This document shows, piece after piece, positions 1 through 45,156 of a DNA stretch of 45,156 bases (position 1 is its first letter; each line of letters opens with the position of its first letter). The stretch spans positions 1 to 45,156 of the forward strand of contig JAISOY010000083.1 of NCBI GenBank assembly GCA_031275285.1, written 5' to 3'. A program made the translations under genes and the position numbers. This DNA is from Bacteroidales bacterium. Its GTDB lineage: Bacteria > Bacteroidota > Bacteroidia > Bacteroidales > UBA4181. The notes below the pieces were generated by a model. The model did not search any database. It worked only from the letters and a program-made list of their open reading frames with translations, and was not told the DNA's origin.

Positions 1-1
1 A

Positions 2-793
2 GATGACGAATATACACACTGGAATTGTCCCGATACTGAATGGGTTACTACTCTTTCCGACTTGGTTAATCCGAAAAAAATAATCCAAAAGAAAGACGAT
101 TTTGATGAGGATTGGTTACGTTTACGTTATTATAAAAAATGGGAGGAACCGAAGAAAATTGGCAAGGATAAATATTTCGGACGAAGAAAAGATGTTTTCT
201 ACCTGATAGAAAGTTATTTGGTTAGAAAAACAGATAAGTTAAATATTATTAAGTATTTAGAAAATAGAAATCTTTGGGGTAGACAGATGCCTGAACGTCG
301 TGACGAACATTCATTGCTGTTTAATCGCGAAAAATTTTGGTCTCCCGCTTATCTTGATACTTACCAGAGTAACAAACGAATATGGTATACGATTCCTGAT
401 ACCTCTTATAAAGTTTTAGTTACAACCGAAGCCGCAAATGGAGGTATAGAAAATGATAAATCGGGAGCTTGCGGTTCATATCGTATTCCTTGCAAATATA
501 TCTTTGAAAAAATGCAGCTTCAATATGCACCAGTTGATGGCCTTTTAAAAAATATGGAAGGAGAAATTATTGTATTTAACCATAATCTTAGAGGAGTTCT
601 CATCAAAAAGAAGGGTTTAATTCAATTCTTAAATGAAAATAAATTGGAAATTATTTGGACGGTACTTGGTGAAAAGCTTTCATTTATTGATGATAGAAAT
701 GAAGAATCATATTTTAAAGTTCCTTGTGGCGTCTTTTGGCTGAATGAGCATGGTAAAATGGAAGGCGAATTAAAAATGTACGATAGGTATTGA
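2..793 (+). CDS. Unrecognised protein, 3' part only (cut by left edge)
   Basis: The frame is open to the first bases of the window, so only the last 263 codons are visible and the start is missing; the TTG at base 62 is internal. I do not recognise the family. The visible part is soluble, rich in charged and aromatic residues, with no membrane segment or signal. The tail carries the motif WTVLGEK followed by an acidic stretch and a short segment rich in Tyr and Gly. That motif reminds me of C-terminal domains of large bacterial STAND-type or ATP-binding proteins, but this is recollection, not proof. The stop is 3 bases before an MBL-fold hydrolase gene, so the two are almost surely co-transcribed. 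Together they are cargo of the island that ends at about base 3361. Function unknown; a defence role is only an inference from context. Confidence 0.75.
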   Translation, partial: DDEYTHWNCPDTEWVTTLSDLVNPKKIIQKKDDFDEDWLRLRYYKKWEEPKKIGKDKYFGRRKDVFYLIESYLVRKTDKLNIIKYLENRNLWGRQMPERRDEHSLLFNREKFWSPAYLDTYQSNKRIWYTIPDTSYKVLVTTEAANGGIENDKSGACGSYRIPCKYIFEKMQLQYAPVDGLLKNMEGEIIVFNHNLRGVLIKKKGLIQFLNENKLEIIWTVLGEKLSFIDDRNEESYFKVPCGVFWLNEHGKMEGELKMYDRY

Positions 794-796
794 GAT

Positions 797-1870
797 ATGG
801 AATTATATTGTTATCAGGCAGAATGTGGCGATGCCTTACGCATTAGATATATTGGGGATGACGGGAATCCGCATAATATTTTTCTTGATTCGGGATACGA
901 ACGAACATTCAGATATGTTCTTCAACAAGAAATAAATTCACTTATTGATAGTAATGAATCAATTGATTTATGGATTATTTCCCATATCCATGATGATCAT
1001 ATTGGCGGAGCAATAAAATATTCCAAATCGGTAAATGATTCGGAGACTAAAGATATAGTAAAGACTTGGTTTTATAATCCGCCTCGAAAATATTCGATTC
1101 CAAAAAACAATAATGATGATATCAGTTCGGCAAAAAGTATCCGACAGGGGGATTTGCTCTATGATTTTTTGTTACAAACCAATAAACTTCCGACATTCGA
1201 TATAACGACAAACTTATCATGCCAGAATTTATTTGGATTAAAAATGTATATTCTTTCTCCGACTTCAACCACTATAACAGAGCTTCGAGAAAAATATAAA
1301 GATGGTAGATTGTTGGTCAGGAATGAAATAGATACTATTAGCAGCACAAAGGCAGCATCAATATTTGATTATGATAGATTGTTAGAGTCTTTTGATTTGA
1401 ATAACTTTGAGGAAGATGATTCATTGGAAAACAGAAGTAGTATTTCTTTACTGTTTGAATTTGAAGATAAAAAAATTTTGTGGCTGGCTGATTCGCATCC
1501 AACAGTTGTCTATGAATCGCTATCCAAGATGGGATTTTCAGAAATCAATCCATTAATTTGTGATTTTGTCATTGTTTCACACCATGCAAGCAAAGGAAAC
1601 AATAGCAGTGAGTTATATCATATTATCCGATGTGATAACTATCTTGTCAGTTCCGATGGTGAAAATACACATTGTCTTCCAACAAAAGAAGCATTATCAC
1701 GAATTATCAGAAACCCACGCAGGGACTTGGCAATTCCTTACAATTTGTATTTCGCATACGATACTGACAATTTAAAAAGGATTTTTCAGTCTGACACGGA
1801 AAGCGTATATCGTAAATGGAATTTCAAAACAATCTATACTAAAGATAAAAGCTTGCTTTTTCGATTGTAA
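797..1870 (+). CDS. MBL-fold metallo-hydrolase
   Basis: This 357-residue protein has the metallo-beta-lactamase signature HIHDDH (His63, His65, Asp67, His68), which binds two metal ions. An upstream strand (NIFLDSG, about residues 27-33) and later metal-ligand candidates (LADSH about 230, VSHHAS about 260) complete the fold. It has no signal peptide and should be cytoplasmic. Members of this broad family hydrolyse esters, phosphodiesters or nucleic acids; the substrate here is not evident. The layout resembles MBL proteins paired with a larger unknown partner in defence cassettes (type 1 Avs systems contain such a hydrolase), but the partner is truncated and cannot be judged. The gene follows the upstream one by 3 bases and converges on the integrase gene. 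The ATG start fits the spacing. Confidence 0.85.
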   Translation: MELYCYQAECGDALRIRYIGDDGNPHNIFLDSGYERTFRYVLQQEINSLIDSNESIDLWIISHIHDDHIGGAIKYSKSVNDSETKDIVKTWFYNPPRKYSIPKNNNDDISSAKSIRQGDLLYDFLLQTNKLPTFDITTNLSCQNLFGLKMYILSPTSTTITELREKYKDGRLLVRNEIDTISSTKAASIFDYDRLLESFDLNNFEEDDSLENRSSISLLFEFEDKKILWLADSHPTVVYESLSKMGFSEINPLICDFVIVSHHASKGNNSSELYHIIRCDNYLVSSDGENTHCLPTKEALSRIIRNPRRDLAIPYNLYFAYDTDNLKRIFQSDTESVYRKWNFKTIYTKDKSLLFRL

Positions 1871-1892
1871 CACCTGCTTTTAAAAGAAAATG

Positions 1893-3188
1893 TTACACCC
1901 TGTTAAATTTATCCATTTCACTTTCTTTTAAAGCGTCAACAATTTTCACATAAGGTTTCATCGCTTTGTAATCACTATGCCCCGTCCATTTCATAATCAC
2001 TTCCGAAGGAATACCCAAATATAGCGCATTGACAATGAAAGTACGGCGACCGCAATGAGTGGTCAACAAGTCATATTTAGGATATACTTCTTCAAACCGC
2101 TCATTCCCTTTGAAATAAATGATACGCTGTGGTTCGTTGATACCAACAATTTCGCCCAATTCTTTCAGATATACATTCATTTTCACATTAGAGATTACAG
2201 GTAAGGCTTTGTCATCTTCAAAATGATAATCAGCATATTTTTCCAGAATAGCACGACTGTATTTATTCAGTTCAATTTTTAACCCGTCAACTGTTTTTTG
2301 AGTTACTACTTCAATATGGTTAGGTTTTATATCTGAACGACGCAGTTTGGCGACATCAGAATAACGTAAACCCGTAAAACAAGTAAAACAAAATACATCC
2401 CGTACACGGTCAAGATATTGTTTGGATTCGGGTAATTGATAATTGAGTAATTGCATTAGTTCTTCCCACGTTAAGTGAATTACTTCTTTAGAATTTCCGT
2501 CTGTTCCTTTAAATTTTGGTCTGAATGAATCATGAAGTGTACCTGAATAATACCCTTTCTTGTGTGCCCACCTCAAAAGCCAACGAACAAAAGCTACATT
2601 CTTACTGATTGTAGTATTACGCATACCCAAATCAAACAGGTACTGTACGAAATTTTGCAAGTCTGATTCCGAAATAGTTGAAATATCAATATCCTTGTTA
2701 AAATTAGTCAAATGCACATTCAAAGTTTTAAATTTCGCATAAGTAGAATTTGTCCAATTGTTTTGACGTCCCATTGTCTTGGTAAATTCGTCAATATAGT
2801 CGGAAATAGAGCGCTTAATCTCAATTTCAAAGTTATCATTGTCTATGCCATTCATTTTATTAAAAACGTCTCTATACTCTTGTGCAGTAGGGATATGGTT
2901 GTTAACCTCAAAAGATTTGAAAACGTCGTCCACTAATTTTTCCAATCGCTGTATTTCATTATTTATCACTGTAGCCGATATTTTCTTTTTACCATGCGTA
3001 GTCCCTACTTTACATCGTTGTGCTTCCTTAATCCATTTCGATAATTCCACACGGTAACCCACATTAAAGGCTACAATCGTATCCTTATTATACCGAATCC
3101 TCAATCTTACTTTTGCATCGGATTTGTAACCGTCTTTTTCGTTTCCTTCTTTATCCAAAAAGAACAAACATTTTCTCTTTATATCCAT
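1893..3188 (-). CDS. Tyrosine recombinase / phage-type integrase
   Basis: This 431-residue protein has an N-terminal arm-type DNA-binding region (about 1-110), a SAM-like core-binding domain (about 125-210) and a C-terminal catalytic domain. Catalytic residues are visible: Arg in TGLRYSDV, His-x-x-Arg in THCGRRTF, His in WTGHSD and the nucleophile Tyr in KPYVKI. The architecture is that of Bacteroidota integrases of conjugative transposons and genomic islands. Its 5' end lies about 155 bases from the putative ssrA attachment site, and it reads into the island, as expected for an integrase next to its att site. It probably catalyses integration and excision of the element that fills the left part of the window. 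A promoter inside an inverted repeat precedes it. No frameshift is seen, so it is likely intact. Confidence 0.95.
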   Translation of the reverse strand: MDIKRKCLFFLDKEGNEKDGYKSDAKVRLRIRYNKDTIVAFNVGYRVELSKWIKEAQRCKVGTTHGKKKISATVINNEIQRLEKLVDDVFKSFEVNNHIPTAQEYRDVFNKMNGIDNDNFEIEIKRSISDYIDEFTKTMGRQNNWTNSTYAKFKTLNVHLTNFNKDIDISTISESDLQNFVQYLFDLGMRNTTISKNVAFVRWLLRWAHKKGYYSGTLHDSFRPKFKGTDGNSKEVIHLTWEELMQLLNYQLPESKQYLDRVRDVFCFTCFTGLRYSDVAKLRRSDIKPNHIEVVTQKTVDGLKIELNKYSRAILEKYADYHFEDDKALPVISNVKMNVYLKELGEIVGINEPQRIIYFKGNERFEEVYPKYDLLTTHCGRRTFIVNALYLGIPSEVIMKWTGHSDYKAMKPYVKIVDALKESEMDKFNRV

Positions 3189-3199
3189 ATCAAAAAAAC

Positions 3200-3242
3200 T
3201 TAGTCCCTACTGTGCAAAAATAGGGACTAAAAATGAGATATG
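3200..3242 (-). promoter_or_regulatory. Integrase promoter within a 10-bp inverted repeat
   Basis: TTAGTCCCTA (3200-3209) and TAGGGACTAA (3221-3230) form a perfect 10-bp inverted repeat directly upstream of the integrase start. The 8-base -7 element TATTTTTG, read on the minus strand, occupies 3215-3222, largely in the loop between the arms. A CTTG match to the -33 element follows after about 20 bases. Placement across the promoter suggests an operator or a recombinase or excisionase arm site; the binding protein is unknown. Confidence 0.55.
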
Positions 3243-3341
3243 CAAGGACTTTTTGTGATATTTTATTTATTTGTAAAAATCATAAAAAGCTATAATACAG
3301 AGATATTTATGTGAAAATGAATTTTTATGATATTATGTGAA

Positions 3342-3361
3342 TGGAGCCGTCAGCTCCACCA
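3342..3361 (+). other. Putative attachment site: 3' end of ssrA (tmRNA)
   Basis: The sequence TGGAGCCGTCAGCTCCACCA ends in CAGCTCC plus ACCA, the 3' acceptor strand of tmRNA with its conserved U that pairs with G3. No T-arm (GGTTCGA type) lies upstream, so this is not a complete RNA gene but the duplicated end left by an integration event. The first 17 bases form a 6-bp inverted repeat with a 5-base spacer (TGGAGC, CGTCA, GCTCCA), a usual layout for a tyrosine-recombinase crossover site. The intact ssrA should lie beyond the other end of the island, outside the window. Confidence 0.55.
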
Positions 3362-3370
3362 GAAGGTAAA

Positions 3371-3420
3371 TCAAAACAAAAAACTCGCGAAATCAATGAT
3401 TTGCGAGTTTTTTGTTTTGA
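3371..3420 (+). terminator. Long-stem rho-independent terminator
   Basis: An 18-bp stem arm at 3371-3388 pairs perfectly with 3403-3420; after one bulged G it continues for five more pairs (AAATC with GATTT) around an AAT loop. The descending arm contains the T-rich stretch GTTTTTTGTTTTGA. Nothing is transcribed into it within the window. I infer it is the native ssrA terminator, separated from its gene by the island. Confidence 0.75.
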
Positions 3421-3457
3421 TACAAATAGCAAAAAATTCAAATAATAACATTCTCTA

Positions 3458-3846
3458 GGTGGCCAATTCGGTTACCTTGAAATAACAAAACTTTGGTAAC
3501 CGAATTTCATTCGAACTCAAATCGTGCTGTGAAATCACCTTTGAATTTATCCGCGACGGTTACGAAATCATCAGTGCTACGACTTGCAGGAATATAAGAA
3601 AACATCAATCACATATTATCCTGTCACACATTGTTTCGACGATCTCGAAACCGAAGGTACCCTGAAATATTACAGCAAACAATGCAACGTAATGGGCGAA
3701 ATACTACTTCATGTTATGACTATTTTACCTCCAACTACATGTAAATCAAAACTCTACCAACCTCTTCGCCTCCGAACTCGAAAACAGTTACAACAACTGT
3801 GTCTGTTCCTACATTAGGGAAATAATTAACTTAGATAGCTTTTGAT
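3458..3846 (+). pseudogene. Decayed coding remnant with several frameshifts
   Basis: No single frame is open, but consecutive stretches of protein-like sequence appear in shifting frames: GGQFGYLEITKLW (from 3458), GNRISFELKSCCEITFEF and on (3495 to about 3580), LQEYKKTSITYYPVTHCFDD and on (from 3584), SCYDYFTSNYM (about 3715) and finally a tail ending LDSF before a stop at about 3846. Each piece ends where the next begins, which suits a gene broken by small indels. I do not recognise the parent family. It lies just outside the island end and may be debris of earlier insertions. Chance is possible, since the pieces are short. Confidence 0.35.
3465..3506. repeat. 12-bp perfect inverted repeat
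   Basis: AATTCGGTTACC (3465-3476) and GGTAACCGAATT (3495-3506) are exact inverted copies separated by 18 bases. There is no T-run after it, so it is not a typical terminator. It sits at the start of the decayed remnant, close to the island end; role unknown. Confidence 0.6.
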
Positions 3847-3874
3847 GAGATATCGAAGGATAAATGTATATAAT

Positions 3875-3939
3875 GTTGCCAATAAAAATTAATAATTTAT
3901 ATTTGCAAAAGGATACAGATTTCGTATCTGTTTGCAAAT
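3875..3939 (+). promoter_or_regulatory. abiE promoter and palindromic leader
   Basis: A Bacteroidota-type promoter fits well: GTTG at 3875-3878, a 19-base spacer, and TATATTTG at 3898-3905. Starting inside the -7 element is an interrupted palindrome: ATTTGCAAA (3901-3909), six bases, CAGAT (3916-3920), then a 5-base loop and ATCTGTTTGCAAAT (3926-3939). AbiEi antitoxins are known to repress their own operons by binding inverted repeats at the promoter, so this is a strong candidate operator for the gene starting 17 bases downstream. Confidence 0.6.
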
Positions 3940-3956
3940 AAAATAATGAGTATTCG

Positions 3957-4751
3957 ATGACATACAATTATTTAGATAAATATTTGGTGAAAATACGTTC
4001 GAAAGGACGTTATTCATTCACAATAAAAAAATTACAGGAGGAATTTAATGTGTCTTATCGAGCTATCAAACAGAACCTTTACAGGTTAAAATCCAAAAAT
4101 GAAATTGCACAGGTTCGTCAAGGTTTTTATGTCGTCATACCACCAGAATATTCCAAGCTGGGAATGTTGCCTCCCTACCTGTTTATCGGCGATTTGATGA
4201 AATCACTGAATAAACCTTACTACGTAGGATTGTTGTCTGCAGCTGCATTAAACGGAGCTGCACACCAGCAGCCCATGGAGTTTTTTGTTATTGTGCAAAC
4301 TCCTGCCCCACGGAGCATTAACAACGAAAAACTGAAAATTTCTTTTTTCTCAAAGAATATCTGGGAGCAGGATGATATCGTGAAGAAAACAACAGATGCA
4401 GGATATATCAACGTTTCTTCACCCGAATTAACCGCATTGGATTTATTGGCGTATACCGATAAAATAGGACTGAACAGAGCGACAACGGTATTGCAGGAGT
4501 TAGCGTCAACAATGAAGGTTTCGGCACTCTCGAAAACTGCAAAGAAATATTCTCATACGCCAGTAATTCAACGATTAGGCTACATTCTGGATAAAATATT
4601 GGGCGAAGAAAAATTGGCAGAAGCATTATTGAAAGTCCTGAATGACAGAAATGTCGTTCCTGTGTTATTATCCACTCAGAAAGAGAGAAAAGGTGAAACA
4701 GATACAATGTGGAAGGTAGTTAAAAACATGGAAATAGAAAGTGATTTATGA
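3957..4751 (+). CDS. abiEi: AbiEi-family type IV antitoxin
   Basis: This 264-residue protein has an N-terminal winged helix-turn-helix (about residues 15-65, ending with RQGFYVV) and a C-terminal AbiEi antitoxin domain containing YYVGLLSAAALNGAAHQ and SSPELTALDLL, both typical of the family. Known AbiEi proteins repress their operon and neutralise the partner nucleotidyltransferase toxin without stable binding (type IV toxin-antitoxin). The stop overlaps the toxin start in ATGA, the usual translational coupling of this pair. A palindrome in the leader is the likely autoregulatory site. The gene is full length and looks intact. It lies just outside the putative island end, in an accessory stretch. 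Confidence 0.9.
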   Translation: MTYNYLDKYLVKIRSKGRYSFTIKKLQEEFNVSYRAIKQNLYRLKSKNEIAQVRQGFYVVIPPEYSKLGMLPPYLFIGDLMKSLNKPYYVGLLSAAALNGAAHQQPMEFFVIVQTPAPRSINNEKLKISFFSKNIWEQDDIVKKTTDAGYINVSSPELTALDLLAYTDKIGLNRATTVLQELASTMKVSALSKTAKKYSHTPVIQRLGYILDKILGEEKLAEALLKVLNDRNVVPVLLSTQKERKGETDTMWKVVKNMEIESDL

Positions 4752-5539
4752 TACCCCGGAGATATATAGAAGAATGGAAAACACAAGCACCTTGGCCAAA
4801 TGACGCACAGGTGGAACAGGATTTGGTAATAGCAAGGGCTTTGGTCGAAATGTTTTCGGATGATTTGCTGAACCGCACTCTGGCTTTTCGAGGTGGGACC
4901 GCTTTACACAAGCTCTATTTGCAGCCTCAATCCCGTTATTCCGAAGATATTGACTTAGTACAAATTAACTCGGAACCGATCAATCCGATACTCAAACAAA
5001 TTCGTGAACGACTTTCTTTCTTCGGTACCAAGCGAACAGTAAAACAACACATCCACAACAACACCATCATTTACCGATTTGAGACAAGTACACAGCCCAT
5101 CATTAACATGCGGTTGAAAATTGAAATCAATACCCGTGAGCATTTTGATGTACTCGGGTTAAAACAAATTCCCTACAAAGTGGAAAACACATGGTTTTCT
5201 GGCGAATGTATGCTGACAGGTTATGAATTGGAAGAATTATTGGGAACCAAGTTGCGTGCATTGTATCAACGTCGCAAAGGTCGTGACCTGTTCGATTTAT
5301 ATTGGGCAATAGCGCATCAAAATGTCGATACCGAAAAAGTTATTCGTTGCTACAAAACTTATATGCAACATTCCGTTGATAAACCGCCCACACAAAAGCA
5401 ATTTCTTGCCAACATGGAAGAAAAGATAATTGACAAAGAATTTTTGGAGGATATTCACATCATATTGAAACCAGGTGTTGAGTATGATAATTTGGAAGCT
5501 TGGGAAGTAGTGAAAAAGGAATTGATTGAAAGAGGTTAA
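4748..5539 (+). CDS. abiEii: AbiEii-family nucleotidyltransferase toxin
   Basis: This 263-residue protein is a DNA polymerase beta-type nucleotidyltransferase. It has the GGTAL motif (residues 49-53; family GSxxL or GGTxL), the metal-binding pair SEDIDL (Asp67 and Asp69), and the conserved distal block LGTKLRALYQRRKGRDLFDL. Related toxins transfer nucleotides, for example to tRNA 3' ends, and halt growth; many act as abortive-infection phage defence. Its start overlaps the antitoxin stop by 4 bases. All key residues are present, so it is likely active. No third gene follows in the operon. The exact substrate cannot be told from sequence. Confidence 0.9.
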   Translation: MIPRRYIEEWKTQAPWPNDAQVEQDLVIARALVEMFSDDLLNRTLAFRGGTALHKLYLQPQSRYSEDIDLVQINSEPINPILKQIRERLSFFGTKRTVKQHIHNNTIIYRFETSTQPIINMRLKIEINTREHFDVLGLKQIPYKVENTWFSGECMLTGYELEELLGTKLRALYQRRKGRDLFDLYWAIAHQNVDTEKVIRCYKTYMQHSVDKPPTQKQFLANMEEKIIDKEFLEDIHIILKPGVEYDNLEAWEVVKKELIERG

Positions 5540-5881
5540 ACTGAAAAAATATCAGACAATAGAAATATATACGCTTCTTAATAGCCTATTTGTTAGTGCT
5601 TTGTTTCTTATAATAGTGAATTGATCACTCACTTTATGAAATTATTTTGATAAGAATTTATTTAATCCTCATTTTTCATCATTAGTTTTCTTATGTTTGT
5701 AAGGTTTTATATTATCCTATCCTATTATAATAAATATTAAAACAATACTTTTATCATTCAACGATTTGATATCGATCTGTTTGTCAGCGACGGTCATTCA
5801 TACTTGTCGACAGGTTAATAGTTTGATAGAAAAACTTGCAAAGGAGAGCAAATTCTTGGTGTTATCTAATATTTTTCATTG
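5540..5881. other. Gene-free AT-rich stretch
   Basis: About 340 bases between the AbiE toxin and the acetyltransferase gene. I see no gene, RNA or strong terminator. A TATGTTTG match to the -7 element lies at 5692-5699 but has no clear -33 partner and is far from the next start. Confidence 0.5.
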
Positions 5882-7006
5882 ATGGACATAACAATCTATG
5901 AAGTAAAGCAAAAAAGAGACCTGAAAAAATTTGTCAGGTTCCCGTTTAAACTATATGCAACCTGTAGCAACTGGGTCCCGCCCATTATTGCGGATGAAAT
6001 GTCCACATTGCGGAAAGATATAAACCCGGCATTTGACTATTGCGAAGCCAAATACTGGCTGGCTTATAAAGGTAAGGAAATAGTAGGGCGGATAGCAGGT
6101 ATCATCAACCACCGAGCAATTGAGAAATTCAGGAAACGTTCATTAAGGATAGGTTGGGTGGATTTTATCGACGACTATAATGTGTCCGAGGCGTTATTTT
6201 CAGCGGCAGAAGATTGGGCGAAAGAAAAAGGATTGATCGAAACACACGGACCGCTGGGCTTTACTGATATGGATAATGAAGGTTTATTGGTTGAAGGTTT
6301 TGAAAACCTGCCGACAATTGCCAGTATATATAATTACCCGTACTATGAAAATCATTATGTGAAATATGGGTACCAGAAAGATGAAGACTGGCTACAGTAT
6401 AAAATTGACTTTACAAGGCCTGTGCCGGATAAAATTGAAAGAATTAACAAACTGATTATTGAAAGGTACAATCTTAAAGTATTGAAGTTTTCATCCACAA
6501 AAGAGATGTTGGGTCGTGCAAAGGAAGTGTTTGATGTTTTGAATACATCGTTTTCCAATCTTTATGGTTTTGTTTCGCTAACAGATAAAGAGATCGATTA
6601 CTACGTAAAGCAGTATTTCTCATTTATCAATCTCGAATATGTTTGCCTGGTTGCCGACAGTAATGATAAGATTATCGGTTTCGGTATCAGCATGCCTTCT
6701 TTGTCCCGGGCTATGCAAAAGGCTAAAGGACGACTTTTCCCGTTTGGTTTTATTCATTTGCTAAGAGCACTGAAAAAGCGTGATACTATTGATTTATACC
6801 TGAATGGGGTATTGCCCGAATGGCAAAAAAGAGGAGTTCATTCAATATATTACTCTGAAATGAATAATGCATATTTACGGAATAAAATTCCGGTAGGCAT
6901 AACGAATCCTCAGCTTGAAAGCAATGCAGGTGCGATTTTGGCCTGGAGGGATTATAATAAAGAATTGTACTTCAGAAGAAGAGCGTACAGTAAATCAATC
7001 GGGTAA
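5882..7006 (+). CDS. GNAT-like N-acetyltransferase (YghO-like)
   Basis: This 374-residue protein matches the large two-part GNAT-like family that includes YghO. The N-terminal half has NWVPPIIADEM and the C-terminal half has a GNAT-like segment (VADSNDKIIGFGISMPSL, then LNGVLPEWQKRGVHS). The second region resembles the acetyl-CoA-binding segment, with VLPEWQKRG in the place of the usual QxxGxG/A loop. The substrate is unknown. The ATG at 5882 is preferred over the in-frame TTG one codon upstream. There is no signal peptide, so it is cytoplasmic. It stands alone: an empty stretch precedes it and the next gene faces it from the minus strand. Confidence 0.75.
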   Translation: MDITIYEVKQKRDLKKFVRFPFKLYATCSNWVPPIIADEMSTLRKDINPAFDYCEAKYWLAYKGKEIVGRIAGIINHRAIEKFRKRSLRIGWVDFIDDYNVSEALFSAAEDWAKEKGLIETHGPLGFTDMDNEGLLVEGFENLPTIASIYNYPYYENHYVKYGYQKDEDWLQYKIDFTRPVPDKIERINKLIIERYNLKVLKFSSTKEMLGRAKEVFDVLNTSFSNLYGFVSLTDKEIDYYVKQYFSFINLEYVCLVADSNDKIIGFGISMPSLSRAMQKAKGRLFPFGFIHLLRALKKRDTIDLYLNGVLPEWQKRGVHSIYYSEMNNAYLRNKIPVGITNPQLESNAGAILAWRDYNKELYFRRRAYSKSIG

Positions 7007-7304
7007 TATTCAATCTCCTGAGGATTTTATTGCTACTGAATGTGTTATATATTACCAAATGATATGAAAAATCGTTGGGTATGGTTTTCTGTTGCTACGG
7101 TAAAATTGAATTTACCAATTCTTTAAAAGACATGTTGTAGAAAATATTGACGCGATGATTCTAATTGAGTGATTCGATAAAGAAGAACTGTGAGGTGAAG
7201 CCAAAGGATGATTGTGGATTATGCTTATGACATAGAAACATTGAATAGATCCGACTTCAAAATTATCCATCGAACACGCCACTTATTTGCATCAAAACTC
7301 AAAA
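7007..7304. other. Intergenic stretch, no gene seen
   Basis: About 300 bases between two convergent genes. No sizeable reading frame, tRNA or clean terminator hairpin was found. Confidence 0.5.
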
Positions 7305-8168
7305 CTAACTTTCTCTATAGTCTAATGGGGTCATGCCGGCATACTGTTTAAAAAAACGCCCGAAAAAGGACGGATTAATAAAATTTAACTCTTCTGAAAT
7401 CTGTACAACTGTTAAGTCAGAGGTCTTTAACAGGACTTTTGCTTCGAGTATTACAGCATCAATGATCCATGAATTAATAGATCGTCCGGTTATATTTTTC
7501 AATGTTTTTGATAGATATTTAGTCGTAATACATAATTTATCCGAGTAGAATGAGGCACTTCTTTCTTTTTTGTGATGCTCTCTTAATAACCTGATAAACT
7601 TCTCTACGATGATTTCTCCCCTTGTAGTATATTTTATGATATTACCGGTTTTAGATTCAGAATATAAAGAACCAATTTGTACGATGAGCGAATAGATCAA
7701 ACCCTTAACGACCTCTTCTTTATATATGTTATCTTTTCGGCCATAAGATTCTAGAATAAAAGCATGGAATTTCATTAAATATTTCATATCCTCATCCGAT
7801 ATAACCAGGCAAGGACAATTTCTTATTCTGTCAAAAACGTCGAAATCAGTAGGTAAGGAGGTGATAAAGTCAATAGAGAAAAATAAATTTTCGACAAAAT
7901 CATCCTCAGAACTTTCCATTGGCTCAACGATCTGGTCCGGAAGGATGGTAAAAATGGTATTTGGTTTTAAAAAATACTCTTTATAATCTATTTTGACTCT
8001 CGATGTCCCCTTAGAGCATATCCCGAACAATATTCCTTTTAAAAGGAAAGGGTGTTCGAGTGAAATATCCGAAGGAGATGAGGAATTTGTAAATACATAA
8101 TTTCGAACCGTTCCCGATTGAGGATCTAATAAACCGTCTAATGATACTATAGATAATTGTTTCCGCAT
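7305..8168 (-). CDS. AraC-family transcriptional regulator
   Basis: This 287-residue protein has an N-terminal cupin-like sensing region (about 1-170) and a C-terminal AraC DNA-binding domain (about 185-287) with two helix-turn-helix units. The second ends in the family signature NPSFFGRFFKQYAGMTPLDY. The ligand is unknown. It is transcribed away from the MarR-led efflux operon, with a shared upstream region of 287 bases, so it might influence that operon, itself or both. This arrangement is common for Bacteroidota AraC regulators next to RND pumps, but the link here rests only on position. The ATG start agrees with the expected N-terminus length. Confidence 0.9.
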   Translation of the reverse strand: MRKQLSIVSLDGLLDPQSGTVRNYVFTNSSSPSDISLEHPFLLKGILFGICSKGTSRVKIDYKEYFLKPNTIFTILPDQIVEPMESSEDDFVENLFFSIDFITSLPTDFDVFDRIRNCPCLVISDEDMKYLMKFHAFILESYGRKDNIYKEEVVKGLIYSLIVQIGSLYSESKTGNIIKYTTRGEIIVEKFIRLLREHHKKERSASFYSDKLCITTKYLSKTLKNITGRSINSWIIDAVILEAKVLLKTSDLTVVQISEELNFINPSFFGRFFKQYAGMTPLDYRES

Positions 8169-8407
8169 ATTATAAAGATAGTTAAGGATAACTAATGAGA
8201 TGTCTTTTCAAATTAAAACAATATTTACTACTGCTTTTATATCAAAATTAATTCACAAAGCGACATTTAGAACGTTTCTGGAACTATTCAGGTATTAAAT
8301 CAGGAGAGCAAAAGCCCAATATTTGTAACGGAATAAAGCAAGAATAGTTTTTAGTGCATGGCATTATAGTCTTTTTTTAATGGATTATTTGGTAAGGTGC
8401 CATCATT

Positions 8408-8417
8408 GTAAGCTTAC
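8408..8417. promoter_or_regulatory. 10-bp palindrome upstream of the MarR gene
   Basis: GTAAGCTTAC is a perfect 10-bp palindrome 39 bases before the MarR start, followed by an AT-rich stretch that could hold the promoter. MarR proteins bind short palindromes near their own promoters, so it is a candidate operator. A palindrome of this length can occur by chance. Confidence 0.3.
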
Positions 8418-8455
8418 TTATAAATATTTTGTAACAGAACTAAAACTTAAATTGT

Positions 8456-8908
8456 ATGAACAGATGTAAGGCATCACAATACCGACAGGAAAATGTGGAT
8501 AATTTAATATGGCGGGTAATTAAACTTTTCATCAAACATAAAAGGCAGATCTTGGAAAGATTTGCCCTTACATGTCCTCAATATGAAATTCTTTCCGCAT
8601 TATATTATTATTCCGATAATAAAACAGAAATATATCAGATTGACCTGTCTGAAAGAACAGAAATTGATCCACTCACCACTTCGATCATTTTACGTGGTTT
8701 TCAGGAAAAAGGCTTGATAACACTACATCACAACAGTATGGATACCCATATTGTCATTGTTGAGTTTACTGAAACCGGAGTGGAATTATTCGAAAACGTT
8801 TCGAAGCAGATGAAAAAGTTAACCGACCATGTATATCAGGGTATAAACATGGATCGTCTCATACCACAGTTAATAAAACTATCAGATAAATTTAATAATT
8901 TAATTTAA
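8456..8908 (+). CDS. MarR-family transcriptional regulator
   Basis: This 150-residue protein has the winged helix-turn-helix of MarR: recognition region TEIDPLTTSIILRGFQEKGLI (about residues 66-87) followed by a wing (HNSMDTHIVIVEFTETG). Flanking helices serve dimerisation. MarR proteins usually repress drug or stress genes and release DNA on binding a small phenolic or hydrophobic ligand. It is the first gene of an efflux operon: the adaptor gene starts 7 bases after its stop. I infer that it controls the pump. No cysteine pair suggesting a redox switch is obvious. Confidence 0.85.
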   Translation: MNRCKASQYRQENVDNLIWRVIKLFIKHKRQILERFALTCPQYEILSALYYYSDNKTEIYQIDLSERTEIDPLTTSIILRGFQEKGLITLHHNSMDTHIVIVEFTETGVELFENVSKQMKKLTDHVYQGINMDRLIPQLIKLSDKFNNLI

Positions 8909-8915
8909 GAAGATC

Positions 8916-10019
8916 ATGAAAACTAATAGAATATTTTATGGAGCAGTAGTTTTTGCCATGTTTGTCTCCTGTGGAAACAAACAACAGGATGCATCTCAGG
9001 CAAACCAATTGGTATATCCTACAGAGATGTTGAAAAAGTGTGATGCTCAATCACAGGTTGTGTATCCTGTGTCGATTAAAGGGCAGGAAGACATTGAAAT
9101 ACGTCCCCGTATCGATGGCTTTATCGATGCTATTTATGTAGATGAAGGTTCGGCAGTGGAAAAAGGACAATCACTTTTCAGGATCAATTCGCCACAGGCC
9201 GAACAGACCCTTACTACCGCAAAAGCATCGTTGATCAGTGCACAGGCGCGGGTAAATACGGCAAGAATAAATGTAGAGAGAGTAAAACCTTTAGCCGAAA
9301 AAGGAATTATTGGTGAAGTCCAACTGGAAACAGCCAAAGATTCTTACCAGTCGGCATTGGCCGATATGGCACAGGCAGAAGCTGCACTTAAAAATGCACA
9401 GGCAACTGTTAGCTGGACGAATGTGACCGCTCCCGTAACAGGTTTTGTCGGTGCATTACCCTATCGTCAGGGAAGTCTGGTGAATTCATCCAATGTGCTC
9501 ACTACCGTTGCCAATACAGGTAATGTATTTGCCTATTTTTCATTAAATGAAAAGGAATTAAGGGCTTTGATGAATGATCTTGAAGGGACCACCCAGAAAG
9601 AAAAGATCAAAAATATACCGCAGGTGTCATTAATCCTTGCCGACGGGACTAAATATCCGGAAAAAGGAACAGTAGAAACCATTACAGGAGTACTGAATGC
9701 AAGTACCGGATCAGCCAATATAAGGGCCGAATTCCCTAATGAACATGCTGAATTGAAAAGCGGAACAAGTGGAAGTATCATTATTCCCCGCACATTACAC
9801 AATGTCTTTCTTATTCCCCAGAAAGCCACTTTTGCCCAACAGGATAAGACGTTGATCTTTGTTGTACAGGGCGATTCTGTGGTGCAAAAAGTAATATCGG
9901 TTGTCCCGATAGCCGGCGGGAAAAGTTATGCGGTAACCGACGGATTAAAGGAGGGGGAAAGGATCGTCACCGATGGCATTGTCACATTGAGCCATGGTAA
10001 GAAAATAGAATTCAAATAA
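8916..10019 (+). CDS. RND efflux periplasmic adaptor lipoprotein (MFP)
   Basis: This 367-residue protein begins with a short lipoprotein signal ending FVSC, so Cys19 is the likely lipidation site. The body follows the membrane-fusion order: a lipoyl half (about 50-90, RIDGFIDAIYVDEGSAVEKG), an alanine-rich coiled-coil hairpin (about 95-165), the second lipoyl half (ATVSWTNVTAPVTGFVG) and beta-barrel plus membrane-proximal domains to the end. It links the inner-membrane pump to the outer-membrane channel. The pump gene starts 18 bases downstream. Length fits the AcrA/MexA family. Substrates cannot be predicted. Confidence 0.93.
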   Translation: MKTNRIFYGAVVFAMFVSCGNKQQDASQANQLVYPTEMLKKCDAQSQVVYPVSIKGQEDIEIRPRIDGFIDAIYVDEGSAVEKGQSLFRINSPQAEQTLTTAKASLISAQARVNTARINVERVKPLAEKGIIGEVQLETAKDSYQSALADMAQAEAALKNAQATVSWTNVTAPVTGFVGALPYRQGSLVNSSNVLTTVANTGNVFAYFSLNEKELRALMNDLEGTTQKEKIKNIPQVSLILADGTKYPEKGTVETITGVLNASTGSANIRAEFPNEHAELKSGTSGSIIIPRTLHNVFLIPQKATFAQQDKTLIFVVQGDSVVQKVISVVPIAGGKSYAVTDGLKEGERIVTDGIVTLSHGKKIEFK

Positions 10020-10037
10020 TCTTAATTTCCGGAAACC

Positions 10038-13000
10038 ATGTTAAAATTATTCATAGGAAGACCTGTATTATCTACCGTAATATCTATTATTATCGTAGTA
10101 CTAGGCTTCATCGGTATCGTATCGCTACCGGTTGAAATGTACCCGGATATTGCACCACCCACTGTACAGGTGGAAGCACAGTATCCCGGAGCAAATGCGG
10201 ATGTGGTGATGAATAGCGTGATCATCCCACTGGAAGAACAGATAAACGGCGTGGAAGGAATGACCTATATGACTTCTACGGCATCAAATACCGGTATTGC
10301 CAGTATCTCTGTGTTTTTTAAAAAGGGTATTGATCCCGATATTGCAGCAGTAAATGTTCAGAATCTGGTTGCCCGGGCCACATCACAATTACCTGCTGAA
10401 GTAAATCAGATCGGTGTTTCGGTGAGGAAACAGTTGAGTAGTTATATCCTGATGATCTCGTTGTCTTCCTCCAATGAGGATTATGACGGACAGTTTATCC
10501 AGAACTATGCCAATATCAATCTTATTCCCCAGATAAAACGTGTTTACGGTGTTGGAGATGCGATGGTATTAGGTGCTAAGGACTATTCAATGCGTGTGTG
10601 GCTCAAGCCCGACGTAATGGCATCATATAAAGTAAATCCGACAGAAGTGATTGCGGCATTACAGGATCAGAATATTGAAGCAGCACCCGGGGAACTGGGA
10701 CAGAATAGTGACCAGACTTACCAGTATACACTGAAATATACCGGAAGATTAAAAACGGTAGAACAATTCGATGATATCATTATCCGTTCAGAGGGTGGTC
10801 ATATTCTACGATTGAAGGATGTGGCCGATATTGAGTTGGGATCGTTGAATTACAGTCTTATCAGCCGGACAAACGGGAATGAGTCCGTTTTTATGGCCGT
10901 TAGTCAGACCGCCGGATCCAATGCCCAGGACCTGATCAATAATATAAAGAATGTGATCAATGAGGCGTCCCTGACATTCCCTCCCGGATTGGAAGTGACT
11001 TATATGGTAGATGTCAATGAGTTTTTAGATGCCTCCATGCGGAAACTGATCCAAACATTTATTGAAGCCCTGTTATTGGTATTTCTGGTAGTATTTATTT
11101 TCCTGCAAAGCGGAAAATCGACACTTATACCGGCTATAGCAGTTCCTGTCGCCATTATCGGTACCTTTTTTTTCCTTCAGGTATTGGGTTTTTCCATCAA
11201 TATCCTGACCCTGTTTGCCCTTGTTCTTGCCATTGGTATTGTGGTGGATGACGCCATTATTGTGGTGGAGGCAGTACATGCCAAGATGGAAGCCGGCGAA
11301 ACGGATCCGAAAAAAGCCGCATTGGCTGCGATGACCGAAATAGCGCCTGCTATTGTAGCTATAACACTGGTGATGTCATCGGTATTTATTCCGGTTAGCT
11401 TTATTGGCGGTACAAGCGGTGTGTTTTTTAGGCAATTTGGCCTGACGCTGGCCATTTCGATCCTGATTTCAGCAGTAAATGCACTTACCCTGAGTCCAGC
11501 CCTTTGTGCCTTATTCCTTAAACCGCAACATGGCGGAACGAAAAGGAATTTTGTACAGCGTTTCTTCTATTATTTTAATATATTATTCGAAGCAGGTACT
11601 GCAAAATACAAATCATCGCTGGTTTTTCTGGGCAAAAAAAATCATCAGTGGATAGCTGTGGGTGTTGTGCTACTGTTTTCGGTAATATTATTCGGTATCA
11701 TGAAAAAATTACCGACAGGTTTTGTGCCCGCCGAGGACAGTGGAAGCATGGTTGGTCTTATATCCCTTCCTCCGGGATCATCGCTGGAAAGAACGGATTC
11801 TATCGTACAAAAAGTAATTGCGGTGACGGATGAGATTGATGCGATCGATTTTGTTACCGAAATTACAGGTGTAAATTTCATGAGTGGTGCAGGAGGTATG
11901 GCCGGTTCATATAGTACCCTGATGATCAAATTGAAACACTGGGAAGAACGTTCGATCTCCACTAATGAATTATCCGCCTTACTTACCGAAAGAACACAAG
12001 GAATACAGGGAGCTACGTTTATGTTCTTCGGTATGCCTACTTTGCAAGGATTTGGTATGAGTACGGGTGTGGAATTGAAAATGCAGGACAGGACAGGTGG
12101 TAACGTCCAGGATTTCTATAATGTTACCGAAAAATTTCTGGGTGACCTGGGGCAGCGGGAAGAAATCATGACTGCCATGACCACCTTCAATCCGAACTTT
12201 CCTCAACGGATGATTGAAGCCAATATGCCTAAAATAAAGGAAGCCGGATTGACATTAAATGATGTAATGACCACCCTGCAAGCCTATATAGGCAGTATGT
12301 ACGTAAATAATTTCAATATCTTCGGCAAGCAATTCAGGATCATGCTGCAGGCACCACCCGAATACAGGGAAAAACTCGAAGATTTGAACAAATTGTTTGT
12401 CCGGGTACCATCGGGAGATATGGCTCCGATAAGCGAATTCATCACCGTAACCCCGATTACAGGACCGCAGTCCCTTACCCGGTTCAATATGTTCCAGTCG
12501 ATGGATGTTACCGTGATACCCGATTATACCAAAGGATACAGTACGGGTGATATTATCGGCATTATTGATGAATACTCGAAAGAATCACTCCCAAGTGGGT
12601 ATGGCTATGAATATTCAGGGATGACACTCGAAGAAACCAATCAAAGTTCCCAGATCATCTTCATATTTGCCATCTGCCTTATCTTCGTTTACCTGCTTTT
12701 ATCAGCGCTGTACGAAAGTTACATTATCCCCTTATCGGTATTGTTTTCATTACCGGTAGGATTAGCGGGTGTGTTTATCTTTTTAATGATTTTTGGAGTA
12801 CATATCGGTATTGTAAACAATATTTATGTACAGATCTCCATCATCATGCTGATCGGGCTTTTGGCCAAAAATGCCATCCTGATTGTCGAATATGCCATTC
12901 AACGGCGCCAGCAGGGTCAAGGTATTGTTGAGGCGGCAATTAATGGAGCAGTTGCACGTCTCAGACCGATCCTGATGACATCCTTTGCATTTATATGCGG

Positions 13001-13211
13001 ACTTTTGCCGCTGATGTTTGCCAATGGTGCCGGCGCATTGGGCAACCGGTCTATCGGCATCAGCGCTGTCGGAGGAATGCTTTTCGGTACCCTGATTGGA
13101 ATATTGGTGATACCCACATTATATGTACTCTTCCAAACCCTGCAGGAACGTTTCATTAAAAAAGAACCGGTATCAAATAATCAATTAACAGATAACGATC
13201 ATGAAAAGTAA
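10038..13211 (+). CDS. RND multidrug efflux permease (HAE1/AcrB type)
   Basis: This 1057-residue protein is a proton-driven inner-membrane transporter. It starts with the usual first helix (FIGRPVLSTVISIIIVVLG), has two large periplasmic loops and twelve predicted membrane segments. The proton-relay aspartates of TM4 are present in GIVVDDAIIVVE (Asp404 and Asp405), and the TM10-TM11 block contains GLLAKNAILIVEYA. Length is typical for hydrophobic and amphiphilic efflux pumps rather than heavy-metal ones, which use a different TM4 motif. It should work as a trimer with the adaptor and channel encoded on either side. Its 3' end overlaps the channel gene by 11 bases. Confidence 0.96.
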   Translation: MLKLFIGRPVLSTVISIIIVVLGFIGIVSLPVEMYPDIAPPTVQVEAQYPGANADVVMNSVIIPLEEQINGVEGMTYMTSTASNTGIASISVFFKKGIDPDIAAVNVQNLVARATSQLPAEVNQIGVSVRKQLSSYILMISLSSSNEDYDGQFIQNYANINLIPQIKRVYGVGDAMVLGAKDYSMRVWLKPDVMASYKVNPTEVIAALQDQNIEAAPGELGQNSDQTYQYTLKYTGRLKTVEQFDDIIIRSEGGHILRLKDVADIELGSLNYSLISRTNGNESVFMAVSQTAGSNAQDLINNIKNVINEASLTFPPGLEVTYMVDVNEFLDASMRKLIQTFIEALLLVFLVVFIFLQSGKSTLIPAIAVPVAIIGTFFFLQVLGFSINILTLFALVLAIGIVVDDAIIVVEAVHAKMEAGETDPKKAALAAMTEIAPAIVAITLVMSSVFIPVSFIGGTSGVFFRQFGLTLAISILISAVNALTLSPALCALFLKPQHGGTKRNFVQRFFYYFNILFEAGTAKYKSSLVFLGKKNHQWIAVGVVLLFSVILFGIMKKLPTGFVPAEDSGSMVGLISLPPGSSLERTDSIVQKVIAVTDEIDAIDFVTEITGVNFMSGAGGMAGSYSTLMIKLKHWEERSISTNELSALLTERTQGIQGATFMFFGMPTLQGFGMSTGVELKMQDRTGGNVQDFYNVTEKFLGDLGQREEIMTAMTTFNPNFPQRMIEANMPKIKEAGLTLNDVMTTLQAYIGSMYVNNFNIFGKQFRIMLQAPPEYREKLEDLNKLFVRVPSGDMAPISEFITVTPITGPQSLTRFNMFQSMDVTVIPDYTKGYSTGDIIGIIDEYSKESLPSGYGYEYSGMTLEETNQSSQIIFIFAICLIFVYLLLSALYESYIIPLSVLFSLPVGLAGVFIFLMIFGVHIGIVNNIYVQISIIMLIGLLAKNAILIVEYAIQRRQQGQGIVEAAINGAVARLRPILMTSFAFICGLLPLMFANGAGALGNRSIGISAVGGMLFGTLIGILVIPTLYVLFQTLQERFIKKEPVSNNQLTDNDHEK

Positions 13212-14622
13212 ATATATAACAGGAATAGCTTTATTGGGGATAATTATCTCCATAGGAATGACCTCCTGTAAGGTGAAAACCAGATATAAAACCCCGGAGG
13301 TCAATACAGAAAATATGTTCAGGGACATGGATCCGGCAGATTCTGTCACCATTGCAGATATCCCATGGAGGGAATACTTCAAGGATAATCATTTACGGGC
13401 TTATATTGAAGAAGCAATCAATAATAACTTCGATATGTTGATTGCTGCCGAACGGATTAAGCAAGCTGAAGCAGCCTTAGGAGTTGCCCGTGCTGCCTAT
13501 TTTCCCGATATCGCAGTTGCAGGACAAGTCGAACAAAACAGGTTAAGTAATGCGGATCCGCTGACAGGTATACCAAAAGACAAGAAAGGGCTGGCGTATC
13601 ATACGGAAAATTATTCCCTGGGCATCGCCACAAGTTGGGAATTGGATATCTGGAACAAAATACGTCAGTCGAAGGCTGATTACGCCGGGATGTTAAACAG
13701 TTATGCCGGTCGGGCGCTGGTTCAGACTTCGCTGATTTCAAATATGGTCAATACCTATTATTCATTATTGGCATTGGATGAACAGTTGAATGTAACCCAA
13801 CAGATGATCATGTTGATGGAAGAAAATCTGGTATCCACCGAAGCTTTGAAAGAAGCCGGGATGCTCACCGGTGCAGCCGTGGAACAAACCCGTGCGGCAT
13901 TGTATAGTACCCGTGCTTCCGTACCCGACCTGAAGTCCAATATACGGCAATTGGAAAATACGATCTGTACATTGATGGGACGTAAGCCTGATCTGATTGA
14001 AAGATCGACCCTTCCGGAGCAAATTGTTCCGGATGGACTGGCTTACGGCATACCTGCCCAGATGCTCGCCAGGCGTCCTGACGTATATCAGGCGGAATTA
14101 TCCTTTCGTTCCGCATTTCATCTGACTCATATTGCCAGGTCGAACCTATATCCGAAAATAACAATAAGTTCCGGTATATTAGGTTTTTCTACTGTTAATT
14201 CACTAAGTAATTTTTTTAAATCAGACCATTTCTTTTCTTCAATAACGGGAGGTATTACACAACCCTTATTTGCGCGCAGACGATTAACAGCTCAGTTGAA
14301 AACAGCCAAATCAGATCAGCAGATTGCATTGCTGACATTTGAAAGGAGGGTTCTGGAAGCAGGTCAGGAAGTATCGGATATTATGTATGTCTTCACTTCC
14401 TCGCAGGAAAAGGAAGAAAATCGAATCCAACAGGTTGAATCATTGAATAAAGCAGTGTATTACACCCAAGAATTGCTTAAAGCCGGCGAGGCCGATTATC
14501 TGGAAGTATTGACAGCACAACAGGGGCTGTTACAGGCGCAATTGAGCCAGATAAATGATCATCTGCAACAACTCCAGGCAACTTCAGATCTCTATCGTGC
14601 TCTTGGCGGCGGTGTTGAATAA
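13201..14622 (+). CDS. Outer-membrane efflux lipoprotein (NodT/TolC family)
   Basis: This 473-residue protein has a lipoprotein signal ending MTSC (Cys23) and two outer-membrane-efflux repeats made of long helices, for example IKQAEAALGVARAAYFPDI (about 88-106) and LKAGEADYLEVLTAQQGLL near the end. NodT-type members form trimeric channels that complete tripartite RND pumps. The start codon overlaps the last codons of the permease gene, showing translational coupling. It is the last gene of the MarR-led operon; a terminator hairpin follows about 57 bases after the stop. Confidence 0.95.
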   Translation: MKSKYITGIALLGIIISIGMTSCKVKTRYKTPEVNTENMFRDMDPADSVTIADIPWREYFKDNHLRAYIEEAINNNFDMLIAAERIKQAEAALGVARAAYFPDIAVAGQVEQNRLSNADPLTGIPKDKKGLAYHTENYSLGIATSWELDIWNKIRQSKADYAGMLNSYAGRALVQTSLISNMVNTYYSLLALDEQLNVTQQMIMLMEENLVSTEALKEAGMLTGAAVEQTRAALYSTRASVPDLKSNIRQLENTICTLMGRKPDLIERSTLPEQIVPDGLAYGIPAQMLARRPDVYQAELSFRSAFHLTHIARSNLYPKITISSGILGFSTVNSLSNFFKSDHFFSSITGGITQPLFARRRLTAQLKTAKSDQQIALLTFERRVLEAGQEVSDIMYVFTSSQEKEENRIQQVESLNKAVYYTQELLKAGEADYLEVLTAQQGLLQAQLSQINDHLQQLQATSDLYRALGGGVE

Positions 14623-14678
14623 TAGTGGGGTAAACGTTTATTTTTTATGTAAAACTTTTTTCATCATATAAAGATTGA

Positions 14679-14712
14679 GAGGATATCCGAAAATGTAGGG
14701 TATCCTCTTTTT
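14679..14712 (+). terminator. Terminator of the RND operon
   Basis: GAGGATATCC (14679-14688) pairs with GGGTATCCTC (14698-14707) with one G-T pair, followed by five Ts. It lies between the efflux operon and the convergent AraC gene. Confidence 0.8.
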
Positions 14713-14732
14713 ATATGATATTGTTCGTATAC

Positions 14733-15683
14733 TCATTTTCTCATAGCATATTCTTTAGGGTTTTTGCCGGTATATCTTTTAAACAATTTTGAAAAATGAC
14801 TTAAATTGGAAAAACCTAAAGCATAGCCAACATCAGCTATTGTCATACTTTTATCACTTTTCAACAAAGAAGCAGCCTCATTTATCCGTGCGGACAAATA
14901 ATAATTATAAATGCTATCACCAAAGACCTTTTTGAATAACTGTTTCATTTTTGTTTCGCTCATTCCTATTGAATGTGCAAGCCCGTTAAGTGTGGGAGGT
15001 ATACTCAGGTCATTCAATATTATTTTTTCTATGCTGAGTATCTTCTCTATATCATTCTTGTTAAAATGTATAGAATCATTAGAAGCCCGCCTTGAAAAAC
15101 GAATGAAGAAATGATACATTAAATCCATTATTTTTATTTTGTAATAGAGCTTCTCCAATTTTCCATGCTCTTTATTTTCATAAAGTTCTCTTAAAATCTC
15201 TTTCATTCCTAATGTCACATTTTCCTGATAGATAAACGGTCTGTTCAGGTTGTCCGTAAAAGCAGCAAACTCCTTTGATTTCGGACCAATATTGATTATG
15301 GAAAGAAGTTTCTTTAATTTTATTTTTACAATAACATTACAAAAAGGTGTATTTGCAGAAAGCTCATCTTTTACATCGATAGTGTCATTCAGGACCTGAA
15401 CATTGGATAAATAGTTCTTATCCTGTTCCAGGTAACAAATAAACCGGAAAGTAATTGAATCTTTGTTTGTATTTGTTGCTACCCTGTTGAATGTAATTGG
15501 CTCTTTTAAATTGTATGAGTGGATAATAACACGTAAATCACTGTCAATATCGATCCTTTTTGCGTATCCCTGACCAAACCGGGACGGCAGATATAATACA
15601 TTATCCCTGATCTCTGAATTGAGTTTTCTGGCAAACTCGTCCATATAGCCGGAATTCCACTTAGGTCCAAATTCTATATACAT
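14733..15683 (-). CDS. AraC-family regulator (PchR-like)
   Basis: This 316-residue protein has a poorly conserved sensing region (1-200) and a C-terminal AraC domain with both helix-turn-helix units (LAHSIGMSETKMKQLFKKVFG, then IADVGYALGFSNLSHFSKLF and KRYTGKNPKEYA at the end). Overall layout is like PchR-type regulators, which often respond to siderophores or other small ligands; the ligand here is unknown. It is divergent from the DUF4405-like pair with 143 bases between. A 12-bp direct repeat with 21-bp period in that gap is the layout AraC proteins use to bind DNA, so I infer control of the neighbouring genes. Confidence 0.9.
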   Translation of the reverse strand: MYIEFGPKWNSGYMDEFARKLNSEIRDNVLYLPSRFGQGYAKRIDIDSDLRVIIHSYNLKEPITFNRVATNTNKDSITFRFICYLEQDKNYLSNVQVLNDTIDVKDELSANTPFCNVIVKIKLKKLLSIINIGPKSKEFAAFTDNLNRPFIYQENVTLGMKEILRELYENKEHGKLEKLYYKIKIMDLMYHFFIRFSRRASNDSIHFNKNDIEKILSIEKIILNDLSIPPTLNGLAHSIGMSETKMKQLFKKVFGDSIYNYYLSARINEAASLLKSDKSMTIADVGYALGFSNLSHFSKLFKRYTGKNPKEYAMRK

Positions 15684-15732
15684 TATTCCCGGTATTAAAT
15701 TTTTATAACTATACTAAGTTAAATCAAAGGTA

Positions 15733-15765
15733 AAAAATATGTCGGATATTGATAAAAATATGTCG
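15733..15765 (+). promoter_or_regulatory. Direct repeat, likely AraC operator
   Basis: AAAAATATGTCG occurs at 15733-15744 and again, identical, at 15754-15765. The start-to-start distance is 21 bases, two helical turns, which places both copies on one DNA face. They lie 32 bases upstream of the -7 box at 15797, a position suited to activation of the downstream membrane genes by the divergently encoded AraC protein. Confidence 0.6.
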
Positions 15766-15796
15766 TATTTGTAGTTTATGATCCTATCCGGTAAAA

Positions 15797-15804
15797 TACT
15801 TTTG
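15797..15804 (+). promoter_or_regulatory. Bacteroidota -7 promoter element
   Basis: TACTTTTG fits TAnnTTTG, 22 bases upstream of the first small membrane gene. The -33 element is weak (TTTA at 15775-15778, 18-base spacer), as expected for a promoter needing an activator. Confidence 0.55.
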
Positions 15805-15826
15805 CACTTGATCAAAAATATTGGAT

Positions 15827-15952
15827 ATGGGTTTTAATAAAAACAAATGGTTGGCGGTATTCATTGATATTTTCCTGTGTTTGCTATTAATGACAAGGAT
15901 CATATCAGGATATTTACCCCTTATAAATAATTGGAAAACAGATGAAATCTAA
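15827..15952 (+). CDS. Small membrane protein, 41 residues (DUF4405-like start)
   Basis: An ATG-to-TAA frame encodes 41 residues with one long hydrophobic segment (WLAVFIDIFLCLLLMTRIIS, 8-27). It begins MGFNKNKW, and its neighbour begins MKSKKNKW followed by a similar hydrophobic helix, so the two seem related: this one may be a shortened paralogue with only the first helix. It overlaps the next start by 11 bases, which argues for translation as a coupled pair. It sits directly after the AraC-type operator and promoter. It might also be a leader peptide. Function is unknown. Confidence 0.5.
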   Translation: MGFNKNKWLAVFIDIFLCLLLMTRIISGYLPLINNWKTDEI

Positions 15953-16346
15953 AAAGAATAAGTGGTTGAATAAATTCCTTAAAGTATTTCTGTATATTTT
16001 GTTGGCTACAGGAGTAGTATATACGCTAATGCTTTATAATATATTACCTCCGGGTAATGATGAGTTGTGGGGCGGCTTACACAGGATTTCGGGGTTTGTC
16101 TTTTTAATTTTTGTCTTAGTGCATTGTATCAAAAATCGGAAATGGTATAAAGCATGGTTCACTCAAAAGCTGAAAAATAAGAAAAGCAGGCTCGCTAAAT
16201 TCATATCTGTTTCTTTTGTGCTTATGCTCCTATCCGTGATGTCGGAAGATTTATTTACACAGAACCAGTTTGTTCTCATCCATATATTAATAGGATCTGT
16301 ATGGATTCTGGGTATCCTGTCTCATTTTAACAGTAAAAAATACTGA
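15942..16346 (+). CDS. DUF4405-like four-helix membrane protein
   Basis: This 134-residue protein has four predicted membrane helices (about 12-30, 46-64, 83-100, 109-126). Histidines lie in or near the helices, in GGLHRISGFVFLIFVLVHC and FVLIHILIGS, in the pattern of small b-type cytochrome domains such as DUF4405, which are linked to electron transfer across the membrane, including extracytosolic flavin systems. Heme binding is an inference. It is coupled to the 41-residue protein by an 11-base overlap and probably controlled by the divergent AraC regulator. The ArsR operon follows but has its own promoter. Confidence 0.6.
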   Translation: MKSKKNKWLNKFLKVFLYILLATGVVYTLMLYNILPPGNDELWGGLHRISGFVFLIFVLVHCIKNRKWYKAWFTQKLKNKKSRLAKFISVSFVLMLLSVMSEDLFTQNQFVLIHILIGSVWILGILSHFNSKKY

Positions 16347-16461
16347 AAAATATATTCCTGAGAAAACAGGTTTTAATTGAAACATTGATCTTATCAATCA
16401 TTTTATAAAACATTGTAGTGTACTTTTCCATCTTTAGATAGATAGAATTTTTATTTGATTT

Positions 16462-16479
16462 ATTCGTATGTTTGCCAAT
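16462..16479 (+). promoter_or_regulatory. arsR promoter with probable ArsR operator
   Basis: The 18 bases ATTCGTATGTTTGCCAAT match the perfect palindrome at 16833-16850 at 14 of 18 positions. The -7 element TATGTTTG lies inside it at 16467-16474. Binding here would block the promoter, the standard autoregulation of ArsR proteins. A -33 element is not clear. Confidence 0.55.
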
Positions 16480-16485
16480 AATAAA

Positions 16486-16791
16486 ATGATGACAATGGAG
16501 AAGAAAGAATATACCCCTGAACAGGAACAGATGGCACTTATGGCAAAAGCCCTGTCACATCCCGCGCGCATATCTATTTTACAAATGCTTTCCAAACAAT
16601 CCTGCTGTTATCATGGCGATTTATCAGAAGTTTTACCTATTGCAAAAAGTACATTATCAAGACATTTAAAAGAACTAAAAGCAGCCGGATTGATACAGGG
16701 AACATTTTCACTTCCAAATATCAAATATTGTATTAATCGCCAAAACTGGGAAATAGCAAGAGATTTATTCCATTCACTATTCGATGATTAA
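16486..16791 (+). CDS. arsR: ArsR-family metalloregulator
   Basis: The protein is about 101 residues with a winged helix-turn-helix of the ArsR/SmtB family: KALSHPARISILQML, then the recognition helix in AKSTLSRHLKELKAAGLIQG. Cysteines are in SKQSCCYHGDLSEVL, at the position of the classic CxC metalloid site, with a further Cys in IKYCINRQ, so a three-thiolate site for trivalent arsenic or organoarsenicals is plausible. The earlier ATG at 16468 is inside the -7 box, so translation must start later; 16486, 16489 or 16495 are possible. It should repress itself and the operon that follows through matching palindromes. Confidence 0.85.
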   Translation: MMTMEKKEYTPEQEQMALMAKALSHPARISILQMLSKQSCCYHGDLSEVLPIAKSTLSRHLKELKAAGLIQGTFSLPNIKYCINRQNWEIARDLFHSLFDD

Positions 16792-16832
16792 CAGCTTCAA
16801 ATAAAAAATCTCACTGTTTTTTTGATAAAACA

Positions 16833-16872
16833 GTTCGCATGTTTGCGAACATTAAAACTATTCATATATTTG
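16833..16872 (+). promoter_or_regulatory. Operator and promoter of the ars operon
   Basis: GTTCGCA (16833-16839) and TGCGAAC (16844-16850) are exact inverted arms around TGTT. The -33 element TTTG (16842-16845) is inside this palindrome; after 19 bases comes the -7 element TATATTTG (16865-16872). This is a textbook Bacteroidota promoter with an operator across its -33 box. A weaker copy of the motif (12 of 18) covers the -7 box at 16860-16877. Confidence 0.75.
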
Positions 16873-16932
16873 CAAAATATAAAACAAATGGGACAGTTTG
16901 TTGTAAAGTGCAATTAATCAATTAAATAATGT

Positions 16933-17352
16933 ATGGGCATGAAAAGGAATATTATGTATGTACTGTTAGCTTTCACTTTTGTCGCTTGTGGCGGAAATTC
17001 GAATGCAAAAAATGATAAAAAGGAAAACACTCTCGGGACAGACCCCTCTATGGTGAATGTTTACTATTTCCACGGTAAGCAACGTTGTAAAACTTGTATA
17101 GCTGTAGGCGAAGTATCTGGGAAAACAACAAAAGACAACTATACCGGAAAAAATGTAAAGTTCATAGAAGTAAATACCAGTGACAAACAATTTGAAAAAC
17201 TGGTTGAAAAATATCAGGTTACATGGAATGCATTAATTATAGCCAAAGGAGACAATTCTATCGACTTGACTGAACAGGCTTTTGCAAACGCAATCATTAA
17301 TCCGCCGGCTCTTGAGGAAATCATTAAAGCAGAAATTGACAAAAGACTGTAA
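16933..17352 (+). CDS. arsF: ArsF-family thioredoxin-like lipoprotein
   Basis: This 139-residue protein has a lipoprotein signal ending FVAC (Cys19) and a thioredoxin-like body with a redox pair QRCKTC (Cys52 and Cys55). The layout matches proteins called ArsF (nitrophenyl compound nitroreductase subunit family) beside ArsG permeases. It should face the periplasm, anchored by lipid. I infer that it takes electrons from the DsbD-like ArsG encoded 12 bases downstream. Its role in handling arsenicals is taken from family naming; I see no flavin site. ATG at 16933 or 16939 are both possible. It is the first gene after the ArsR-type operator. Confidence 0.8.
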   Translation: MGMKRNIMYVLLAFTFVACGGNSNAKNDKKENTLGTDPSMVNVYYFHGKQRCKTCIAVGEVSGKTTKDNYTGKNVKFIEVNTSDKQFEKLVEKYQVTWNALIIAKGDNSIDLTEQAFANAIINPPALEEIIKAEIDKRL

Positions 17353-17364
17353 TCCGGCAACGTT

Positions 17365-18066
17365 ATGATGGAATTTCTCCAAAACCTGGTGGATGGTTCG
17401 GGCTTTCCCTTACTTACAGCGTTTTTGCTGGGATTAATGACTGCCATCAGTCCTTGCCCCCTGGCGACAAATATCACTGCTGTAGCTTATCTGAGCAAAG
17501 ATATTGCCGATAAGAAGAAGGTATTGTTCAACGGGATATTCTATACCATTGGACGCATATTTTCCTATACAGCGCTTGGTATTGTATTTTTCTTTGGCGC
17601 CAGTCAGTTTCAGGTTGCCCGTTTTCTTCAGGATATAGGTGGATTGTGGTTGGGAGTGGCCCTGGTAGTTATTGGGATATTGGTGTTGGATATTATCCAT
17701 ATTAAAATACCTGTATTAAATAAATGGACTGCACGGTTAGGAGAAAAACCACACAAAAAAAATTATTGGAATGCATTTTTATTAGGAGTGCTATTTGCAC
17801 TCGCATTTTGTCCTTACAGTGGGGTGTTATATTTTGGTGTACTCATTCCCATGACCATTGCCAGTCCGTCGGGCTTATTGCTTCCTTCCGTTTTTGCTAT
17901 TGCTACAGGTCTGCCGGTAATTGTTATTGCATGTTTATTAGCATACAGTATAAGCAATGTAGGCGGTTTTTACAATAAAATGCAGGCTTTCCAAAAATGG
18001 TTTAAACGTATTGTTTCCGTAATTTTCATTGTTGTCGGAATTTATTATATCATCATAAATATTTAA
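17365..18066 (+). CDS. arsG: ArsG-family permease (DsbD/CcdA-like)
   Basis: This 233-residue inner-membrane protein has six predicted helices and the two CcdA-type half motifs SPCP (Cys31) and FCPYSG (Cys149). In CcdA and DsbD such cysteines pass electrons from cytoplasmic thioredoxin to the outside. The ArsG family is named for efflux of aromatic arsenicals; whether it moves arsenic or reducing power is unclear. Here it lies between a periplasmic CxxC lipoprotein and a cytoplasmic CxxC protein, which fits electron transfer. Spacing to both neighbours is 12 bases, so they form one transcript. Confidence 0.8.
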   Translation: MMEFLQNLVDGSGFPLLTAFLLGLMTAISPCPLATNITAVAYLSKDIADKKKVLFNGIFYTIGRIFSYTALGIVFFFGASQFQVARFLQDIGGLWLGVALVVIGILVLDIIHIKIPVLNKWTARLGEKPHKKNYWNAFLLGVLFALAFCPYSGVLYFGVLIPMTIASPSGLLLPSVFAIATGLPVIVIACLLAYSISNVGGFYNKMQAFQKWFKRIVSVIFIVVGIYYIIINI

Positions 18067-18078
18067 AATCAAATTACC

Positions 18079-18312
18079 ATGGAAGTAATCATATTGGGCA
18101 CAGGGTGTGCAAAGTGCAAACAATTGTATGAACTTGTTCAGGAAGTCATCAATGAATCAGGGATAGATGTCAATCTCAGCAAACAGGAAGACATTATGGA
18201 GATCATGAAATACAACATAATGACCATGCCGGGATTAGTGGTTGATGGAACGGTAAAGGTCAAAGGATATGTTCCTTCAGAAAATGAGATACGAAAAGCA
18301 CTGAATATTTAA
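18079..18312 (+). CDS. Small thioredoxin-like protein (TM0996/MTH895 family)
   Basis: This 77-residue protein is a minimal thioredoxin fold with the active pair CAKC (Cys10 and Cys13) in GTGCAKCKQL and the cis-proline region MTMPGLVVDG. Proteins of this family often accompany ArsP/DUF318 permeases and DsbD-like proteins. It has no signal peptide, so it is the likely cytoplasmic electron donor for the ArsG membrane protein or a reductant for an arsenical. It is 4 bases from the permease gene that follows. Confidence 0.88.
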   Translation: MEVIILGTGCAKCKQLYELVQEVINESGIDVNLSKQEDIMEIMKYNIMTMPGLVVDGTVKVKGYVPSENEIRKALNI

Positions 18313-18316
18313 AGTT

Positions 18317-19660
18317 ATGGAACTGAAAAAAGAGCTCAGGATATTGATATGGATCATCGTTGTTTTTGCTGCGGTTTTCTTTATGCCGATTGGTAACCAG
18401 ACTTTTATGACAGCAATAGCTGCCACATTGGATCTTGCTAAATGGTATGCACAAGAACATGTAGTGTTGTGTTTGTTACCGGCATTTTTTATTGCCGGGG
18501 TAATATCCGTATTTGTCAGTCAGGGAGCGGTCTTAAAATATTTTGGTGCCAACGCGAAAAAATGGCTGTCATATACTGTCGCCGGAGTATCCGGGGCTAT
18601 TCTTGCAGTCTGTTCTTGCACCATACTGCCTCTTTTTTCCAGTATCTATAAACGCGGTGCCGGTTTAGGACCGGCCATTGCATTCTTGTATTCAGGTCCT
18701 GCCATAAGCATACTGTCAATTATTCTTACTGCACGAATCCTGGGTTTTGAAATGGGGATGGCACGAATGATCGGAGCAATCGGTTTTGCTATTATCATCG
18801 GTCTGATCATGTCCTTTATATATCGCAAAGAAGAAAAAGCCAAAAAGGAAGAACAGATGAATATACCTCCTGTTCCTGAAAAACGTCCGATGTGGCAAAC
18901 TACCATTCATTTTTTTTCTTTGGTACTGATACTCGTTTTTGCTAATTGGGGAGCACCTTCACCGGATGATACGGGAAGTCTTTGGTACTACATTTATTCT
19001 TATAAATGGTATATTACCGCAGGTTTGTCACTGGTACTTGCCTACTCATTGATTCATGTACTGAAAATAAAGTGGACATGGGTATTGGCAGGTATTGTAG
19101 CAACAGTTATATCTGCGTTTCTCGCATCGCATTTTGTCGGTAACCCGAAATTTGTGCCACTGATTCCTATGATTACCGGAATAATTTCATTAAGCCTGAT
19201 GACTTTACTGGATAAAAGGAATGGCGAGAACAGGGAATGGACATTGTCATCATGGGGATTTGCCAAGCAAATCATCCCCTTATTGGCAGTTGGCGTACTT
19301 ATTGCCGGTTTTATGCTCGGTTCTACCCATGACAATATATCTATACCGGGAGTGATACCTAATGAATGGGTGCAATGGGCTGTCGGGGGAAACTCTTTTT
19401 TTTCAAATTTCTTTGCGAGCCTTGTGGGGGCATTCATGTATTTTGCTACTCTTACCGAAGTTCCTATAATACAGGGTTTATTGGCTTCAGGTATGGGAAA
19501 AGGTCCTGCATTAGCTTTATTATTGGCCGGACCTTCATTATCTTTGCCCAATATGTTAGTCATTAAAGGTGTGCTGGGAACAGGGAAAACAGTGGTTTAT
19601 GTATCGCTGGTAGTAGTGATGGCAACTATTTCAGGGCTAATATACGGAACATTCTTTTAA
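18317..19660 (+). CDS. arsP: ArsP/DUF318-family permease
   Basis: This 447-residue protein has about ten predicted helices in two halves joined by a charged loop (KEEKAKKEEQ, near residue 175). The motif AVCSCTILPLF (Cys99 and Cys101) is typical of the ArsP/DUF318 permeases; ArsP of Campylobacter exports trivalent organoarsenicals. The second half repeats the pattern with TEVPIIQGLLASGMGKGPALALLLAGPSLSLP. Related members may handle other metals (SO_0444 type), so substrate is inferred from the ArsR operator, ArsF, ArsG and the ArsN1-like gene. It follows the thioredoxin-like gene by 4 bases. Confidence 0.82.
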   Translation: MELKKELRILIWIIVVFAAVFFMPIGNQTFMTAIAATLDLAKWYAQEHVVLCLLPAFFIAGVISVFVSQGAVLKYFGANAKKWLSYTVAGVSGAILAVCSCTILPLFSSIYKRGAGLGPAIAFLYSGPAISILSIILTARILGFEMGMARMIGAIGFAIIIGLIMSFIYRKEEKAKKEEQMNIPPVPEKRPMWQTTIHFFSLVLILVFANWGAPSPDDTGSLWYYIYSYKWYITAGLSLVLAYSLIHVLKIKWTWVLAGIVATVISAFLASHFVGNPKFVPLIPMITGIISLSLMTLLDKRNGENREWTLSSWGFAKQIIPLLAVGVLIAGFMLGSTHDNISIPGVIPNEWVQWAVGGNSFFSNFFASLVGAFMYFATLTEVPIIQGLLASGMGKGPALALLLAGPSLSLPNMLVIKGVLGTGKTVVYVSLVVVMATISGLIYGTFF

Positions 19661-19671
19661 TCATTCATACA

Positions 19672-20175
19672 ATGGCATCTTTAATAAACATAAGAAAAAT
19701 AGCACTGGAGGATGTACCGGCCATTTGCCGTATCTATAACTACTACATTGAACATACGGTCATTACGTTTGAAACATCACCTGTCTCGGAAAATGAGATG
19801 AGTCAACGGGTAAAAAGCATTATCAGTGACGGCTTTCCTTATTATGTCGCAACAATCAACGATAAAATAGCCGGTTATTATTACCTGAATAACTGGAATA
19901 ACCGGTGTGCGTATGCGTTAACCAAAGAAGTCACTGTTTATCTGGATAAGGAATGTACTGGTAATGGTTTGGGAACACTTTTGTACCAACATCTTTTCGA
20001 AAATCTGGATAAAGAAAAAGTCCATGTACTCATTGCCGGGATCTGTATTCCAAATGAAAAGAGTGTACGGTTACATGAAAAATTCGGTTTCAAACAGGTG
20101 TCCAACATGAAAGAAATAGGACGAAAGTTTGATGAATGGCGAGACGTCGGACACTGGCAACTGGTTATGACCTGA
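19672..20175 (+). CDS. arsN1: ArsN1-like / phosphinothricin-type N-acetyltransferase
   Basis: This 167-residue GNAT protein belongs to the PAT group: IYNYYIEHTVITFETSP near residue 22, the acetyl-CoA loop ECTGNGLGTLLYQHLF (about 94-109), the block IAGICIPNEKSVRLHEKFGF and the closing GRKFDEWRDVGHWQL. Such enzymes acetylate phosphinothricin, methionine sulfoximine or arsinothricin. Being last in an ArsR-controlled operon, 11 bases after an ArsP-type gene, points to ArsN1, which inactivates arsinothricin. Sequence alone does not separate ArsN1 from general PAT enzymes, so the name depends on context. Confidence 0.7.
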   Translation: MASLINIRKIALEDVPAICRIYNYYIEHTVITFETSPVSENEMSQRVKSIISDGFPYYVATINDKIAGYYYLNNWNNRCAYALTKEVTVYLDKECTGNGLGTLLYQHLFENLDKEKVHVLIAGICIPNEKSVRLHEKFGFKQVSNMKEIGRKFDEWRDVGHWQLVMT

Positions 20176-20213
20176 TCATACACTATTCAAATCGTTTGGT
20201 TATTTACTACGAA

Positions 20214-21179
20214 TTATTTTTCATCTGCCGGTGGTCTTATAAACAAACCGCTGATCTGTCCCTGTTTATTGAAAGTAAGTTGCAAAGTGATGTTCTTTTG
20301 AGAAAAATGGCAGGGGATCATCAATATATCATATTCTTCACGGGTAATTGCCTTTACATCAGTATCCGCTTCTTTAAATTTTCCATTGAGTGTAATCAGC
20401 TGTGTCCATAGCATTCTCAGCTTATTACTATTTACCCCTTCCTTCATTTTTTCATCAAAATATAGAATAATCCTCCCGTAATCACCACTATTGAGATATC
20501 CTATTACCTTACCTGCTGTTTGTTGAATCGTTTGTCCTTCAGGTATCCGGAATTCTTCTGCTGTTAACAAGGCCTGTTTTGTCGTTACGGAATCTTCGGA
20601 TGTGATGATGGTTTTTTCGTTGCTACTGAAGAACAAAAAATTTCCTCCCAGCAACAATATGAAAATGCATTTGGATATGATCTCTGCTACAAGCAAAGCG
20701 CCAATGAAGACAATGTTGCCACGTGTACCTCTTATGTTGCATGACACGATGAACGCATGATACATCAACGTAATCATCCAGACAACGAATATGAAACAGA
20801 TAACGACAAAAATGGCTGTTTGCAACATATCGAATATGCTTTCAGGCACAATCGGAAGAAATCCGACCAGGGCGAGAAATAACATCGGGGCCCTTGATAG
20901 GGCCATGGTGCCTGCAATATCAATGGGGCGTATTTTTGATCTGGAAAAAAGAGCTCCTGCCAGCCACATAACGATAAATACTGAAATAAGATTAATGGCC
21001 TGTGCGGCAAATGCCTCTGCAAAACTGTGGGAAAGAGTGTGTACATCCAGTACCCCGTCAAAAAACATATGGTTTATTTTTCCGAATATGGCGGTAGCCA
21101 ACATGATAACTATACCTAAACCTAATGCTCTCCATCCGGCAATTTTTTGAAAGGGGTTGACCAGCCATTTAGTACTCAT
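20214..21179 (-). CDS. YIP1-family membrane protein with DUF3887-like tail
   Basis: This protein of about 321 residues has five predicted helices in its N-terminal two thirds, starting WRALGLGIVIMLATAIFG, in the style of the YIP1 family. The last about 115 residues, after helix five, are soluble and resemble DUF3887 (GKVIGYLNSGDYGRIILYFD and on), probably outside the membrane. The ATG at 21179 is chosen because the longer frame runs into the upstream gene. It is 40 bases downstream of the hydrolase gene and most likely in its operon. Function is not known. Confidence 0.75.
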   Translation of the reverse strand: MSTKWLVNPFQKIAGWRALGLGIVIMLATAIFGKINHMFFDGVLDVHTLSHSFAEAFAAQAINLISVFIVMWLAGALFSRSKIRPIDIAGTMALSRAPMLFLALVGFLPIVPESIFDMLQTAIFVVICFIFVVWMITLMYHAFIVSCNIRGTRGNIVFIGALLVAEIISKCIFILLLGGNFLFFSSNEKTIITSEDSVTTKQALLTAEEFRIPEGQTIQQTAGKVIGYLNSGDYGRIILYFDEKMKEGVNSNKLRMLWTQLITLNGKFKEADTDVKAITREEYDILMIPCHFSQKNITLQLTFNKQGQISGLFIRPPADEK

Positions 21180-21219
21180 GATCTTAATTATTAATCGTTT
21201 TACGTATGTGAATAAAATA

Positions 21220-23523
21220 TTATTTTGTCTGTTCCAATATCCAATCTGAAATGTCTTCCAATACAACGGGCGAAAAAGTCTGTTCTATAATAGCATACTC
21301 ACTGGGTGATCCCGTTTCACATTCCTGGAATAAATGATTAAGGCCCGGGTATTCTTTTACGGTAACTTTGTCATTTCCGCCTTTTTCCAAAGCATTTTTG
21401 ATAGCACTGAGGTTTCTTTCCGATGGTACCTGTAAATCTTTTTTACCATTTAATGCAAATACGGGACAGGTTACTTTCTGTAGAATGATAGATGGGTCAT
21501 ATTTGATAAAATACAACATCCATGGGTTGGTAACACTCATTACAGCTTTATTTATCTGATCTTCAGCTGTGCTCTCCTGATCGCCCAAAGTGATCTTTCC
21601 CGATTTAACGGCCTCGGAAATGATATTTTTTATATCTTTTTTTAGATCGGCCACAGATCCGGAATTATTGACAATACATTCATAAACGGTGGAATTGATT
21701 TCTGAAGATTGTCTGATTTCTTTTTCAGGCACACCTGATGCTTTGGCGATCAGTTCCGTTTGCATCAACAAAATGGAATCACCACGAATCCCGCTTCCGG
21801 CAAGTAATATAATAAAATCCACATCTTTGGATTTGACGGCTACCATCGGTGCAATGATACCACCTTCGCTATGGCCGATCAATCCTATTTTTTTATGGTT
21901 GATTTCTTTTCTTGTTTTCAGGTAGGTAATCGCACTTTCAACGTCAGTAGCCAGGTCTTCGGTGGTGGCAAGGGAAAAATTACCGGTAGATTGGGCTGTC
22001 CCACGATCGTCGTACCGCAATACGGCAATTCCGTTACGGGTCAGATAATCTGCTATTACGAGGAACGGCCTGTGATTCAATATCTCTTCGTTCCTGTCCT
22101 GAGCACCGCTACCCGAAATCAATATTACGGCAGGGAAATTACCTTTTTCTTTCGGAATAGTTAAAGTTCCTGCCAGGGTAATATCCGCATGGTCGTTCCT
22201 GAAAGTAATATCTTCGGAAGAATATGGATAGGGTTTCACAGGATCCTGGGGCCTTTTTACCGTTTTTATATCTGTTATTTCCCGATACAGGTTCAGTGGG
22301 ATTTTAAACCCGTTCTGCTCAAAAATCCCTATAATTGAATCATTCTGCCATTCCCCTTCGTATTTCAGTCCGATATTGGGCATTCCCAGGGATAATCTGG
22401 AGCCGTCGAACACAATCGTGGTGACAGGAATGTCATTCGCTTTCTGATCCGGACTATCCATGGTGGCGGATAATTTATTATCCGTCTCCCGGATATGAAA
22501 AATAAGTCTTAGGTTGCCCATGAGGCTATTCCATTGTCCGGTAATTATATTGTTTTCAGACAATGCTGTTACAGCTTTCAATCTTGAAAAGACATTCCGC
22601 GTTTGCCCCGGATCTTTAAAATTGAAATAATAAGCCTGTCCGCCTTGGTCAATCATCCTGATTACCGGATTCATATTCCCTTTCAGGCTGAGCCTTACTT
22701 TTTCGCCAGTGGTTAGTTGATAATTTCCACGCTGCACGCCCGGCATCCCGAAACCATTTGTACGCATGCTTATGGCCGGCATTTCTTCCCGGGTAATGGT
22801 GTCTGTTTTTGTAATTTCATTAATAGGAATTTGTATTCCATACAGACCACTCATTTTGAAAACATCCTCATTGATACTCACTTTCGGATCCCGGTATCCT
22901 ATCCATATCAACAATAAGACAAGGCCTATAACAACATAAGGTATGGTCCGGAATACCCGTTGCCTGGTTCCGGTTTTTCCGGTCATTAAATCGGATATCT
23001 CCTGTTGTCCGGTTTTTTCCGCAATTTTATCGATGATCAACAGATCATCCGGAGCTACTACATAACGGATATGATCGGTAGCTATGATTGCCAGATGATT
23101 GGAACGTCTTGCGAACAGGTGTAATTCAGGATGGCCCTTGGTTGAGAATAGTCCGAACCGTCCAAAAGGGCCAGAATAGCCGAAGGAACGCCACATCTTT
23201 TTCTCCTCGGCATCTGTCATGAAACGGACTGCTTTTATCTTATCCAGCGGGATATGGATATTTCCGACATATCTTTTAATAATAAAATCTTTATCTGTAA
23301 GTACATATTGGTTAGGCGTACATGCCAATCCTGCTACTGATATACTAAGAAACAGGAAAAACAGGATGCACCAGTGAATATTTTCTACTATGCCATATTG
23401 AATATATTCCGGGAAAAACAACCATCCGAATATAATAACAGGTAAAATACCTAATAAAAAGGTCAGGACCCATGTTTTTTTATCCTGGGTAGATGGACTG
23501 ATGTACAAAATTGTATTTTTCAT
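21220..23523 (-). CDS. Membrane protein: PH-like domain fused to alpha/beta hydrolase
   Basis: This 767-residue protein has two helices near the N-terminus (about 15-65), a PH-like stretch (about 72-165, LTDKDFIIKRYVGNIHIPLD and on), another helix (about 193-210), a beta-rich middle region and a C-terminal serine hydrolase of the alpha/beta fold. The hydrolase has the oxyanion segment SGSGAQDRN, nucleophile GHSEGG (Ser about 552), acid in LNGKKDLQVP and His in LNHLFQ, so it should be active. The substrate is unknown; relatives are peptidases or esterases. The catalytic part probably faces the periplasm after the third helix. The fusion of PH-like and hydrolase parts is unusual. Confidence 0.8.
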   Translation of the reverse strand: MKNTILYISPSTQDKKTWVLTFLLGILPVIIFGWLFFPEYIQYGIVENIHWCILFFLFLSISVAGLACTPNQYVLTDKDFIIKRYVGNIHIPLDKIKAVRFMTDAEEKKMWRSFGYSGPFGRFGLFSTKGHPELHLFARRSNHLAIIATDHIRYVVAPDDLLIIDKIAEKTGQQEISDLMTGKTGTRQRVFRTIPYVVIGLVLLLIWIGYRDPKVSINEDVFKMSGLYGIQIPINEITKTDTITREEMPAISMRTNGFGMPGVQRGNYQLTTGEKVRLSLKGNMNPVIRMIDQGGQAYYFNFKDPGQTRNVFSRLKAVTALSENNIITGQWNSLMGNLRLIFHIRETDNKLSATMDSPDQKANDIPVTTIVFDGSRLSLGMPNIGLKYEGEWQNDSIIGIFEQNGFKIPLNLYREITDIKTVKRPQDPVKPYPYSSEDITFRNDHADITLAGTLTIPKEKGNFPAVILISGSGAQDRNEEILNHRPFLVIADYLTRNGIAVLRYDDRGTAQSTGNFSLATTEDLATDVESAITYLKTRKEINHKKIGLIGHSEGGIIAPMVAVKSKDVDFIILLAGSGIRGDSILLMQTELIAKASGVPEKEIRQSSEINSTVYECIVNNSGSVADLKKDIKNIISEAVKSGKITLGDQESTAEDQINKAVMSVTNPWMLYFIKYDPSIILQKVTCPVFALNGKKDLQVPSERNLSAIKNALEKGGNDKVTVKEYPGLNHLFQECETGSPSEYAIIEQTFSPVVLEDISDWILEQTK

Positions 23524-23588
23524 TTGCTTTATATTTTGCTTTTAAGACCAGGTATGATGTCAGAAATTGATTATTGGCTCAATCATTT

Positions 23589-23864
23589 TTATTTTTTTTC
23601 TTCATGCTCTTCCCTTTCGATTTTACTGATAATATCATCCAGTAAATTGCGTACGGTAGGATAACTTAATCCCATGTGCTTGGACATTTCTTTCAGGCTT
23701 CCGCTTTTCTTTACGAAACTGATGATGAATTCTTGTTCTTCACGCGTAAGTCTCGCCAATAGAGGTAATTCATATAATCCGGAAACTTCCGTCTGGCATG
23801 TTTCACATTTCAGGCTTTTTACTTTGAGTACTGATTGGCAACTCGGACATATACAGGGTAACAT
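23589..23864 (-). CDS. DUF2089-family zinc-ribbon/HTH protein
   Basis: This protein of 91 residues has an N-terminal zinc ribbon (CPSC and CETC, within the first 30 residues) and a helix-turn-helix (SLKEMSKHMGLSYPTVRNLLDDI, about 58-80), as in DUF2089 proteins, which are probable transcription regulators. The ATG at 23864 begins MLPCICPSC, directly at the domain; an upstream in-frame start would overlap the -7 box. It is 65 bases ahead of the hydrolase gene on the same strand and likely regulates that operon. Confidence 0.85.
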   Translation of the reverse strand: MLPCICPSCQSVLKVKSLKCETCQTEVSGLYELPLLARLTREEQEFIISFVKKSGSLKEMSKHMGLSYPTVRNLLDDIISKIEREEHEEKK

Positions 23865-23882
23865 AATTCGATGTTTTTTTTG

Positions 23883-23890
23883 CAAATATA
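23883..23890 (-). promoter_or_regulatory. -7 promoter element of the DUF2089 operon
   Basis: TATATTTG, read on the minus strand, lies 18 bases before the DUF2089 start and fits TAnnTTTG. No clear -33 element follows at the usual distance. Confidence 0.5.
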
Positions 23891-24094
23891 AGATCAATTT
23901 TAATTATATTTATACTAATTTTAATAAAATTAAGTGTATGTTTAATTATTGTGAATCGTGATATGTGGATATTATATCATAAAAATGTTTATCTTAGTGA
24001 TAAATCATTCGGTTTATTCGAAAAGATTTATATTTTTGATGCGTTAATCTTTTGCAATAACTTAATCATCCTGATTTAATAAAAACTGATTCCT

Positions 24095-25633
24095 ATGTTT
24101 AAAAATCATCCAAAAGGCCTGCTTGGAGCTGCTCTCTCGAATATGGGAGAACGTTTCGGGTTCTACATTATGATGGCCATCCTATTGCTTTTCCTTGAGT
24201 TCAAATTCGACTTTGTGGGAACACCCTACGGAGGCCTCATTTATTCAGTATTTTATGCGCTGATCTATGTTCTTGCACTTGTTGGCGGTTTGATTGCAGA
24301 CAGGACCAAGAACTACAAAAGCACCATTACCATAGGTATCGTACTGATGATGATCGGTTATGCGGTGATTGCATGGCCTACGCCGACACCTGCCCCCAAT
24401 AAAACGATCACTTTAATCATCACCTGTCTCGGACTGTTTGCAATTGCTTTCGGTAATGGCTTGTTCAAGGGTAATCTCCAGGCTGTAGTCGGACAACTTT
24501 ATGACAATCCCGAATACTCCGACAAACGTGATACGGGTTTCCAGATCTTCTATATGTTCATCAATGTAGGAGCCATGTTTGCACCTCTTCTTGCCGTGGG
24601 GCTCAGGAACTGGGTCGTTTCATCGCAGGGATATGCTTTTAATGAAGATCTTCCAGCCCTTTGTAACGAGTACTTATCAAATGGAGCAGCAATGACTCAG
24701 GAAGCTATGGCCCGTTTTACGTTACTTGCTTCTGAGGTCGGAAATAAATTACCTAATCTGGCAGATTTTGCAAAAGATTATCTTAACGTATTCGTTACCG
24801 GTTATCACTACTCCTTTGCCATTGCAATCTTAGCGATGTTGATATCTTTTGTGATTTTCATGACAAATAAGAATAAATTGCCGAATCCGGCCGATAAAAG
24901 TATTAATAGATCTCAGGCAGCAGAAATCGTAGAAATGAGTGCGGCAGAAATCAAGCAACGTATATACGCCTTGTTTGCCGTATTTGGTGTCGTTATCTTT
25001 TTCTGGTTCTCTTTTCACCAAAACGGAGTAACCCTGACAAAATTTGCCAATGACTATACCCGTCTTGACGGTATGGTTCTGGATCTTGGATTTACTGTCC
25101 TTAAAGGCGCCGAGTTGTTCCAATCCTTTAATCCATTTTTCGTGGTGTGTCTTACACCCATAGTGATCGGACTTTTCGGTTGGTTGAAAGCCAGGGGAAA
25201 AGAACCTTCCACTCCCAAGAAAATAGGAATAGGCATGGGTATTGCTGCAATTGCCTTTGTAGTGATGGCTCTCGGCTCATACGGACTTCCTTCTACTCAG
25301 GAAAGAATAGCCGAAGGCGGATTGAATCCAGCTTTGCGTGTAACCCCGTGGTTGCTTATAGGTACTTATTTTATCCTTACAGTGGCAGAATTATTTATTA
25401 GTCCCCTCGGATTGTCATTCGTATCAAAAGTCGCTCCTCCCCAGTATCAGGGTATCATGCAAGGGGCATGGTTAAGTGCAACGGCAGTAGGAAATCAGCT
25501 TTTATTTATTGGTACTATATTATACAATAACATCCCTATCTGGGCTACATGGACCGTATTCGTAGTAGCATGCCTGTTATCGATGGGTACAATGCTTGCT
25601 ATGGTCAAGTGGCTTGAAAGAGTAACAAAATAA
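24095..25633 (+). CDS. POT-family peptide MFS transporter
   Basis: This 512-residue inner-membrane protein has the proton-dependent oligopeptide transporter signature at its N-terminus (ALSNMGERFGFY, containing ExxER) and the second signature around FQIFYMFINVGAMFAPLLA (about 149-167). About 12-14 helices are predicted. POT carriers take up di- and tripeptides with protons. The closing region (GTYFILTVAELFISPLGLSF) is also typical. A TATTTTTG -7 match lies at 24031-24038, 56 bases upstream, without a good -33 box. It is monocistronic, ended by a strong hairpin. Length agrees with bacterial DtpT-type members. Confidence 0.93.
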   Translation: MFKNHPKGLLGAALSNMGERFGFYIMMAILLLFLEFKFDFVGTPYGGLIYSVFYALIYVLALVGGLIADRTKNYKSTITIGIVLMMIGYAVIAWPTPTPAPNKTITLIITCLGLFAIAFGNGLFKGNLQAVVGQLYDNPEYSDKRDTGFQIFYMFINVGAMFAPLLAVGLRNWVVSSQGYAFNEDLPALCNEYLSNGAAMTQEAMARFTLLASEVGNKLPNLADFAKDYLNVFVTGYHYSFAIAILAMLISFVIFMTNKNKLPNPADKSINRSQAAEIVEMSAAEIKQRIYALFAVFGVVIFFWFSFHQNGVTLTKFANDYTRLDGMVLDLGFTVLKGAELFQSFNPFFVVCLTPIVIGLFGWLKARGKEPSTPKKIGIGMGIAAIAFVVMALGSYGLPSTQERIAEGGLNPALRVTPWLLIGTYFILTVAELFISPLGLSFVSKVAPPQYQGIMQGAWLSATAVGNQLLFIGTILYNNIPIWATWTVFVVACLLSMGTMLAMVKWLERVTK

Positions 25634-25652
25634 ATGATAACATAAAGATATG

Positions 25653-25682
25653 AGAGCCGATGTGTATATACACATCGGCTCT
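25653..25682 (+). terminator. Perfect 15-bp hairpin after the POT gene
   Basis: AGAGCCGATGTGTAT is followed at once by its exact inverted copy ATACACATCGGCTCT. It lies 20 bases after the stop. The T-run is short (TT then CAAAT), so it may act in both directions or stabilise the transcript. Confidence 0.65.
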
Positions 25683-25791
25683 TCAAATCAGGAAGGGCGT
25701 TATTTGTTTGACTACGATAGCAATGCCGGTAAAAATGGTACGATTATATACATAATGTACCGGTAAGTAGCATCAATAATTAAAAAAATCC

Positions 25792-25799
25792 TACATTTG
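25792..25799 (+). promoter_or_regulatory. -7 promoter element
   Basis: TACATTTG, 34 bases before the inositol-phosphatase family gene, fits TAnnTTTG; no clear -33 element is seen. Confidence 0.45.
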
Positions 25800-25832
25800 C
25801 TATTTGGTTTATAAAATATTAAGAGAGATCGT

Positions 25833-26630
25833 ATGATTGATTTTCAGGAACTTTGCATGAAAGTATGTGAAGTGGCCAAAGAAGCAGGAACTTTCATCCG
25901 TAAGGAAGCGGATACGTTTTCATCGAAAAAAATTGAAGTAAAAGGGCTGCATAATTTTGTATCTTATGTGGATAAAGGATCGGAGCAGCTGATCGTGGAA
26001 CGGTTGCAACAACTGCTTCCTGAAGCCGGTTTCATTGCCGAAGAAGGTACCAATGACACCCGGGGAGATAGATATAACTGGGTTATCGATCCACTGGACG
26101 GGACTACAAATTTTATCCATGGATTACCCCCTTATGCCGTCAGTATAGGCTTATTGGAAGATAACCGTCCGGTAATGGGGGTTGTATATGAAGTGACCCT
26201 AAAAGAATGCTTTTACGCATGGAAAGATAGTGCCGCCTATCTCAACGGAAAGGAAATACGTGTTTCTGATAGGACTGTAGTACAGGATGCTTTGATTGCC
26301 ACAGGTTTTCCTTATTATGACTATCATCTAATGCGACCTTACATTGAATGCCTGGAATATTTTTTGAAGAATTCACATGGGGTAAGACGTCTTGGATCGG
26401 CAGCTACTGATCTTGCTTATGTTGCCTGCGGACGTTTCGAAGCATTTTATGAATATAGCCTCAGCCCATGGGATGTGACTGCAGGTGTGTTCATCCTGCA
26501 ACAGGCCGGAGGCCGGATCAGTGATTTCTCCGGTGGGGATAATTACATTTTCGGAAAAGAGCTGGTGGCTTCCAATGCACCTATTTTTGATGAGTTTTTA
26601 CATGTAGTGCAAAAATACCTACATAAATAA
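25833..26630 (+). CDS. Inositol monophosphatase family protein
   Basis: This 265-residue protein has all metal sites of the family: IAEEGTND (about 69-76), DPLDGTTNF (about 87-95) and SPWDVTAGVFILQQAGG (about 212-228). It is a magnesium-dependent, lithium-sensitive type phosphatase; bacterial members act on inositol phosphates, other sugar phosphates or PAP, or bind RNA polymerase like SuhB. Which applies is open. It starts with ATG 34 bases after a TACATTTG promoter element and is followed by an SDR gene after 18 bases, so both may be co-transcribed. Confidence 0.92.
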   Translation: MIDFQELCMKVCEVAKEAGTFIRKEADTFSSKKIEVKGLHNFVSYVDKGSEQLIVERLQQLLPEAGFIAEEGTNDTRGDRYNWVIDPLDGTTNFIHGLPPYAVSIGLLEDNRPVMGVVYEVTLKECFYAWKDSAAYLNGKEIRVSDRTVVQDALIATGFPYYDYHLMRPYIECLEYFLKNSHGVRRLGSAATDLAYVACGRFEAFYEYSLSPWDVTAGVFILQQAGGRISDFSGGDNYIFGKELVASNAPIFDEFLHVVQKYLHK

Positions 26631-26648
26631 TATGTTAATATAAAGAAA

Positions 26649-27428
26649 ATGAAAAAAATAGCTTTAGTTACCGGAGCAACGGCAGGCATCGGAAAGGCGA
26701 CTGCAGAAATTTTGGCATGCAACGGCTATAATCTCATTATTACCGGTCGTCGTAAAACGATACTTAACGAATTGAAAGGTGAATTGGGCGTAAAATTCAA
26801 ATGCGATGTTCTTGCCCTTAATTTTGATATTCGTAACCGTGAAAGTACAGAAACAGCCATAGACAAATTACCGGCTTCATGGAAAAAGATATCCGTATTG
26901 GTCAACAATGCCGGATTAGCAGCCGGATTGAGTCCGATTCAGGATGGATGGGTAGATGATTGGGATCAAATGATTGATACCAATGTCAAAGGTTTATTAT
27001 ACATTACCCGCAAAGTAGCACCTTTAATGGTCGAAGCCGGAAGCGGACATATTATCAATATTACTTCCATAGCTGCCAAAGAAGTATATGAGAACGGGAA
27101 TGTATATTGTGCGACCAAGCATGCGGTTGATGCGCTGACAAAGGGAATGCGCATTGACCTGCTGAAACACAACATAAAAGTCACATCAATTGCTCCCGGA
27201 ATGGTAAATACTGAGTTTTCCCTTGTCCGCTTCAAAGGAGATAAAAATCGGGCTGATAAAGTCTATGAAGGACTTGTTCCGCTTAATGCGGATGATGTTG
27301 CAGAGGCGATCTGGTTTGCTGTTTCAAGGCCTCCCCATGTCAACATTAATGATCTGTTGATCATGCCTACGGCGCAGGCAACCATTACTGCCACCTATAG
27401 AAAAGAGAGCAATGAGGTAAAGCGGTAG
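26649..27428 (+). CDS. SDR-family oxidoreductase (YdfG-like)
   Basis: This 259-residue protein is a classical short-chain dehydrogenase: the cofactor loop TGATAGIG (residues 8-15), a basic pair after the second strand (TGRRK) that favours NADP, NNAG, and the catalytic Ser in INITSIA with YCATK (Tyr and Lys about 155-159). The family includes YdfG, which reduces 3-hydroxy acids such as serine and 3-hydroxypropionate. It follows the inositol-phosphatase family gene by 18 bases. The exact substrate cannot be told. Confidence 0.92.
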   Translation: MKKIALVTGATAGIGKATAEILACNGYNLIITGRRKTILNELKGELGVKFKCDVLALNFDIRNRESTETAIDKLPASWKKISVLVNNAGLAAGLSPIQDGWVDDWDQMIDTNVKGLLYITRKVAPLMVEAGSGHIINITSIAAKEVYENGNVYCATKHAVDALTKGMRIDLLKHNIKVTSIAPGMVNTEFSLVRFKGDKNRADKVYEGLVPLNADDVAEAIWFAVSRPPHVNINDLLIMPTAQATITATYRKESNEVKR

Positions 27429-27589
27429 ATAGCTTCGTTTTGATTAGCTATTTATACTGGAAGTCGAGACAAAACCGATATTGATATTGATAAATTGTAA
27501 CCTTTTCAGGAGGTTTCTCGTATAAACATTTGTAAGTAATACAATATTTTGTAATTTTACTTTTTTATTTTTTAAGGGTTCTTCTTAAT

Positions 27590-27730
27590 ATGAAAAGAGT
27601 TTGTATCATTTTGGTTTTTTGTGTGTTCTCAGGAGTAGTGATGTCATCATGTGCTAGTAGTAAGCCTTGTCCGGCATATCGTTCTGTGTCAATGGTTGAG
27701 CAACCTGCTGATACCGTTTTTCCGGGATAA
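27590..27730 (+). CDS. Tiny lipoprotein, 46 residues
   Basis: A start-to-stop frame encodes a lipoprotein signal ending VMSSC (Cys21) followed by only 25 residues, CASSKPCPAYRSVSMVEQPA and a short tail. The KPCPAY motif after the lipid-bearing Cys occurs, as far as I recall, in other small Bacteroidota lipoproteins. It ends 70 bases before a predicted outer-membrane protein on the same strand and may act with it. The frame on the other strand is less convincing. Function unknown. Confidence 0.65.
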   Translation: MKRVCIILVFCVFSGVVMSSCASSKPCPAYRSVSMVEQPADTVFPG

Positions 27731-27800
27731 GTTAGGAGTCGTTTTTCTGTCCATTGCCCATCTCTTGATTTAGAATAAATATAGTTCATAACATCATTGT

Positions 27801-28640
27801 GTGAAAAAATATTTTACAGTTTTTATCTGTATAATAAATACTTCACTTGCAGTATTGGCTCAGGGTGAAATTGATCTGCAACCGAAGGTATTCTACCGCA
27901 ATGAGTGGTCTGTGGCTGCTATGCTTAATTCTAACGGATTTGGTGCTAATTATCGATATGGAAAAAGGATCAATGCCCGCAATAAACGGCTTTTTGAGGT
28001 CGACTTCGCATACATGAAGCATCCTAAGGAATCCAAAACTTATACGCCGGATGGTTCAAGGGTTGTCTACGGAAAAACTAATTTAGCATTTGACTTTCGT
28101 TTTGCTTTAGGGCGTCAGCATGAAATTTTTCGTAAATATGATGTAGGAGGTATCGCTATCCGTTATTTTTATAATTACGGGCCGGCAGTAGCTATGCTTA
28201 AGCCTATATATTACAATGTTGGGGAAGCAGTACAGGTACCCGGTAATCCTCCAATCACCGTAATTATGCCTTTGGACGATCCGGAAATTTTTGATCCGAC
28301 CTGGTATGGTAATAATATTTATGTGCTCAGCCGCTCATCCTTTTTTAAAGGATTCAATAAGATGGAATTTGTTCCCGGTGTTTTCGGGAAATTTGGGATC
28401 AATTTTGAATATAGCAAGCAGGACCGGATCATACATGCGTTAGAAGCTGGTTTTATTATAGAAGCATTTGCAAAAAAAGTTAAAATACTGAACCTTGACG
28501 ATCCTCCTACCTATTTGGATAAAGTCGCTAAAAATCAGCAATTTCTATTTACATTATTTGTCAGCTATCGTTTCGGGCGAATCGTCGATCCGTATGAGGT
28601 GAAGAAAAAACGTGAGCGTTCTAAAGAGATTAGTTATTGA
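27801..28640 (+). CDS. Predicted outer-membrane beta-barrel protein
   Basis: This 279-residue protein begins with GTG and a signal peptide (cleavage near LAVLAQG, about residue 21). The mature part has alternating hydrophobic and polar strands ending in aromatic residues (FEVDFAYM, LAFDFRFALG, FLFTLFVSYRFG), the pattern of a small beta-barrel. After the last strand a basic tail (KKKRERSK) follows. I do not recognise a named family; it seems to be a conserved Bacteroidota protein. The tiny lipoprotein upstream and the tRNA pair downstream are the neighbours. The start is inferred from the signal peptide. Confidence 0.65.
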   Translation: MKKYFTVFICIINTSLAVLAQGEIDLQPKVFYRNEWSVAAMLNSNGFGANYRYGKRINARNKRLFEVDFAYMKHPKESKTYTPDGSRVVYGKTNLAFDFRFALGRQHEIFRKYDVGGIAIRYFYNYGPAVAMLKPIYYNVGEAVQVPGNPPITVIMPLDDPEIFDPTWYGNNIYVLSRSSFFKGFNKMEFVPGVFGKFGINFEYSKQDRIIHALEAGFIIEAFAKKVKILNLDDPPTYLDKVAKNQQFLFTLFVSYRFGRIVDPYEVKKKRERSKEISY

Positions 28641-28698
28641 GCCTCTTGAAGTAACCTCGCCTGAGTCATATTTTTTCCATTTTTTTTTCTAGTTTTCT

Positions 28699-28728
28699 TT
28701 TGACAAATATATTTTTGTTCTATCTTTG
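28699..28728 (+). promoter_or_regulatory. tRNA promoter
   Basis: TTTG at 28699-28702 and TATCTTTG at 28721-28728 with an 18-base spacer fit the Bacteroidota promoter, 22 bases before the tRNA-Gly gene. Confidence 0.75.
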
Positions 28729-28750
28729 TCGCGTCAAAAATGAAACACCT

Positions 28751-28823
28751 GCGGAAATAGCTCAGTTGGTAGAGCATAACCTTGCCAAGGTTAGGGTCGC
28801 GAGTTCGAGTCTCGTTTTCCGCT
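28751..28823 (+). tRNA. tRNA-Gly (GCC)
   Basis: The 73-base cloverleaf has a perfect acceptor stem (GCGGAAA with TTTCCGC), D-arm AGCTCAGTTGGTAGAGC, anticodon loop TTGCCAA with GCC, and T-arm with GTTCGAGTC. The 3' CCA is not encoded. A second tRNA follows after 35 bases and both seem to share a promoter and terminator. Confidence 0.95.
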
Positions 28824-28858
28824 CTGATTTTTCCCGAAAATTCGGGATTTTTTATAGA

Positions 28859-28944
28859 GCCTTGGTGGTGGAATTGGTAGACACGCGGGACTTAAAATCC
28901 CGTGGGCAGTAATGTCCGTGCGGGTTCAAGTCCCGCCCGAGGTA
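28859..28944 (+). tRNA. tRNA-Leu (TAA)
   Basis: The 86-base cloverleaf has a long variable arm (TGGGCAGTAATGTCCGT), anticodon stem CGGGA/TCCCG around loop CTTAAAA (anticodon TAA), and T-arm CGGGTTCAAGTCCCG. In the acceptor stem G1 faces T72 and T5 faces G68 (wobble pairs). Discriminator base A; CCA is not encoded. A strong terminator follows. Confidence 0.94.
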
Positions 28945-28951
28945 CACAAAT

Positions 28952-28984
28952 AAAAAAGCTTGCGATATGGTCGCAAGCTTTTTT
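28952..28984 (+). terminator. Terminator after the tRNA pair
   Basis: A 14-base arm AAAAAAGCTTGCGA pairs exactly with TCGCAAGCTTTTTT around TATGG. The T-run is part of the descending arm. Confidence 0.9.
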
Positions 28985-29323
28985 ATTTTCTACAACACGA
29001 TCAACATAAAACAGAAATTGATGCGATTTTTGAAATGTAGAAAAAGAGTACTGGTCATAGGCGGATTTGTTTGTGGAAAATATTATCAAATATATTGATA
29101 ATGAGTATATTATTTTCCGGTCATTTATATGGAAAAGATCACCTGTATTAAAAATTTGAAGAAAAACCCAGTAAATAATAAATTGTCTGTATATCTGATA
29201 TTTGCAATAAATGAAAATCAAACAACCATTTAATGGTTCAAAATTTGGTAATTATTTATTAACTTTGACAGATTTTTAGGCTATGATAGTAGATAGCACA
29301 GAAATCAATAAACATAATTGAAT
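28985..29323. other. Intergenic stretch before the DUF5106 gene
   Basis: About 340 AT-rich bases without a credible gene. TAACTTTG at 29260-29267 fits a -7 element, 57 bases before the next start, but no -33 partner is at the usual distance. Confidence 0.45.
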
Positions 29324-30790
29324 ATGAAAATTCTGTTATTTTGTAAAAATATTTTTCTCTTGTCCTTCCTGACAACAATTTCTGTTTTTTCTCAAGGGTA
29401 TGAAATTAAAATATCTTTAAAAAGCAAAAATGATACAGTGATGCTGGGACATTATTTTGCTAAAAGAGATATGATGATTCCTGATGATACAGTGGTTCTG
29501 GATAAATCAGGAACCGGAATCTTTAAAGGAAAAAAGAAACTGGATCGAGGGGTCTATTTCATCATTAATGATCAAAAGCAACTTTTCGATATTATAATAG
29601 GCGATGAACAGAAATTTGAGATATTGGTAGATACTGCCGATATGCTAAATAAAACCCGGTTTAAATCCTCTATTGAAAATGATGTGTTTTTTGGTTTTCA
29701 GCGTTATAACATTGAAAAATCCATAGAAATGCAGCAATTGCGTCAGGAATTTGAAACTGCTACGGAAGAACGAAAGAATGCAATACGTATCCGGTTACAG
29801 GAAATGAATAAAGAACGGATTGAGTATATTCAACAAACGATAGATGCCCATAAAGGCTTATATGTAAGTAAGTTTTTAAATTCACTTGTTCCAATAGACA
29901 GTAAATTGCCTGATTATCCGCGTGATGCAGAAGGCAATATTACTGATTCCACGTACCTGTACCGATGGTACAGGTCACATTTTTTCGACAATTTTGATAT
30001 TTATAATCCGGATATGTTACGTACTCCTTTGTATGAGGAGAAGTTAATGGAATATATGACCCGGGTCATTCCGCAGCATCCCGATACCATTTGTGTAGAA
30101 GCAGATAAAATATTGGCAAAGACGAAATCTAACGATGATATTTTCAGGTGTGTACTCGTGTCACTATTTAATTACTACACCAAAAGTAAAATAATGGTAC
30201 ATGAGAATGTATGGGTACATTTGGCGGATAAATGGTATATTCCTAATGCAACATGGAGTACTGCCGATTATATCGAGACATTAAAAAAAGAAGTAGAAAA
30301 AAGAAGGTACAACCTGATTGGTATGATGGCTCCTCCGATGGAAATGCTGATGGCTTTACCTCCTGATCATTTCAGGGCGGCAGCATTGGATACTGCTATT
30401 AAATTTGACTTATATGCAGGTGTGAACATACAGGATTTTCGTAAGAGCCTGAAAGGGAAATATACCGTTATTTTATTCTGGGACTATGCATGTAGCCATT
30501 GTAAAAAAGTAATTCAGGACCTGTTTCAGGTATACGAAGAGTATAAAGACAAGGGGTTGACGGTAGTTACTGTACAAACTGTAATATCCAGAGAAGCCAA
30601 AGGAAAATGGATTGATTATATTAATGAGCACCAATTTTTCGGTTGGACCAATGCATGGAGTCCGTTCAGTAATAAATATCGGGATCTGTATGATGTTTCT
30701 ATGACTCCGATTATATTCCTGCTTGACGAAGATGAAAAGATCATTGGAAAACGTTTGGTTCCGGAGCAAATAAAAGATTTTATTGAATAG
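29324..30790 (+). CDS. DUF5106/TlpA-like thiol-disulfide protein
   Basis: This 488-residue protein has a cleaved signal peptide (near SVFSQG, about residue 24), an N-terminal DUF4369-like beta domain (about 25-120), a helical DUF5106-like middle and a C-terminal thioredoxin fold with the redox pair CSHC (in WDYACSHCKK, about 388) and cis-proline VSMTPIIFLL. Such proteins act in the periplasm or on the cell surface in thiol redox control; the partner is unknown. ATG at 29324 is preferred over TTG two codons upstream. No neighbour gives a pathway. Confidence 0.85.
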   Translation: MKILLFCKNIFLLSFLTTISVFSQGYEIKISLKSKNDTVMLGHYFAKRDMMIPDDTVVLDKSGTGIFKGKKKLDRGVYFIINDQKQLFDIIIGDEQKFEILVDTADMLNKTRFKSSIENDVFFGFQRYNIEKSIEMQQLRQEFETATEERKNAIRIRLQEMNKERIEYIQQTIDAHKGLYVSKFLNSLVPIDSKLPDYPRDAEGNITDSTYLYRWYRSHFFDNFDIYNPDMLRTPLYEEKLMEYMTRVIPQHPDTICVEADKILAKTKSNDDIFRCVLVSLFNYYTKSKIMVHENVWVHLADKWYIPNATWSTADYIETLKKEVEKRRYNLIGMMAPPMEMLMALPPDHFRAAALDTAIKFDLYAGVNIQDFRKSLKGKYTVILFWDYACSHCKKVIQDLFQVYEEYKDKGLTVVTVQTVISREAKGKWIDYINEHQFFGWTNAWSPFSNKYRDLYDVSMTPIIFLLDEDEKIIGKRLVPEQIKDFIE

Positions 30791-30795
30791 TGAAA

Positions 30796-31008
30796 ATGAC
30801 CGGTATTGAATTCAAGTATAAAAAAACGATCAGATACCGGGAAGTTTCCGGAGATTCAATGTTTACGGGAATAATGTTTGAATTCGTGGCATTGACATAC
30901 ATAGCCAATTTGGTATATGAGGGCCTTATGTCTCCTGGTAAATCCGATGATATGGTTTTTCTTGACAACAATTCCAGTTTTTTTCATGAATTACGAAAAT
31001 TCTTTTAA
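30796..31008 (+). CDS. Possible small protein, 70 residues
   Basis: An open frame starts 5 bases after the DUF5106 stop (ATG 30796). It encodes a mixed, partly hydrophobic protein (FTGIMFEFVALTYIANLVYE in the middle) with no recognised motif. The rest of the roughly 315-base gap to carA is otherwise empty. It may be real and coupled to the gene before it, or chance; a frame of similar length exists on the other strand. Confidence 0.25.
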   Translation: MTGIEFKYKKTIRYREVSGDSMFTGIMFEFVALTYIANLVYEGLMSPGKSDDMVFLDNNSSFFHELRKFF

Positions 31009-31105
31009 TGAGAATACCCTTTTATGTCCATAGGTCAGGACCATATTATAAGCCAGATGATGAGCATATTATATATTTATCAGAGAATTGTAAACAATTA
31101 ACATA

Positions 31106-32188
31106 ATGACAGACATCAAGATTATTTTGGAAGATGGGACCGAATACACTGGAAAATCATTCGGATACAAAGGATCAGCAGCAGGCGAAGTAGTATTTAA
31201 TACGGCCATGACAGGATATCCGGAAAGCCTTACGGATCCTTCTTATAAAGGACAGATTTTGGTTTGTACCTATCCTATTATTGGGAATTATGGCGTGCCG
31301 GGAAATGAAACGGAAAATGGAATGCCTAAATATTTCGAATCTGATGGAATTCATATTTCAGCATTGGTAGTGACTGACTATACGGCTAATTATAGCCACT
31401 GGAGTGCAACCAAAAGTCTGGCCGAATGGATGGAAGAATATAAGGTACCGGGAATATATGGTGTAGATACTCGGGCATTGACCAAACATCTCCGCGAAAA
31501 AGGTACTATGCTGGGAAAAATAGTGTACCAAAATCAGGATGTCCCATTTTATGATCCATATGAAACCAACATGGTGGATATGGTTAGCTGTAAGGAAAAA
31601 ATGGTATATGGAAATGGAAAATACCGTATTGTGCTGATAGATTGCGGAGTAAAATATAATATCATTCGCGATTTAATCGCGAATGGTGCCACAGTGATCA
31701 GAGTACCATGGGATTATGATTTCCTGAATGAAGATTATGATGGATTGTTCATTACCAATGGTCCTGGCGATCCCATTAAATGCGAAGTCACGATAAAGAA
31801 TATTGCTAAGGCTTTTAAACGTGATGAACCCATGATGGGTATTTGCTTGGGGAATCAGATAATGGGACTGGCTGCAGGTGCGGAAACATATAAATTGAAA
31901 TATGGACATCGTAGCCATAACCAGCCGGTGCAGCAAGTTGATACCAATACTGCATTCATTACAGCCCAGAATCATGGTTTTGCAATCAATCTTGATACAC
32001 TGTCGGATGAATGGGAGCCATTCTATATCAACCTTAATGACCGGACTAATGAAGGTATCCGTCATAAAACGAAACCTTTCTTTTCGGCGCAGTTTCATCC
32101 TGAAGCTTCAGGAGGAGCTACAGATACGGAATATATGTTTGGTGTATTTATTGATGAAGTAAAAAAATATAAATCAATAAATAAATAA
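31106..32188 (+). CDS. carA: Carbamoyl-phosphate synthase small subunit
   Basis: This 360-residue protein has the CarA N-terminal domain (EVVFNTAMTGYPESLTDPSY, about 29-48) and a class I glutamine amidotransferase domain with nucleophile GICLGNQ (Cys247) and the pair His331 and Glu333 in FHPEASGG. It supplies ammonia from glutamine to the large subunit to make carbamoyl phosphate for pyrimidines and arginine. The large-subunit gene carB is not in the window, so the genes are split or carB lies elsewhere. An S41 protease gene follows after 47 bases. Length and motifs are normal. Confidence 0.96.
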   Translation: MTDIKIILEDGTEYTGKSFGYKGSAAGEVVFNTAMTGYPESLTDPSYKGQILVCTYPIIGNYGVPGNETENGMPKYFESDGIHISALVVTDYTANYSHWSATKSLAEWMEEYKVPGIYGVDTRALTKHLREKGTMLGKIVYQNQDVPFYDPYETNMVDMVSCKEKMVYGNGKYRIVLIDCGVKYNIIRDLIANGATVIRVPWDYDFLNEDYDGLFITNGPGDPIKCEVTIKNIAKAFKRDEPMMGICLGNQIMGLAAGAETYKLKYGHRSHNQPVQQVDTNTAFITAQNHGFAINLDTLSDEWEPFYINLNDRTNEGIRHKTKPFFSAQFHPEASGGATDTEYMFGVFIDEVKKYKSINK

Positions 32189-32235
32189 TCATATAGGAAT
32201 TAAGTTTCTAATTTCTGTTTTTGATTATATAGTAT

Positions 32236-33912
32236 ATGCATTTTAACCAACGAAAAATAAAAATCAGTATCCTTCTGACGGTTGTAGTCATCATCACATC
32301 CGTATCATTTGTACAACTTTCCGATCGGGAATTTCAGATTGTAAAAAACATGGACATCTTTTTTAATTTGTTCCGTGAAATTAATTTGTTTTATGTGGAT
32401 GATACCGATCCTGAAAAATTGATCGAAAAAAGCATTGAAGGAATGTTGGAAACGTTAGACCCGTATACCACATTCATTCCTGAATCGGCTATGGAAGATT
32501 ACAAAACCGTGACTACCGGTCAATATGCAGGCGTAGGCCTTCTTGCCCGGAATATGGATAATTCCGTTGTCATTATCGATATTTCAAAAGGTTCCCCGGC
32601 AGATAGAGCAGGACTGAAAATAGGTGATGCATTATTGAAAGTAAATGGAGAATCGGTTACCGGAAAAGATGAAATTGCGATCCATGAGTTATTCAGTGGC
32701 GCCCCGAATACGAAGTTACAGATTACTTACCAACCGGTATCTTCAAAAAAAGAAATCAGCAAGGAACTCGTCCGGGAAATGATTTCTATTCCTAATGTCC
32801 CATATTACGGAACGTTGGATTACCCCCAGAATAAGATTGGTTATATTCGTTTATCCAATTTTTCCACTAATGCAGGAAAAGAAGTTAAAGATGCTTTCCT
32901 TGCATTAAAAAAGAACCATCAAATCGATTATCTGGTATTGGATGTTCGCAGTAATCCCGGAGGGCTGTTGCTTGAGGCTGTGGATGTGGTCAACCTGTTT
33001 ATCAAACGCGGGCAGGAAGTGGTCAGCACACGGGGGCGTATTAAGCAGTGGGATAATATATATGTGACACGGCACGAACCTGTCGATACAGTCATTCCTT
33101 TAGCGGTGATTGTAAACCGTTCTTCTGCATCCGCTTCGGAAATCGTTGCTGGAGCTATCCAGGACTTGGACAGGGGTATCATTGTGGGGCAACGAACTTT
33201 TGGTAAAGGTTTGGTACAGGCTACTCGTCCCTTGAGTTATAATACTCAACTGAAAGTAACCACCGCAAAATACTATATTCCCAGTGGACGTTGTATCCAG
33301 GCGCTGGATTATACCCATCGTGAAGCCGATGGTAGTGTAGGATATATTCCTGATTCGTTGATCCGGGAATATAAAACATTGAAAAATAAAAGAATCGTTA
33401 AAGATGGAGGAGGAGTAAGCCCGGATATTGAAGCGCTTCCGGAAACACTCAGCCGTATAGCAGTTACATTATATATGCGCCATCTTATTTTTAATTATGC
33501 TACCTTATATACACAACAACATGATTCGATTTCTTCTGCCAGGACTTTTGACATTACCGATCAAGAATATGATAAATTTTTGGAATACTTGAAAGATAAA
33601 TCTTTTGATTATCAAACGGAAACAGAATCAACCTTTCTTAAATTAAAGCAACTTGCAGGAAAAGAAAAATATTTGGAAGATGCAATGCCTGAATTTGATG
33701 CGCTTCAGGAAAAACTGAAACATGACAGATTCAAGGATTTAGAAATCCATAAAGAGGATATCAAAGAATTATTGAGCGAAGAAATTGTTTCAAGATACTA
33801 TTATGGTTCGGGAAAAATAGCCAATACTATACGGAAAGATACGCAGATCCGGGCAGCATTGGATGTGCTTACCGAAACAGATAAGTATCAATCAATATTA
33901 AATGTAAAATAA
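32236..33912 (+). CDS. S41-family C-terminal processing peptidase
   Basis: This 558-residue protein has an N-terminal membrane anchor or signal (about 11-28), a PDZ domain (about 90-170, VVIIDISKGSPADRAGLKIG) and an S41 catalytic domain. The Ser/Lys dyad is Ser299 in RSSASASE and Lys324 in FGKGLVQ, 25 residues apart as in tail-specific proteases. It should cut protein C-termini in the periplasm. The about 190-residue C-terminal extension is helical, as is usual in Bacteroidota members. It follows carA by 47 bases and precedes lpxI by 39, possibly as one transcript. Confidence 0.94.
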   Translation: MHFNQRKIKISILLTVVVIITSVSFVQLSDREFQIVKNMDIFFNLFREINLFYVDDTDPEKLIEKSIEGMLETLDPYTTFIPESAMEDYKTVTTGQYAGVGLLARNMDNSVVIIDISKGSPADRAGLKIGDALLKVNGESVTGKDEIAIHELFSGAPNTKLQITYQPVSSKKEISKELVREMISIPNVPYYGTLDYPQNKIGYIRLSNFSTNAGKEVKDAFLALKKNHQIDYLVLDVRSNPGGLLLEAVDVVNLFIKRGQEVVSTRGRIKQWDNIYVTRHEPVDTVIPLAVIVNRSSASASEIVAGAIQDLDRGIIVGQRTFGKGLVQATRPLSYNTQLKVTTAKYYIPSGRCIQALDYTHREADGSVGYIPDSLIREYKTLKNKRIVKDGGGVSPDIEALPETLSRIAVTLYMRHLIFNYATLYTQQHDSISSARTFDITDQEYDKFLEYLKDKSFDYQTETESTFLKLKQLAGKEKYLEDAMPEFDALQEKLKHDRFKDLEIHKEDIKELLSEEIVSRYYYGSGKIANTIRKDTQIRAALDVLTETDKYQSILNVK

Positions 33913-33951
33913 ATTATCGAGTCTACGAATAGAACCAAAAAACAATCTACT

Positions 33952-34776
33952 ATGTCAGAAATTAAAAAATTAGGAATGCTTGCCGGAAGTGGTATGATGC
34001 CGGTAGAAATCATTAAGTATTGCAAACAAAAAGGGATCGACTTATTTGTAGTAGGTCTGGAACCATTTGCCAATGAAGATGTTTTTGCCGATTTACCTCA
34101 CACTATGGCAAAACTTGGAGAAGCAGGTAAGATAGTTAAAGCACTTAAAGGATATGGGGTGCAGTATGTGGTCATGGCAGGGGGAATCAAACGCCCTTCT
34201 CTGAAAGAATTGATTCCTGACTGGGAAGGAATGAAAATTATGGGTAAGCTGGCCATCAAAAAAATGGGTGATGATAGTATGTTCAGGGCTATCATTCATG
34301 AATTTGAGAGTCGTGGATTTAAAATTGTGGGTATTGAAGATGTAATTCCTGAAATGCTGTTTACAGAAGGGATTTACGGAAAGGTGAAGCCTTCTGATGA
34401 CGATATGGATGATATCAAACGTGGCATTGAAGTAGCCAAAGCCTTAGGGAGTGTAGATGTCGGACAGGCAGTTGTTGTTCAGGAAGGAATGGTACTTGCC
34501 GTCGAAGCCGTCGAAGGAACGGATAATATGCTTTCCCGTGCTTCGATGTTAAAGAAATCAGGAAAAGCGCCTGTAATGGTGAAAATTAAAAAGCCCGGGC
34601 AGGAGGTACGGACAGATATGCCTGCAATAGGTCTACAATCCATAGAACAGTTGAAAAAATACGGCATGAAAGGTATTGCCGTGGAATCAGGGGGGATACT
34701 TTTGATTGAAAAAGAAGAGGTGATCAAAATGGCTGATGAGTCAGGGATCTTTATTATCGGAATGAATATTGATTAA
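33952..34776 (+). CDS. lpxI: LpxI-type UDP-2,3-diacylglucosamine pyrophosphatase
   Basis: This 274-residue protein fits LpxI (DUF1009): N-terminal LGMLAGSGMMPVEI and C-terminal domain with DVGQAVVVQEGMVLAVEAVEGTD and MPAIGLQSIEQL. LpxI cleaves UDP-2,3-diacylglucosamine to lipid X and UMP in lipid A synthesis, in place of LpxH. It stands between an S41 protease gene and a small membrane protein gene, not in the usual fabZ-lpxA-lpxB cluster. Motifs appear complete and length is normal. Confidence 0.88.
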   Translation: MSEIKKLGMLAGSGMMPVEIIKYCKQKGIDLFVVGLEPFANEDVFADLPHTMAKLGEAGKIVKALKGYGVQYVVMAGGIKRPSLKELIPDWEGMKIMGKLAIKKMGDDSMFRAIIHEFESRGFKIVGIEDVIPEMLFTEGIYGKVKPSDDDMDDIKRGIEVAKALGSVDVGQAVVVQEGMVLAVEAVEGTDNMLSRASMLKKSGKAPVMVKIKKPGQEVRTDMPAIGLQSIEQLKKYGMKGIAVESGGILLIEKEEVIKMADESGIFIIGMNID

Positions 34777-34794
34777 TTTCTTATAGAGAATTTG

Positions 34795-35124
34795 ATGAGT
34801 ACTTTTCTATTGTCAATAGCCATCGGATTTGGAGTCGCAGTACTTGATATTGTTCCAATGGTTTTGCAACGATTGCCCACCTATATGACTATAGCCGCAT
34901 TTATTCATTATTTTTTTATTTCTATCATCATCATTAATATAAAGCTGCCCTATATCCCGTGGTGGATGCAAGGAGGGTTAATCAGCCTGACCCTGATCAC
35001 ACCCTTGATGATACTTATTGGGCATACGGATAAGAAACCACTGCCTGGTATCCTCATAAGCGCGCTTGTATTGGGGACATTGGTGGGATTTGCCGGATAT
35101 GTGTTGCGGTGTGATTATTTTTGA
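34795..35124 (+). CDS. Small four-helix membrane protein
   Basis: This 109-residue protein has about four predicted membrane helices (about 2-20, 30-46, 57-77, 85-102) and little soluble sequence. I do not recognise a named family; it seems to be a conserved small membrane protein. The ATG at 34795 is preferred over TTG just before it. It follows lpxI by 18 bases and probably shares its transcript. The purB promoter region follows. Confidence 0.7.
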   Translation: MSTFLLSIAIGFGVAVLDIVPMVLQRLPTYMTIAAFIHYFFISIIIINIKLPYIPWWMQGGLISLTLITPLMILIGHTDKKPLPGILISALVLGTLVGFAGYVLRCDYF

Positions 35125-35198
35125 TGTAACATCTTGAATAAATGCAGGGAGAATGTTGGTATGTGAAAGTGTTTTTTCGCATGTTCATTCTTTTTTCA

Positions 35199-35206
35199 TA
35201 ATTTTG
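35199..35206 (+). promoter_or_regulatory. purB -7 promoter element
   Basis: TAATTTTG fits TAnnTTTG, 23 bases before the purB start. The -33 element is weak (TTTTCG near 35172). Confidence 0.5.
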
Positions 35207-35229
35207 CTTTTTATTTATTTAAAATACCA

Positions 35230-36573
35230 ATGGAATTAAATATCCTTTCCGCTATTTCTCCTGTTGATGGCCGTTACCGTAATAAAACGGTTCCTTTGGC
35301 AGACTATTATTCGGAATATGCTTTGATCCGTTACAGGATAAAAGTTGAAATCGAGTATTTTATTGCTTTGTGCGAAATACCATTACCCCAGTTACAGTCG
35401 TTCAATAAGTCGAAATATGACGCTTTAAGGAATATTTACCTGAACTATAACATAAGTGCTGCTGAACGGGTAAAATCCATTGAAGAAGAAACCAATCATG
35501 ATGTTAAAGCCGTTGAATACTATCTGAAAGAAGAGTTTCGTAAACTGGATATTGAATCATATAGTGAATTCATTCATTTCGGGCTAACTTCTCAGGATAT
35601 TAATAATACCGCCATACCTCTTTCCAATAAAGAAGCTATTGAACAGGTATACATTCCTTATTTCCAGGATATCATGTTACGGCTTCGTAATTTTTCTGAT
35701 GCGTGGTCTTCAGTTCCGATGCTTGCACGTACTCATGGACAACCGGCCTCTCCAACCCGCTTGGGAAAAGAAGTCGCTGTTTTCATAGAAAGACTTGAAA
35801 CACAATTCGACCAGTTCTCCATGATTCCTTTTTCTGCTAAGTTTGGTGGAGCTACAGGTAATTTTAATGCACACCACGTGGCTTATCCTGAGATTGATTG
35901 GATAGCTTTTGCCAATAATTTTGTGAGTCGGTCATTAGGATTAAAGCGTAGTCAGAAAACCACTCAGATAGAGCATTATGACAATATTGCAGCACAATGT
36001 GATGCATTAAAAAGAATCAATAATATCCTGGTAGATTTATGCCGTGATGTTTGGACATATATATCACAGGATTATTTCAAGCAAAAAATAGTGAAAGCGG
36101 AAGTCGGTTCATCAGCTATGCCTCATAAAGTAAATCCGATTGACTTTGAAAATGCGGAAGGGAACTTGGGGATCGCCAATTCGTTGTTCGAACATCTTTC
36201 GAGTAAATTACCGGTTTCCCGGTTACAGCGGGATTTGACAGATTCGACAGTATTGCGGAATATCGGAGTTCCGGTAGCACATACCATCATTGCTTTTAGT
36301 TCTTTATTCAAGGGATTGGATAAATTGATCGTTAATTATGCTGCATTGGATGCAGATCTTACGCGCAATTGGATTGTTGTAAGTGAGGGAATCCAGACGA
36401 TATTGCGTCGCGAAGGCTTCCCTAAACCTTATGAAGCATTGAAAGAACTGACCCGTACAGGAGAAAGTGTTGATAAACAAAAATTAAATGATTTTATTGA
36501 TACACTGGATGTATCACCGGAGGTGAAGGAAGAGTTGAAACAAGTCACTCCGTTTAATTATACGGGAATTTAG
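35230..36573 (+). CDS. purB: Adenylosuccinate lyase
   Basis: This 447-residue protein belongs to the fumarase/aspartase superfamily: start LSAISPVDGRYRNKT, THGQPASPTRLGKE (about 170-183, with the acid His), and the signature SSAMPHKVNPIDFEN (about 295-309, mobile Ser loop). It splits adenylosuccinate to AMP and SAICAR to AICAR in purine synthesis. The length is like the E. coli PurB type. It has its own -7 element and is followed after 37 bases by thrS. Confidence 0.97.
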   Translation: MELNILSAISPVDGRYRNKTVPLADYYSEYALIRYRIKVEIEYFIALCEIPLPQLQSFNKSKYDALRNIYLNYNISAAERVKSIEEETNHDVKAVEYYLKEEFRKLDIESYSEFIHFGLTSQDINNTAIPLSNKEAIEQVYIPYFQDIMLRLRNFSDAWSSVPMLARTHGQPASPTRLGKEVAVFIERLETQFDQFSMIPFSAKFGGATGNFNAHHVAYPEIDWIAFANNFVSRSLGLKRSQKTTQIEHYDNIAAQCDALKRINNILVDLCRDVWTYISQDYFKQKIVKAEVGSSAMPHKVNPIDFENAEGNLGIANSLFEHLSSKLPVSRLQRDLTDSTVLRNIGVPVAHTIIAFSSLFKGLDKLIVNYAALDADLTRNWIVVSEGIQTILRREGFPKPYEALKELTRTGESVDKQKLNDFIDTLDVSPEVKEELKQVTPFNYTGI

Positions 36574-36596
36574 CCTGGAAAAATAGTATCTTTTTT

Positions 36597-36612
36597 ATAA
36601 AAAGCTTTTTAT
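36597..36612. repeat. 16-bp palindrome across the thrS start
   Basis: ATAAAAAGCTTTTTAT is a perfect palindrome whose last two bases are the A and T of the thrS ATG. It could fold in the mRNA and limit initiation, or be chance in an AT-rich gap. Confidence 0.4.
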
Positions 36613-38554
36613 GATAAAAATCACCTTTCCCGATGGGAATGTAAAGGAATACGAAAAAGGAATCACAGCGTTGGAGATTGCCCGGCAGATTAGCCGTAAA
36701 TTAGCTGAAGAAGTCTTGGCGGCAAGTGTAAACGGAGAAACATATGACCTTTGCCGTCCGATCAATGAAGATGCCTCACTAAAACTTTATAAATGGGATG
36801 ATCCGGAAGGAAAGCACGCATTCTGGCATTCTTCATCACATTTAATGGCTGAAGCGATCGAAGCCCTGTATCCGGGAACGAAATTCGGTATCGGACCAGC
36901 CATAGAAAACGGATTCTATTATGATGTCGATTTGGGAGAAGGGAAACAGCTTACAGATGCCGATTTACCGAAAATCGAACAAAAGATGATGGAGTTGGCC
37001 AGGGAAAAAACACCTTATCTTCGTCGTGATGTGTCGAAATCGGAAGCCATGGAGTATTTTTCTCAAAAAGGAGATGAATATAAAACCGAATTGATTTCCG
37101 ATTTGGCTGATGGGACCATTTCTTTTTACAGCCAGGGTGATTTTACAGATCTATGTCGTGGTCCTCACTTGCCGGACACTACGCCTATTAAAGCGATCAA
37201 ATTACTCAGTATTGCAGGTGCATATTGGCGTGGAGATGAAAAACGGAAACAGTTGACACGTGTGTATGGCATTACCTTTCCCAAACAAAAGATGCTTGAT
37301 GAGTACTTGCAAATGCTTGAAGAAGCAAAATTAAGGGATCACCGGAAATTAGGGAAAGAACTGGAACTATTTATGTTTTCACAAAGGGTAGGACAGGGGT
37401 TACCCATGTGGTTGCCTAAAGGGGCTAAATTACGTGAGCGGCTGGAAGATTTTCTCAAAAAAGTACAGAAAGAGTATGGGTATGAACAGGTAATTACCCC
37501 ACATATCGGCCAAAAGGAATTATATGTGACTTCGGGTCATTATGAAAAATATGGAAAAGATAGTTTTCAGCCTATCCACACGCCGCAGGAAGGTGAGGAA
37601 TTCCTTCTGAAACCGATGAACTGTCCACATCACTGTGAGATGTACAAGTTCAAGCCTCGTTCTTATAAAGACCTTCCGGTTCGTTATGCCGAATTCGGTA
37701 CAGTATATCGTTATGAACAAAGCGGCGAATTGCACGGATTAACGCGTGTTCGTGGTTTTACACAGGATGATGCACATATTTTTTGTCGTCCCGATCAGCT
37801 CAAAGAAGAATTTATCAAAGTCATAGAGATCATCTTTAGGATTTTTAAGGCTTTGGATTTTCAGGATTTTATAGCACAGGTTTCATTACGTGATCCTAAT
37901 AATAAAGAAAAATATATTGGGAGTGATGAAAACTGGGAAAAAGCTGAAAATGCCATTATTGAAGCTGCTGCAGAAAAGGGACTTAATACGGTTGTTGAGT
38001 TAGGAGAAGCTGCATTTTACGGGCCGAAGCTTGATTTTATGGTTCGTGATGCACTTGGGCGTAAATGGCAGTTAGGAACTATACAGGTAGATTATAATCT
38101 ACCTGAACGTTTCGATCTGGAATATACAGGTGCCGACAACCAAAAACACCGTCCGGTCATGATTCACAGGGCGCCTTTCGGTTCTATGGAAAGATTTGTT
38201 GCCGTTTTACTGGAACATACTGCCGGAAAGTTCCCGTTATGGCTCACTCCTGACCAGATAGTGGTCATGCCTATCAGTGAAAAATTTAATGATTATGCAA
38301 AAAAAGTTGTTGATTTTCTAAATAATTACGATATTCGCGCCTTAATTGATGATAGGAACGAAAAAATAGGTAAAAAAATACGTGATAATGAATTGAAACG
38401 TATTCCTTATTTGTTGATCGTTGGTGAAAAAGAAGAACAAAATCAAAGCGTTTCTGTCAGAAGACAAGGTGAAGGAGATAAAGGATCAATGTCTTTGAAT
38501 GAGTTTGCCGATTCAATACAAGAAGAAGTGAGTCGACAGATAAATTCGTTGTAA
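36611..38554 (+). CDS. thrS: Threonyl-tRNA synthetase
   Basis: This 647-residue protein has in order the TGS domain (1-60), the editing domain with HxxxH ([14 protein letters not shown], His about 77), the class II catalytic core with motif 2 and the zinc-site block [12 protein letters not shown], and the anticodon-binding domain (about 545-640). It charges tRNA-Thr with threonine and edits mischarged serine. It leads the conserved thrS-infC-rpmI-rplT order. A palindrome lies across its start codon. No insertion or deletion is seen. Confidence 0.98.
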
Positions 38555-38616
38555 TCATCATATAAATATTAATACATATTAAAAATAACTCAGTAATCAA
38601 TCCCTGCAAATCTTAG

Positions 38617-39171
38617 ATGGCATATCAACAAGCTAGACCGCAAAAATCATCAACTCCTGAGTTGAGAATCAATCGTGAAATACGGGCGAAAACAGTTCGT
38701 TTGGTAGGCGATAATATTGAAACCCCTAATCAAGTAGTTCCAATAACCGAAGCTTTAAGAATGGCGGAGGAATTGGAATTGGATTTAGTTGAGATTTCTC
38801 CTACGGCCGATCCTCCTGTTTGTAAAATAGTTGATTACCAGAAATATCTGTATCAACAGAAGAAAAAGCAAAAGGAAATTAAGGCCAAAACAGTCAAAGT
38901 CGTAATTAAGGAGATCCGCTTTGGTCCACATACGGATGATCATGATTATAATTTTAAATTGAAACATGCCATCAATTTTTTGGACGAAGGGGCAAAAGTA
39001 AAAGCATTTGTCTTCTTTAAAGGGCGTTCTATTATTTATAAAGAACAAGGGGAGATACTTTTATTGCGTTTTGCCCAGGATCTGGAGGAGCATGCTAAAG
39101 TCGACCAGTTACCCAAACTTGAAGGAAAAAGAATGATCATGTTTCTTTCTCCGAAACCCAAAAAGAAATAG
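38617..39171 (+). CDS. infC: Translation initiation factor IF-3
   Basis: This 184-residue protein shows the IF-3 order: N-terminal domain with [17 protein letters not shown], linker rich in Lys ([15 protein letters not shown]) and C-terminal domain ([32 protein letters not shown]). It binds the 30S subunit, checks the start codon and stops early subunit joining. An ordinary ATG is in place here, not the rare AUU used for autoregulation in E. coli, unless the real start lies further downstream or upstream. The order thrS-infC-rpmI-rplT is conserved. Confidence 0.97.
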
Positions 39172-39204
39172 CCAATATATAAACATACATTAAAGTAGGA
39201 AGTA

Positions 39205-39402
39205 ATGCCAAAAATGAAAACAAATTCCGGTGCTAAAAAGAGATTCCAGCTTACCGGAACAGGTAAAATTAAACGCAAACACGCTTTCAAAAGTCATATC
39301 CTGACTAAGAAAACGACCAAGCAAAAACGCAACCTCACACATATGACATTGGTTGCCAAGCCTGACGAGAACAATGTAAAATTGTTGCTTGGGCTTAAAT
39401 AA
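39205..39402 (+). CDS. rpmI: 50S ribosomal protein L35
   Basis: This basic 65-residue protein starts [20 protein letters not shown], the L35 signature, and continues with [20 protein letters not shown]. It lies 33 bases after infC and before rplT as usual. Confidence 0.97.
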
Positions 39403-39487
39403 TTTTTAAAATAATAGTAATAACCAAGAGTGAATTAGCTTCAAAGAGCCTGGATATAGGCCGCTAACCATTCGAAAAAAATGAATT

Positions 39488-39832
39488 ATGCCAAGATCAG
39501 TAAATTCAGTCGCCTCCAGGGCACGTCGTAAAAAACTTCTTAAACTCACACGGGGTAATTTTCTTGCCCGTAAAAACGTGTGGACTGTTGCAAAGAACAC
39601 ATGGGAAAAAGGTCAACAATATGCATACCGCGACCGTAGGAATAAAAAACGTAGTTTCCGTGCATTATGGATACAACGTATCAATGCCGCTGTAAGGCCT
39701 TTTGATATGTCATATTCGGAATTCATGGGAAAAGCAGGTAAAAAAGGAATTGCACTTAACCGTAAAGTGTTGGCCGACCTCGCTATGAATCATCCAAAGG
39801 CATTTGAAGCCGTTGTAAAAGCCGTAAAATAA
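39488..39832 (+). CDS. rplT: 50S ribosomal protein L20
   Basis: This 114-residue basic protein starts [20 protein letters not shown] and contains [20 protein letters not shown], both typical of L20, which binds 23S rRNA early in assembly. It is the last gene of the cluster. L20 controls this operon in some bacteria; I cannot show that here. A terminator follows about 50 bases after the stop. Confidence 0.97.
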
Positions 39833-39883
39833 ATTTATGATATATTGGCTGTTTTAAAATTAGTATCATATTAATGATATCAC

Positions 39884-39911
39884 AATAGCTTCCGTTTTGA
39901 CGGAAGCTATT
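39884..39911 (+). terminator. Terminator after rplT
   Basis: AATAGCTTCCGT (39884-39895) pairs exactly with ACGGAAGCTATT (39900-39911) around TTTG; a short T-rich tail follows. It lies between rplT and a convergent gene, so it may serve both. Confidence 0.8.
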
Positions 39912-39956
39912 TGCGTTTTAGAAGTCCTCAGTAGTGATTTTCGTTCACAACAAATA

Positions 39957-40511
39957 TTACTTCCATTTCCATTCAGGATTTGTATTTTGTTGAATAGTAT
40001 TCTTGGAAGAAATATGATCCAATGCCTTTTTTATATCTTCTATGTTTTGAACCCCTTCTTTAGGTATAATCAGTGCTTGTCCCGATGATATATGCAAAAA
40101 ATAATGGGTATTTATCTCATCTATTTCGCTAATTTGAGATAGATTGATCTTACTTTCTCCTGTTCTGTCACTTGTATATAAAAAATCTTCTCCAAAGGTG
40201 ACCGTAATTTTTTCCCCGAAATTATTCTTAAAAATATCTTCAATATATCTCTTATAATGCCGTTTATAATACCATCTGGAAAAATAATGATACGAAAAAC
40301 AGAATACAACCATAAGTATTAAATACGTAAGCGGAAGCGTGATGTTTTTGTATAATGCATATGACAATATTACTGCCATCATAAAGATAAAAATGATGTA
40401 AACATACCCTTTCCTTCTTGATGCTTTCACTCTTTTTGATTTCGATGCTGCATAGAGTTGATAGACCAGATAGTCATTTTCTTTGATGGTGTAGGATACC
40501 TCAATATTCAT
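39957..40511 (-). CDS. YcxB-like membrane protein
   Basis: This 184-residue protein has two predicted helices (about 37-55 and 60-78) between a short N-terminal segment and a soluble C-terminal part that fits the YcxB-like domain (GEDFLYTSDRTGESKINLSQI and IIPKEGVQNIEDI). The role of the family is unknown. Its start is 15 bases after the rlmD stop on the same strand, so it is probably co-transcribed. No catalytic motif is seen. Confidence 0.75.
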   Translation of the reverse strand: MNIEVSYTIKENDYLVYQLYAASKSKRVKASRRKGYVYIIFIFMMAVILSYALYKNITLPLTYLILMVVFCFSYHYFSRWYYKRHYKRYIEDIFKNNFGEKITVTFGEDFLYTSDRTGESKINLSQISEIDEINTHYFLHISSGQALIIPKEGVQNIEDIKKALDHISSKNTIQQNTNPEWKWK

Positions 40512-40526
40512 GATGCATTCTGGTTT

Positions 40527-41939
40527 TTAAATTTTTCTCTCTAGCATCACCACATTTTCTACATGATGGGTGTGTGGAAACATATCCACAGGTTGCACTG
40601 TTTTGATGTTATAATATTCCTGTATCAATGCCAGGTCACGTGCCTGGGAAGATGGATTACAGCTGACATATATTATTCTTTTCGGCATGGCAAACATCAG
40701 GGATTCTATAACTTTTCCATGTATGCCGGCACGGGGAGGGTCAAGAATCAGCACATCAGGCACACCGTGTTTTTGCACGAATTCGGTGGTAAATATATCC
40801 TTCATATCACCTGCAAAAAAGAACGTATTCTGGATTCCGTTAAGGGCTGAATTATATTTTGCATCTTCAATAGCCTCTTCTACATATTCAACACCTATCA
40901 CCTTTCGCGCATGTGCAGCTATAAAATTGGCAATTGTACCAGTACCGGTATATAGATCGTACACTGTTTCCTTTCCGGTAAGTTGTGCCAGATCACGGAC
41001 AATTTTATATAACTCATAAGCTTGTTTGGAGTTGGTTTGATAGAATGATTTGGGACCGACCTTAAACTTAAGGTGATCCATTTCTTCCATAATAAAAGGC
41101 TTCCCTTTATATAATTGTACTTCAAGATCGGCGAAACTATCATGGGGTTTAGGGTTGATCACATACATGAGCGAAGTGACTTCCGGAAAATGTTTCCAGA
41201 CATAATCCAGTAATTTTTCACGTTGCTCTATATCTTCGTAGTGGAAATTTATGATTACCATTACTTCACCGGTAGATGAAGTGCGAATGACCAATGTCCG
41301 TAAAAAGCCTTCGTGGTTACGTAAATCGAAAAAAGACATGCCTTCCTGTAATGCAAAATTACGGATAGCCAAACGGATAGCATTAGACGGATCCGGTTGA
41401 AGGTAACATTGTTCAATATCAAGGACTTTGTCAAACATACCCGGAATATGGAATCCTAATGCGTTTCGGTTAATTATTTCACTATCCGATTCAATTTCCT
41501 GGGCAGTTAACCAACGATTGGATGAGAATGTAAATTCCAGTTTGTTCCTGTAAAAAAAGTTTGGGTCAGCGGCTAAAACCGGATTTATTCCGGGTACATC
41601 CAACTTTCCTATACGGATCAAACAATCCGATACATTCTTATGTTTATAATGAAGTTGTTTCTCGTAATCAAAATCCTGCCATTTACAGCCTCCGCAAGTA
41701 TTAAAATCGGCACACCTTGGTTCTACCCGAAATTCAGAATAATTATTAATATGAACAACTACTCCTTCTACATACTTTTTTCGTTTTTTATGAACCCTGA
41801 CATTAACATTATCACCGGGAACAGCATGTGAAACAAACACGACCAGATCGTCTATCTTTCCAACCGCTTTCCCGTCATCGGCTATATCGTGAATTGGGAC
41901 ATTTTCTATAATTAGCTGTGTTTTATTTTTCTTGGACAT
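40527..41939 (-). CDS. rlmD: 23S rRNA (uracil-C5)-methyltransferase (RlmD/RumA type)
   Basis: This 470-residue protein has an N-terminal TRAM domain (about 1-60), an iron-sulfur cluster motif (CADFNTCGGC and a later Cys in IEQCYLQP) and a SAM-binding methyltransferase domain with DLYTGTGTIANF, DPPRAGI and the catalytic YVSCNPS. It methylates a uridine of 23S rRNA, U1939 in E. coli RlmD; the exact base could differ (RlmCD type). ATG at 41939 is preferred over TTG upstream. A TACTTTTG promoter element lies 41 bases ahead. Confidence 0.92.
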   Translation of the reverse strand: MSKKNKTQLIIENVPIHDIADDGKAVGKIDDLVVFVSHAVPGDNVNVRVHKKRKKYVEGVVVHINNYSEFRVEPRCADFNTCGGCKWQDFDYEKQLHYKHKNVSDCLIRIGKLDVPGINPVLAADPNFFYRNKLEFTFSSNRWLTAQEIESDSEIINRNALGFHIPGMFDKVLDIEQCYLQPDPSNAIRLAIRNFALQEGMSFFDLRNHEGFLRTLVIRTSSTGEVMVIINFHYEDIEQREKLLDYVWKHFPEVTSLMYVINPKPHDSFADLEVQLYKGKPFIMEEMDHLKFKVGPKSFYQTNSKQAYELYKIVRDLAQLTGKETVYDLYTGTGTIANFIAAHARKVIGVEYVEEAIEDAKYNSALNGIQNTFFFAGDMKDIFTTEFVQKHGVPDVLILDPPRAGIHGKVIESLMFAMPKRIIYVSCNPSSQARDLALIQEYYNIKTVQPVDMFPHTHHVENVVMLERKI

Positions 41940-41979
41940 AATCAATAACTTGATTTATTTCTTGTTACAAAAAAACGTG

Positions 41980-42011
41980 CAAAAGTAAATAAAATATTAA
42001 ATATGAGCAAT
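41980..42011 (-). promoter_or_regulatory. rlmD promoter
   Basis: Read on the minus strand, TACTTTTG (41980-41987) fits the -7 element and ATTG (42008-42011) a -33 element, with a 20-base spacer, 41 bases before the rlmD start. Confidence 0.55.
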
Positions 42012-42057
42012 TCGATATTGGATCATTACAGGATATATCCTTTTGTTAAATAAACGG

Positions 42058-42183
42058 TTATGGATGTAATCCATCCGGATCTTCACTATCGGCACTTTTA
42101 CCTGCCCTTTCAATAACTCTCACAAAAACGGATTCCCGGCTACAAGAATAGATTGCAGCAAGTGCATAAAATAGAATAGACAT
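42058..42183 (-). CDS. Possible small protein, 41 residues
   Basis: An ATG frame on the minus strand encodes a short hydrophobic start (MSILFYALAAIYSCS) and an acidic and basic tail ending DPDGLHP. It lies 46 bases after the PAP2-like gene in the same direction, and its stop precedes the rlmD promoter, so it fits a last gene of the rpoN transcript. No motif is recognised. It could be a membrane-anchored peptide or chance. Confidence 0.35.
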   Translation of the reverse strand: MSILFYALAAIYSCSRESVFVRVIERAGKSADSEDPDGLHP

Positions 42184-42229
42184 ATTAATTTTTATAAAAA
42201 TAACCCCTATAATAGATCCGGAACAGTAT

Positions 42230-42877
42230 TCAATACATGAAAAATGTTCCGAGTGTGATCACCAATCCCAATAAAGTTCCTGCATAATATTGCGCAGGAG
42301 TATGTGCGTTCAATTTAATCCTTGCATATCCGACAATTCCCACAACAATGATGGAACCTAACAGCATGGGTAACAATGATGGCGATAATAGTGTCAATGA
42401 TGCCAGCATTCCGGTTATTCCGCCGATTCCTACACCGTGTATACTGATTTTCCATTGTAAAGATATGATGGAGGTCAGGAAAACAGCGATAGCCGAAGCC
42501 AAAACAAATTTTTGAATCATATATGGTGTATGCATTGAATGTAGCACCCAGTAAGCTATAGAATAAAATAACGCGATAACAATAAGAGGAGCGATGCGTT
42601 CTTTCCGGTCGGAAATGTAGATATCACTGATCCAATGATGCATCCAGTAGAACAGAAGGAGTGCTACCGGTAAAGCCAATGTGCATAATCCAACCACAGT
42701 CAGTATCACCTGTTTGGCTTGCATAGGCAACATAGTGATATACATTCCTGAGAAAAACAGGATGAATAAAGTTCCTATCACAGGCATCAATAAAGGATGG
42801 AATATAACAGACAGTATATTGGGTAACGCCTGCTTATTCCTGAATATTGAATTTGATTGTTTGATGGAAATTTTCAC
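42230..42877 (-). CDS. PAP2-like membrane phosphatase homologue
   Basis: This 215-residue protein has about six predicted helices and shows weak PAP2 phosphatase motifs: DRKERIAPL (for KxxxxxxRP), SIHGVGIGG (for PSGH) and RIKLNAHTPAQYYAG (for SRxxxxxHxxxD). The last motif lacks the usual Asp. It probably belongs to a Bacteroidota branch of lipid-phosphate phosphatases; activity is uncertain. It starts 4 bases after the rpoN stop, an arrangement I recall from other Bacteroidales. Confidence 0.75.
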   Translation of the reverse strand: MKISIKQSNSIFRNKQALPNILSVIFHPLLMPVIGTLFILFFSGMYITMLPMQAKQVILTVVGLCTLALPVALLLFYWMHHWISDIYISDRKERIAPLIVIALFYSIAYWVLHSMHTPYMIQKFVLASAIAVFLTSIISLQWKISIHGVGIGGITGMLASLTLLSPSLLPMLLGSIIVVGIVGYARIKLNAHTPAQYYAGTLLGLVITLGTFFMY

Positions 42878-42881
42878 TATT

Positions 42882-44321
42882 TTACAACTGTTTTCTTAAA
42901 CGGGCAACCGGAATGTTTAACTGTTCCCTATATTTTGCCACTGTTCGCCGTGCTATCTGGTAACCCTTTTCCTGAAGAATTGCCGCTAATTCATCATCAG
43001 TGAGCGGTTTACGTTTTGATTCGTTTTCAACACATTCCTGCAGGATTTTCTTGATTTCACGGGTAGACACTTCTTCTCCCGAATCGGTTTGCAAACCTTC
43101 TGAAAAGAAAAATTTTAAAGGAAATATTCCAAAGGGGGTCTGTACATATTTACTGTTGGCCACCCTTGACACTGTAGATATATCAAATCCTGTAGTATCA
43201 GCAATGTCTTTTAATATCATTGGGTTAAGTAATGCTTCGTCGCCACCGCTCAAAAAGTAATTTCTTTGATAATCCACAATGGCTTCCATGGTATGCATTA
43301 ATGTATTTTGACGTTGTCTTATGGCTTCAATAAACCATTTTGCAGAATCCAGTTTCTGTTTCACAAAACTGACAGCATCCTTGGTTTGTTTGTCGGATTT
43401 ATTTTTGCTGTAGGAATCAAGCATATCGGTATATGTACGGCTAACACGTAATTCAGGGATATTACGCGAATTCAGAGATAACTGTAAAGTACCGTCCTTG
43501 TTTTCCAGTATAAAATCAGGAATAATGTGTTCAGCAACCCTGTCAGATTGAAAGGATCCTCCAGGTTTGGGATTCAATTTCAGGATTTCGGAAATGGCGT
43601 TTTTTAATTCATTTTCACTGACTCCTAAACGAGACATGATCTTGTCATAATGCTTTTTGGTAAATTCATCGAAATGTTGGATCAAGATCTTTTTAGCCAA
43701 TATAATATCCGGGCCTTCTTCCTTTTGTTGGAGCTGAAGCATCAGGCACTCCCGCAGGTCACGAGCCCCCACTCCCGGAGGATCAAATTCCTGGATTAAA
43801 TGTAATACTTTTTCTAATTCTTCCTCAGATGTCTCTATACCGAGAGAAAAAGCCAGGTCGTCAACAATAGCGCTGATATCACGTCGCAGGTAACCGTCAT
43901 CATCGATATTTCCAATCAGGTATTCTGCTAATGCCTTTTGCCGGCCATCTATGTTACGAAGACCCAATTGACTTTCCAACTGATCATGAAAGCTATTGCC
44001 GACAGAAAAGGGAATTTCGTTCTTTTGTTCTTCCTGGCTGAAATTTTTTGCGTTTAATTTATAAAGAGGAGTATCATCTGAACTAAGGTACTCATCTATG
44101 GATAAATCAGTATTATCACTATTGTCTTCCGCCTGCGAAGAGGCGTCGTCACTGTTGTCCTCCGTTTTTTCACGTCCTTCCTCCAAAGCCGGATTTTCCT
44201 CCAACTCTTCTTTTATGCGTTCCTCCAATTGCATGGTAGGTATCTCCAACAACTTGATCATCTGGATTTGCTGTGGAGATAACTTTTGAACCAGCTTTTG
44301 CTGTAGGCGTTGATTTAACAT
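42882..44321 (-). CDS. rpoN: RNA polymerase sigma-54 factor
   Basis: This 479-residue protein has region I rich in Gln at the N-terminus (MLNQRLQQKLVQKLSPQQIQ), an acidic region II, the core-binding and DNA-binding parts, and the RpoN box ARRTVAKYRE near the C-terminus, which reads the -24 promoter element. Sigma-54 needs activator ATPases to open promoters; no such activator is in the window. It lies between asnS and the PAP2-like gene on the same strand. The size is normal. Confidence 0.97.
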   Translation of the reverse strand: MLNQRLQQKLVQKLSPQQIQMIKLLEIPTMQLEERIKEELEENPALEEGREKTEDNSDDASSQAEDNSDNTDLSIDEYLSSDDTPLYKLNAKNFSQEEQKNEIPFSVGNSFHDQLESQLGLRNIDGRQKALAEYLIGNIDDDGYLRRDISAIVDDLAFSLGIETSEEELEKVLHLIQEFDPPGVGARDLRECLMLQLQQKEEGPDIILAKKILIQHFDEFTKKHYDKIMSRLGVSENELKNAISEILKLNPKPGGSFQSDRVAEHIIPDFILENKDGTLQLSLNSRNIPELRVSRTYTDMLDSYSKNKSDKQTKDAVSFVKQKLDSAKWFIEAIRQRQNTLMHTMEAIVDYQRNYFLSGGDEALLNPMILKDIADTTGFDISTVSRVANSKYVQTPFGIFPLKFFFSEGLQTDSGEEVSTREIKKILQECVENESKRKPLTDDELAAILQEKGYQIARRTVAKYREQLNIPVARLRKQL

Positions 44322-44442
44322 GAAAACATTTTTTGTTTACTGAAAAAACTATCCGATAAATTTTGCATTATAAAGATACAAAATTTTTATTGTATTTTCA
44401 ATCTATTAAAATAAATTTTGAACAATAAAATGGTTTTTGAGA

Positions 44443-45156
44443 TTAAAAATCAGCATTTTTAGGTGTCCTTGGAAAAGGTATGACATCACGGATATTCGCC
44501 ATTCCTGTTACAAAAAGCAATAACCGTTCAAATCCCAGTCCAAATCCGCTGTGCGGAGCGGTTCCGAATTTGCGGGTTTCAAGGTACCACCACATATCTT
44601 TTTCCGGTATTTCTAATTCCTGAATACGTGTTTTTAGTTTGATATAATCTTCTTCACGTTGCGAACCACCGATAATTTCCCCGATTTTCGGGAAAAGTAC
44701 ATCCATGGCACGGACTGTCTTACCATCATCATTTTGCTTCATATAGAAAGCTTTGATTTCCCGAGGATAATCAGTCAGTATTACCGGTTTTTTAAAATGC
44801 TTTTCTACCAGGTAACGTTCGTGTTCGGATTGCAGGTCAACTCCCCAGCTTACCGGAAATTCAAACTTTTGCCCTGCTTTTTCTAGTATTTCAATGCCTT
44901 CAGTATAACTCAACCGGACGAAATCATTTTTTACAACGAAGCGGAGACGTTCCACTAACTCTTTATCATACATATCAGATAAGAATTGCAGATCATCCAT
45001 GCAATTATCCAATGCATAATTGATCAAATATTTCAGGAACTCTTCCGCCAGATCCATATTCTCCTTGATTTCATAAAAGGCCATTTCCGGTTCAATCATC
45101 CAGAATTCCGAAAGATGACGTGGAGTATTCGAATTTTCAGCACGAAAAGTAGGTCC
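44443..45156 (-). CDS. asnS: Asparaginyl-tRNA synthetase, C-terminal part (cut by right edge)
   Basis: The frame runs off the right edge; 237 residues are visible. It has class II motifs: [19 protein letters not shown] followed by MIEPEMAF (motif 2 region) and the C-terminal motif 3 [15 protein letters not shown], ending with [16 protein letters not shown], typical of AsnS. It charges tRNA-Asn. It is upstream of rpoN on the same strand with a gap of 121 bases. The N-terminal anticodon-binding domain lies outside the window. Confidence 0.95.

Follow-up and report, generated by a model that had tools for sequence, protein, structure and literature searches.

A probable mobile island at the ssrA gene of a Bacteroidales bacterium and changes of target in its integrase family

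The window, a stretch of 45,156 nucleotides that makes up one whole contig (C83) of the 5.54-Mb draft genome of a Bacteroidales bacterium (G000), appears to begin inside a mobile genetic island. Positions 1-3346 are best read as the right end of an integrated element that entered site-specifically into ssrA, the tmRNA gene, with a probability of about 0.95. The initial annotation had proposed that an island inserted into ssrA, restored the gene at its other end and left the native terminator behind, and this is borne out by a rebuilt ssrA on a second contig (C61), by seven related islands and by another genome (G017) in which ssrA leads into similar DNA. Insertion into ssrA is itself well known; what is added here is a map of the attachment (att) sites and the repeated switching of targets.

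Under the proposed mechanism, the recombinase encoded at 1893-3188 would act on two sites, attP on the island (GGAG-CCGTCAG-CTCCAC) and the T-stem/acceptor junction in ssrA. An island-borne copy of the last 13 bases would rebuild the gene at the left end, where a terminator hairpin belonging to the island comes next, and the displaced ssrA 3' end with its native terminator would be left at 3347-3421. Before insertion, ssrA would have continued into CCAGAAGGTAAATC; the predicted empty gene is CCGTCAGCTCCACCAGAAGG, and the predicted junction of the excised circle is GGAG-CCGTCAG-CTCCAC-GATAAATATTG.

The displaced gene end and its restored counterpart

Exact copies of the 13 bases CCGTCAGCTCCAC occur twice in the genome, at 3347-3359 of the window and at the 3' end of ssrA (C61:63390-63402), a complete, single-copy gene (C61:63009-63404; tag GENNYALAA). 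The displaced fragment, CCGTCAGCTCCACCA (attR; 3347-3361, forward strand), is identical to the restored gene over these 13 bp. A 20-base match to the tmRNA 3' end had initially been described; the part of tmRNA origin is shorter, and the repeat shared by fragment and gene is 13 bp, not 20. The CA that follows the 13-mer in the window completes the ancestral encoded CCA, and the GGAG preceding the 13-mer belongs to the island rather than to tmRNA. The longer string at 3343-3361, GGAGCCGTCAGCTCCACCA, has no second match genome-wide with up to three mismatches allowed. As had been noted, no T-arm precedes the fragment, and neither ARAGORN nor Rfam calls a tRNA or tmRNA at 3343-3361. The restored gene ends in CACGA and the fragment has CACCA at the equivalent place; this change from CCA to CGA indicates that the encoded CCA of ssrA was lost on insertion and that CCA must be added enzymatically. 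Many Bacteroidota ssrA genes are without an encoded CCA in any case.

On C61, the DNA behind ssrA is of island type and is not the window's terminator. A complete ssrA followed by a direct repeat of 20 bases or more had been expected; the gene and the island DNA after it are there, with a repeat of 13 bp. To the left of ssrA stand purH and an MreB-like gene (named from its translation). After CAGCTCCAC, the contig continues with GATAAATATTGACAATCAGC, a hairpin containing GGGACTAATAGTCCC, a 324-aa open reading frame (ORF) and a DUF3853 gene, and stops 1.46 kb downstream of ssrA. Its TTGAxAATCAG stretch, with a hairpin in the next ~60 bp, recurs in most of the family's other islands at their left ends, at both ssrA and tRNA-Ser, and DUF3853 genes are also carried by the islands of Odoribacter laneus and Flavobacteriales UBA1937.

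We infer that C61 and C83 carry the two ends of one island. The gene and the fragment lie on different contigs, the left end of the window is a contig break, and the island interior is absent from the draft. Joining by contig overlap from C61 towards C83 found no continuation from the contig ends; the end of C61 matches C223 and C20 at only 91-94%, these being other DUF3853 copies. The two ends are tied together without a physical join by a GGACTA/TAGTCC word, present in two copies on the window side (inverted, at 3201-3206 and 3224-3229 within 3199-3231) and in three copies within the 60 bp that follow ssrA on C61; a related island (G106) has the same arrangement. These words look like arm-type integrase sites. 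Given that they are common to left and right ends, that the genome holds only two exact core copies and no third fragment, and that the integrase is intact, with its start at the distance from the core (158 bp) that intact islands also show, it is unlikely that an older or different island, in a tandem array or a decayed element, left the fragment as a scar and that the C61 element is not the one that ends in the window. Such a history would fit the location of the ends on different contigs, the other DUF3853 copies on C20 and C223, and the status of ssrA as a hot spot where tandem islands occur.

Behind the fragment stands a hairpin (3370-3421, forward strand) whose stem of 22 bp pairs 3370-3391 with 3400-3421; it greatly exceeds shuffled sequences in stability (z = -7.1). 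No ORF of at least 90 aa ends into it, in agreement with the earlier description of a long terminator that no gene feeds. In G017, a member of the Bacteroidota from the same order but another family (not the same genus), ssrA is followed by 13 bp and then by DNA 73% identical to window positions 3379-3507, comprising the hairpin and the flank beyond; this is the single clear matching locus in that genome. The suggested comparison with relatives lacking the island yielded this one empty-site-like case: because the G017 gene runs directly into a homologue of the window's hairpin and flank, the window hairpin is, on this comparison, the native terminator of ssrA, now stranded. Genomes of the same genus gave no information as empty sites, the DNA downstream of their ssrA being unrelated to the window flank. 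Hairpin similarity alone was set aside as weak evidence, as look-alikes in two genomes (G028 and G029) lie on contigs other than that of ssrA; the argument therefore uses G017, where the match begins 13 bp behind ssrA and continues far beyond the hairpin. A terminator-like hairpin also stands right behind the fragment in five of six evaluable relatives.

Other features were observed near this site or during the ssrA comparison. The flank contains an inverted repeat, AATTCGGTTACC ... GGTAACCGAATT (3465-3510), partly conserved behind the G017 gene, and an AbiEi/AbiEii toxin-antitoxin pair (3957-5539) lies just outside the island, flanking attR. In another genome (G004), two different tmRNA matches lie on contig ends (C207 and C208), representing a duplicate, a second copy or contamination.

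Integrase, predicted crossover site and related islands

The adjoining tyrosine recombinase (1893-3188, reverse strand; 431 aa) is complete, as the initial annotation had stated, with two Pfam domains (Phage_int_SAM_5 and Phage_integrase) and the full catalytic R-K-H/R-H-Y set (R275, K298, H378, R381, H404 and Y413). Its start codon lies 158 bp from the crossover site, and a search against solved structures gave no sequence match. Homologues were gathered from genomes of the order, viral contigs and species genomes. Eight of them, the window's included, have a CTCCAC-type core, and in all seven others ssrA shares a contig with the integrase and stands upstream of it in the same orientation, giving islands of 7.2-20.9 kb in the order ssrA, island, integrase, fragment. 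These relatives belong to Odoribacter lunatus, O. laneus YIT 12061, an uncultured Prevotella, Flavobacteriales UBA1937, Parabacteroides sp. PF5-9, G106 (full core CCTCCGGCTCCAC, read from locus L083) and G038. Neither an intact ssrA with its own terminator and no repeat nor homologous loci without a link to ssrA were found, outcomes that would have spoken against the original proposal.

The direct repeat in these islands measures 13-16 bp except in Parabacteroides. In that strain (L260/L261) it is an exact repeat of 217 bp that includes the ssrA end and the terminator, so that an identical terminator remains at each ssrA end.

In each of the eight islands at ssrA, the block shared with the gene begins immediately behind GAG, at a distance of 153-179 bp from where the integrase starts. 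This constant edge of identity points to a predicted 7-bp overlap, or strand-exchange region, CCGTCAG (3347-3353, forward strand), at the T-stem/acceptor junction; the left edge of ssrA identity falls here and at the equivalent place in the seven relatives. The island-side core half-site is TGGAG (3342-3346, forward strand), of which GAG is kept in all eight islands. Across the 143 distinct regions upstream of integrase homologues, the motif GAG-YC-N5-CTCC-RC is present in 64 and in approximately none of the shuffled sequences, nearly always 157-160 bp from the integrase start. We infer a functional reading of GGAG-[CCGTCAG]-CTCC, in which two core half-sites would enclose the overlap, a stretch running from the T-stem end into the acceptor stem. 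The 6-5-6 inverted repeat previously put forward as a crossover site (TGGAGC-CGTCA-GCTCCA) is present, and it corresponds to this same site when the innermost base pair on each side is assigned to the arm; the relatives favour the reading with a 7-bp overlap. Crossover at the T-stem/acceptor junction is known as the J sublocation of tDNA islands (PMC4383910).

The relatives also bear on whether the resemblance to ssrA could be fortuitous, with the 13-mer and the inverted repeat unrelated to the gene and the hairpin an ordinary terminator. At 13 bp the match is short, and several one-mismatch copies of the 13-mer are present in the genome, but the seven related islands agree in where the core lies with respect to the integrase, in where identity sets in on the left and in the terminator downstream, and the window flank matches the region downstream of the G017 gene. 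Coincidence is accordingly regarded as extremely improbable.

Choice between tRNA-Ser and ssrA

Most family members whose core can be recognised are of the CTCCGC type and are placed at tRNA-Ser; in eight loci the far end was found to hold the tRNA-Ser gene, the remaining assignments being by core sequence only. A predicted overlap of the tRNA-Ser type is CCTCTCT. On the integrase tree, ssrA targeting accounts for seven label changes, at least six of them on well-supported branches, and the integrase of the window falls together with a pair of CTCCGC-type relatives (L099 and L161). The tree, built by a quick method and with long branches that leave some placements unsure, suggests about six or seven separate origins of ssrA targeting in this family.

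The closest pair comes from UBA1937 (L182 and L197). Its two integrases are identical at 422 of 429 positions (98%) and have almost the same attP arms, yet the islands terminate in different genes, one in ssrA (CCTCCAACTCCAC) and one in tRNA-Ser (CCTCACTCTCCGC). The latter sequence occurs at C11:4495 and C11:26525, the second copy lying inside a tRNA-Ser gene, and the two attP sites differ essentially from the overlap onward. This suggests that the DNA core, rather than the integrase protein, sets the target, UBA1937 being a metagenome-assembled genome in which a binning error is possible. Covariation of the island-side arm with the target, in the form of complementary arms with a 5-bp spacer, was considered and rejected: an alignment on GAG shows one and the same left arm in tRNA-Ser and ssrA islands, and the fixed element is a 7-bp overlap. 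The family may thus read a fixed GAG / CTCC framework, with the 7-bp overlap and the acceptor copy picking tRNA-Ser or ssrA and retargeting occurring by exchange of ~13 bp, a model for which the odds are judged to be about even.

With repeated switches between tRNA-Ser and ssrA under the same geometry, once with almost the same protein, the family offers a natural test of how integrases choose their targets. If the overlap alone sets the target, such integrases could be retargeted through a change in attP only.

Cargo, element class and known systems

Two cargo genes lie at the start of the window, both on the forward strand. The first (2-793), truncated where the contig begins, encodes the C-terminal portion of an Avs2-like STAND anti-phage protein (PADLOC Avs2, 3.8e-94, covering the last ~260 of 1576 profile positions); its NCBIfam Avs2 match (3.8e-67) is below the full-length cut-off because only the end of the protein is present. 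The second (797-1870) encodes an MBL-fold hydrolase of the LmuA/RTasMBL/Avs1a kind (PADLOC LmuA 7.7e-71, RTasMBL 6.9e-45 and Avs1a 9.7e-35; Pfam Lactamase_B 5.4e-5). Together they form a defence operon (2-1870) whose 5' part is on a missing contig, and may represent an unusual Avs/MBL pairing. Among the other ssrA islands, that of O. laneus carries an Avs2-like protein and a viperin-like gene, and that of G106 carries type I restriction-modification and AbiE. Several big cargo proteins of ssrA islands had no PADLOC match.

The islands of O. laneus and UBA1937 share DUF3853, AAA_25, a Toprim primase and a Mob_Pre relaxase. By analogy with these relatives, the G000 island, whose interior is missing, is probably an integrative mobilizable element with anti-phage defence genes. 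Integrase relatives in IMG/VR contigs would be in keeping with a prophage or phage satellite instead, but this seems improbable: the parts examined (the G000 interior being absent) hold no phage structural gene, annotated relatives carry a Mob_Pre relaxase, a primase and DUF3853, and the cargo is of defence type. Those related islands with a recognised relaxase carry Mob_Pre (MobV type), which argues against an NBU1-type MobP element. Among known systems, the Bacteroidetes integrative and mobilizable elements NBU1, NBU2, Tn4555 and Tn5520 (PMC5704250) resemble the present family in their tyrosine integrase and, for the related islands, in primase and relaxase. NBU1, NBU2 and Tn4555 carry MobP, in contrast to the MobV-type Mob_Pre of this island's relatives, and Tn5520 is MobV.

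The tmRNA gene is the most enriched target of tDNA islands in Islander (PMC4383910). Independent arrival at this target is known for several integrase subfamilies. Those islands share with this one an intact target gene at one end, a displaced 3' fragment at the other, a tyrosine integrase at an end and crossover at site J, but the G000 ends lie on separate contigs of a draft. In Escherichia coli, the tmRNA locus is a defence hotspot (hotspot 9; PMC10121019) where mobile elements at ssrA also carry anti-phage systems; it differs in phylum and host range, and the likeness drawn here concerns locus and defence role. No description of this Bacteroidota island was found in the literature searched. 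The present comparison places a mobile, often defence-carrying family of elements at ssrA across Bacteroidota, with exact att sites for eight islands. It also documents that islands can strand a native terminator and are able to remove the encoded CCA of a tmRNA gene. Further DUF3853 copies in the source genome (C20:846-962 and C223:14252-14408) probably belong to other elements of the same class.
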